DNA of 40,935 bases, taken from assembly GCA_014802045.1 (NCBI GenBank), contig JAAVDA010000006.1, positions 45,033 through 85,967 of the forward strand, written 5' to 3'. This DNA is from Bacteroides sp. (lineage in GTDB: Bacteria > Bacteroidota > Bacteroidia > Bacteroidales > Muribaculaceae). A program made the translations under genes and the position numbers. Positions 1-40,935 of this stretch are shown here, piece by piece. The notes beneath the pieces were generated by a model. It saw only the letters and a list, made by a program, of their open reading frames with translations, was not told where the DNA came from and ran no database searches. The stretch's first letter is position 1. Each line of letters opens with the position of its first letter.

Positions 1-6
1 CCCCCC

Positions 7-66
7 GATATCCGGGTCATACAAAGCGCCGCGCTTTATAGAAACCAATTCATTAATTCCCAATAT
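7..66 (+). repeat. Dispersed intergenic repeat, copy 1 (right end)
   Basis: A stretch beginning gatatccgggtcat and ending near attcattaattcccaatat matches 2074-2143. Copy 1 is shorter in the middle, where it has a perfect hairpin (aaagcg/cgcttt at 23-37) that is degraded in copy 2. Both copies end a short way upstream of a TAnnTTTG promoter. The window starts only six bases before it, so more of the element may lie outside. Confidence 0.6.
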
Positions 67-90
67 TTTCGTTTTTTACGAACTAATTTA

Positions 91-122
91 TTTGGTAATA
101 CAAACTTCACTCACTATATTTG
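91..122 (+). promoter_or_regulatory. Bacteroidota sigma-A-type promoter for the NVEAL-like gene
   Basis: TTTG at 91-94 and TATATTTG at 115-122 are separated by 20 bp, fitting the TTTG-N19-21-TAnnTTTG consensus of Bacteroidota. The next start codon is at 150, which leaves a short leader. It probably also serves the lipoprotein gene at 459, since no comparable -7 element was found between them. Confidence 0.65.
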
Positions 123-149
123 CAACAAATTAACCTCACAAACTCGCAG

Positions 150-350
150 ATGAAAAAATCTGTCATCGCCACTGCCACTGTTGCAGCCGTAGGCGTCTCA
201 GCCTACCTCGGGTTCCGTCCCGACCCCGCCTCATCCCTCACCGAGCTCCAACTCGTCAACGCCGAAGCCCTCTCTAACGGCGAGCATAACGAGTCATACA
301 AAACGGTTTCAGAGTTTTTACCAATGAACCTGTTGGGCTTACGACTGTGA
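150..350 (+). CDS. Short NVEAL-like exported peptide, possibly truncated
   Basis: This reads as a 66-residue protein from ATG at 150; an upstream in-frame start at 120 falls inside the promoter. A basic N-terminus and a hydrophobic stretch (about residues 5-18) are followed by LQLVNAEALSNGE, close to the Asn-Val-Glu-Ala-Leu motif that names the NVEAL family. NVEAL genes of Bacteroidales commonly sit beside six-bladed propeller lipoproteins, as here. Family members usually carry a Cys-rich C-terminal half. This protein has no cysteine and ends in an unrelated hydrophobic tail (EFLPMNLLGLRL), so it may be a frameshifted or truncated remnant. The function of the family is unknown to me, although export is likely from the N-terminus. 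Confidence 0.6.
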   Translation: MKKSVIATATVAAVGVSAYLGFRPDPASSLTELQLVNAEALSNGEHNESYKTVSEFLPMNLLGLRL

Positions 351-458
351 AAAATAAGGCGAGAATACAAGCCTAATCCCAATTATCCCTATCTTTAACT
401 AATCTTCAAAAGTTTGTAGGGATGTTATTCCCACAGATTTATATTATAATCTCTCAGA

Positions 459-1424
459 ATGAATCTAATTAAAATCGCATGTTGGCTGACTTTACCGGTT
501 GTATTTTCTTGTAATTCACCTCGGTCTGAAAAAGCTCAAACATCAGAAAAAGTTCGTGATGCCCAACTTATCGACTCAATAGTGATAAAAGACAATGTTG
601 CACGTATTAGTAATATTACCGTGACAGGTAACGCCGCTCTTATTGTGACGAATGAGCGGGAGAATTTTATCAGGGCATTCTCTTATCCGGAGTTTATGAA
701 CATCGACAGCACAGGAACGCGGGGACAAGGACCGGGAGAATGGGTGAGTGTTATGACCGGGCAATCGGATGTAGCAGGAGAAATACCGGTTTATGACATA
801 ATGAACCGTTTGGTCAGGATTGCTTCTGTCAATGATTCGTCGCTCACAGTTGATGACTACTGTATGCTTCCTATTGATGACGAGGGAGATGCCTTGCCTT
901 ATGGCAACCTCATTAAACTGCCGGACGGCCACTGGCTTGCTAAAGAGAATGATATTCGCCGTTCCAAGCTCTCGATCATAGATTTAACGACCGGGGATGA
1001 GAAGGCCACATTTATACCACAGCTCGAAATTAATGATAGAATCAAAGGGTATCCTTCTGATGACTATTGGATTGCAGAGAGTGATGGTAGAGTAGTGGTC
1101 GGATATGTGCAGTTTGAAAGGATAGATGTGCTCAATCTTACCGATTTATCGACCATAGCTTCGATTGGTGAAAAAAGCATATTTAATAAAGACAAGATAT
1201 ATACGATTAAGGCAGTGGCACATGACGGGCGATTTTATTTGCTGCAGTCGCCGGAAGAAAGTGGGGAAGGCCAAATTATACGCGTGGTGGATTGCAATGG
1301 GAATGAGGAAAATCCTATCAGGTTGACACGCCCGGCATATGCTATAGCTTTCGATGCTGATGGAATGCTTCTTGCTATTGAGGAGACCCCGGAGGCGAAT
1401 ATCTGTTTTCGATATGCATTGTAA
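459..1424 (+). CDS. Six-bladed beta-propeller lipoprotein, BF3164/TolB-like
   Basis: This 321-residue protein starts with a hydrophobic signal and a lipobox-like VVFSC (Cys18), suggesting a lipoprotein. The rest is a run of short repeats rich in Gly, Asp and hydrophobic pairs typical of propeller blades, for example DSTGTRGQGPGEW near residue 82. That GxGPGE pattern is a hallmark of Bacteroidales proteins annotated as BF3164-like or 6-bladed beta-propeller. It lies 108 bp after the NVEAL-like gene on the same strand, the usual pairing, so the two are probably cotranscribed. No catalytic motif is visible. The likely role is binding or scaffolding at the cell envelope, which is inference from the fold. 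Confidence 0.7.
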   Translation: MNLIKIACWLTLPVVFSCNSPRSEKAQTSEKVRDAQLIDSIVIKDNVARISNITVTGNAALIVTNERENFIRAFSYPEFMNIDSTGTRGQGPGEWVSVMTGQSDVAGEIPVYDIMNRLVRIASVNDSSLTVDDYCMLPIDDEGDALPYGNLIKLPDGHWLAKENDIRRSKLSIIDLTTGDEKATFIPQLEINDRIKGYPSDDYWIAESDGRVVVGYVQFERIDVLNLTDLSTIASIGEKSIFNKDKIYTIKAVAHDGRFYLLQSPEESGEGQIIRVVDCNGNEENPIRLTRPAYAIAFDADGMLLAIEETPEANICFRYAL

Positions 1425-1541
1425 TTATCTTTAGCTTCTGTCTGATTTTAATTTTTGGCCGAGACCGAAACCCTCTATAGATGGGATATAAGCGATCTTA
1501 TCAACCAATTCTGACACAGCACAACCCGGGATTGAAGCTAC

Positions 1542-1573
1542 AGCGGGGAGGCCTCATTCGGTGCCTCCCCGCT
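1542..1573. repeat. GC-rich hairpin, possible terminator
   Basis: Perfect 11-bp arms agcggggaggc and gcctccccgct enclose a 10-base loop. It lies about 118 bases after the propeller lipoprotein stop codon. Only a weak ttt follows on the plus strand, so terminator function is uncertain; it may be one of the local repeat hairpins. Confidence 0.45.
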
Positions 1574-1770
1574 TTCATCCCCCGGTTGCGTGATTTCTGC
1601 CGAGGCAACATGTGGCCGCATAGCGGGCTAATATGCCAGACCCGGGTGAGAGAGCCGTAAGGCGAAAATAACCCGGGGGAAAGATGCGAGAAAAGAAACC
1701 AATCCCTTAGGCGGTCGCAGTCCCTCCTTCCCTGTCGAGGCATTATGCCCCCTCACAGAGCTCCGCAGGA

Positions 1771-1815
1771 GCGATTTATCGAGCAACCCCACATGAAGCG
1801 AAGCGGAATGTGGGG
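1771..1815 (+). repeat. Diverged REP-like unit
   Basis: The order of elements (att-atcgagcaacccc, then a short GC spacer, then atgtgggg) parallels the arms at 21158-21219 and 21317-21380. Arms ccccacat (1787-1794) and atgtgggg (1808-1815) form a perfect 8-bp stem. It appears to be a distant copy of the same repeat family. Confidence 0.5.
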
Positions 1816-1996
1816 TGAGACAGCCCCACCAAAAGGGCTTCGGAGATGCGATTGTAAGTTTACTTTACGGCATTGCCCATGAAGACCTTCGCGTGGCGCC
1901 CCAATATCCCCCGGGGTAAAGAATCCCCCTCTCGACTCCGCAGGCGGTAGCACATCGGAGACGCTTGCCGGGCCGGAGGAATGGTGTGGTCAGAAA

Positions 1997-2016
1997 CTCC
2001 GGACTTCAGTCCGGAG
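1997..2016. repeat. Perfect 20-bp palindrome
   Basis: ctccggact and agtccggag are exact 9-bp complements separated by two bases. An outer pair tgtggt (1985-1990) and accaca (2024-2029) could extend the cruciform. No gene overlaps it, and its role is unknown. Confidence 0.5.
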
Positions 2017-2073
2017 CAAGTAAACCACAGAGCCACAGCGTTCCGGAGGCACGTCTTGTGAATTTCTTCCTCC

Positions 2074-2143
2074 GATATCCGGGTCATGCTAAGCGTCGCG
2101 AGTCTCCCCACCCTCATAGAAATCATTCATTAATCCCAAATAT
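2074..2143 (+). repeat. Dispersed intergenic repeat, copy 2
   Basis: It matches 7-66 at both ends (gatatccgggtcat and attcattaat-cccaaatat) with about ten extra bases in the middle. It ends 26 bp before the promoter at 2169, the same arrangement as copy 1. Confidence 0.6.
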
Positions 2144-2168
2144 CCCCTGGTGGCTGTCGGGGGGGGAC

Positions 2169-2199
2169 TTTGAAGTGTGGGAATTTATGCGTAACTTTG
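2169..2199 (+). promoter_or_regulatory. Promoter of the eight-gene operon 2257-10000
   Basis: TTTG at 2169-2172 and TAACTTTG at 2192-2199 are 19 bp apart, an excellent Bacteroidota promoter. A run of eight G (2159-2166) ends two bases before the -33 element. The first start codon is at 2257, about 50 bases after the expected start of transcription. Confidence 0.7.
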
Positions 2200-2256
2200 T
2201 GGGCGTGTGGGCGGCCATGTATGGGCGCCTGTCTACCAATTAAGTAAAATCACGCT

Positions 2257-3144
2257 ATGGATAAAAGATTTCTTGCACTCATACTTTTTATCGTCTCCTG
2301 CGCAGGGCTCACCGCATCCGCTCAGCAGACGGCCACTTATTTCCCCTATCCGATTGTGCCTGACTCCATTTCCACACTTCAGGCTCGCACAGACTATCTT
2401 CTTGAACATTTCTGGGATTTCTGCGATTTTAAGAAGGCTTTTTCCTCACGGCAGAAGATGGCCGGAGCGTTCAAAGATTATCTGTCTTTCATGCCTCACG
2501 CTTCGGCCAGACAGGCTCACCGCTCTGTTGCAAAACTGCTGAAATCGCTTGACAAGCAGCCCGATGACTTGCTTTTCCTTGCACGCAAAGCGGAAGAATA
2601 TATCCATTCCGACACGTCTGATATATATAGCGACGAGCTCTACCTGCCGTTTGCCGTGGCCGTTTCGTCCAACAAGCGAATTGAAAAGGCTATCCGCGAC
2701 CGCTATACTCTTCAGGCCCGCATACTTTCCGGCTCTCAGACCGGCATGCCGGCACCTTCATTCGCCTACACCGACCGTTCGGGTATGAACGCTATTTTTT
2801 CTCCCGACTCTACGGCAGAAGTGACCATCCTTTTCTTCAACGACCCCGACTGTATGGATTGCACCATCGCGCGATCACGGCTCAACGCTGACATACGCGC
2901 GTCTAACTTCATAAAAGAGGGGGTGATGCGTGTGGTGGCGATTACTCCCGGGGAAGCCGATGAAAACTGGAAGCAGATGGCAGAGTCATATCCTGAATCA
3001 TGGATTGTAGGAGCCTCATCTGAAGTGGATGAAATCTACGATATTCCCACCACCCCCACATTTTATGTGATAGACGATGAGCATAAGATTGCTCTGAAGC
3101 GCATAGATATCAACACTCTTCTCAATCTCATCTCACGGCTCTGA
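2257..3144 (+). CDS. DUF5106/thioredoxin-like periplasmic protein
   Basis: A 295-residue protein with an N-terminal signal peptide (hydrophobic residues 5-20) and a likely signal peptidase I site after TASA, before QQ. A lipobox-like IVSC at 12-15 makes a lipoprotein possible but less likely. The first two thirds match the helical DUF5106 region found upstream of thioredoxin-like domains in Bacteroidales. The C-terminal third has a thioredoxin fold signature: an ILFFNDPDC strand followed by CMDC (a CxxC redox pair) and the cis-Pro loop TTPTFYV. It is probably a periplasmic thiol-disulfide protein. It is the first gene of the operon, and DoxX follows after 10 bp, an association seen in redox-related modules. 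Confidence 0.75.
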   Translation: MDKRFLALILFIVSCAGLTASAQQTATYFPYPIVPDSISTLQARTDYLLEHFWDFCDFKKAFSSRQKMAGAFKDYLSFMPHASARQAHRSVAKLLKSLDKQPDDLLFLARKAEEYIHSDTSDIYSDELYLPFAVAVSSNKRIEKAIRDRYTLQARILSGSQTGMPAPSFAYTDRSGMNAIFSPDSTAEVTILFFNDPDCMDCTIARSRLNADIRASNFIKEGVMRVVAITPGEADENWKQMAESYPESWIVGASSEVDEIYDIPTTPTFYVIDDEHKIALKRIDINTLLNLISRL

Positions 3145-3154
3145 CCACCACAGC

Positions 3155-3664
3155 ATGACACGCTTTCAGCAAATAGTATCAGACACGTTTGTCAGATGCA
3201 CCGGCTATACTTACTCCAACATGGCGCGGCTATTCATGCGTCTGTTTGTCGGGGTGATGTTTCTTCAGTTCGGCATTCGTCATCTCGTTGGCTTCTCGCA
3301 GCTCAGCACAGATTTTCCCTCGATGCTTGGCATGAGCTCATCGACCTGCCTCATCCTGATGATTATTGTTGAGATTGTATGCTCACTTTTCATAATGGTG
3401 GGCTTTCTCACCCGTATATTTGTCATTCCGCCTATCATCACAATGATTGCCGCAGAATATTATATTCTTCACGACCTTCTCCCTCACACTATGGTCTACG
3501 GCATCGATTCCACCCAGCCGGGCTATCTGCCGATTATGTTTATCGGCATATATCTGTTTATTCTTCTGGCCGGCCCGGGAAAGATTTCACTTGATTATTT
3601 CATATCTATCTTCCTTATCTCCCGCAATGGTAAGGACGAAAAGGAAGAGCTCGACGAAGTGTGA
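3155..3664 (+). CDS. DoxX-family membrane protein
   Basis: A 169-residue integral membrane protein with four hydrophobic segments (roughly residues 25-45, 65-90, 95-115 and 125-150). The opening ARLFMRLFVGVMFLQFGIRH resembles the first helix of DoxX proteins, which carry a conserved Arg and a Gly-rich FxxxG near a His. DoxX proteins are small membrane subunits associated with quinone- or thiol-linked redox enzymes. The neighbouring thioredoxin-like gene 10 bp upstream agrees with that. Its stop lies 7 bp before mnmA, so it is within the operon. The exact partner is not known. Confidence 0.7.
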   Translation: MTRFQQIVSDTFVRCTGYTYSNMARLFMRLFVGVMFLQFGIRHLVGFSQLSTDFPSMLGMSSSTCLILMIIVEIVCSLFIMVGFLTRIFVIPPIITMIAAEYYILHDLLPHTMVYGIDSTQPGYLPIMFIGIYLFILLAGPGKISLDYFISIFLISRNGKDEKEELDEV

Positions 3665-3671
3665 TATCACC

Positions 3672-4790
3672 ATGAAAGTTGCAGCCCTTATATCAGGAGG
3701 TGTAGACAGCGCGGTCGCTGTGCATCGGCTCGTGGAGCAGGGTCATGATCCCCACCTCTTCTACATACGCATAGGTCTCGATAACGGTGAGGGGGATTGC
3801 TCGGCCGAAGAAGATATCGAGATGTGTTCGCTGATTGCTTCACGATATCATCTTCCGTTTGACGTGGTGTCTCTCCATCAGGAATATTGGGATAATGTGA
3901 TGGAATATGCCCTCCGCACCGTTAGGCAAGGGCTTACTCCGAACCCCGACCTGATGTGTAACAAGATGATCAAGTTCGGTTTTTTCGAACAGCGCTGGGG
4001 TCACGAATTTGACCGTACAGCCACGGGGCATTATGCCACCACCGTAACCGGAGCTGACGGACTCATATATCTCGCCACTGCTCCCGACCCGGTGAAAGAC
4101 CAGACCGATTTCCTTGCACGCATCGACTACTCCCAGCTCTCTCACCTTATGTTTCCTATCGGCGACCTCCCTAAGAGCGCTGTCAGGGAAATTGCCGCAC
4201 GCACATCAATGCCCAACGCTTACCGGCGCGACAGTCAGGGCATATGCTTTCTCGGCAAAATCAACTATAACGATTTTATCCGCCGTCATCTCGGAGAGAA
4301 ACCGGGGGCTATCGTAGAGATAGAGACCGGGCGCAAACTCGGAGAGCACCGTGGCTATTGGTTCCACACCATTGGCCAGCGCAAGGGGCTCGGATTGAGC
4401 GGGGGGCCGTGGTATGTGGTGAAGAAATGCGTGGCCGACAATGTGATTTACGTTTCCAACGGCTACGACACCGAAAAACAGTATGGCCACACGCTTCATC
4501 TCACGGAGATGCACTGGATTACCCGCGATCCATGGCCTTCGGACTGTAATGGTGTGGAAATCACATTCAAAAACCGTCACAGCCCGGAGTTTCTTCACGC
4601 CACTCTCACCCGTCTTCCCGACGGCGACTATGTGGTGGAGAGCCGCGAAAAGGTGCAGGGCATTGCCCCCGGACAGTTTGCCGTGATCTACTCTCCCGAC
4701 AGCCGCATCTGTTACGGCAGCGGAATTATAACCGGACGGCGCACAGGCCGTCAAGACCAATCAAACATAACATTATCAACCTCAATATGA
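3672..4790 (+). CDS. mnmA: tRNA-specific 2-thiouridylase MnmA
   Basis: A 372-residue enzyme that installs the 2-thio group on uridine 34 of tRNA-Lys, -Glu and -Gln, using ATP and sulfur relayed from a cysteine desulfurase. The PP-loop ATP pyrophosphatase motif SGGVDS is at residues 8-13. Two expected catalytic cysteines are visible, in NPDLMCNKMIKFG and in GICFLG. The C-terminal part is the OB-like barrel of the family. The frame is open far upstream, but ATG at 3672 directly precedes the conserved KVAALISGG start, and upstream codons overlap doxX. Its length is typical. The stop overlaps the next start by 4 bp (ATGA), implying translational coupling with the nuclease gene. Confidence 0.92.
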   Translation: MKVAALISGGVDSAVAVHRLVEQGHDPHLFYIRIGLDNGEGDCSAEEDIEMCSLIASRYHLPFDVVSLHQEYWDNVMEYALRTVRQGLTPNPDLMCNKMIKFGFFEQRWGHEFDRTATGHYATTVTGADGLIYLATAPDPVKDQTDFLARIDYSQLSHLMFPIGDLPKSAVREIAARTSMPNAYRRDSQGICFLGKINYNDFIRRHLGEKPGAIVEIETGRKLGEHRGYWFHTIGQRKGLGLSGGPWYVVKKCVADNVIYVSNGYDTEKQYGHTLHLTEMHWITRDPWPSDCNGVEITFKNRHSPEFLHATLTRLPDGDYVVESREKVQGIAPGQFAVIYSPDSRICYGSGIITGRRTGRQDQSNITLSTSI

Positions 4791-5419
4791 GCCAATCTTC
4801 GTCACAACGGATCAAACTGAAGGTTATGGGCATTTCCTATAGCCAGATTCAGAACGGAGCCTACGCACTCATTTTAGCCCAGGTGGACGGCCCTTACCGC
4901 ATACCGGTGGTTATAGGGGCTCCCGAAGCCCAGTCGATTGCATTAAGGATGGAAAGCATCACCCCTCCCCGTCCGATGACCCATGACCTGTTTGTGAGCT
5001 TCGCACATGCCTTCGGAGTAAAACTCCGCGAGGTGTTTATCTACAAGTTTGAAGACGGGATATTCTCTTCCGAGCTTACCTTTACCGACGGCGAACGTCA
5101 GGTTGTGATAGACTCCCGCACTTCCGACGCTATCGCGATTGCCATGCGTACTTCCGCCCCCATCTACACCACACGTGAGATTCTCGACGAAACCGGATTT
5201 ATCATGGAGATGCAGACCGAAGAGGGTGAGGATGCCGATTCACGCCATTCGGGTGAAGACATCGCCGACGAATCTGCCACACTTCAGGGGCCTAAACTTG
5301 AGAACTATGCTGTGGAAGAGCTCGAACGCACACTCGAAAAGCTGATTGCCGAAGAGCGCTATGAAGAGGCGGCCGAGGTGAGCGAGATTCTTAAACGCAA
5401 GCGTTCGGCCAATTCATAA
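4787..5419 (+). CDS. Bifunctional nuclease family protein (BFN/DUF151 plus UVR motif)
   Basis: A 210-residue cytoplasmic protein. Residues 8-140 match the bifunctional nuclease (DUF151) domain, with the IPVVIGAPEAQSIAL region and the SRTSDAIAIAMRTSAPIY segment near 115-130. The end (about 170-205) is a UVR-like helical hairpin, ENYAVEELERTLEKLIAEERYEEAAEVSE. In other bacteria this domain pair is annotated as a bifunctional DNase/RNase; activity here is inferred from family membership. The start overlaps mnmA by 4 bp, and a permease gene follows after 40 bp. The acidic linker between the domains (EEGEDADSRH) looks disordered. Confidence 0.82.
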   Translation: MSQSSSQRIKLKVMGISYSQIQNGAYALILAQVDGPYRIPVVIGAPEAQSIALRMESITPPRPMTHDLFVSFAHAFGVKLREVFIYKFEDGIFSSELTFTDGERQVVIDSRTSDAIAIAMRTSAPIYTTREILDETGFIMEMQTEEGEDADSRHSGEDIADESATLQGPKLENYAVEELERTLEKLIAEERYEEAAEVSEILKRKRSANS

Positions 5420-5459
5420 CCGATTGCAAAAAAACGACCATTGTAACAGCACAACACCA

Positions 5460-6833
5460 ATGTCAAGCATAAAACTTCGTCTCACAATCTTAAGCTTCCT
5501 GCAGTTTGGCGTGTGGGGAGCCTATCTCGTTTGTCTGGGTCAGTATCTCGGGCCTGCCGGGCTTGGCGGAGATATCGCATGGTTTTATTCCATTCAGGGC
5601 ATAGTGTCTATCTTCATGCCGGCTGTGATGGGCATACTGGCTGACAAATATATTCCGGCTCAGCGGCTACTGGCCATCTCCCATCTGCTTTCCGCCCTGT
5701 TCATGGGCTGCGCATGGTATTACGGCCACACTCACCCGGTGCTTGAGTTCGCTCCCTTCTTCACACTCTATACCCTCAGTGTGGCGTTCTACATGCCCAC
5801 CATCGCCCTCTCCAATTCCACCGCCTTCAAGGTGCTCAAGTCGTCGGGACTCAACCCTGTGTCGGCTTTTCCTCCCATACGCACATTCGGCACTATCGGT
5901 TTCATCGCTTCAATGTGGTTTGTGAACTGCGCGTATTTTCATGACGGCACTTTCGGCTTCACCATGAGCGAGTCAAATCCCATGGCCGAATATCGCTTCC
6001 AATATACCGACATGCAACTCTTCACCTGCTCTCTTCTGGGCATACTTCTGGGGCTGTTCTGCTTCACTCTCCCCGCATGCTCCCTATCGCCGAAAGGGGA
6101 GAAGCGCACCGTGTCGCAGACTCTCGGCCTGCAGGCCTTCCGACTCTTTTCGGACCGCCGCATGGCAGTGTTTTTCGTCTTCTCGATGCTGCTCGGAGTC
6201 GCACTCCAGATTACTAATGGTTTTGCCACCACATTCATATCAAGTTTCAAGGGAGTGGAGGAATATGCCACCACTTTCGGCGCCAACAACTCCACTCTTC
6301 TCACCTCTCTCTCTCAGATTTCAGAAGCCTTGTGCATTCTTCTGATTCCATTCTTCCTCAAGCGCTACGGCATAAAGAATGTGATGCTTATAGCCATGGG
6401 AGCATGGGTGCTCCGTTTCGGCCTGTTCGGTCTCGGCAATCCCGGGAGCGGCCTCTGGATGTTTATTGTCTCCATGATTGTCTATGGTGTTGCGTTTGAC
6501 TTCTTCAATGTGTCTGGCGCTCTGTTTGTGGATCAGGAGACCGACGACCAGGTGAAATCATCGGCCCAGGGACTCTTCATGCTCATGACCAACGGCATCG
6601 GTGCATCAGTAGGCACCCTCATTGCCGGACATATTGTCAACAGCTACTGCAGCTGGCAGACCGTAGAGGGTGGCTCCTATATGCTGGGCGACTGGCGCAC
6701 ACCCTGGCTCATCTTTGCCGGCTATGCGCTCGTGGTGTGTATCATGTTTGCCTTCCTTTTCAGATACCGACATATTCCACCGACATCAGCCGAAGTCCGC
6801 AAGGCCGAGGCCGAAACAATTGAGATTGAATGA
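5460..6833 (+). CDS. MFS nucleoside permease, NupG/XapB-like
   Basis: A 457-residue inner-membrane transporter with about 12 hydrophobic helices. The opening LRLTILSFLQFGVWGAYLVCLGQYL is very like nucleoside:H+ symporters (NHS family) common in Bacteroidota, and MGILADKYIPAQRLLAISHL is the expected loop 2-3 signature. The substrate is therefore probably nucleosides. An in-frame TTG at 5424 would add 12 polar residues; ATG at 5460, just before the conserved SIKLRL, is the better start. The last bases overlap rsmE by 4 bp. No nucleoside-salvage enzyme is adjacent, so the operon looks like a mixed housekeeping unit. Confidence 0.8.
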   Translation: MSSIKLRLTILSFLQFGVWGAYLVCLGQYLGPAGLGGDIAWFYSIQGIVSIFMPAVMGILADKYIPAQRLLAISHLLSALFMGCAWYYGHTHPVLEFAPFFTLYTLSVAFYMPTIALSNSTAFKVLKSSGLNPVSAFPPIRTFGTIGFIASMWFVNCAYFHDGTFGFTMSESNPMAEYRFQYTDMQLFTCSLLGILLGLFCFTLPACSLSPKGEKRTVSQTLGLQAFRLFSDRRMAVFFVFSMLLGVALQITNGFATTFISSFKGVEEYATTFGANNSTLLTSLSQISEALCILLIPFFLKRYGIKNVMLIAMGAWVLRFGLFGLGNPGSGLWMFIVSMIVYGVAFDFFNVSGALFVDQETDDQVKSSAQGLFMLMTNGIGASVGTLIAGHIVNSYCSWQTVEGGSYMLGDWRTPWLIFAGYALVVCIMFAFLFRYRHIPPTSAEVRKAEAETIEIE

Positions 6834-7573
6834 ACCTTTTCTACGCTCCAGATATAGAAACCACGCTCACTCTCCCGGAAGGAGAGTCGCAACACTGCGC
6901 ACGAGTGCTGAGAATGCAGCCCGGCGACGAAATCGAAATTATCGATGGCCACGGCACATTCTATTCATGCCGTGTAGTGGCGCCTCACGCGCGCCACACG
7001 GTGGTGGAGATCATATCATCCCGCCACGCCGAAGCCACATGGCCGCAGAATATCACCGTGGCCGTGGCTCCCACCAAACACATGGATCGCATGGAATGGC
7101 TCGTTGAGAAACTCACCGAGATCGGTGTGAGCCGCATCGTGCCACTCCTCTGCCGCCACTCCGAACGTCGTGAAATCAAGACCGAACGCCTCGAAAAGAT
7201 AGCTATTTCTGCTATGAAGCAATCGCTCAAAGCCCGCCTCCCGGAGATATTGCCCCTCACCTCCGCCACCGAATTCATAGCCTCATGTGGAGGCAACCGC
7301 TATATGGCCTATTGCGACCGCTCTATTCCGCGGCGCGAACTGGTGGAGGTCTACGCCCCTCTGGCCGACTCAACCATCATGATCGGGCCCGAAGGAGATT
7401 TTTCTCCCGAGGAAATCAGACTTGCCCTTTCGTCAGGGTGGCATCCTGTGTCGCTCGGTCCACACAGACTCCGCACCGAGACCGCGGCTCTTACTGCCTG
7501 CGAGACATTCCATATACTTGACGCCGCAGCAGCCTGCGGGCGCCTCACAAATCCCAACACTGACTCCATATGA
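6830..7573 (+). CDS. rsmE: 16S rRNA m3U1498 methyltransferase RsmE
   Basis: A 247-residue SPOUT-class methyltransferase that methylates N3 of U1498 in 16S rRNA using S-adenosylmethionine. An N-terminal PUA-like domain (MNLFYAPDIE to about residue 70, with ESQHCARVLRMQPGDE) is followed by the knotted C-terminal domain. There the SAM-binding signature IGPEGDFSPEE near residue 185 and the final LGPHRLRTETAA segment are diagnostic. Length is normal for the family. It starts inside the permease stop (ATGA) and ends overlapping kdsA in the same way, so expression should be coupled along the operon. Confidence 0.93.
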   Translation: MNLFYAPDIETTLTLPEGESQHCARVLRMQPGDEIEIIDGHGTFYSCRVVAPHARHTVVEIISSRHAEATWPQNITVAVAPTKHMDRMEWLVEKLTEIGVSRIVPLLCRHSERREIKTERLEKIAISAMKQSLKARLPEILPLTSATEFIASCGGNRYMAYCDRSIPRRELVEVYAPLADSTIMIGPEGDFSPEEIRLALSSGWHPVSLGPHRLRTETAALTACETFHILDAAAACGRLTNPNTDSI

Positions 7574-8370
7574 AATCCATACCACAGTCTTCCAACTTCT
7601 TCCTCCTTGCAGGTCCGTGTGTGATTGAAGGTGAGCAGATGGCCATAGATATAGCCGGACGCATTCTTGAGACCACCCGCAGCCTCGGCATTCCCTACGT
7701 GTTCAAGGGCTCCTACCGCAAGGCCAACCGTTCGCGCATAGACTCCTTCACCGGTATCGGCGACCTGAAGGCTCTTGAGATTCTCGACAAGGTGCGCCAC
7801 ACATTCGGCATTCCCGCAGTGACCGATATCCATTCTGCCTCCGAGGCCGCCATGGCCGCCCCCTACGTGGATATGCTCCAGATTCCGGCATTTCTCTGCC
7901 GTCAGACCGATATTCTTGTTGCGGCAGCCGCAACCGGTTGCGATGTCAATATCAAGAAAGGCCAGTTTCTTTCGCCTGAGGCCATGGAATTTGCCGTGCA
8001 GAAAGTGCGCGATGCCGGTTGCGACAATGTAGCGGTGACCGAAAGAGGCGTCACTTTCGGCTATCAGGACCTCGTGGTTGATTTCCGAGGCATTCCGGTG
8101 ATGCAGCGCTTCGGCTGTCCGGTGATTCTCGACTGCACCCACTCCCTCCAGCAGCCCAATCAGGCTTCGGGTGTGACAGGCGGACGCCCCGACCTCATCG
8201 AAACCATCGCACGCGCCGGTATTGCGGCCGGAGCCGACGGTATCTTCATCGAAACTCATCCCGAACCCGCCAAGGCCAAAAGCGACGGCGCCAATATGCT
8301 TCCCCTCCATCTTCTGCCGCAACTTCTGGAGCGCCTCAGCGCCATCCGTGCGGTAATCACTGATTTCTAA
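7570..8370 (+). CDS. kdsA: 3-deoxy-8-phosphooctulonate synthase KdsA
   Basis: A 266-residue cytoplasmic enzyme that condenses phosphoenolpyruvate with arabinose 5-phosphate to KDO 8-phosphate for lipopolysaccharide inner core synthesis. Diagnostic stretches are FFLLAGPCVIEGE at the N-terminus, FKGSYRKANRS near residue 45, and the closing ETHPEPAKAKSDGANMLPL. Its length is slightly shorter than the E. coli enzyme but normal for Bacteroidota. It overlaps rsmE by 4 bp and is followed by the TPR gene after 22 bp. The other KDO genes are not in this window. Confidence 0.94.
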   Translation: MKSIPQSSNFFLLAGPCVIEGEQMAIDIAGRILETTRSLGIPYVFKGSYRKANRSRIDSFTGIGDLKALEILDKVRHTFGIPAVTDIHSASEAAMAAPYVDMLQIPAFLCRQTDILVAAAATGCDVNIKKGQFLSPEAMEFAVQKVRDAGCDNVAVTERGVTFGYQDLVVDFRGIPVMQRFGCPVILDCTHSLQQPNQASGVTGGRPDLIETIARAGIAAGADGIFIETHPEPAKAKSDGANMLPLHLLPQLLERLSAIRAVITDF

Positions 8371-8392
8371 TTCTATTTCATCACATCCAGAT

Positions 8393-10000
8393 ATGAATCT
8401 CACCTTACGCTCACTCATTGCCGCTGCGACCCTCACCGCCGCTCTGGCCGGCAACGCACAGTCCGTATCCACAGCCGACACCCCTATGACCCGCGCAGTC
8501 ATGCAGGTCTATGACAAAATGATCGAAGCAGACCCCACCGACTACGAATCGCTTCTTGCCCGCGGTCAGGAGTATTATAACCAAGACGACTATGTGAAGG
8601 CTCTCGCCGATCTCAATCAGGCACTCCGCTATGCGCCCGACGAGGACAAGGAGCTACGCTTCACCGCCCTCTCACTCCGCGCCGCCGTGCTCGAACGCAG
8701 CAACAAGCCTGAAGAAGCCCTCGCCGACCTCAATGCAGCCCTTGCCATAGACCCCGAATCATATACCAATCTCTATCAGCGCGCAAATGTGCTCTACGCA
8801 CTCGGACGCTACACCGAAGCGCGCGAAGACTATATGAAGCTCCTTCGCCGCTTCCCCCGCAGCCAGGAAGCAATGTTCGGCCTCGCCCGCGTGGCCGTGA
8901 AGGAAAATAATCTCGGTCTGGCCAACGACTACGCGGACAATGCTGTGGAACTCGCTTCAGCCACTGCCGAATCCTACATACGCCGCGCATCGGTGCGCAC
9001 CCTCATGGGCAATGCCGAAGGAGCCGTAGACGACTATATCGTGGCTCTCTCCACCGACGACTCCGGCAATGGTCGCGCCCTGCAAGCCCTCGTAAACCTC
9101 GCCCGCACCAATTATCCGGCGGTGATGAACGGTCTCTCGCGCGCCATCCGGCAGGCTCCCCGCGTGGGAATGTTCTACTACATCCGCGCCGCCATCGCCG
9201 AAGCCCATTTCAATTACACCGCCGCCATTGCCGACTACGACAAGATACTCAACGACGGCCTCTACTCCTATGCCGGCCTCAACTCTTCGCTCGCCAAATG
9301 CTTCTACGCCCTCGGCCAATATGACACCGCTCTCGCCAATGCCGACTACGCCATAAGCGCCACTACCGACAATGCCCCCTACTATGCTCTCAAATCGGAG
9401 ATTCTTTCCGCGCAGGGCGACTATAGCGAAGCTCTCGCCAACGCCGACCGTGCCCTCACAAAAGATCCAGATTCAAACGATGCACTCCATGCCAAAGCCA
9501 TGGCACAGATAGGTCTCGGGCAAGCAGAGGAAGCATCAGTAAGTCTGGCCGAAGCCCTCATCAATGCACCCGACAGCCCTTCGCTGCTTATGACCCGCGC
9601 ATGGGTGTGCGGCACTCTCCTCTCGCAGCCCAAAGTGGCCGACGCATTGTTTGCACGCGTGATTGACAACGCCTCCAACCCCGACGACGTCAACACCCTT
9701 ATGGGATTTGCCCTCTATCTCACCGGCAACACCGAAACTGCCGACCAATGGATGGAAGCTCTCCTCCAGCAGCAGCCCGACTACGACGGAGCCATCCACT
9801 ACTACGGCGCATGCTACTACTCCATGAGCGGCGACACTGAGCGCGCGCTCGACTGTGCTGCCCGCGCCATGGACAACGGCTATGCCGACTATCACAACTG
9901 GATGGAACTCACCACCGGCTACATCAACGTAGCTCCGCTGCGTTCAAATCCCCGCTTCCTTGAGCTTATAGACCGTCACTCGGCGATATTCAACCGCTGA
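8393..10000 (+). CDS. Exported tetratricopeptide-repeat protein
   Basis: A 535-residue protein with a signal peptide (MNLTLRSLIAAATLTAALAG, likely cleavage after GNAQ or nearby). The rest is a long series of TPR units: repeats of the form A-x-x-LGRYTEA, LGQYDTALANADYAI and QGDYSEALANADRAL recur about every 34 residues from about residue 45 to 490. Probably a periplasmic or envelope scaffold; no enzyme domain is visible. It is last in the plus-strand operon. Its final 25 bp overlap, tail to tail, the acetyltransferase on the other strand, and I found no terminator between them. Confidence 0.78.
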   Translation: MNLTLRSLIAAATLTAALAGNAQSVSTADTPMTRAVMQVYDKMIEADPTDYESLLARGQEYYNQDDYVKALADLNQALRYAPDEDKELRFTALSLRAAVLERSNKPEEALADLNAALAIDPESYTNLYQRANVLYALGRYTEAREDYMKLLRRFPRSQEAMFGLARVAVKENNLGLANDYADNAVELASATAESYIRRASVRTLMGNAEGAVDDYIVALSTDDSGNGRALQALVNLARTNYPAVMNGLSRAIRQAPRVGMFYYIRAAIAEAHFNYTAAIADYDKILNDGLYSYAGLNSSLAKCFYALGQYDTALANADYAISATTDNAPYYALKSEILSAQGDYSEALANADRALTKDPDSNDALHAKAMAQIGLGQAEEASVSLAEALINAPDSPSLLMTRAWVCGTLLSQPKVADALFARVIDNASNPDDVNTLMGFALYLTGNTETADQWMEALLQQQPDYDGAIHYYGACYYSMSGDTERALDCAARAMDNGYADYHNWMELTTGYINVAPLRSNPRFLELIDRHSAIFNR

Positions 10001-10512
10001 TACATATAGGCATCCGCGTAGCTCCGCCCGTCGCGAATCCACGACTTAAAGCGCCCTGTCACTCTGTAGCCCAACGAGGCAAACAGACTGCGACAGGGCG
10101 CGTTGTCTGCAGGCACCACCGCCCAGAGCTGATGCAGGCCCAATCGCAGCCCGCAGTAGCGGCCGAGCAGAGCCACCGCGCGCCGGCCGTAGCCGAGCCC
10201 CTGACACGAGCTGTCGATAAGTATGCCCACACCCGCGCGGAGATTCACCGGGTCAAACTCATAGAGGTCTGCCGCCCCTACAGGACGTCCGGATGACTTC
10301 TCAACCACCATGAGCCGGAGCTGCCGCGCGGTGTAGATGTCGGCCTCATAGCCCTCCACATAGGCGCGGAGCATCTCGCGCGAATAGGGCGTGGTGGTGC
10401 GTCCCACCCTCCAGAGGCGGGTGTCATTCTCCCAGGCGTAGAGCACCTCCACGTCGGCCGGTTCGAGCGCGCGCAGCGCTATTGTGTCGTCTTCAAGAAG
10501 CGGTCTGTTCAT
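9976..10512 (-). CDS. GNAT-family N-acetyltransferase (SpeG/RimJ-like)
   Basis: A 178-residue acetyltransferase. The opening [20 protein letters not shown] is the standard start of the RimJ/SpeG-type GNAT domain. The acetyl-CoA pyrophosphate-binding loop is [12 protein letters not shown] (Q-x-x-G-x-G pattern) near residue 120, and the closing strand region contains the typical N-x-P-x-x-x-L-F-x-S-L-G-Y pattern. The substrate could be a polyamine, a protein N-terminus or a small amine; the sequence does not decide. Its start overlaps the recR stop by 4 bp (ATGA), so the two are cotranscribed. The 3' end overlaps the convergent TPR gene by 25 bp. Confidence 0.82.
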
Positions 10513-11135
10513 GATCTGAAACTGTCGGTGAATAGTGTGCGCTGCAGCAGCGAGCGCCCGAGGGTGAGCTCGTCGGTATATTCTATTTCGTTGCCCACGG
10601 CCATGCCGCGAGCCAGCTGAGTAATGCGCAGGTCCGTGAAGGGAGCGAGCTTGCGGAAGATATAGAAGTTGGTGGTGTCTCCCTCCATCGTAGCGCTCAG
10701 CGCCAGAATCACCTCGGTGATGTCCCCCGCAGCCACACGCTCCACGAGCGAATCAATCTCGAGCATATCGGGCCCCACGCCGTCCATCGGCGATATCAGA
10801 CCGCCGAGCACATGGTAGAGCCCGCGGTATTGCCCCGTGTTCTCGAAGCTCATCACATCGCGCACATTCTCGACCACACACACCGTTGAGCGGTCTCTTG
10901 ACGGAGAGGCACACACCGGGCACACTTCCGACTCAGATATATTATGGCACACAGAGCAATATCTTATGCCCTGCCTCAAATCTATGATTGCCTGACCGAG
11001 GGCCACCCCCTCGCTCTCGTCGCGCCTGAGCAGATGAAGAGCCAGCCTCAGGGCAGTCTTGCGCCCCACGCCGGGAAGTCTCGACAGCTCCCTCACCGCA
11101 TTTTCGAGAAGTGATGATGCAAACTCCTGTTCCAT
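10509..11135 (-). CDS. recR: Recombination mediator protein RecR
   Basis: A 208-residue component of the RecFOR pathway, which loads RecA on gapped DNA. The order of parts is standard: helix-hairpin-helix [19 protein letters not shown] near residue 17, four-Cys zinc finger (CSVCHN and CPVCAS near 58-75), then a Toprim domain ([16 protein letters not shown] through [17 protein letters not shown]). The frame is open for another 79 codons upstream, but those read as basic, low-similarity sequence. ATG at 11135 gives the right N-terminus and sits only five bases from a strong -7 element, so the message is probably leaderless or nearly so. Confidence 0.93.
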
Positions 11136-11140
11136 TAGTG

Positions 11141-11171
11141 CAAAGTTACAAAAAGCCGCCCACGCATCAAA
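11141..11171 (-). promoter_or_regulatory. Promoter of recR, close enough for a leaderless message
   Basis: On the minus strand, TTTG (11171-11168) and TAACTTTG (11148-11141) are 19 bp apart, an excellent match to the Bacteroidota consensus. The -7 element ends five bases before the recR ATG at 11135, so transcription should start at or within a few bases of that codon. Confidence 0.65.
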
Positions 11172-11209
11172 GCGCGGACGGCTCAAAATGAGGTGCAGCC
11201 AAGGAGTCG

Positions 11210-11734
11210 TCACTCGGCCGACGAAGCAAGCGGTGCCGGCTCGGTATAGGTGCGTGCGGCGAGCTCGTTGTCGAGCATGTAGAGACCCATGCCGTTGTCG
11301 CCCACAAGGCGGAACTTGTCGATGAGCTGACGGCAGTTGTCTTCCTCTTCCACCTGCTCTGAGATAAACCATGTGAGACGGTCGCGGGTGGCGTAGTCGT
11401 GCTCAGCCTCGGCGAGAGCGAAAAGCTCGTTGATGAGCGAGGTCACCTTCTGCTCATGCTCGAGAGTGGCCTTGAAAGCGTCGAGCGGGCTGGCCCATGA
11501 GGTGGGCACAGCGTCGATAGGCTTGAGCTCCACGCGGCCTCCGCGCTGATTCACATAGTTCATGAAAATCTGGGCATGAGCCTGCTCTTCCTTAAACTGG
11601 ATATGAAACCAGTTGGCCACCCCCGCACGGCCTTCGGCCTCGAAGTGCATAGCCATGGAGAGATAGAGATATGCCGACCAGAATTCGGCGTTGATCTGCG
11701 CATTGAGCGCGTCTTGAACTTTGTTTGTAAGCAT
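11210..11734 (-). CDS. ftnA: Ferritin (FtnA-type, non-heme)
   Basis: A 174-residue subunit of the 24-mer iron-storage cage. The diiron ferroxidase ligands fall at the same numbers as in E. coli FtnA: Glu17, Glu50, His53, Glu94, Gln127 and Glu130, all present. Four-helix-bundle periodicity runs through the sequence. ATG at 11734 was chosen over an upstream in-frame start at 11764 because it gives exactly that numbering and does not overlap yidC. It lies 26 bp after yidC, so it is probably in the pyrG-yidC-ftnA unit. The 74-bp gap to recR contains the recR promoter. No Fur-like site was recognised. Confidence 0.92.
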
Positions 11735-11760
11735 AGTATGTCGTTGTTTTATCGTTTGTT

Positions 11761-13866
11761 TCAATGGCGGCGCTTGCCCTTGGCCTGCTGACGCTCACGC
11801 TCGCGGAGCATGGCCTGCTGCTGGCGCTGAGCCTCTTCGAGACGCTGCATCCACGCGCTCTTCTTGCGGGGCTTCTTGGCATTCTCACGCATCATGGCGC
11901 GAACCTTCTCCTCGTTGACCACCTTACGGAACACATAGGTCTGCGCAATGGTGATGAGCAGCGAGAGGAAGTAGTAGTAGCTGAGGCCGGCGGCATAATT
12001 GTTGAAGAACACCAGGAACATCAGCGGCATCAGATACATCATCCACTTCATGCCGGGCATAGAGTTGCCTCCGGGCTGATTCTGCATATTGATGCGGGTA
12101 TAGATAATGTTGACCGCGGTCATGAGCAGACAGAAGAGGCTTATGTGATTGCCGAAAGTGGATGAGATGAGCGGAATATTGGTGGTCCAGCTCACTATCG
12201 CGTCGGGAGCCGAGAGGTCGTGGGCCCAGAGGAACGATTTGCCGCGCAGCTCGATAGCCGAGGGGAAGAAATTGAACATCGCGATAAGCACCGGAAACTG
12301 GAGCAGCATTGGCAGACAGCCTGAGAAGGGGCTTGCCCCCGCGCGGCTGTAGAGAGCCATCGATTCCTGCTGACGCTTCATGGCGTTCTCGTTGCCGGGC
12401 CACTTATCGTTGATTTCCTTGATTTCCGGAGCCAGCACACGCATACGCGCCTGCGACATATAGCTCTTGTAGGTGAACGGGAAGAGGATTATCTTGATAA
12501 AGATAGTGAGAAGCAGGATGATGATACCGTAGTTGCTTATGAATCCGCCGAGGAATGAGAACACCGGTATGATAATCAGTGTGTTTATCCAGCGGAAAAG
12601 CGCCCATCCGAGAGGAATGAGGTTGGTGAGATGGAGATTCTGTCCGGGCATAATCTCCTTCTGCAGGTCGGAGAGCAGAGGATATGAGTTGGGGCCGAGG
12701 AACAGGGTGAATGAAGCAGGATTGGCCAGTGTGGACGAATATTCGAGAGTGGCCTCTGTGGTGAGCTTCTTCAGATAAGACGGGTCATGCTCCAGCACCT
12801 CCGAGTCGAGATTGGCTGTGGTGAAATAGGTGTCGGGGATTATCACGGCCGAGAAAAACTGGTTTTTGTAGCCTATCCATTTCACCCTTTCGTTCACCTC
12901 CTTTAGCTCGGAGCTGCCCTCCTTGAGATTTTCCACATCGCCGTTGGCAAACATGTAGTAGAGAGCCGAGTTGCGCTCCTCAAACATTCTGCCGGCCTCA
13001 TTGCGGGCCATCTTCTGGGTCCATGTGAAATCCATGGAAGCCACACTGGTGGGAATCACGGCATTCATGCCGGTCTGCACCACCTCCATGCGGGCAATAT
13101 AGCTGTCGGGCTGAAGCACATAGCGGATGCCCCACACAGCGCCGTCGCCGAGATTGAGCTGCATCACCACCGAAGTGTCGCTCTCGGCCACCGGAGTGAA
13201 ATAAAATTCGCGGGTGTCGAGGCGCTGGTTGGCGGTCATGAGAGTAAAGGAATATGAATCAGTGTCGGGAGCCATGAGGGTCACGGCTGTGGAGTCGTAG
13301 CGCTGATAGTTTTTGAGAGCCGCACGGCTTATCATGCCTCCTTTGGTGGTGATATCGAGCTTCACGAGCGAGTTTTCGAGAGTGACGGTCTGCTCAGTGC
13401 CCGAAAGATAGCGGGCAAAACCCTGATAGCGGGCCACCGATGCGAGGGCACCTCTGAGATTAGCCACAGCCTTGGCAGCGGTAGCCTCCGGCAGACCCTT
13501 ATAGTCGGAAGTGAGGATATCGGTCATCGGCACCTTTGTGTCATCGGCCATCACATAGCCGCCAATGGTTGTGCCATCGGTAGCGAGCGTGATTGTAGCG
13601 TCAGAAGCCGAGAGGGTGTAGCAGCCTGTAGAGTCGGCCACTCCGAAGCGGCGCACGGTTGATACGATAGTCTGTAGCTCGGCGGGGCTCACCGAGTCAA
13701 CTGTCAGGAGATTGTTGTCGGCCGACAATTGCCTTTCGCTTGCGGCCATCTGTTCGGCCTGTTCGCGCTGTCGGGCAAGTTCGGCTTCCGAAGGCTTGTT
13801 GAGCCACATGAATCCGAAAATCACGCCAGCCATGAGCAGCATGCCCAGAATTGTGTTTTTGTCCAT
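11761..13866 (-). CDS. yidC: Membrane protein insertase YidC
   Basis: A 701-residue inner-membrane insertase of the YidC/Oxa1/Alb3 family, acting alone or with Sec. An N-terminal anchor helix (MDKNTILGMLLMAGVIFGFMW) is followed by a large periplasmic beta domain (about 60-430). The conserved hydrophobic core comprises NYGIIILLLTIFIKIILFPFTYK, SPFSGCLPMLLQFPVLIAMF and the last helices SYYYFLSLLITIAQTYV. The tail is basic (KKPRKKSAWMQRLEEA to KGKRRH), suited to ribosome contact. It is longer than proteobacterial YidC, which is normal for Bacteroidota with an enlarged periplasmic part. It is 26 bp downstream of pyrG and 26 bp upstream of ftnA. Confidence 0.95.
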   Translation of the reverse strand: MDKNTILGMLLMAGVIFGFMWLNKPSEAELARQREQAEQMAASERQLSADNNLLTVDSVSPAELQTIVSTVRRFGVADSTGCYTLSASDATITLATDGTTIGGYVMADDTKVPMTDILTSDYKGLPEATAAKAVANLRGALASVARYQGFARYLSGTEQTVTLENSLVKLDITTKGGMISRAALKNYQRYDSTAVTLMAPDTDSYSFTLMTANQRLDTREFYFTPVAESDTSVVMQLNLGDGAVWGIRYVLQPDSYIARMEVVQTGMNAVIPTSVASMDFTWTQKMARNEAGRMFEERNSALYYMFANGDVENLKEGSSELKEVNERVKWIGYKNQFFSAVIIPDTYFTTANLDSEVLEHDPSYLKKLTTEATLEYSSTLANPASFTLFLGPNSYPLLSDLQKEIMPGQNLHLTNLIPLGWALFRWINTLIIIPVFSFLGGFISNYGIIILLLTIFIKIILFPFTYKSYMSQARMRVLAPEIKEINDKWPGNENAMKRQQESMALYSRAGASPFSGCLPMLLQFPVLIAMFNFFPSAIELRGKSFLWAHDLSAPDAIVSWTTNIPLISSTFGNHISLFCLLMTAVNIIYTRINMQNQPGGNSMPGMKWMMYLMPLMFLVFFNNYAAGLSYYYFLSLLITIAQTYVFRKVVNEEKVRAMMRENAKKPRKKSAWMQRLEEAQRQQQAMLRERERQQAKGKRRH

Positions 13867-13892
13867 TCGTCAGATATGTGAGTGATTGGTGG

Positions 13893-15548
13893 TTATTCTA
13901 TTGTTGTTTGGTCGGTCTCTGCCGGGATTGTCTGCAGCAGCTTCTCCTCGTGATATTTCACCGCTGCTGCCACAAAAGAGAGAAACAGCGGATGGGGCGA
14001 CAGGACGGTGCTTGAATATTCGGGGTGATACTGTGTGCCCACCCACCAGCGCTTGCCGGGTATCTCCACAACCTCCACGAGACCTGTGGCCGGATTCTCG
14101 CCCACACATTTCATGCCCGCCTGCTCAAAGAGCCGGCGATAGTCGTTGTTAAACTCGAAGCGGTGGCGGTGGCGCTCCTTCACATCGGTGGTGCCATAAG
14201 CCCCGGCCACTCTCGAACCGGGCTGCAGGCGGCAGTCGTAAGCGCCCAGACGCATCGTGCCCCCCATATTGTGTATGCTCTTCTGCTCCTCCATGAGATC
14301 TATCACATTGTGGGGGGTAGACGGATTCATCTCCGTGGAGTTGGCCTCCGGAAGTCCGAGCACATTGCGCGCATATTCAATCACCATACACTGCATGCCC
14401 AGACAGATGCCGAAGGTGGGTATGTCGTGCTCCCGACACCATTTCAGCGCCGCAAACTTACCCTCTATGCCCCTCTGGCCGAAACCGGGGGCTATGATCA
14501 CCCCGTCGAGCCCTCCGAGCATCTCGTCCACATTGTGGTCATAGAGCTTCTCGGAGTGGATGTAGCATAGGTCGAGCTTGCGGTCATTATAGACGGCGGC
14601 ATGGAGCAGCGCCTCGCTGATAGACTTGTAGGCATCCTGAAGCTCCACATATTTGCCCACCAGCCCTATAGTCACGGTCTCTGAAGCCGAGTGCAGCCGG
14701 TCAACAAAATGCAGCCACGCGCCCATGTCGGGTGCCGACTTCACCTCTACACCGGTCTTGCGCAGCACAATCTCGTCGAGATGCTGGTCGTGCATCCGCA
14801 GCGGCACCTCATAGATAGAAGCGCAGTCTATGGACTGTATCACCGCATCGGGAGCCACATTGCAAAACTGCGCAATCTTTCTCCGCATCTGCTGCGGGAT
14901 ATCCTTCTCCGTGCGGAGCACCAGAATGTCGGGCTGTATGCCAAGCTCCTGAAGCTGCTTCACGGAGTGTTGGGTCGGTTTGGTCTTTAGTTCCTTGGCC
15001 GCATGGAGATAAGGCACATAGGTGAGATGGATACAGAGACTGTTGTCGCCGAGCTCCCAGCGGAGCTGACGCACACTTTCGAGAAACGGCAGCGATTCGA
15101 TGTCGCCTACGGTGCCACCAATTTCGGTGATCACATAGTCATAATCGCCCGTCTTGCCAAGCAGCATTATGTTGCGCTTTATCTCGTCTGTGATATGAGG
15201 CACAATCTGCACCGTCTTGCCCAGATAGTCGCCCCGGCGCTCCTTGTCGATCACGCTCTGATATATGCGTCCGGTGGTCACATTGTTGGCGCGGGTGGTT
15301 CTCACATTGGTAAACCGCTCGTAGTGTCCGAGGTCAAGGTCGGCCTCATGTCCGTCTACAGTCACATAACACTCACCATGCTCATACGGATTGAGGGTGC
15401 CGGGATCGATATTGATATACGGATCGTATTTCTGAATTGTAACCCTCTGCCCATGAGCCTTAAGCAGACAGGCGAGCGATGCAGAGATAATGCCCTTGCC
15501 GAGCGATGACACCACTCCGCCGGTCACAAATATGTATTTAGTCTCCAC
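13893..15548 (-). CDS. pyrG: CTP synthase PyrG
   Basis: A 551-residue enzyme that aminates UTP to CTP with ATP and glutamine. The N-terminal synthetase domain starts KYIFVTGGVVSSLGKGI (ATP-binding loop) and contains LDLGHYERF. The C-terminal class I glutamine amidotransferase domain has the nucleophile loop FGICLGMQ (Cys near residue 380) and the His/Glu pair in GTQYHPEY. Full-length and intact. First gene of the minus-strand pyrG-yidC-ftnA group, with a TACCTTTG element 20 bp upstream. Confidence 0.96.
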   Translation of the reverse strand: METKYIFVTGGVVSSLGKGIISASLACLLKAHGQRVTIQKYDPYINIDPGTLNPYEHGECYVTVDGHEADLDLGHYERFTNVRTTRANNVTTGRIYQSVIDKERRGDYLGKTVQIVPHITDEIKRNIMLLGKTGDYDYVITEIGGTVGDIESLPFLESVRQLRWELGDNSLCIHLTYVPYLHAAKELKTKPTQHSVKQLQELGIQPDILVLRTEKDIPQQMRRKIAQFCNVAPDAVIQSIDCASIYEVPLRMHDQHLDEIVLRKTGVEVKSAPDMGAWLHFVDRLHSASETVTIGLVGKYVELQDAYKSISEALLHAAVYNDRKLDLCYIHSEKLYDHNVDEMLGGLDGVIIAPGFGQRGIEGKFAALKWCREHDIPTFGICLGMQCMVIEYARNVLGLPEANSTEMNPSTPHNVIDLMEEQKSIHNMGGTMRLGAYDCRLQPGSRVAGAYGTTDVKERHRHRFEFNNDYRRLFEQAGMKCVGENPATGLVEVVEIPGKRWWVGTQYHPEYSSTVLSPHPLFLSFVAAAVKYHEEKLLQTIPAETDQTTIE

Positions 15549-15568
15549 GCTTGATTCATTTTAAGTTG

Positions 15569-15576
15569 CAAAGGTA
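15569..15576 (-). promoter_or_regulatory. -7 element upstream of pyrG
   Basis: TACCTTTG on the minus strand fits TAnnTTTG and lies 20 bp from the pyrG start. A TTTG at 15604-15601 is 24 bp upstream, longer than the usual 19-21, so the -33 assignment is weak. The adjoining repeat begins at 15601. Confidence 0.5.
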
Positions 15577-15600
15577 CAGAAAAATTGCGAAACCCCTTTA

Positions 15601-15940
15601 CAAAATCGGGTCAATATAGAAAAGTGGTTGTTTAACGGGATTGTTGAGCTCATGAAAGCAATGTGTCAGGCCGGGATGGCCTGATATCTTGTTAGCCTCG
15701 TACGCTTGCGTGCGGGGTGGAGAGTATCACACATCTACCACGACCCCGGAGAGGGTCGGACTAGTTGTAAACAAATATGTTCTTGAATGTTATGATAAGT
15801 CTGCGCGGTACGACCCGCTCCGGGGTCGGAATTTGATCGGGGCTGGCTGTTCCCGGCACGTGCCGTGCCGGGTTAACAAAATAATGGCCCTCCGGGCCTT
15901 TTTTAACTTATAAACTGAGGCTTGCCACTGACCCGTTTTT
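15601..15940 (+). repeat. Long structured intergenic repeat, copy A
   Basis: This 340-bp segment is strongly similar, in the same orientation, to 39607-39896. Shared blocks include gtgtcaggccgggatggcctg, the cgaccccggagagggtcgga hairpin, tagttgtaaacaa, and taacttataaactgagg near the end. Hairpins occur in series: caggcc/ggcctg, cgaccc/gggtcg, cccggcac/gtgccggg and ggccc/gggcc. Copy A has about 47 extra bases around 15800-15850, themselves containing another hairpin (cgaccc-gctcc-ggggtcg). No convincing protein is encoded. The rest of the 578-base gap to 16126 holds a degenerate second gtttgctactgacc and the susD terminator. Confidence 0.8.
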
Positions 15941-16020
15941 TAACAATTCAACCGGGGTTTGCTACTGACCAACAAAATCCTGCTCTAAATCTGAGGGGGC
16001 ATTTTCGTATTGCCGTGGTC

Positions 16021-16060
16021 AAAAAAAGAGAGAGCCGGGATGCTCACGCATCTCCGGCTC
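16021..16060 (-). terminator. Rho-independent terminator after susD
   Basis: On the minus strand, a 12-13 bp stem (gcatctccggctc pairing with gagccgggatgc, one bulge) is followed by a run of seven T. It lies 67 bases past the susD stop and should end the susCD message. Confidence 0.8.
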
Positions 16061-16126
16061 CCGCCAATCCATGAAAAGAATTTAATTTATAGGTATTTAT
16101 CAGTATCCTACGTTTGGTTAGGTATA

Positions 16127-17908
16127 TTAATTATACCCGGGGTTCTGGGTGATGTTCTTGTTGAGGTCGATATCGTGCTGAGGCACGGGGAACACATAGT
16201 TGTGAGGACCATAAGAGAAGAACTGCTGAGTGATCTCCTGACCTTCGCCAACGTAAAGCTCTACGACACGACGCATAACGACCTTGGTCTCCTTATCGAG
16301 TGTGAGATCCTGATACCATGAGGGAGTCTCACCTTCCTTATAGGCAGGTACAGTTTCGCCGAATTCGGGACAAGCAACATTAGTAACCTTAAACTTCATA
16401 GAGTAGCGCGGGGTGTTGAGCACCTTTTCAGCAATATTCCAGCGACGGATATCCCACTGGCGGTGGTCGCCTTCAGCGAAGAACTCAATACGCCATTCGT
16501 TGCGGATACGCTGACGGAGGTCGTCCTGAGTAGCGCAATAGGTGGGCTTGGTAGCATCAGTGTTCTGAAGGGCGGGCATACCTACGCGGGCACGAACACG
16601 GTTGACCGCTGCGAAAGCTTCCTCAGAGAGTGGGCTAAGCTCGTTCATAGCCTCAGCATAGGTGAGGAGCACCTCGGTGAAGCGCATGTCGCAAGAAGCT
16701 GAACGGTGGCTCCAACCGGCGGTTTCGGGATATACATCGGGGTTAAGCCATTTGAGGGTATAGTAACCGGTGAGGGTCTGGTCACTGCAACCATAGGGGT
16801 AAAGACCGGTGTTGCCAGACGAGGTGAGAGGTTCTGTGTGAACTTCCACGCCATAGTATGTCTGGCCGGAGAAGAGCACGTTGGCTTCGAGACGGGGGTC
16901 ACGGTTTTCATTGGGCTTGAGGGGATTGTAGAGCTTGGATGTGGCGATGGGAGCACCCTCAACATCCTCGAAGCAGTCTACGAAATCCTGAGTGGGGTTA
17001 GTACCACCCCAACCGAGTTTCGGGAATGCAGAGAAACCGATATAGTAGACAGAACCGCTTACACCGGGGATACGGTGATATTCCATAAGACCCTCCTTAG
17101 AGTTGTCGACATTGAAATCCCAGAACATAGACGCATAGTCTGCGGGATCAAAATCGGCAGCTGTGCCGGTATAGTCACCTCCATAGAGGTCATACTTGCC
17201 TGAGTCAATAACGGCCTTAGCGTTATTAGCAGCAACCTGGTAGCCATCAGCAACATAGTGCTGACATTCGGGGTTAGCGAAATAGAGGGCGGCACGAGCC
17301 TTATATGCCTGAGCAATGACGCTGTTCACACGACCGGTGGCGGCATCAGCAGGAAGGAGTTTGATAGCATTGTCGAAGTCAGACATTACGTTGTCATAGA
17401 CAATCTTCCAGTCTGTGCGGGTGATGTCTTCCTGATCATCAAGGTTGAGAGGTTCAGTGAAGTAGGGGACGTCACCAAACTGCTTGATAAGCATAAAGTA
17501 GATATATGCACGGAAGAAGTATGCCTGACCAAGGACATTATTGCGTGTAGCCTCATCCATATCCTCTACCTCGTCGATATGAGCAAATACGAGGTTGGCA
17601 TAGCGGATGTAGGTGTATTCACCGCTCCAAGAGAAAGCGGTGGGCTCCCAAAGGCCTGAGCAGCGGGCATCAACAGCCCATTTGATGCCATAGGTGGAGT
17701 TGTCGGTGTATACATCTTCAGCTGCACTCCACATAGCATCGGGCATGTAGTTGTAGAGGATGGAAACACCCTGCTCGGCGTCCTGAACGGTCTGCCACAT
17801 GGTGGCTTCCGATTTCTGAGCGAGCGGTGCGGTGTCAAGATCCACGCAGGAGCTTGCACCAACAGCGAGCGCTACCGAAGCAAATATGCTGATATATTTA
17901 TTTTTCAT
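16127..17908 (-). CDS. SusD/RagB-family nutrient-binding outer membrane lipoprotein
   Basis: A 593-residue surface lipoprotein that closes over the partner TonB-dependent channel and captures the substrate. The signal and lipobox are at the N-terminus (VGASSCVDLD, Cys21). The helical TPR-rich core shows the family's RAEAYFFRAYIYF-like segment as GQAYFFRAYIYFMLIKQFGDVPY near residues 128-150. The family's C-terminal end is recognisable too: VLLTYAEAMNE, RVRARVGMP and RIRNEWRIEFFAEGDHRQWDIRRW, then LDLNKNITQNPGY-like DIDLNKNITQNPGYN. It is full-length, 14 bp downstream of susC. No carbohydrase, sulfatase or peptidase gene is adjacent, so the ligand cannot be inferred. Confidence 0.93.
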   Translation of the reverse strand: MKNKYISIFASVALAVGASSCVDLDTAPLAQKSEATMWQTVQDAEQGVSILYNYMPDAMWSAAEDVYTDNSTYGIKWAVDARCSGLWEPTAFSWSGEYTYIRYANLVFAHIDEVEDMDEATRNNVLGQAYFFRAYIYFMLIKQFGDVPYFTEPLNLDDQEDITRTDWKIVYDNVMSDFDNAIKLLPADAATGRVNSVIAQAYKARAALYFANPECQHYVADGYQVAANNAKAVIDSGKYDLYGGDYTGTAADFDPADYASMFWDFNVDNSKEGLMEYHRIPGVSGSVYYIGFSAFPKLGWGGTNPTQDFVDCFEDVEGAPIATSKLYNPLKPNENRDPRLEANVLFSGQTYYGVEVHTEPLTSSGNTGLYPYGCSDQTLTGYYTLKWLNPDVYPETAGWSHRSASCDMRFTEVLLTYAEAMNELSPLSEEAFAAVNRVRARVGMPALQNTDATKPTYCATQDDLRQRIRNEWRIEFFAEGDHRQWDIRRWNIAEKVLNTPRYSMKFKVTNVACPEFGETVPAYKEGETPSWYQDLTLDKETKVVMRRVVELYVGEGQEITQQFFSYGPHNYVFPVPQHDIDLNKNITQNPGYN

Positions 17909-17922
17909 TGTTGCGTAAGTGA

Positions 17923-20900
17923 TTAGAATGTTACCTTAAGACCGAGTGAGAATTTCTTCACGTTGGAGTAGTAAGCACCACGTCCCTGAGGAGCCTCGGG
18001 GTCAATGTTCTTCTTATAGAGACCTGAGATTGTGATGAGGTTCTCACCGTTGAAGTAAACACGCACCTTGTTGATACCTGCTTTCTGAGTGATAGCTGTG
18101 GGGATGGTATAGCCGAAAGTGAGGTTCTTAAGACGAACGTAGCTTGCGTCGTAGCACCAGAAAGAGTTGGTGACCTGAACGTCGGGCGAGCTCGAAGAGT
18201 TCTCATAGAGACGGGGATATGTTCCGTTGGGGTTTTCGGGTGACCAACGCTCGCGCTCCTGCCATTTGGTAGCGGTACCGCTGTTGTAGAATGCCTGAGA
18301 AGCTTCACCGCTCAGATAACGATTGAAGTCGAAAGCGCCCTGCCAGAGCATAGAGAAGTCGAAGTCGCGGAAGTTGACACCAACATTCACACCACCCATC
18401 CAAGAGGGGTTCATGTGACCGATAACGGCACGGTCGGCAGCGTCGACTACTCCGTCGGCACCTTCTACAACCTCACCATTTTCATAGTGAGCCCAGTCTT
18501 TGAAGCGGAGGTTACCGGGTTTTTCCTTACCTGTGCGGAGAGGACCGGCCTTAACCTCGGCCTCATCCTTGAAGATACCGTCGCATATATAGCCGTAGTA
18601 TGAACCGACTGCCTCACCTTCGAGGAACCATGTGAGTGTGTTAGCGGGATTTTCACCTTCAGTACCTGCAAGGTTGGTGATTTCGTTGTGGTTGTAACCT
18701 ACGTTGAGAGTTACGTTGTAGCTCCAGTCTTTGTTGATGCGGTTGTTGTGGCCGATTGTGATGTCAATACCCTTGTTCTCAACCGAACCGGCGTTCTGAG
18801 CGGGTGCGCTTACACCGAGCACAGAGAGAATGGGAAGGTTAAGAAGCATACCGGTGGTCTTACGCTTGTAAATAGATCCTTCGAATGTGAAGCGGTTGTT
18901 GAACATTGAAGTCTCAACGCCGAGCTCCCAGTTGGTGACGGTAGCCCATTTGAGGTTGTTGTTTACGAAGCTGCTCTCATAGAGGGCTGAATACTGGTTC
19001 TGACCGAGGAGCAGGGTGTAATATGAGTAGGTGGCTACAGCGGGATAGAGGTCATCGATTTCCTCATTACCTGTGCGACCCCAGCCGAGACGAAGCTTCA
19101 ACTGATTGAGCCAGTCGCGTGTGCCTTCCATGAAGCTCTCCTGAGAGATGCGCCAAGCGGCAGAAACTGCGGGGAAGTAACCCCAGCGATTTGCTTTCGG
19201 GAAGCGTGAAGAAGCGTCGGCACGAAGATTGGCTTCAAAGAGGTAGCGGGTGTCGTAGTCATACTGCACGCGACCAAACCAAGACTGACGGGTGAGGTCA
19301 TTACCGTTGTCACCATTCTGCCAGTTCTCCTTAGAAAGTGCATCGAATACCTGGTCGAGAGCGTTGTCACCTCCACCTTCGCGGGAAGCGGTGGTGTAGC
19401 GATACATATAGCGCTGAGACTCATAACCGGCGAGAAGACCAATATTGTGCTTTCCGGCGATTGTGGTGTTGTAGTTTGCAACAGCCTGATAGGTCATGCG
19501 GTCCCAGTTGTAGTAGTTGTGGTCTGCACGACGTGTACCGTTGTCACCGCCATTGTAGCTGCCACCATAGAGGAGCACCTTACGGAAACGATAGTAATCG
19601 CGGTAGTCGTGACGCCAAGAGAAGAGGGGACGGATGCTAAGACCCTTGATGGGGGTGATGTTGAGATAAACGTTGGTGAAGAGCTGATCGTCTTTAACCT
19701 TGTAGATACCTGTAGCGTTTTTCTCAGCCTCGGCAATAGGGTTCTGCATACCGCCAGGTGCCTGCAGCTCATCATTGCTATTGTAGGGTGAGAGGGTTGC
19801 GTTAAGACGGTTGGCATGCTGCATAATACCTGCTACGCCATTGTAGCCGTCCTTCTGGATGCCACGGTAGAATGAGGTCTGGAGACCGAGAGCAAGCCAG
19901 GGCTTGAGCTGTGAGTCGAGGTTTACACGGGCATTGTAGCGGTTGTAGTCATTCTGCGAGAGGATACCACCCTGGTAGAGATAGCCGAGAGAGGCCATGT
20001 AAGTGGTATTTGCAGAACCACCGTTGATCTGAACGGTATGAGAGGTCTCAGTGCCGTGGCTCTTGAAGGTTTCGCCATACCAGTCAGTACCGATAGGATC
20101 GAGAGTACCGTCAGCGTAGTCAGAGAGACGCTGGTCATAGATACCTACATCAGCATTGGGATTTCCGTTGAGGATGGCCTCACGCTTCATTGTGGTATAG
20201 CCGATTGCGGTAACGGGGTCAAGCTTCGCGGTAGGAGTAACGATGCTTACATTGCCGGAATATGTGATAGTGGCGGCAGTGTTGAGCTTACCCTTCTTAG
20301 TGGTGATAAGGATAACGCCGTTGGCAGCCTGCACACCGTAGATGGCGGCTGAAGCGGCATCCTTAAGCACGGAGATTGACTCTACGTCCTGAGGATCGAT
20401 GTTGTTCATCGAACCGGGGACACCGTCGACAATCACAAGGGGAGAAGCGGAGTTAATTGTGTTGTTACCACGGATAGTGATTGAACCGGTCTGACCGCCG
20501 GGGGCGCCGGAGGACTGAACGACAACAACACCGGGCATCTCACCGGCCATAGCTGCGGAGATAGAACCGACAGCACGGTCTTCGATAGCGGATGCGTTCA
20601 TTGTAGAAACGGCTCCGGTAACGTTAGCTTTTTTCTGGACACCGTAGCCGACGACTACCACTTCGTCGAGCACGTTGTCTTCTTCCTTAAGTGTGAAAGA
20701 GAGTGAACCACCGGTCCATTTCTTTTCGGCGCCGGTGTAGCCGATGGCAGTAACGCTGATGGTTGAGCCGGACTTAACTCCACTGAGGGAGAAGTTGCCG
20801 TCGATGTCGGTCATAGTGCCGACTGTGCCGCCAACCACCTTTACAGAAGCGCCGATAACGGGGTCGCCATTCTGGTCGATTACCGTACCAACGCACAGAC

Positions 20901-21006
20901 CCGTCTGCTGCGACGCGCCTGCAACTTGCTGAGCATTAGCTAAATACCCCCCCCCATTGATAAGGAGGCAGGCTGCAAACACTCCTGCTAAAATGCGTTT
21001 AGACAT
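17923..21006 (-). CDS. SusC/RagA-family TonB-dependent outer membrane receptor
   Basis: A 1027-residue outer-membrane importer. In order: signal peptide (residues 1-26, ending NAQQ); a carboxypeptidase-regulatory-like domain (about 38-112, GTVIDQNGDPVIGASVKVVG); TonB-box region with DEVVVVGYGVQKKANVTGAV; plug domain with IRGNNTINSASPLVIVDGVP and VLKDAASAAIYG; then the beta-barrel ending GLKVTF, the terminal-aromatic signature for outer-membrane insertion. Codons 18-20 of the signal peptide are GGG GGG GGG (20947-20955), a nine-G tract able to slip out of frame. susD follows after 14 bp. A -7 element lies about 70 bp upstream and a small hairpin sits in the leader. Confidence 0.95.
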   Translation of the reverse strand: MSKRILAGVFAACLLINGGGYLANAQQVAGASQQTGLCVGTVIDQNGDPVIGASVKVVGGTVGTMTDIDGNFSLSGVKSGSTISVTAIGYTGAEKKWTGGSLSFTLKEEDNVLDEVVVVGYGVQKKANVTGAVSTMNASAIEDRAVGSISAAMAGEMPGVVVVQSSGAPGGQTGSITIRGNNTINSASPLVIVDGVPGSMNNIDPQDVESISVLKDAASAAIYGVQAANGVILITTKKGKLNTAATITYSGNVSIVTPTAKLDPVTAIGYTTMKREAILNGNPNADVGIYDQRLSDYADGTLDPIGTDWYGETFKSHGTETSHTVQINGGSANTTYMASLGYLYQGGILSQNDYNRYNARVNLDSQLKPWLALGLQTSFYRGIQKDGYNGVAGIMQHANRLNATLSPYNSNDELQAPGGMQNPIAEAEKNATGIYKVKDDQLFTNVYLNITPIKGLSIRPLFSWRHDYRDYYRFRKVLLYGGSYNGGDNGTRRADHNYYNWDRMTYQAVANYNTTIAGKHNIGLLAGYESQRYMYRYTTASREGGGDNALDQVFDALSKENWQNGDNGNDLTRQSWFGRVQYDYDTRYLFEANLRADASSRFPKANRWGYFPAVSAAWRISQESFMEGTRDWLNQLKLRLGWGRTGNEEIDDLYPAVATYSYYTLLLGQNQYSALYESSFVNNNLKWATVTNWELGVETSMFNNRFTFEGSIYKRKTTGMLLNLPILSVLGVSAPAQNAGSVENKGIDITIGHNNRINKDWSYNVTLNVGYNHNEITNLAGTEGENPANTLTWFLEGEAVGSYYGYICDGIFKDEAEVKAGPLRTGKEKPGNLRFKDWAHYENGEVVEGADGVVDAADRAVIGHMNPSWMGGVNVGVNFRDFDFSMLWQGAFDFNRYLSGEASQAFYNSGTATKWQERERWSPENPNGTYPRLYENSSSSPDVQVTNSFWCYDASYVRLKNLTFGYTIPTAITQKAGINKVRVYFNGENLITISGLYKKNIDPEAPQGRGAYYSNVKKFSLGLKVTF

Positions 21007-21008
21007 TG

Positions 21009-21041
21009 TTTGTTAGTAGATTTAGGTTGATACTATATTTG
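21009..21041 (+). promoter_or_regulatory. Possible rightward promoter in the susC leader
   Basis: TTTG at 21009-21012 and TATATTTG at 21034-21041 are 21 bp apart and point away from susC, into the repeat island. No gene on the plus strand follows before 25192, so if active it would make non-coding RNA from the repeats. It may be chance in AT-rich sequence. Confidence 0.35.
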
Positions 21042-21074
21042 CATAAAATGGGCATAGAGATCCCCATTTCGACG

Positions 21075-21082
21075 CAAATTTA
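21075..21082 (-). promoter_or_regulatory. -7 element of the susCD operon
   Basis: TAAATTTG on the minus strand matches TAnnTTTG and lies 68 bp before the susC start. No clear -33 is visible at the right distance. The leader contains a hairpin with arms aaatggg and cccattt (about 21047-21070). Confidence 0.5.
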
Positions 21083-21157
21083 GGAATTATTTTTATAATG
21101 AAAGCATTTTTTCACATAATTTTCTCTCGATGCAGGGAAAAAGGAGGGGAGGGGGAG

Positions 21158-21219
21158 AGCGGCGGAGCCGTGTATTAGCGAGTAACCCCGTACGACACGC
21201 CGGAGGCGGGAGTGCGGGG
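21158..21219 (+). repeat. REP-like unit, left arm of a head-to-head pair
   Basis: Begins agcggcggagccgtg, contains tagcgagtaaccccgtacga and ends agtgcgggg. Its reverse complement lies at 21317-21380 with roughly 80% identity by eye. Internally the unit folds, accccgtac against the GC-rich end gtgcgggg. Confidence 0.75.
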
Positions 21220-21316
21220 ATGGAGGGGGAGGGAAGAACGGGAGCTACGGAGTTGCGACTTGAATGCCTGGGCTATATCGCTCCTCCGGAGCTCTGAGAA
21301 GTGGGGCGGGCTCTTC

Positions 21317-21380
21317 CCCCCGCACTCGTGCCTGCGGCACTTCGTACGGGGTTACTCGCTAAAGCGCGGCTCTCGCCGCT
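21317..21380 (-). repeat. REP-like unit, right arm of a head-to-head pair
   Basis: The inverted counterpart of 21158-21219: minus-strand reading gives agcggcgagagccgcg, tagcgagtaaccccgtacga and then the agtgcgggg end. The 19 bases around tagcgagtaaccccgtacg are identical in both arms. About 97 bases separate the arms, and no gene lies between them. Confidence 0.75.
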
Positions 21381-21404
21381 TTTATGGGGTAGGATGAGGG
21401 GGGC

Positions 21405-21437
21405 TGGAGGGGGACACCCGCGGCAGCGGGTGGCGGA
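21405..21437 (+). repeat. Outer direct repeat of the transposase locus, left copy
   Basis: An exact 33-bp repeat of 22152-22184 in the same orientation. It contains a hairpin with arms cacccgc and gcgggtg around ggca, the same ACCCGC/GCGGGT core as the hairpins directly beside the transposase gene. Confidence 0.85.
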
Positions 21438-21440
21438 GAT

Positions 21441-21475
21441 AATAGCCTATGGTTGAGCGGGAGCGAAACCATAGG
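21441..21475 (+). repeat. Inner inverted repeat of the transposase locus, left copy
   Basis: A 35-bp sequence beginning aatagcctatggttgagcg. Its inverted copy at 22077-22111 differs at one base. Each copy is itself a hairpin with arms cctatggtt and aaccatagg. Confidence 0.88.
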
Positions 21476-21487
21476 GTACAAGGTCAT

Positions 21488-21520
21488 AAAAAAAAGACGC
21501 ACCCGCAGCAGCGTGGTGCG
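21488..21520 (-). terminator. Hairpin and T-run downstream of the transposase gene
   Basis: On the minus strand a 9-bp stem (cgcacc-cgc with one bulged A, loop tgct, gcg-ggtgcg) is followed by t-c and eight T. It lies 12 bp after the transposase stop and could terminate its transcript. The stem sequence is nearly the same as the hairpin 5' of the gene at 22035-22056. Confidence 0.6.
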
Positions 21521-21532
21521 AGTATGAGGAGC

Positions 21533-21994
21533 CTACTGGGGATCCTCCGGGAGGTCATATTTCGATGTTGTGAGTCCGAGTGAACGTAACCATCCCTCGT
21601 ATTCCTCCCTGAAGGTTTTCACACGATGGTGCTCCCATTGGTTGTCAATATATGCTTTCAAGCGCGGCAGCCCAGATGGCGAACAGGTGATGCGGGCTCC
21701 TCCTCTCTGCCATCCGAAGCGTCCGAGAGTCCATCGTTTCTCATTGAGCCAACGTGAGGATTCCGTTTTTAGCCGCCGGACAATTTCAGTATCGGCTATC
21801 ATCCCACGGGTGCTGTAAAGCACATGCACATGATCTCTGTAACCATTGATTTTCAGTGGGCGCACTCCATCCATATCATTTAGAATCTTCCCCATCATCG
21901 CGTAGAAATCAGGAGCCCACCGGGAATCAATCATACCCAACCGGTATTTTACGGCAAATACCGCCATCACATATTGCTGAGTTATGGAGTTCAT
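21533..21994 (-). CDS. HUH/Y1 transposase, IS200-like, RAYT-type
   Basis: A 153-residue single-strand transposase of the TnpA_REP/IS200 class. The HUH metal-binding motif is DHVHVL (His55, His57). The catalytic tyrosine lies in LKAYIDNQWEHH (Tyr115, with Gln119). The connecting FGWQRGGARITCSPSG resembles the family's FAWQxGYGAF-xxS segment, and the end matches F-x-E-E-Y. ATG at 21994 was chosen: the frame is open to 22099, but those extra 35 codons run through a REP hairpin. Enzymes of this type nick single-stranded DNA at hairpins. Nested inverted and direct repeats surround the gene, as for REP-associated transposases. All visible catalytic residues are intact. No accessory TnpB is present. 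Confidence 0.87.
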   Translation of the reverse strand: MNSITQQYVMAVFAVKYRLGMIDSRWAPDFYAMMGKILNDMDGVRPLKINGYRDHVHVLYSTRGMIADTEIVRRLKTESSRWLNEKRWTLGRFGWQRGGARITCSPSGLPRLKAYIDNQWEHHRVKTFREEYEGWLRSLGLTTSKYDLPEDPQ

Positions 21995-22034
21995 GCGGCG
22001 AAGATAGTGATAATCATTCAATTTACAAAATCCC

Positions 22035-22056
22035 CGCACCCGCGCCTGCGGGTGCG
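22035..22056. repeat. Perfect hairpin 5' of the transposase gene
   Basis: Arms cgcacccgc and gcgggtgcg are exact 9-bp complements around a four-base loop. It lies about 40 bp upstream of the transposase start, mirroring the hairpin just after its stop. Confidence 0.7.
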
Positions 22057-22076
22057 TTATTATATTTCGATTTAAT

Positions 22077-22111
22077 CCTATGGTTTCGCTCACGCTCAAC
22101 CATAGGCTATT
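22077..22111 (-). repeat. Inner inverted repeat of the transposase locus, right copy
   Basis: The reverse complement matches 21441-21475 at 34 of 35 bases. Together the copies bracket the transposase gene and its two flanking hairpins, a span of 671 bp. Confidence 0.88.
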
Positions 22112-22117
22112 GTACGT

Positions 22118-22284
22118 TCACCGGCGTTGCCGGTGACGCAAGAAGGGGGGATGGAGGGGGACACCCGCGGCAGCGGGTGGCGGATGTGTCGGAGATGGGG
22201 TTTCACAAATTTAGCGCCTACGGCGCCCTTACCCCGGGCTACAAAAAGCCATGCCGCCACGCGGCATCAACGCGCCGAGGGCGC
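22118..22284. repeat. Cluster of short GC hairpins
   Basis: Five hairpins stand in series: tcaccggc/gccggtga (22118-22136), cacccgc/gcgggtg inside the direct repeat, gcgcc/ggcgc (22214-22226), atgccgc/gcggcat (22251-22267) and gcgcc/ggcgc (22272-22284). Each has a loop of three to four bases. No gene is visible in this 315-base gap. Confidence 0.65.
22152..22184 (+). repeat. Outer direct repeat of the transposase locus, right copy
   Basis: Identical over 33 bp to 21405-21437. The start-to-start distance is 747 bp. A few flanking bases (ggg-tgg) also agree. Confidence 0.85.
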
Positions 22285-22309
22285 TTGAAGAGGAATCAGA
22301 GCGGGAGAA

Positions 22310-23485
22310 TCAGTAGGCGGGGTAGGGGGCGGGAGTGGTGAGGGGATACATGGCGATGCATTCCATTTCGACGAGCCAGCCGGGGCGGCACACGGGCGCG
22401 AGAACGGCTATGGTAGGGACTCCGGGATAGCGTTCGGCTATCATGTCGCGGGCTATGGGGGCATCGGCGAGGTCGCGGACGTAGAGCACGATGTGCATTA
22501 TATCGGTGGGGCGGGCGGCTCCCTGCGCAAGCAGGATGTCGACATTGTCGGCCATACGTGTCATCTGGGCTCGGATTAGACCCGGGGCGTGAATCTGCCC
22601 TTGAGCATCGATGCTGGCGGTGCCGGAGACGATGATCTGACGCCGGTCGCCATAGGTGACGGCGGTGGCGCGCTCGAAGGCTACGCCATAGGAGATGGTG
22701 TCGTTGAGGTGGGAGGGGGCGCGGAGATAGGCTATCTGGTCGGGGTCTATGCCGAGCACGGAGTAGGCTTCGAATGAGAGGGGGCTGTATTGGGTGAGGC
22801 CTTGGGCGCCGATGCCGGTGGAGGCTATGAAGTGGGTGGAGGGGGTGAGACCGATGCGGGCGAAGTAGTGGTTGCGGGCGCTGACGAGGCCTGAATAGGT
22901 GGCGTCGATGTCGCGGACGAAGAACCAGGTGCGGAGGGTGGTGTCTTTAATTGGGGAGTGAGAATTGAGAATTGAGAGTTGAGGAGTGAGAATTGAAGAG
23001 AGGGTGGTGTCGAGGTCGGTGAGGAGTTGGGTGGTGGCGGAGGAGGAGGTGCCCGACTCAGGGGCGCGGGTGGTGAGCCAGCAGTCGGTATAGTGGCCGC
23101 GGCTGACTGTGATGATGCCTGAGTCGCTGCTGACATTCGGGGTCTCTATGAGGATGACGAGGAGCGCAAGCCTCTCCCCTCCGAGAGGAGGCTGACCGGC
23201 TACGGAAAATGCGGGAAACGGGGCGGCTGCGCGGAGCTCGGGCAGCCGGTTGACGGGGTCGGAGATGTAGAACCGCGAATAGGCTATCTCCATGCCGGGA
23301 TGGGCAGCTCGCAATTCGGCGAGGGCACCGGTGATGCCATCGAGCTGCCCGAGGAAATGGCGCGAGGCTGCGGGAACAATCACCGCATGGAGCTCGCGGC
23401 GTCCGGGGCCGGGATAGAGCGCGGCGGTGACTTCGGCAGTTTCGCCGGAGGCCGACGACATGAATGCGTGGAATCTCTGAATCAT
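22310..23485 (-). CDS. Rid (YjgF)-family protein with chorismatase-like layout
   Basis: A 391-residue protein. The C-terminal 125 residues are a recognisable Rid/YjgF domain: QIIVSGTASIDAQGQI, a predicted MADNVDILLAQGA helix, and the closing VCRPGWLVEMECIA with the conserved Arg. The N-terminal half looks like a second, degenerate Rid-like fold. The middle (TWFFVRDIDATYSGLVSARN, ASTGIGAQ) resembles FkbO/Hyg5/XanB2-type chorismatases, which combine two such folds. The call is by resemblance, so a deaminase-like or chorismate-cleaving role is possible but unproven. A low-complexity insert (about residues 162-178) is encoded by a short AATTGAG repeat. It starts 3 bp after the M28 peptidase stop, so the two form an operon. 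Confidence 0.62.
   Translation of the reverse strand: MIQRFHAFMSSASGETAEVTAALYPGPGRRELHAVIVPAASRHFLGQLDGITGALAELRAAHPGMEIAYSRFYISDPVNRLPELRAAAPFPAFSVAGQPPLGGERLALLVILIETPNVSSDSGIITVSRGHYTDCWLTTRAPESGTSSSATTQLLTDLDTTLSSILTPQLSILNSHSPIKDTTLRTWFFVRDIDATYSGLVSARNHYFARIGLTPSTHFIASTGIGAQGLTQYSPLSFEAYSVLGIDPDQIAYLRAPSHLNDTISYGVAFERATAVTYGDRRQIIVSGTASIDAQGQIHAPGLIRAQMTRMADNVDILLAQGAARPTDIMHIVLYVRDLADAPIARDMIAERYPGVPTIAVLAPVCRPGWLVEMECIAMYPLTTPAPYPAY
22951..23002. repeat. AATTGAG-type short tandem repeat inside a coding region
   Basis: Degenerate repeats of gaattgaga / gagttgagg units run for about 52 bp. On the minus strand they encode the SILTPQLSILNSHSP insert of the Rid-like protein, in frame. 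Confidence 0.6.
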
Positions 23486-23488
23486 CCT

Positions 23489-25066
23489 TTATCGGGCGGC
23501 GGGGGCGGTTGTGTCGGGGAGAAACATTCCTTCGCGCGAAAGCTGATGGGGAAGGTTGGCTATGCCGAGTGCCACGATGGCGGTTACGATGGCTGTGTGC
23601 TGCTGATATCGGGGGTTCTCGCGGTTGAGGATATCGTTTTCGGTGTGCCAGATTTCGCCGTAGCTGAAGTTGGTGCCGTCTACGTCGCTGAGGCGGAAGT
23701 AGTAGGTGGGCACACCTTCGACGGCAAAGACGGTGGCGTCGGTGCCTCCAAACTTGGTGGGGCGCTGACGGGGCTTGGCTTCGGTGACTTCGAAGGGAAA
23801 GTCGGGATTGATGGAGGGGATGGGCTCGCAGACTTTCTGCATGTCGGCGAGCATGGCTGCGGGCACACTGATACCTACCGGGGGCTCGGGACCGCCGTCG
23901 CGGTTGAGGAGTATGGAGATTTTGTCGAGTTCGTTCTTATGCTTCTTGCAGTAGGCCTGGGCTCCAAGGAGACCGAACTCCTCGCCGGCAAAGGCTACGA
24001 AGCGGATGGTGCGCTTGGGGCGGACTCCCGCGGCTGCGAGAAGGCGGGCGGCTTCGAGCATGGGGCCGATGCCTGTGCCGCAGTCGATGGCTCCGGTGCC
24101 TACGTCGTAGGCATCGAGGTGGCCGGAGATGATTACGTATTCATCGGGATGTTCGGTGCCGGGGATTTCGGCAATGACGCTGTGGTATTTGATGGGGCCG
24201 AGGCGGAAATGATTGCGGATATCAAATTCGAGCATGATGTCGCGGCGTTCGCGGGCGGCGCGCTCAATGAGGGCAAACTGGTGTTCGTCGAGTTTGATTT
24301 CGGGCTGTGTGGGGAGATTGTCGAAGTTGGTATTGGGGTCGTTGACGAGGGGACGGTCGTAGAGGGCGCGGATGGGTGTGGCGGCTGCCTGAACGAATCC
24401 GAGCACTCCGGCATCGCACATCTCGCGATAGAAGAGAGCCGGGTCTTCGCGGAGGGCCACGAGGGGTGTGTCGGTATGATTTATGTAATTATTGCGCGAT
24501 ATGCGGCTATTGATTGCGGAGACGGAGTCATTGTAGTGGCGGGCGGCGGCGCGGATGGAGTCGCCTTTTGCCGATTTGTCGATAGGGAATCCGGTGCTTT
24601 TGCCACGGAGAAGCACCCATGCGCCTTTGAGCTTCCCTTTCATCCGCTCGAATTCGGCCTTGGTGGTGGGCTCTGGGAGCACGTGGCCGAGCTGGCGTCC
24701 GTGGGTGCCGGAGGTGTAGGAGGGGGTGGCGAAATGCAGATGGTCGACACCGTCCACACCGTAGGCGCGTCCGGTCCAGGCGTCGCGGTTGAAGCCTACC
24801 GGCACCTCTCCGGCTTCTTCCTTATAGGCTTTGATACCCCACTGGCCGTATTTATGTAGCATCCAGTTGGCAGCGTCGTCGTAGGCGGCTGATCCGACCA
24901 GACGGCCGCCGAAGCGTCCGGTGAGGATGTCGAGGTGGTCGGCCACCTGAGGATTGGTCTGCCCTTCGGCTATAATTTTCTCGATATAGCGGTCTTTGGC
25001 CGAGAGTTCGGGCGCAGCTATGAGGAGGAGAAGCAGGGCCAGAGCCTGCATCAGATTTTTTTTCAT
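23489..25066 (-). CDS. M28-family zinc aminopeptidase, exported
   Basis: A 525-residue exported metallopeptidase. The signal peptide is KKNLMQALALLLLLIAAPELSA. A PA-like insert lies around 140-260. The M28 catalytic region follows: SGHLDAYD (zinc His, then catalytic Asp), IDCGTG (bridging Asp), FAGEEFGLLGA (Glu base and zinc Glu), GGTDATVF and WHTENDI (last zinc His). All expected ligands are present. The start was set at ATG 25066, immediately before the basic KKN of the signal; an upstream in-frame codon at 25078 would add MILS. The probable role is release of N-terminal amino acids from peptides in the periplasm or at the surface. It shares an operon with the downstream Rid-like gene and is divergent from dnaX. 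Confidence 0.85.
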   Translation of the reverse strand: MKKNLMQALALLLLLIAAPELSAKDRYIEKIIAEGQTNPQVADHLDILTGRFGGRLVGSAAYDDAANWMLHKYGQWGIKAYKEEAGEVPVGFNRDAWTGRAYGVDGVDHLHFATPSYTSGTHGRQLGHVLPEPTTKAEFERMKGKLKGAWVLLRGKSTGFPIDKSAKGDSIRAAARHYNDSVSAINSRISRNNYINHTDTPLVALREDPALFYREMCDAGVLGFVQAAATPIRALYDRPLVNDPNTNFDNLPTQPEIKLDEHQFALIERAARERRDIMLEFDIRNHFRLGPIKYHSVIAEIPGTEHPDEYVIISGHLDAYDVGTGAIDCGTGIGPMLEAARLLAAAGVRPKRTIRFVAFAGEEFGLLGAQAYCKKHKNELDKISILLNRDGGPEPPVGISVPAAMLADMQKVCEPIPSINPDFPFEVTEAKPRQRPTKFGGTDATVFAVEGVPTYYFRLSDVDGTNFSYGEIWHTENDILNRENPRYQQHTAIVTAIVALGIANLPHQLSREGMFLPDTTAPAAR

Positions 25067-25091
25067 AGACAAAATCAATTTTCACTGCCTG

Positions 25092-25099
25092 CAAAGGTA
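25092..25099 (-). promoter_or_regulatory. -7 element of the M28 peptidase gene
   Basis: TACCTTTG on the minus strand, 25 bp before the start codon. No well-spaced -33 was found. It is back to back with the dnaX promoter. Confidence 0.5.
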
Positions 25100-25115
25100 A
25101 TCAAAAAAATGCTCT

Positions 25116-25150
25116 TTTGTGCGGAAAGTCGGCCTTTTTGTGTAACTTTG
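25116..25150 (+). promoter_or_regulatory. Promoter of dnaX
   Basis: TTTG at 25116-25119 and TAACTTTG at 25143-25150. The spacing is 23 bp, slightly above the usual 19-21, so the -7 part is more secure than the -33. The dnaX start is 41 bp further on. Confidence 0.5.
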
Positions 25151-25191
25151 CCATAAGTAAGGCTCAGCAGCCTGACGGAAAGAATGAGATT

Positions 25192-27000
25192 ATGGAACAA
25201 TATATAGTATCGGCACGCAAATACAGGCCGTCGACGTTTTCGTCGGTGGTGGGTCAGAGTGCGCTGACGTCGACACTGAAGCATGCAGTGGCGAGCGGGC
25301 GTCTGGCTCACTCCTACCTGTTTTGCGGAGGCCGCGGGGTTGGAAAAACTTCGTGTGCCCGCATATTTGCCAAAGCCATCAACTGCCAGCATCTGACTGC
25401 CGACGGAGAGCCATGCAATAATTGCGACTCGTGCAGGGAATTCAACAGCAACACCTCGCTCAATATAGTGGAGCTCGACGCGGCGTCAAACAACGGTGTG
25501 GACGATATCCGCGAGCTGATAGAGCAGGTGCAGGTGGCGCCTACGGCGGGTGCCAAATACAGAGTGTTTATAATCGACGAGGTTCACATGCTGTCGTCGC
25601 AGGCATTCAACGCTTTCCTGAAGACTCTGGAGGAGCCTCCGCGCCACGCGGTGTTCATACTGGCCACAACGGAGAAGCACAAGATTATCCCCACCATTCT
25701 GTCAAGATGCCAGATATACGACTTCAACCGTATCACGGTGGCCGACACTGTGGCTCATCTGCAGATGGTGGCCGACAAGGAGGGGGTGAGCGCCGAGCCG
25801 GCCGCACTGAGCCTGATAGCCCGGAAGGCCGACGGGGCGATGAGAGACGCGCTGTCGATATTTGACCAGGTGAGCGCGTCGAGCAGCGGCAACATCACAT
25901 TCAAGGCTGCTGCGGAGAATCTGAATGTGCTCGACAACACTTACTACAACCGCCTGCTGGATGCTTTTCTGGCCGGCGATGTGCTGCAGACATGGACTAT
26001 ATATAAGGAGATTCGCGATGCGGGGTTTGACTCGCAGTTTATGATAAACGGACTGGCGGAATATCTGCGCAACCTGATGCTTGCCACCGATGCCCAGACA
26101 GCCACTCTGATAGAGACCGACGAGGAGGAGAGGCGAGAGCTGAGAGAGAGGGCGGCGAAATGCACGCCGGGATTTCTCTACCGCGCCATGAGCCTCTGCA
26201 ACGACGCCGACCTCAACTACCGCACCGCTTCGAGCAAGCAATTTCTGATAGAGCTGACGCTCGCCAAGATATGCCAATCACTCAGCCCCTCCCCTAATAG
26301 CGGCAGCGACGGAGAGGGGCGGCTGAAACCTATCAACGCTGCCCGCCGGCCTATGCCTCAGGCCACGCCACAGGGACAGGCTCCGGCACCCCAACCTCAG
26401 GCACAGGTCAATGCCTCCCCCGCTCCTCATCAGCCTCCGCAACCCCGGCCGGCTCCACAGGCGCCCGCTATGGCTCCGCGCGCTGTGACTCCCGGCCAGA
26501 CCCCACGTCCGACAGGGGGCGGAACGGTGCTCAATGTGCCGAAAGTGTCGCTGAGACGCGTAGGCGCCCACAACACACCGGCCGGAGCAACCCGACCGGA
26601 GCAAGCTCCGACGACAAGCGCCCCCTCCAGCGGGCGATCTGCCGACTATACGGAGTTTGACTTCACTCTGGCCTGGGAGAAGTTCAGAGACGACCACCCG
26701 AAGGAGCATATACTCTATCATGCCATGCGGTCCGGACGACCGGAGCTTACGGGCGAACGGAGATATACGATGTATGTGGTCAACGAGGTGCAGCGCCACA
26801 CTATGGAGGAATGGCTTCAACCGCTCACACAATGGATGCGCGAGACACTGAAGAATGACTCTGTGGTGATAGATGTGGCGGTGAAAGAAGGCGACACTCC
26901 CCTGCATGTGCTCAACGACCGTGAGCTGCTGGGCACACTGATGGAGGAGAATCCGATGCTGAAAAATTTTGTGGAGGCTCTGGAACTGAAACTGTCGTAG
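25192..27000 (+). CDS. dnaX: DNA polymerase III subunit gamma/tau
   Basis: A 602-residue clamp-loader ATPase that assembles the beta clamp on DNA. The AAA+ module has Walker A GGRGVGKTS near residue 45, a four-Cys zinc module (CQHLTADGEPCNNCDSC, 64-80), Walker B IIDEVHML, sensor 1 ATTEKHK and the SRC arginine finger. A Pro/Gln/Ala-rich linker spans about 395-480, then a C-terminal tau-like domain. ATG at 25192 gives the expected EQYIVSARKYRP start; the longer frame runs into the promoter. I saw no clear slippery A-run that would suggest a programmed gamma frameshift. A small lipoprotein gene follows after 76 bp. Confidence 0.95.
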   Translation: MEQYIVSARKYRPSTFSSVVGQSALTSTLKHAVASGRLAHSYLFCGGRGVGKTSCARIFAKAINCQHLTADGEPCNNCDSCREFNSNTSLNIVELDAASNNGVDDIRELIEQVQVAPTAGAKYRVFIIDEVHMLSSQAFNAFLKTLEEPPRHAVFILATTEKHKIIPTILSRCQIYDFNRITVADTVAHLQMVADKEGVSAEPAALSLIARKADGAMRDALSIFDQVSASSSGNITFKAAAENLNVLDNTYYNRLLDAFLAGDVLQTWTIYKEIRDAGFDSQFMINGLAEYLRNLMLATDAQTATLIETDEEERRELRERAAKCTPGFLYRAMSLCNDADLNYRTASSKQFLIELTLAKICQSLSPSPNSGSDGEGRLKPINAARRPMPQATPQGQAPAPQPQAQVNASPAPHQPPQPRPAPQAPAMAPRAVTPGQTPRPTGGGTVLNVPKVSLRRVGAHNTPAGATRPEQAPTTSAPSSGRSADYTEFDFTLAWEKFRDDHPKEHILYHAMRSGRPELTGERRYTMYVVNEVQRHTMEEWLQPLTQWMRETLKNDSVVIDVAVKEGDTPLHVLNDRELLGTLMEENPMLKNFVEALELKLS

Positions 27001-27076
27001 AGAGCGGATGTTCAGACTTATCCTTCTGCCATAATTTACAAGACTTACTTATATAACGAATACATACGACTTACTT

Positions 27077-27532
27077 ATGAGGCTAAAGCTTTTTCTAAAA
27101 GTCATAGTGTCGGCAATAGTGCCCCTGGCCTTCTCAGCCGGGTGTTCGCCTGTGGCTGAAGACCAGATGGAGATTGAGCTGCGCGATGCGGAGATGGCCG
27201 TGGCTCAGGGCGATATGACCACAGCCAAGAGTATAGCGAGCCATATCAGCAACGGGAAAAATTTCTCGGGACTCTCGGCACGTCAGCTCGGAAGGCTGTC
27301 GCTGGTGTATATGCATCTGGCCGATTCGGTGGATCAGCCGGAAAATGTGGGAGCCGCCACCGAGTGCTACCGGCAGGCTTTTGAGACAAATGCCGACAGC
27401 GCTACGAAGTTTTATTCGGAGGTGGGACCCGAACATACCGGTCACGCTGTGATGCTTGGAGCGATAGTGCGCTCACTCGACACACCCTCCGATTCAACAC
27501 TCATGGAGCACGAAGAGCCAGACTCTATCTGA
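27077..27532 (+). CDS. Small lipoprotein of unknown function
   Basis: A 151-residue protein I do not recognise. It has a hydrophobic signal and a clear lipobox FSAGC (Cys23). The mature part is helical and looks like one or two TPR-like units (AEMAVAQGDMTTAKSIAS, then LSLVYMHLADSV and AATECYRQAFE). It ends in an acidic tail. The start codon overlaps a gacttacttat motif that also occurs 26 bp upstream. It lies between dnaX and the SUI1-like gene on the same strand, but the spacing (76 and 89 bp) does not prove cotranscription. Confidence 0.6.
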   Translation: MRLKLFLKVIVSAIVPLAFSAGCSPVAEDQMEIELRDAEMAVAQGDMTTAKSIASHISNGKNFSGLSARQLGRLSLVYMHLADSVDQPENVGAATECYRQAFETNADSATKFYSEVGPEHTGHAVMLGAIVRSLDTPSDSTLMEHEEPDSI

Positions 27533-27621
27533 GCCGATGGAGCCACAAAAATAGAGTTGTGCCCGTACATGCTACACCTCTTTTCACCAACTACACAATC
27601 AATAATCACACACCACCTGAG

Positions 27622-27963
27622 ATGGACTGGCAAGATAAGCTGAGCGCCCTGCGCGATTCGCTGCCCGAAGGGGAGGAGCCGACCCCGGCCCCCGGAAACA
27701 GCGAAGCCACCCCCGATGCACGCGGGGTGCTGCTCATTACGTTTGAGAAAAAAGGGCGTGGCGGCAAGCAGGCCACAATCGTGAGCGGATTTGACTGCGA
27801 CGACGACCGGCTGCGAGAGATTGCCTCGCAGCTCAAGAAGCGTCTGGCCACCGGCGGATCGGCGCGCGGAGGGGAGATACTGGTGCAGGGCGACAGGCGC
27901 AAAGATGTGCTCTCCGCACTGCAGGCCATGGGACTGAAAGCGAAAATTGGTCAGCCATGCTGA
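27622..27963 (+). CDS. SUI1/YciH-type translation factor
   Basis: A 113-residue protein of the eIF1/SUI1 family (YciH in E. coli). The core is VLLITFEKKGRGGKQATIVSG followed by REIASQLKKRLATGGSARGGEILVQGD, where the basic KGRGGK loop and the TGGSARGGEI segment are diagnostic. Family members act on fidelity of translation start. ATG at 27622 is chosen over an in-frame GTG at 27559 because the upstream codons are not similar to the family. Its last 7 bp overlap the helicase gene, so the two are probably translated together. Confidence 0.88.
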   Translation: MDWQDKLSALRDSLPEGEEPTPAPGNSEATPDARGVLLITFEKKGRGGKQATIVSGFDCDDDRLREIASQLKKRLATGGSARGGEILVQGDRRKDVLSALQAMGLKAKIGQPC

Positions 27964-30776
27964 AAATCTATAAGGCATCGGCAGGAAGCGGCAAGACCTT
28001 CACTCTGGCCAAGGAGTATATCAGGCTGCTGCTCGGGACTAAGAGTGACGACGGAAATTTCACACTCAATCCGAACCCGGTAAATACTCATCGTGCCATT
28101 CTGGCCATTACTTTCACCAACAAGGCCACCGATGAGATGAAGCGGCGAATAGTCCACGAACTGGCCGTGTTGGCCGGAGCCGAACCGGGGTGGAAGAAAG
28201 AGAGTCCGTATGCAGGGGAGCTGATGAGCGAATTCAGGTGCTCGCGCGATGAGCTGCGCAATTCGTCGAGGCTTGCGCTCCATAGACTCCTCTTTGACTT
28301 CAATTTCTTCCATGTCAGCACCATCGACGCTTTCTTCCAGACCATATTGCGCACCTTTGCCCGCGAGGCTGAGCTCACCGGCAACTATGAGCTGCAACTG
28401 AAGGGGGAGGATATGGTGGCGGAAGGAGTGGGGCGCCTCATCACTTCGCTCTCCACCAATCCAGACACCAAGGAGACCCGCGAGGTGACTCAGGCGATAA
28501 TCGACTTCATGCTTGAGAAACTGGAAGACGCATCGTCGGGCAATGTGCTCGATAAAAGCGGAAGCGTCTACGGGCAGTTGCTTTCCACCCTTGAACGCCT
28601 CAACGACGAAGTGCTCGCTCTCAATCTGGACGCATTCAGCAGATATATCTCCGACCCGCGGAAAATCAGGGATTTCGATGCCGCTCTGAAGATGTGGAGA
28701 GACTCGGTGCGCGAGACGGCCGCAACTGTCTGCGGGGAGTCTCTGGCGATTATCGGAAGCTTCGGCGACGATTTCGTGAAAAAGAATTTCGTCTCCCACT
28801 TCCTCAATGCCATAACCAAAGAGTCGCAGGGAGTAGCCGCCCCCCAGACCACCATCGACAAGGTGCTTGATTCTGACGGCGAAGAGGGAGTATTGTCGGT
28901 TTTGAAAAAGGGACGGTTCAGAACCGAAGGGGGCAACGCCGCCATTAATGACGCCGTGCTTAAGGCCGCCCTCGCAGTGAGAGAGAGAGCCACCACCGAC
29001 GCCACTGTAGATGCCATCAGGAAAAACATCTTCGCCATGGGACTGATGAGACGCGTGACGGAAAAGATGGAGGAATACAGAACCGAGAACAATGCCCTGC
29101 TCATAAGCGATACCAACTCTCTGCTTCAATCGATTATCGGTGATGACGATGCTCCGTTTGTGTATGAACGCATGGGGGTGTGGTTTGACCATTTCCTCAT
29201 CGATGAGTTTCAAGACACATCGCGGATGCAGTGGAACAATCTCCGGCCGCTCGTGGGCGAAGGCATAGCCGCCGGAAACGACAGTCTGATAATAGGCGAC
29301 GAAAAGCAGTGTATCTACCGTTTCCGCAACAGCGATCCTACTCTGCTCGGCCACACAGTTGCAAAAAATTTTGCCGGAAGCGTCACCACCATTGGAGCCG
29401 GCGAGGCCTCCAATTCCAACTGGCGCAGCTCGCAAGAGGTGGTGGCATTCAATAATGACCTTTTCGAGGCTATGGCCGCCAACAACGGAATGTCGGGTAT
29501 ATATGCCAACGTGAAGCAGGTGATAAAACGCACCGACCGTAAAGGATATGTGAAAATCACCCGGATAGACAATTCCGAGAGCGATTTTGAAGAGCAGTCG
29601 CTCAAACTTCTGGCCGAAGATATAAAGCGTCAGCTCGATGACGGCTATCAGCCGGCGGATATAGCAGTGTTGACCCGCACAAACATCGAGGGCCAGAAGG
29701 TGATAGACTTTCTGCTCGAACTTCAGGCCACTCAGCCGGATTTCCCCCAGTTCGGCATCATTTCCGACGATGCCATGAGCCTCAATTCATCGCCGGTTGT
29801 GAAGATTATCGTAAGCGCCCTCCGCACATATGCCACAAATGACTCAGCCGAAGAAAAGAATTATTACTCCCGCTCGCGGCTTGATCAGATGATAAGCCGC
29901 TTCGAGAGTGGTATCGGCCACGGAATGCAGCCGTCGGAAGCTTTGAGAAATGCTATTGATTCCACTCCCGAGCGAGCACCGAGTGTGAGCCACCACCGCG
30001 CATGGAGCCTGATATCGCTCGTGGAAAGCATAATCGGCAGCGAGGTCCCTGAAACGATGTGGACCACCCAAAACGGATTTGTTTCTGCGTTTATGGATGT
30101 GGTGCAGGACTTCTGTTCCCGCAATACGGCAGCCGACATACACGGACTGCTGAAATGGTGGGACGACCATGGAAAAGACTGTAAGGTGTCTGCTCCCGCC
30201 GACACTACGGCCATAAGAGTGATGACCATCCATAAGTCAAAAGGACTTGAATTTCCATGCGTTCATCTGCCAATGGTGGCTAAAGAGGTGGTGAAATTCA
30301 AGAATTCAGAATGGGTGTCATCTGACGGATTAAATTTGCCGGGCATCAATCCAGACTGCATCCCGCCGCTGCTCCTCATCAATCCCGGAAAGACTCTTGA
30401 AAAAGGAGTGTTCGGTCCATACGTGCGTCAGCGCACCGACGAGCAGATTCTCGACGAACTCAACACGCTCTATGTAGGATTCACACGGGCGATATATGAG
30501 CTGTGTGTGCACTATACCGTGACTGTGACAAAAAAAGGAGACAGCGAATCGCTTACGGAAGGGAAACTGGTGAATGACGCAATGCGTACGGCTTTCGGGC
30601 TCAGTCTGTCTCCCGGCACCGAATATGTGGCCGGTGCCCCGACTACTCCGATATTTGAAGAGAAGAAGACCACCGCGTTAGATCCGCACCTCACCGAGCG
30701 GATGGACTCTTTCTATACCATACAGCGCGATGACCTCTGGAAAGGAATTGAAGTGTCTGCAGACGATAATAGCTGA
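27957..30776 (+). CDS. AddA/RecB-like UvrD-family helicase without a nuclease domain
   Basis: A 939-residue superfamily 1A helicase. The motifs are complete: Walker A ASAGSGKTF (residues 8-16), Ia AITFTNKATDEMKRR, II LIDEFQDTS, III IGDEKQCIYRFR, IV NWRSSQEVV, V VMTIHKSKGLEFP and VI LYVGFTRAIYEL. Bacteroidales relatives usually continue into a C-terminal PD-(D/E)XK nuclease of about 100-200 residues. This protein stops soon after motif VI (DDLWKGIEVSADDNS). The 217 bases that follow show no continuation in any frame that I could see. It may be a natural truncation, a frameshift, or a helicase-only lineage. No AddB-like partner is in the window. It overlaps the SUI1 gene by 7 bp. Confidence 0.83.
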   Translation: MLKIYKASAGSGKTFTLAKEYIRLLLGTKSDDGNFTLNPNPVNTHRAILAITFTNKATDEMKRRIVHELAVLAGAEPGWKKESPYAGELMSEFRCSRDELRNSSRLALHRLLFDFNFFHVSTIDAFFQTILRTFAREAELTGNYELQLKGEDMVAEGVGRLITSLSTNPDTKETREVTQAIIDFMLEKLEDASSGNVLDKSGSVYGQLLSTLERLNDEVLALNLDAFSRYISDPRKIRDFDAALKMWRDSVRETAATVCGESLAIIGSFGDDFVKKNFVSHFLNAITKESQGVAAPQTTIDKVLDSDGEEGVLSVLKKGRFRTEGGNAAINDAVLKAALAVRERATTDATVDAIRKNIFAMGLMRRVTEKMEEYRTENNALLISDTNSLLQSIIGDDDAPFVYERMGVWFDHFLIDEFQDTSRMQWNNLRPLVGEGIAAGNDSLIIGDEKQCIYRFRNSDPTLLGHTVAKNFAGSVTTIGAGEASNSNWRSSQEVVAFNNDLFEAMAANNGMSGIYANVKQVIKRTDRKGYVKITRIDNSESDFEEQSLKLLAEDIKRQLDDGYQPADIAVLTRTNIEGQKVIDFLLELQATQPDFPQFGIISDDAMSLNSSPVVKIIVSALRTYATNDSAEEKNYYSRSRLDQMISRFESGIGHGMQPSEALRNAIDSTPERAPSVSHHRAWSLISLVESIIGSEVPETMWTTQNGFVSAFMDVVQDFCSRNTAADIHGLLKWWDDHGKDCKVSAPADTTAIRVMTIHKSKGLEFPCVHLPMVAKEVVKFKNSEWVSSDGLNLPGINPDCIPPLLLINPGKTLEKGVFGPYVRQRTDEQILDELNTLYVGFTRAIYELCVHYTVTVTKKGDSESLTEGKLVNDAMRTAFGLSLSPGTEYVAGAPTTPIFEEKKTTALDPHLTERMDSFYTIQRDDLWKGIEVSADDNS

Positions 30777-30880
30777 GCATCATCAATCATAATAAGGAGA
30801 TCTTGAAAATTAGTTTGCACAACTCTATGCGGCTTCACAACAATCTCCGGACTTACTTATCCGCCATTTTGGAACTCCAG

Positions 30881-30971
30881 GTGTGTGTCATAAATCAAGA
30901 ATTTGCATATACGGATGAGATTTGATACCGTTTTCCATGATGGCGCATATTAATTAATTTGTGACACATAC
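30881..30971. repeat. Imperfect inverted repeat upstream of the sulfur amino acid operon
   Basis: Arms 30881-30898 (gtgtgtgtcataaatcaa) and 30954-30971 match in inverted orientation at 15 of 18 positions, with 55 bases between. The right arm ends 22 bp before the start codon at 30994 and overlaps a near-consensus -7 (TTAATTTG at 30954-30961). It could be a paired operator, an RNA stem or an invertible segment. Confidence 0.5.
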
Positions 30972-30993
30972 TTACCATACAAGACTCACTTAA

Positions 30994-32172
30994 ATGAAAA
31001 AACAGACAGAAGCAATCCATACCGGATTTCAACGAAGCGACTCCTACGGAGCGCTGAGCATGCCGGTGTATCATACCGCGGCCTACGAATTTCCGGACGC
31101 GGCATCTATGGTGGAATCATTCTGCGGACGCAGCACAGACCCCGACTATTCAAGGGTGATGAATCCCACCGTCACATTCTTCGAAAACAAGGTGAAGCAG
31201 CTCACCGGAGCCGTGGACGTGATTGCTTTCTCATCGGGAATGGCAGCTATTTCCAACACGCTGATTGCCCTCGCTGCTGCAGGAAAGAATATAGTCACCT
31301 CGCGCCACCTTTTTGGCAACACGTATGCACTCCTCTCCAAAACTCTCTCACGCTTCGGTGTGGAAACACGCCTCGTAGACCTAACCAACCCTGCGGCAGT
31401 CGAGGCAGCCATGGATTCGTCAACATGCTGTCTCTTTCTTGAAATCATGACCAATCCGCAGATGGAGGTGGCAGATATTCCCGCTCTGGCGGCAATAGCG
31501 CGAAAATGGAATGTGCCTCTGGTGGCCGACACCACGATGATACCCTTCACAGAGTTCAGCGCATCGGCGCTCGGGATAGATATAGAGGTGGTGTCGAGCA
31601 CCAAATACATATCCGGAGGCGCCACCTCTATAGGCGGACTCGTGATGGACTACGGCACCTGTGAGGAATTCGGGAAACGGATGCGCACCGAGATGCTCCT
31701 GAATCTGGGTGCGTATATGACACCCCACGTGGCTTACATGCAGACCATCGGACTTGAAAATCTCCATGCACGCTACCTCCTGCAGAGCGCCAACACAATG
31801 AGACTCGCCGAAATGCTTCGCACACTTCCGGCTATCAAAGAGGTGAATTATCCCGGCCTTGCCGACAATCGGTTTCATGAAATCTCCCGACATCAGTTCG
31901 GCTCTACATTCGGCGCTATGATCACCATTGAGCTTGCCAATCAAGAAGCATGCTTCAAGTTTCTCAATGCGCTGAAACTTGTTCGCCGCGCCACCAATCT
32001 TTTCGACAATAAAACTCTCGCCATTCATCCGGCAAGCACAATTTTCGGACCATTTACCGCCGAACAGAAGCGCGAGATGGATGTGAAAGACACCACTATC
32101 CGCCTCTCCGTCGGACTGGAAGACATGGAAGATGTATTTAACGACATAAATCAAGCACTCAATGAAATATAA
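30994..32172 (+). CDS. Cys/Met-metabolism PLP enzyme (transsulfuration family)
   Basis: A 392-residue fold-type I PLP enzyme of the cystathionine gamma-synthase / methionine gamma-lyase / O-acetylhomoserine sulfhydrylase group. Evidence is the start AIHTGFQRSDSYGALSMPVYHTAAY, the SRVMNPTVTFFENKV loop, the SSGMAAI phosphate-binding segment, and the Schiff-base lysine in SSTKYISGG (near residue 203). The exact reaction cannot be read from motifs. The PatB/MalY-type C-S lyase overlapping by 11 bp suggests a short cystathionine route: this enzyme makes cystathionine and the next cleaves it to homocysteine. No SAM riboswitch was recognised in the leader, though an inverted repeat is present. Confidence 0.85.
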   Translation: MKKQTEAIHTGFQRSDSYGALSMPVYHTAAYEFPDAASMVESFCGRSTDPDYSRVMNPTVTFFENKVKQLTGAVDVIAFSSGMAAISNTLIALAAAGKNIVTSRHLFGNTYALLSKTLSRFGVETRLVDLTNPAAVEAAMDSSTCCLFLEIMTNPQMEVADIPALAAIARKWNVPLVADTTMIPFTEFSASALGIDIEVVSSTKYISGGATSIGGLVMDYGTCEEFGKRMRTEMLLNLGAYMTPHVAYMQTIGLENLHARYLLQSANTMRLAEMLRTLPAIKEVNYPGLADNRFHEISRHQFGSTFGAMITIELANQEACFKFLNALKLVRRATNLFDNKTLAIHPASTIFGPFTAEQKREMDVKDTTIRLSVGLEDMEDVFNDINQALNEI

Positions 32173-33340
32173 CTTCGACACCGTAATAGACCGCCGCGGC
32201 TCGGGAGCTCTGAAAACCGATGCACTCGCTGAGCGCTACGGCAACTCCGACCTGATTCCACTCTGGGTGGCCGATATGGATTTCGCCACTCCCGATTTTA
32301 TAATCGATGCCCTCCGGCATCGGCTGGACCACCCGGTGTTGGGCTACACGGTGGAACCAGCCGACTATCGTCCGGCCATAATCGACTGGATCAGAGAACG
32401 CCATGGCTGGCAGATAGAGCCCGACTGGCTCTGCTACATACCCGGTATTGTGAAAGGAATCGGTATGGCCGTCAATGTGTTTGTAGGACCGGAAGAGAAA
32501 ATTATAATCCAGCCGCCGGTCTACCATCCGTTCCGTCTCGTGCCTGAAGGAAACAACCGCGAGGTGGTGATGAATCCCCTGATCGAGAATGCCGACGGAA
32601 GCTATTCGATGGATTTCGACCATCTGGAGAAAATTACTGCCGACGGCTCCTGCCGTATGCTCATCCTCTCCAATCCTCACAACCCGGCCGGAATCGTATG
32701 GGATCGTGAAACCCTCGTCAGACTCGCCGATATTTGTCACAGCAGAGGCATAATCGTGATAAGCGACGAGATTCACTCAGACATGGCTCTGTTCGGTCAT
32801 CGTCACATCCCGTTTGCAAGCGTCTCTGAAAAGGCCGCCGCATGCAGCATCACCTTCGGCGCACCGTCCAAGACATTCAACATCGCGGGGGTGGTGAGCT
32901 CATATGCCATTGTGTCTGACAATGCTCTGCGCGACCGATTTTATGGATGGCTCAAGGCCAACGAATTCGGCGATCCCGATATCTTCGCTCCCATCGCCAC
33001 GATAGCCGCATATCGTCAAGGCAATCTATGGCGAGAGGAAATGCTGAAATATGTGGAGGCCAACATTGATTTCGTCATCAACTGGTTTGCCGCAAATATG
33101 CCTCAGGTCAAACCCTTCAGGCCTCAGGCATCTTTCCTTGTATGGCTCGACTGCCGCGCGCTCAACCTAAGCCACGACAGTCTCGTGGAACTGTTTGTCA
33201 ACGGTGCGCGGCTCGCACTCAACGACGGAGAGATGTTCGGCCACGGAGGCGAGGGTTTTATGCGTCTGAACGTGGGGTGTCCGCGTTCTGTTCTCGCCAC
33301 CGCTCTTGAGCAGCTTCACACAGCCGTCGGAAATCTATAG
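32162..33340 (+). CDS. MalY/PatB-family cystathionine beta-lyase or aminotransferase
   Basis: A 392-residue PLP enzyme of fold type I. The N-terminal FDTVIDRRGSGALKTDAL and IPLWVADMDFATPDFI stretch is the MalY/PatB hallmark. SNPHNPAGIVW and VISDEIHSDMALFG are the cofactor-binding segments, and the lysine is in APSKTFNIAG. MalY and PatB cleave C-S bonds of cystathionine and related cysteine conjugates. Overlap with the upstream transsulfuration gene (11 bp) indicates coupled expression. A strong terminator follows 50 bp later, so this is a two-gene operon. MalY of E. coli also acts as a regulator partner; nothing here supports that role. Confidence 0.88.
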   Translation: MKYNFDTVIDRRGSGALKTDALAERYGNSDLIPLWVADMDFATPDFIIDALRHRLDHPVLGYTVEPADYRPAIIDWIRERHGWQIEPDWLCYIPGIVKGIGMAVNVFVGPEEKIIIQPPVYHPFRLVPEGNNREVVMNPLIENADGSYSMDFDHLEKITADGSCRMLILSNPHNPAGIVWDRETLVRLADICHSRGIIVISDEIHSDMALFGHRHIPFASVSEKAAACSITFGAPSKTFNIAGVVSSYAIVSDNALRDRFYGWLKANEFGDPDIFAPIATIAAYRQGNLWREEMLKYVEANIDFVINWFAANMPQVKPFRPQASFLVWLDCRALNLSHDSLVELFVNGARLALNDGEMFGHGGEGFMRLNVGCPRSVLATALEQLHTAVGNL

Positions 33341-33390
33341 ACATATACCGCACAAACGTTTACAACGGATATTATCCGCTGCCAATCTTA

Positions 33391-33438
33391 AAATGGGGTG
33401 CCGACACGGTCAAGCCGATGTCGGCACCCCATTTTTAT
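33391..33438 (+). terminator. Strong rho-independent terminator, probably bidirectional
   Basis: Perfect 16-bp arms, aaatggggtgccgaca and its complement at 33419-33434, around a 12-base loop. Five T follow on the plus strand. It ends the transsulfuration operon. Confidence 0.88.
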
Positions 33439-33514
33439 ATTCCCGCCATCCGGGCGCAATCAATTCTCACTTCACACAATTTTACTTAAAATATGGTGAT
33501 GTAATTCAATAAAT

Positions 33515-33546
33515 CTTGCAGGATTGAAATAATTCTCATAAATTTG
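33515..33546 (+). promoter_or_regulatory. Promoter of the winged-helix gene, with long leader
   Basis: CTTG at 33515-33518 and TAAATTTG at 33539-33546, 20 bp apart, match the consensus. The next gene starts at 33776, so the message would carry a leader of about 220 bases. Confidence 0.6.
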
Positions 33547-33552
33547 TGGCGT

Positions 33553-33775
33553 AAATGGGATAGAAGCCCCCATAAAATCAAAAGACACATAATGAAGTAA
33601 ATTTCTTATTTCCGGATTACTTTGGTCCGGACTCCAACTGCCGCCTCCCGCACACGAGGCATCCCCCGAAAAAAGGTCCCTCCTACCGGACTAAAATTGT
33701 TTCCATCACAGTTCCGCTTCATCGCGGAGCAGTCATCTTTATTGAATTTTTATAACCTTCAAAAAACGTTTCAAC
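33553..33775 (+). other. Long 5' leader with two minimal ORFs
   Basis: Between the promoter and the winged-helix start there is no normal gene. Two tiny frames are present, ATG-GGA-TAG (Met-Gly, about 33557) and ATG-AAG-TAA (Met-Lys, about 33593). Small stems include ccgga/tccgg (33616-33634) and tccgc/gcgga near 33713-33729. It could be a regulatory leader or part of a small RNA. Confidence 0.4.
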
Positions 33776-34102
33776 ATGAATAATTCACAGGTGATAAAGT
33801 ACTTCTGGCTTCTTGACAATCTTATCAGAGTGGGCGACCACGGAATCACACTTGAAGAGATAAACCGATTGTGGTCACGCTCCAAACACAACGACAGCCA
33901 CACTGAGTTTGCCCAGCGTACATTCTACCGATATATCAACGAACTGAGAACAATTTTTGGTGTAGACATCCGCCGAAGTTGCGGCAGATATAAAATCAAT
34001 GCAATCTACTCCTCTGAGTTTGACATAACCAGCAATATCGTCAACAATTTGCTCAAAGGTTCGGACTCATCCTCGTTCAAATGCCCTGAATGCGCCGCGT
34101 GA
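33776..34102 (+). CDS. Stand-alone winged-helix DNA-binding protein (WYL-regulator N-terminus)
   Basis: A 108-residue protein. Residues 1-80 resemble the N-terminal helix-turn-helix of Bacteroidales WYL-domain regulators: a YFWLLDNLIRVGDHGITLEEINRLW opening, the Q-R-T-F-Y-R-Y recognition-helix region, then INELRTIFGVDIRR and the wing GRYKI. The WYL sensor half (a further 200 or so residues) is absent. The protein ends with KCPECAA, and a terminator lies about 45 bp later, so it is not cut off by the reading frame alone. It may be a small independent repressor or a fragment. A promoter and a 220-base leader precede it. No target operon is adjacent apart from glgB, convergent downstream. Confidence 0.65.
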   Translation: MNNSQVIKYFWLLDNLIRVGDHGITLEEINRLWSRSKHNDSHTEFAQRTFYRYINELRTIFGVDIRRSCGRYKINAIYSSEFDITSNIVNNLLKGSDSSSFKCPECAA

Positions 34103-34145
34103 AATCAGCTTAATTCCCTAATCAAGGCAGCGGCCTATACGACTT

Positions 34146-34180
34146 CGGAGAGACACCTTTCAGTGCCTCTCCGTTTTTTC
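34146..34180 (+). terminator. Terminator after the winged-helix gene
   Basis: Arms cggagagacac and gtgcctctccg pair over 11 bp with one mismatch, followed by six T and then cttt. Confidence 0.8.
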
Positions 34181-34214
34181 TTTAGCTTTTATCTCTAAGA
34201 AGATGTGCAGCGAG

Positions 34215-34256
34215 AAAAAAACACCGCTCTTGCATAAGAAAGCGCAAGAGTGGTGT
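34215..34256 (-). terminator. Terminator after glgB
   Basis: On the minus strand a 13-bp stem with one mismatch (acaccactcttgc against gcaagagcggtgt) is followed by seven T. It lies 22 bp past the glgB stop. Confidence 0.82.
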
Positions 34257-34277
34257 AAGAGTTTTGAAAGGGGAGGA

Positions 34278-36485
34278 TTACTTTTTCTTCGTAGCCGTTT
34301 TTCTTGACGGAGCTTTCTTTGCTGCGGTAGACGCCGATTTCTTAGCTGTGGTTTTCCGGGCAGAGGCTGTGGCGGTCTTTTTTGCCGGGGTCTTTTTAGC
34401 CGGTGATGTCTTTGCGGCCGGCTCAGATTTTACGGTTGTATTCTTAGGACGTCCGGGACGACGCGGCACAAGGCGGAGCACCTGAGCCGAACGCGCCGGC
34501 AGATAGAGCTTGAGCCACTCCACTCCGTGAGGCGAATAGAGCTTGTCGGCCTGAGTGAGATGACGCACACTCATATCGATATTGCCGTAGCCGCCAAACT
34601 CCGGAGCATCGGATGATAGCACCACTTCATACTCACCCGGAGGGGTAAGAATGCCGTAATCGCTGAAAGATTTTACGGGGTTGAAGTTGAAGACAAACAC
34701 CAGATTGCCCCTCTTATATGCCAGAATCTGATCATCATCTTTTTCCCAAAGTTTCTCCACGGGGAGCGCCTGGAAATTGTAGACACCGGATATGAGGCGG
34801 ATCATCGCATTATCAAAGTCGTTGAGATAGACATATTTCAAATCCGGACTGTCTACCAGACTCCATTGGCGCCGGGCATATTTGTAGCTCCAGCCGTTGC
34901 CCTCGCGTGGGAAATCAATCCACTCCGGATGCCCGAACTCATTGCCCATGAAGTTGAGGTAGCCGCCATTGATGGTAGATGCGGTGACGAGGCGAATCAT
35001 CTTGTGGAGTGCCATGCCACGAGCCACCGTGAAATTATCGTCATCTTTCATCATGTGCCAGTACATCTGGTCGTCTATAAGGCGGAATATAACTGTTTTA
35101 TCGCCCACCAAGGCCTGGTCGTGGCTTTCCACATAAGAGATGGTCTTTTCGTCGGCGCGGCGGTTGGTGAGTTCCCAGAATATCGATGTGGGGTGCCAGT
35201 CTTCATCCTTCTTCTCCTTTAGGGTTTTGATCCAATAGTCAGGAATACCCATTGCCATGCGGTAGTCGAACCCTATGCCTCCATCCTTCACCGGTGTGGC
35301 AAGTCCGGGCATACCGCTCATCTCTTCGGCTATCGTGATGGCAGATGGATTTATCTGATGGATAAGCTGATTGGCAAGGGTGAGATATGTTATGGCATTG
35401 GTGTCCTGATGGCCATTATAGTAGTCGTCGTAAGAACCGAACGATTCGCCGAGCCCGTGGGAATAATAGAGCATCGAGGTGACGCCGTCAAATCTGAACC
35501 CGTCAAACCGATACTCCTCAAGCCAGTATTTACAGTTAGACAGCAGGAAATGAAGCGTCTGATTCTTGCCATAGTCAAAACAGAGCGAATCCCATGCCGG
35601 GTGTTCGCGACGCGAATCGGAGTAGAAATATAGATCGGAAGAGCCGTCAAGACGGCCGAGTCCCTCCACTTCGTTTTTCACCGCGTGAGAATGAACTATA
35701 TCCATAATCACGGCAATACCCAGCTCATGGGCGCGGTCTATGAGACTCTTCAGCTCTTCGGGAGTGCCGAACCGCGACGATGCGGCAAAGAAATTTGACA
35801 CATGGTAGCCGAACGAGCCATAATAAGGATGCTCCTGAATAGCCATTATCTGAATGGCATTGTAGCCGTCGGCATGAATTCGTGGCAAAACCAGATCGCG
35901 AAATTCAGTGTAAGTGCCCACTCCCTCACGCTCCTGAGCCATGCCTATATGGCATTCGTAGATAAGCAGGGGCTTGGTGTCTGGCTTAAACGACTGAACC
36001 TTCCACTCATAGGGGGCAGAGGGATTCCACACCTGAGCCGAAAAGACGTGCGTATCACTGTCTTGCACCACTCTTGTGGCATAGGCCGGCAGGCGTTCGC
36101 CTTCTCCTCCCGGCCAGCGCACTATCATCTTGTAGAGCTGTCCGTGGGTCAGGGCATCGGCAGGAAGGGTCAGCTCCCAAGTGCCGGAATCTCCGAGGCG
36201 CGAGAGGGTGTAGCGGGCTTGCTCTTTCCATCCCGAGAAGTCACCGATGAGGGTGATTTCAGAAGCATTGGGCGCAAACTCACGAAATGTCCATGAATCG
36301 TCGGCATTACGGTGAAGGCCGAAATAGTTGTGGGCATTGGCAAAATCGTCGAGCGTACCGCCGGCAGAGGTGAGCTCTGCCTCTTTTTTCATGGCATCCC
36401 CATGTCGGCCTTCGATAGCGTCGGCATACGGCGCCAGCCAAGGGTCATTTTTGATAATGTTGAGGGTCTTTTTGATTTTCGGCAT
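34278..36485 (-). CDS. glgB: 1,4-alpha-glucan branching enzyme (GH13_8) with basic DNA-binding-like tail
   Basis: A 735-residue enzyme that transfers alpha-1,4 chains to alpha-1,6 branch points in glycogen. It is of the eukaryote-like GH13_8 type: CBM48 around residues 45-150, then the barrel with DIVHSHAVKN (region I), GFRFDGVTSMLYYSHG (nucleophile Asp), TIAEEMSGMPG (acid/base Glu) and YVESHDQALVGDKT (transition-state Asp). All catalytic residues are present. The oddity is the last 60 residues (676-735): an AT-hook-like RPGRPK followed by Lys/Ala/Thr/Ser-rich repeats (SPAKKTPAKKTA and similar) as in histone H1 tails, ending KKK. Related enzymes generally end near residue 675. A -7 element lies 38 bp upstream. 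No other glycogen gene is adjacent. Confidence 0.92.
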   Translation of the reverse strand: MPKIKKTLNIIKNDPWLAPYADAIEGRHGDAMKKEAELTSAGGTLDDFANAHNYFGLHRNADDSWTFREFAPNASEITLIGDFSGWKEQARYTLSRLGDSGTWELTLPADALTHGQLYKMIVRWPGGEGERLPAYATRVVQDSDTHVFSAQVWNPSAPYEWKVQSFKPDTKPLLIYECHIGMAQEREGVGTYTEFRDLVLPRIHADGYNAIQIMAIQEHPYYGSFGYHVSNFFAASSRFGTPEELKSLIDRAHELGIAVIMDIVHSHAVKNEVEGLGRLDGSSDLYFYSDSRREHPAWDSLCFDYGKNQTLHFLLSNCKYWLEEYRFDGFRFDGVTSMLYYSHGLGESFGSYDDYYNGHQDTNAITYLTLANQLIHQINPSAITIAEEMSGMPGLATPVKDGGIGFDYRMAMGIPDYWIKTLKEKKDEDWHPTSIFWELTNRRADEKTISYVESHDQALVGDKTVIFRLIDDQMYWHMMKDDDNFTVARGMALHKMIRLVTASTINGGYLNFMGNEFGHPEWIDFPREGNGWSYKYARRQWSLVDSPDLKYVYLNDFDNAMIRLISGVYNFQALPVEKLWEKDDDQILAYKRGNLVFVFNFNPVKSFSDYGILTPPGEYEVVLSSDAPEFGGYGNIDMSVRHLTQADKLYSPHGVEWLKLYLPARSAQVLRLVPRRPGRPKNTTVKSEPAAKTSPAKKTPAKKTATASARKTTAKKSASTAAKKAPSRKTATKKK

Positions 36486-36522
36486 GGTGAAGATATGTTT
36501 TTGGTTTTCTGTTTCCGATTCA

Positions 36523-36530
36523 CAAACTTA
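36523..36530 (-). promoter_or_regulatory. -7 element of glgB
   Basis: TAAGTTTG on the minus strand, 38 bp before the glgB start, fits TAnnTTTG. No clear -33 lies at the expected distance. Confidence 0.5.
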
Positions 36531-36609
36531 CGCAAAATTCCCAATACTTCCCCCCTTTTTGGAAAAAAAGATTCTTAAGAGCCGTATCGAATGTTAAGCG
36601 CCTGACTGT

Positions 36610-38310
36610 CTAAACCAGCAACACCGCAAGCAGACCCCAGATGATAAGCAACACATTGCTCACGGCATAGGTAATCGTATAGCCGATAGTAGGAAGAGTT
36701 GAACCCAGAGCATCCTGAACAGCTCCGAGCGATGCTGTGCAGGTGCGGGTGCCTGCGCAGCAGCCCAGAATAAAAGCCGGATTGAACTTGAAAATCTTAT
36801 GTCCCATCCAGATGCCGATAAGCAGAGGAATCGTGGTGGCAACCATACCGGCGATAGGCAGAGCCCAGCCAACGGTCTTTATACCTGCCACAAATGTGGG
36901 GCCGCTGGTGATGCCCACCACCGCAATAAAAACATTCAGTCCCATCTGATTCATGAGCCACAGCACAGAGCGGGGTATGTGGCCATAAGTGGGTCGGCGC
37001 GAACGCAGCCAACCGAACACCAGACCGGCAATGAGGGCGCCTCCACCGGTGCCGAAGTTCACAGGCACACTGCCAAACCGGACAGTGATGGTGCCGATGA
37101 CTCCACCGATAAAAATCGCGAGGCAGAGAAACATGATGTCGGTGTGAATGGAAGGGCGGTCAATATTTCCGAGACGCCCTGCCGCACGGTCTACCATCTT
37201 TTTCGCTCCCACAAGGGTGAGAGTGTCGCCGGGGCGAAGCTCCGTGGAATCACTGAATTCGATTATGGCGCCGGCACGCTTGATTTCCTTGATAAGCACA
37301 CCATGCATATATTTACGTGAGGACAGATAACCCACGTTTTTTCCAGAGAGGTCTCGGTTGCGCAACAACACGGGCACCTGCTTCACAGGATAGTTAAGCA
37401 CCTCAGCATCTACAATCTCATGGCCGATAAGAGGTGAGGCCTTCACCATCTCCTCCACACGTCCCGACAGCACTATCGTATCGCCGGGCTTAATCATACA
37501 CGACGGGGAAGCAAGTACGTCCTGCCGACCGGGACGATGCACCCGGTCTACGTATAACCTCACCCCTTCGGCAAGAAGCATCGATTCGGTTTGCTTAACA
37601 GTCATTCCGTCGGCAAAGCGCAGTGACGTGACGTTATAGGCTCTGAACGCCACCTCATGCATTGCGCTGATATATGCCGGATCATCACGCCATGGAGAGT
37701 GAGAATACTCCTTCTGCAATTCCGCCACCTGCTGCTTCACTTTGTCGAGTCCGCCGAGCAGACGTGGTCCGAGCATGGCAAGAATAATGATTGTGCCCAG
37801 CGTACCGTAGACATAAGTCACGGCATAGCATATCGGCACAAGATTCAGCTCACGGAGTTTCTCTGCGGCAGAACCGATTCCGTTTTCTATCGCTTCGGAA
37901 CCCACACCGATAAGCGACGAGCAGGTCTGAGAGCCCGAAAACAAGCCTACGGTCTCGCCCGGAGAATATCCCATAAATTTCGCTACTCCCACAGTCACTG
38001 CAAAGCAACAGAAACTCATAGCCACGGCAAATATGGCTTGTTTCATTCCCACTCCACGGAGCGACCGGAAAAATCCCGGTCCCACACTATAGCCTATAGA
38101 GAATAGAAACATCATGAAAAACACCGTTTTGATTTCGCCGGATATGGATATACCGAACTGGCCGACCAATATGCCCACCAACAGACTCGAAGTGACGCTT
38201 CCGAGGGAAAACGCCTTGTATTTTAACTTGCCGATGAGAAAACCCAGTCCGACAGTGAGAAATATAGCAAGAGCCGGGTACTCTCTAAGGATGTCGCCTA
38301 AATAGTTCAC
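36610..38310 (-). CDS. YidE/AspT-type (AAE family) putative transporter with RCK_C domains
   Basis: A 566-residue inner-membrane protein. Two blocks of five or six helices (about 10-175 and 385-566) resemble the duplicated AspT/YidE/YbjL membrane domain; both carry the G-S/T-x-T-C signature (SGSQTCSSLIG and GCCAGTRTCTASLG). Between them lie two RCK_C-like regulatory modules (about 205-375), for example PGDTIVLSGRVEEM and LRPGDTLTLVGAKKMVDRA. The family includes the aspartate:alanine antiporter; the substrate here is unknown. Full length. It is transcribed alone, leftward, with 124 bp to glgB. I could not identify a good -7 element upstream. Confidence 0.85.
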   Translation of the reverse strand: MNYLGDILREYPALAIFLTVGLGFLIGKLKYKAFSLGSVTSSLLVGILVGQFGISISGEIKTVFFMMFLFSIGYSVGPGFFRSLRGVGMKQAIFAVAMSFCCFAVTVGVAKFMGYSPGETVGLFSGSQTCSSLIGVGSEAIENGIGSAAEKLRELNLVPICYAVTYVYGTLGTIIILAMLGPRLLGGLDKVKQQVAELQKEYSHSPWRDDPAYISAMHEVAFRAYNVTSLRFADGMTVKQTESMLLAEGVRLYVDRVHRPGRQDVLASPSCMIKPGDTIVLSGRVEEMVKASPLIGHEIVDAEVLNYPVKQVPVLLRNRDLSGKNVGYLSSRKYMHGVLIKEIKRAGAIIEFSDSTELRPGDTLTLVGAKKMVDRAAGRLGNIDRPSIHTDIMFLCLAIFIGGVIGTITVRFGSVPVNFGTGGGALIAGLVFGWLRSRRPTYGHIPRSVLWLMNQMGLNVFIAVVGITSGPTFVAGIKTVGWALPIAGMVATTIPLLIGIWMGHKIFKFNPAFILGCCAGTRTCTASLGAVQDALGSTLPTIGYTITYAVSNVLLIIWGLLAVLLV

Positions 38311-38380
38311 GTGAATAGAATATTAATAAAATAGAAGATATTTAATTAACGCCAACAATATGCAAAACGTTCCACACCGC

Positions 38381-38411
38381 TTGCAAAAGCGCGAAAGATT
38401 GCGTAACTTTG
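38381..38411 (+). promoter_or_regulatory. Promoter of the tRNA-Leu gene
   Basis: TTG at 38381-38383 and TAACTTTG at 38404-38411, spaced 20 bp, match the consensus. The tRNA begins 20 bases later. Confidence 0.7.
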
Positions 38412-38430
38412 CAACCGCATACTGAAACAG

Positions 38431-38512
38431 GCCCGGATGGCGGAATCGGTAGACGCGCCGGTCTCAAACACCGGTGGAGCAATCCATCCCGGTTCGATCC
38501 CGGGTCCGGGTA
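38431..38512 (+). tRNA. tRNA-Leu (CAA anticodon)
   Basis: An 82-base class II tRNA. The acceptor stem pairs gcccgga with tccgggt, discriminator A73. The anticodon stem ccggt/accgg holds the loop ctcaaac, giving anticodon CAA (Leu, UUG codons). A long variable arm (ggagcaatcc) is as expected for Leu. The T arm is cccgg-ttcgatc-ccggg. The 3' CCA is not encoded. It has its own promoter and terminator. Confidence 0.95.
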
Positions 38513-38516
38513 CAAG

Positions 38517-38554
38517 AAAGCACCTTTACTATTTACAGTCAAGGTGCTTTTTTT
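38517..38554 (+). terminator. Terminator of tRNA-Leu
   Basis: Perfect 10-bp arms aaagcacctt and aaggtgcttt around a 14-base loop, ending in seven T. It begins four bases after the tRNA. Confidence 0.88.
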
Positions 38555-38652
38555 AATAATCGCCGGAAAACGCGCAGCTGCCGGATGTCTCCGTCTACAT
38601 CTACAATCATCACTCTCTGCAAGCTATTAATCTTCAAACATATCCTATTATC

Positions 38653-39351
38653 ATGAAATCATATTTCCGATATCTTGTTTTCGCGCTTACTCTCTCCGTC
38701 TCACTCACGGCCGGAGCCGCCTCAAAATTTACAGCCAACATAAAGATGCTCAATGGCCACGAATATTCCGCAGTAGAGTTTACCACCCCCAAAGCCTGGG
38801 ACAAGGAGGTGACCGTAAAGATCGATGGAGAAAAGCTTAAGATAAGTGGTGACTCGATTGACCACATTGTATTCTGGCCTACGAAATATCCTGACAACAA
38901 ACAGATCATCTGCTGGCATACATATGGCTCGCTCGACACCGAAAACGGCGAATACAAACCCAATTTGGGTCACAACAGCAAGAAAGGGGAGCTCTCCAGA
39001 CAATGGTTTGCCCTTCAGAATGTGGGTGAGTATGTCAATCTCTGGTCTTGTTTTTCCGAAGTAAAACTTGTTAAGGACCAAGTGAATCTATCAACAACTC
39101 TTAGCAGTCCGTACTTCTTTCAGAAGCAGGACGGTAGATTTGTTCATGTCCCGTTCTCTCTTTTCAAGAGCGGCAAGACAAGAAAATGGCTGTCTGAATT
39201 TTTCTCTGATGATGAGGTGCTGGTCGAATTGCTCTCTGATAAGTCGCAGCTTTATGACAAATCTTCCGGATTCCGCCACGGCTCGCTCTACACTCCCTAT
39301 CAATACGAGGATATTGTAAAACTATACGTTGCCGACCGGAAAAAACAATAA
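38653..39351 (+). CDS. Secreted protein of unknown function
   Basis: A 232-residue protein with a standard signal peptide (KSYFRYLVFALTLSVSLTAG, cleavage probably after AGA or AGAA). I do not recognise the mature part. It alternates short beta-like segments (TANIKMLNGHEYSAVEFTT, EVTVKIDGEKLKISGD) with an aromatic-rich middle, and carries two cysteines (in IICWH and WSCFSE). No lipobox or membrane segment is present after the signal. It follows tRNA-Leu by 140 bp and stands alone on its strand, with no visible consensus promoter and no close partner. The start ATG is well placed before the basic KSYFR. Confidence 0.6.
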   Translation: MKSYFRYLVFALTLSVSLTAGAASKFTANIKMLNGHEYSAVEFTTPKAWDKEVTVKIDGEKLKISGDSIDHIVFWPTKYPDNKQIICWHTYGSLDTENGEYKPNLGHNSKKGELSRQWFALQNVGEYVNLWSCFSEVKLVKDQVNLSTTLSSPYFFQKQDGRFVHVPFSLFKSGKTRKWLSEFFSDDEVLVELLSDKSQLYDKSSGFRHGSLYTPYQYEDIVKLYVADRKKQ

Positions 39352-39399
39352 TACACGGATTACCGTCCTATTCCACAGCCGAGTCCTCCCCTCGAAGCG

Positions 39400-39637
39400 T
39401 CATTCACCCTCGACTAATAATTTGGCATCAAGATGAATCGAAATAAAATTCAGCAGTTTGGCGGCTTCTTTAGTCGTATTCAGAATAGTCAGCCACCGGT
39501 AATCGGCTATTTTATGTTGATATGATTATTACACCGTCAGCAAACGTTACCCACAGTCGTTTCTTCGGACGTTTTATGAGACCTTTTTCGCTTTCATCCG
39601 TTACCTCAAAATCCGGGTCAATGTAAAAAAGAGGTTG
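39400..39637 (-). pseudogene. Decayed coding sequence of unknown family
   Basis: On the minus strand one frame reads FYIDPDFEVTDESEKG... to ...WVTFADGVIIIST and stops at 39514-39512. A second frame then reads KIADYRWLTILNTTKEAAKL to ...HLDAKLLVEGE and stops at 39402-39400. Both have protein-like composition but no ATG start, and they are offset by one base around 39500-39515, as after a frameshift. The 5' end runs into long repeat copy B. I do not recognise the family. It fills much of the 607-base gap between 39352 and 39958; the rest is the repeat. Confidence 0.35.
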
Positions 39638-39896
39638 TTAAAAGCGGTTTTTGAACTCATGTACGCTATGTGTCAGGCCGGGATGGCCTGATATCTTTTT
39701 AACCCCGTACACTTGCGTGCGGGGTGGATAGTATCACACATCTCCCACGACCCCGGAGAGGGTCGGACTAGTTGTAAACAATTATGTCCATAAATGTTAT
39801 GTAAGCTGTTCCCGGCACGGCACGTACCGGGTTTTCAAAATAATGACCCTCCGGGCCTTTTTAACTTATAAACTGAGGTTTGCCACTGACCCGTTT
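39607..39896 (+). repeat. Long structured intergenic repeat, copy B
   Basis: The 290-bp partner of 15601-15940, same orientation. It has the same series of hairpins: caggcc/ggcctg, accccgtac/gtgcggggt (39702-39725), cgaccc/gggtcg and a cccgg-ac/gt-ccggg stem with one mismatch. It lacks the roughly 47-base block present in copy A. It ends about 62 bp from the 3' end of the ABC ATPase gene. Confidence 0.8.
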
Positions 39897-39958
39897 CTTT
39901 TAATGTCTCCGTTGAGAAGCCATATGAGTTTAAATCTGTTGATTTATGTTTCGCAAGA

Positions 39959-40750
39959 TTAAATGGAGGTGACGTTGAAGTGGAGAGTGGAGGGATTGAA
40001 GTCGAGACCGGGGCGCTCGAAATAGCGGGCTATGGAGCCATCACCGGCGAGCCGGGCAGGAGAACCTGTTGTGAGCCCCTTCTCACGGTCAAGGAGCCAT
40101 AGATTATCTGAAAGAGGAATGGCTATCTCCAGATCGTGAGTAGACATGAATATGGTCTTGTCATACTCATGGGCGAGACGGTGAAGAAATTGTAAGGTCT
40201 CTACTTTGCTCGGGTAATCAAGAAACGCGGTAGGCTCATCAAGAAACACAATTGGGGTGTGCTGAGCAATTGCTTTTGCAATCATTACCTTCTGTCTCTC
40301 CCCATCGCTGAGTGTCGACACAGGCCTTTTGCCTAAAGATAGCGCTCCTACCGATTCTAAGGCATCTCTCACGGCGTTTCTATCTTCAATTGATAACTTC
40401 CCCCAGAATCCCGTGTAAGGACTCCTACCGGTTGCCACAAGCTCCTCTGCCGTCATATTAGCCACATCAGTCCGGTCAGTAAGCACAACAGCTATCATTT
40501 TTGCAAGTTCCACCGGTTGATACTCCCCTATATTCCGTCCGAAAATCTGAATACTGCCACGCAGCGGTGATTGAAAAGCGCAGAGCGTGCGCAGAAGGGT
40601 TGATTTACCTGAGCCGTTCGGGCCAAGCAGACAAGTAAGCTCACCACAGGATAAAGACGATGTGAGATTTTCAGTAACCGGTATTTCGGTCTTACCCCGA
40701 AAATATCCCGTGGTTAAATCAGAAAGGAAGATGGAATGTTGGTGAGCCAT
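39959..40750 (-). CDS. ABC transporter ATPase, FecE/BtuD/FhuC-like
   Basis: A 263-residue ATPase of the iron-siderophore/heme/cobalamin importer group. Walker A is GPNGSGKST (near residue 40), the signature is LSDGERQK, Walker B is PIVFLDEPTA, and the H-loop is STHD. The order and length fit FecE-type subunits. ATG at 40750 is preferred; a TTG six bases upstream would add Met-Ile. The permease and binding protein that normally accompany it are not in the window: upstream lies an rRNA terminator, downstream a repeat. It may serve a transporter encoded elsewhere. A TATCTTTG element lies 20 bp upstream. Confidence 0.87.
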   Translation of the reverse strand: MAHQHSIFLSDLTTGYFRGKTEIPVTENLTSSLSCGELTCLLGPNGSGKSTLLRTLCAFQSPLRGSIQIFGRNIGEYQPVELAKMIAVVLTDRTDVANMTAEELVATGRSPYTGFWGKLSIEDRNAVRDALESVGALSLGKRPVSTLSDGERQKVMIAKAIAQHTPIVFLDEPTAFLDYPSKVETLQFLHRLAHEYDKTIFMSTHDLEIAIPLSDNLWLLDREKGLTTGSPARLAGDGSIARYFERPGLDFNPSTLHFNVTSI

Positions 40751-40770
40751 AATCAAAATCTATTGCGATG

Positions 40771-40778
40771 CAAAGATA
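40771..40778 (-). promoter_or_regulatory. -7 element of the ABC ATPase gene
   Basis: TATCTTTG on the minus strand fits TAnnTTTG and lies 20 bp before the start codon. The -33 is unclear. It sits between the rRNA terminator and the gene, so the ATPase has its own promoter. Confidence 0.5.
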
Positions 40779-40815
40779 AGATAAAACCAGCGGAACATAG
40801 AGAAGGTAGGGGTAT

Positions 40816-40860
40816 AAAAAAGAGGGAAGCCGCAGTCTCTTGTGGAGTTTGCGGCTTCCC
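40816..40860 (-). terminator. Terminator of the rRNA operon
   Basis: On the minus strand, arms gggaagccgca and tgcggcttccc (11 bp, perfect) enclose a 15-base loop and are followed by tc and a run of T. It lies just past the 5S rRNA. Confidence 0.88.
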
Positions 40861-40866
40861 TTGGAA

Positions 40867-40935
40867 GGGGGCGGTTACCTACTTTCCCGCTTTCGCAGTA
40901 TCATCGGCGTGGTAAGGTTTAACTTCTCTGTTCGG
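40867..40935 (-). rRNA. 5S ribosomal RNA, 3' part (continues past the window)
   Basis: The minus strand reads ccgaacagagaagttaaacc, then cgccgatgatactgc and gggaaagtaggtaaccgcc. These are the conserved loop and 3' arm of bacterial 5S rRNA. Only the last 65-70 bases are inside the window. The exact 3' end is set by eye where the gccgcc-like end meets the terminator. By the usual order 16S-23S-5S, the rest of an rRNA operon should lie to the right. Confidence 0.88.

Follow-up and report, generated by a model that had tools for sequence, protein, structure and literature searches.

A small transposase gene of the Y1/HUH type in a Muribaculaceae genome lies between hairpins, an inverted repeat and a direct repeat, and the question it raises is whether this is an insertion sequence with palindromic ends or a transposase that maintains short palindromes of its own. 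In REP/RAYT pairs, which are well known from bacteria and best studied in Proteobacteria, a transposase persists alongside a population of short sequences, and a first-pass annotation had called the gene RAYT-like. The window, the whole stretch of 40,935 nt analysed here (C6:45033-85967), belongs to an assembly of 2.22 Mb; G denotes genomes (G000 being the own genome), L loci and C contigs of the own genome. We interpret the locus, with a probability of about 0.8, as a REPtron/REPIN-like system whose transposase is a TnpA of subclass 1.2. Its hairpins bracket the gene and are also scattered through the genome, which suggests a transposase accompanied by short mobile repeats of its own; that the protein binds and cleaves them, that their foot acts as a guide and that they still move is what we infer.

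Transposase and hairpin arms at the locus

The gene (21533..21994, minus strand, ATG start) encodes a TnpA of 153 aa, in which all three motifs of the table in Quentin et al. (2018, PMC6006769) are found, as DHVH, WQ and YIDNQWEHH. In its available text this survey characterises TnpAY1 subclass 1.2 by DH[IV]H, WQ and Y---Q--HH, a length of about 150 aa, occurrence in Bacteroidetes and low copy number, and gives it no REPs and generally no typical IS200 terminal structures. With these motifs and a length near 148 aa the window protein falls within the subclass. Its Y motif follows Y---Q--HH and not the Y---NP of class 2, and the NCBIfam model REP_Tyr_transpos (NF047646) is absent among its NCBIfam matches and has zero matches at E <= 0.001 in the own genome, whose assembly, being 75.7% complete, may lack a class-2 RAYT that the organism possesses. 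The NCBIfam model transpos_IS200 gives 41.4 bits, under its cut-off of 55. The predicted fold (structure prediction, with Foldseek matches aligned) appears closer to IS200 transposases than to TnpAREP, and a profile comparison likewise places the protein nearest IS200 transposases. Judged by its motifs and length, the window protein is a TnpAY1 of subclass 1.2 on the IS200 side and no class-2 RAYT in the strict sense. The label RAYT-like is apt for the layout, which resembles that of REP transposases and includes palindromes away from the gene, and inapt for the protein. A grouping with ordinary IS200 elements having standard ends had been named as evidence against the earlier reading; the protein does sit on the IS200 side, yet standard IS200 ends are missing.

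Six Y1 genes were found in the own genome. The closest to the window gene, on C8, is 86% identical and that on C21 36%; several near-identical copies per genome, a trait of IS200/IS605, are not seen in this 75.7% complete assembly. Viral contigs held neither a relative of the window protein nor the exact REP core.

The neighbours of the unit are a TonB-receptor plug and CarbopepD_reg_2 gene, which we take to be SusC-like, on one side and a Ribonuc_L-PSP gene on the other. An inverted repeat of 35 nt flanks the transposase gene (21441-21475 and 22077-22111; 34/35, 97% complementary), and each of its copies holds a REP, or B hairpin. The left REP (21442..21475, plus strand) is built of a 9-bp stem, a GA/GA 2x2 mismatch and a 2-bp inner stem, and the right one (22077..22110, minus strand) is inverted. 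In both, the ATAG foot lies away from the gene and the footed strand folds at -9.2 kcal/mol, with 0/200 shuffles as good, against -7.9 kcal/mol for the opposite strand. Towards the gene follow the inner, or A, hairpins: one at the gene's 3' end (21498..21520, minus strand; 9 pairs and one bulged A, read by eye), which was not recovered by a consensus scan, and one upstream of the gene start (22035..22056, plus strand; 9 perfect pairs). On the minus strand TC and then eight T follow the former, so it may possibly serve as a terminator in this copy. The outer, or C, hairpins lie at 21415..21432 and 22118..22136 (both plus strand); the 17-mer core of the right one is not rare taken alone, being present in 15/100 shuffles. 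An exact 33-bp direct repeat encloses the left C hairpin in its left copy (21405..21437, plus strand; 98% over 41 bp from 21397), while its right copy (22152..22184, plus strand; 41-nt match 22144-22184) lies past the right outer hairpin. The core ACCCGC-N4-GCGGGT occurs three times in the window against 0.06 expected, and the inner core of the 35-mer twice against 0.07 expected.

The inverted repeat, the two 9-bp-stem hairpins, the direct repeat, the ACCCGC/GCGGGT core and the T8 tail are thus all where the first-pass annotation had placed them. Its two different hairpin families, to go by their arrangement, are better read as one arm of three hairpins on each side of the gene: outer C, REP and inner A. 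The unit proper runs from outer hairpin to outer hairpin, about 21415-22136, and leaves the right direct repeat outside. Nothing in Rfam reaches its cut-off over 21300-22400; the lone match, SgrS at 17.3 bits against a cut-off of 37, is taken as chance.

Structure and distribution of the REP

The stems covary strongly. Over 17 copies from seven genomes both sides had changed in 11 of 13 pairs and 93.6% of cells were paired, a percentage that is biased upward because the copies were selected for fitting the anatomy, while the compensating changes are less affected. The covariation score was 0.382, compared with 0.108 in shuffles (0/500) and at most 0.10 when the alignment was slid.

A first finder, with no requirement beyond a stem with RTAG foot, an unpaired 2x2 loop and an inner stem, matched, over the loci then in the set, only beside genes of the window's clade or at the C7 copy, in every case with a GA/GA loop. 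A wider finder, which accepted GA/GA and AA/GC loops only and was applied to 16 sources, gained elements in G013, G014 and G017 and beside the C12 gene, as well as two weak footless matches in the window. A second model that left out the foot recovered both REPs of the window and nothing further up to E = 1. Applied to five genomes used for neither model it gave 66 matches, and the foot was assessed on 51 distinct copies, 12 of 64 rows having been omitted (11 overlapping-locus repeats and 1 at a contig end) and 1 being identical. A/G/T-TAG stood at the 5' foot in 38/51 copies and at the opposite end in 1/51; a further 4/51 carried TAGC, the foot shifted by one, and copies in G102 have ATAA, TAAC or TGAC at this position. 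The foot is ATAG in the window and the own genome, and GTAG in sister species, e.g., at L055 and L020; the two inverted REPs that flank class-2 RAYT genes carry GT[AG]G. Among the same 51 copies 43 loops are GA/GA, seven AA/GC and one near-AA/GC with a mismatched inner stem, and all eight without GA/GA come from G010. A GA/GA loop would form tandem sheared G.A pairs. The REPs of G010 (L173, L174, L083, L104), such as GTAGCCTCGGGGTAAGCGTAGCGCACCCCGAGG, have a core in common with an Enterobacter class-2 REP; the nearness of the G010 and G017 cores to the Enterobacter REP could stem from convergence or from common ancestry.

In the own genome the REP model found nine REPs at E <= 2.5e-6 and none weaker up to E = 1. 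Two lie in the window, two at the 86% paralogue on C8 and one about 280 bp from the C12 Y1 gene, so that 5/9 are within 1 kb of a Y1 gene; the other four (C7, C17, C24, C25) have no Y1 gene nearby. These four sit in composites of outer hairpin, REP and inner hairpin and represent single arms, not doublets. They are located between long ORFs, extragenic placement having been judged from long ORFs for three of them only. The elements are thus short imperfect palindromes with a tetranucleotide foot that are repeated extragenically, as REP elements are. REPs are present in 21/198 genomes including the own, with at least 168 copies together and at least 32 in G047, all counts being lower bounds, with at most 34 candidates scored per genome. 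The earlier suggestion that the repeats would recur elsewhere in the genome proved correct for the core of the 35-mer; the 33-bp direct repeat, searched as a 26-mer at up to 3 mismatches, has no further copy in the own genome.

Association with subclass 1.2 genes and duplication or movement of units

Homologues of the window protein are encoded in 102 of the 198 genomes searched. REPs occur in 18/102 genomes with a homologue and 3/96 without one (p = 0.0007), and within the family in 17/59 and 3/60 (p = 0.0004), neither p-value being corrected for relatedness. All 13 genomes that hold two or more REPs also encode a homologue. Of the 150 REPs listed, 27 have a Y1 gene no more than 1 kb away, where 0.46 would be expected; they comprise 21/53 in the five genomes from which the model was trained and 6/97, against 0.24 expected, in eleven untrained ones. 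In the REP-rich genomes G009, G010 and G056 none of the listed REPs is that close to a Y1 gene, and the REP partner there may have been lost, be missing from the assembly or be another protein.

A tree of 76 proteins includes 18 with the label REP-positive, which needs 7 changes compared with 16.3 in shuffles. The window's clade (support 100/97) is positive throughout (9/9), a second, weakly supported Muribaculaceae group of nine includes six positives, and the positives L008, L063 and L068 are scattered. The last is from Akkermansiaceae, its gene bracketed by two GCAG-footed GA/GA hairpins; it was scored positive (E = 0.047 for each of the two REPs) because these bracket the gene symmetrically. 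The remaining 58/76 genes have no REP of this type, so the association is no property of the whole subclass. Weak REP matches at L113, L116, L119 and L044 (E 0.02 to 0.1) were scored negative, and L109 was scored positive from the structure finder. Left off the tree were L122 and L133 (the genes of L023 and L022), L128 (that of L044), L076 (no protein found), L125 and L134 (class-2 motif) and L077 (archaeal, short); L054, L057, L058, L060 and L061 had been omitted earlier as repeats of L020, L021, L023, L022 and L024, to judge by the lengths of their contigs and where the matches lie.

In several species subclass 1.2 genes have REPs on either side, and the stems of these vary in sequence from gene to gene. 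For the nine genes with REPs on both sides the nearest pair is inverted, with feet outward in eight and inward in G017. Arms with additional hairpins are likewise not peculiar to the window: of 40 REPs, 26 have a hairpin (stem of at least 6) within 50 nt on the outer side of the foot and 19 have one on the inner side, compared with 17/186 distant windows and 3-4% of shuffled windows.

Comparison of copies provides insight into what is copied or moved. Two unit copies in G105 (L127 585-1284 and L117 1294-1998) are 86.9% identical and alike from outer hairpin to outer hairpin, not beyond. L055 and L050 (G047), from two species, share 75.7% identity, and their neighbouring ORFs have nothing detectably in common; as in G105, homology ends inside the outer hairpins or only a few bases away from them. 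The own copies on C6 and C8 show no clean unit boundaries: their homology begins within the downstream REP and ends where the gene starts, the C8 copy having no upstream arm. Gene-less inverted REP doublets are found in G009, G010, G017, G068 and G105 and have the build of REPINs; dispersed doublets are about 300 bp long and 95.6% alike, with differing flanks. Among 31 close REP pairs, those beside genes included, 19 have feet outward, 7 inward and 5 in the same direction. The G068 doublet recurs at many sites in that genome and was found in none of the 13 congeneric genomes, and at a G068 REPIN locus the right-hand neighbour gene is present in 13/13 congeners, the repeat in none among the matches listed. 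At L112 of G068 (1255-2688) a full unit precedes a copy that has an internal deletion and is bracketed by REPs of its own, an arrangement that looks like a step from a REPtron to a gene-less doublet.

Flanking direct repeats were compared with shuffles for 14 units. In nine they are no longer than the longest in shuffles, which rules out target-site duplication as a general feature; in five they are longer, with 33 bp in the window, 29 at L173, 14 at L171, 13 at L112 and a marginal 10 (against 9) at L055. We judge the three short ones (L171, L112, L055) to be chance in repeat-rich flanks. In the window and in the array at L173 the left outer hairpin block recurs past the right outer hairpin, and in G017 a complete 207-bp doublet stands on each side of the gene. 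From this arrangement, units probably form head-to-tail arrays, the right 33-bp copy being the start of a next unit since lost. The possibly active unit of about 780 bp proposed earlier is borne out in so far as whole units have been duplicated or moved, and probably has to be shortened by the 33-bp direct repeat, flanking repeats longer than in shuffles being absent from 9/14 units.

An empty-site allele in relatives, which the first-pass annotation had led us to look for, was not found in clean form at the Ribonuc_L-PSP, G013 or G068 REPIN loci. The Ribonuc_L-PSP gene was found in 9/33 other genomes of the genus at no more than 50% identity, too low for the locus to act as a comparator. The orthologous TonB-receptor gene of G013 (about 74%) has no unit upstream, and its other neighbour differs, so that this evidence is one-sided.

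Proposed mechanism, known systems and competing explanations

The anatomy, covariation, dispersal and co-occurrence of the elements, and the unit boundaries in the compared pairs, are legible in the sequences. The mechanism that we propose for them would begin with the protein binding the REP hairpin in single-stranded form, namely in the strand that carries the 5' RTAG foot. This foot would be the guide choosing the cleavage site and the GA/GA (or AA/GC) mismatch would mark the hairpin, while the tyrosine would cut and rejoin single strands, probably where replication forks pass. In this way the whole unit could be copied or moved, and gene-less derivatives would spread in trans, as single arms in the own genome and inverted doublets in relatives, comparable to the spread proposed for REPINs through class-2 RAYTs. 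By analogy, the RTAG strand and the mismatch would be what a subclass 1.2 protein recognises: E. coli TnpAREP, in the available text of its sources, requires the GTAG foot and an unpaired bulge, uses one strand and cleaves at CT, and its foot corresponds to the IS200 guide tetranucleotide, with no change tolerated there. The ATAG foot of the window counts against our explanation on this point, because E. coli TnpAREP tolerates no change in GTAG, although sister species do carry GTAG. The single-arm form of the own-genome solo REPs, the unclear boundaries of the C6 and C8 units and the REP-rich genomes in which no listed REP is near a Y1 gene also count against it.

Known REP/Y1 systems are compared here as described in the available text of PMC6006769, PMC2817692, PMC3733652 and PMC8266576. 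The REPtron of E. coli and other enterobacteria (class 2, subclass 2.2 TnpAREP, BIMEs) likewise has inverted imperfect hairpins flanking the gene, a 5' RTAG/GTAG foot, a 2x2 stem mismatch, an inner stem-loop, arrays and dispersed copies, and its AA/GC loop and TAAGCGnAGCGC core are also seen in REPs of G017 and G010. It differs in that the protein here is of the IS200 branch (Y---Q--HH), the loops are mostly GA/GA, the foot in the own genome is ATAG and C and A hairpins are additional parts of the arms; the present counts, being lower bounds, do not allow copy numbers to be compared. Pseudomonas REPINs, the partners of class-2 RAYTs, are similarly non-autonomous, dispersed inverted REP doublets without a gene, whereas the doublets here measure about 200-300 bp, have extra hairpins and a subclass 1.2 partner, and are lacking in the own genome. 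The TnpA of IS608 and ISDra2 (IS200/IS605, subclass 1.1) differs by the symmetric inverted REPs, the dispersed gene-less copies and the sub-cut-off IS200 score found here. TIRtrons and TIRYTs (Di Nocera et al. 2013, PMC3733652) are also Y1 genes within longer inverted repeats, some of which recur elsewhere, but in the available text their TIRs are unrelated to GTAG REPs in all but two cases, whereas here the inverted repeat is the footed REP. The account of subclass 1.2 in the available text of PMC6006769 has no REPs, in contrast with REPs near 18/76 genes here. We found no report of a REP association of subclass 1.2 in Bacteroidetes, Muribaculaceae or Verrucomicrobia in the open-licence literature searched, and as the survey covering the subclass (PMC6006769, available text) gives no REPs either, we read the association as probably new.

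Subclass 1.2 TnpAs as a second REP-propagating lineage, on the IS200 side, in Bacteroidales and at least one member of Verrucomicrobiota (Akkermansiaceae), with an E. coli-like REP design acquired by convergence or through recognition that predates the split, is an extension that we favour slightly over its denial. The design in the subclass 1.2 set comprises an RTAG/GYAG foot, a 2x2 mismatch (mostly tandem G.A) and an inner stem. A second protein lineage with REPs built alike would help to separate the features that every pair needs from those owed to history, the more so as experimental work on REP transposases, in the sources available, concerns class-2 proteins. REPs near subclass 1.2 genes contradict the only survey found to cover the subclass (PMC6006769, in its available text), they suggest a function for genes with homologues in 102/198 genomes, and natural protein-REP pairs with co-varying stems could be used for specificity tests.

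Among the competing explanations an ordinary IS200-branch insertion sequence fares best, though we consider it doubtful. Its ends would be palindromic, the solo hairpins would be decayed ends or MITEs, and no special relation to REPs would exist. Since it shares the single-strand chemistry of our explanation, the two overlap and confidence in one is not exclusive of confidence in the other. In IS200/IS605 the left and right subterminal hairpins differ, whereas here the hairpins at the two ends are symmetric, inverted and alike in their foot. The transpos_IS200 score below its cut-off and the single-arm copies in the own genome also argue against it, as do the REPs themselves, which outnumber close gene copies (nine to two in the own genome, at least 32 to one in G047).

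It is improbable that the REPs are owned by a class-2 RAYT elsewhere in the genome with the subclass 1.2 gene as a passenger. Such ownership would suit the AA/GC loop and TAAGCGnAGCGC core that G017 and G010 share with enterobacterial class-2 REPs, and eight REP-bearing genomes (G009, G054, G056, G068, G095, G105, G109, G131) do have sub-cut-off REP_Tyr_transpos matches away from their 1.2 genes. However, the model gives nothing at E <= 0.001 for the own genome or for G010 (an assembly 78% complete), G013, G017, G102, G103 and G104, even though G010 holds at least 15 REPs, G013 at least 4, G017 at least 6 and G102 at least 19; and the REP stems that bracket 1.2 genes, seen in several species, differ by gene.

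Slightly less probable still is that the palindromes act mainly at the RNA or chromosomal level, as terminators or mRNA ends, with gene proximity being secondary. The T8 tail of the A hairpin and the position of the own-genome solo REPs between long ORFs agree with such a role, yet a foot at one end only (38/51 against 1/51) and an internal mismatch are unexpected of terminators, L055 has no comparable T-run, and Rfam gives nothing above its cut-offs over 21300-22400. A strict class-2 RAYT with its REPs in Bacteroidales, for which the REPtron-like anatomy speaks, is hardly credible given YIDNQWEHH instead of Y---NP, the lack of a REP_Tyr_transpos match in the own genome and a profile and, apparently, a predicted fold nearest IS200 transposases.

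Further palindromes surround the locus and its paralogues. The own-genome subclass 1.2 genes L005, L006 and L007 (C8, C12, C21) lie amid others, e.g., CCCCACGCTGCAAGCGTGGGG and CCCCGGGCTTTAGCCCGGGG, which are not of the RTAG/GA type. Between the TonB-receptor gene and the unit (21170-21365) the window has a second inverted pair of imperfect hairpins, with the 16-mer GAGTAACCCCGTACGA at 21180 on the plus and 21342 on the minus strand, possibly a doublet belonging to a different REP family. The gene pair at 16130-21006, presumably SusC/SusD-like (the SusD name being our assumption), has the same neighbouring pair as counterpart at L052/L238 in G013, with 76% and 58% protein identity; the subclass 1.2 gene and REP array of G013 lie beyond one end of the pair, and the unit of the window lies before the other.
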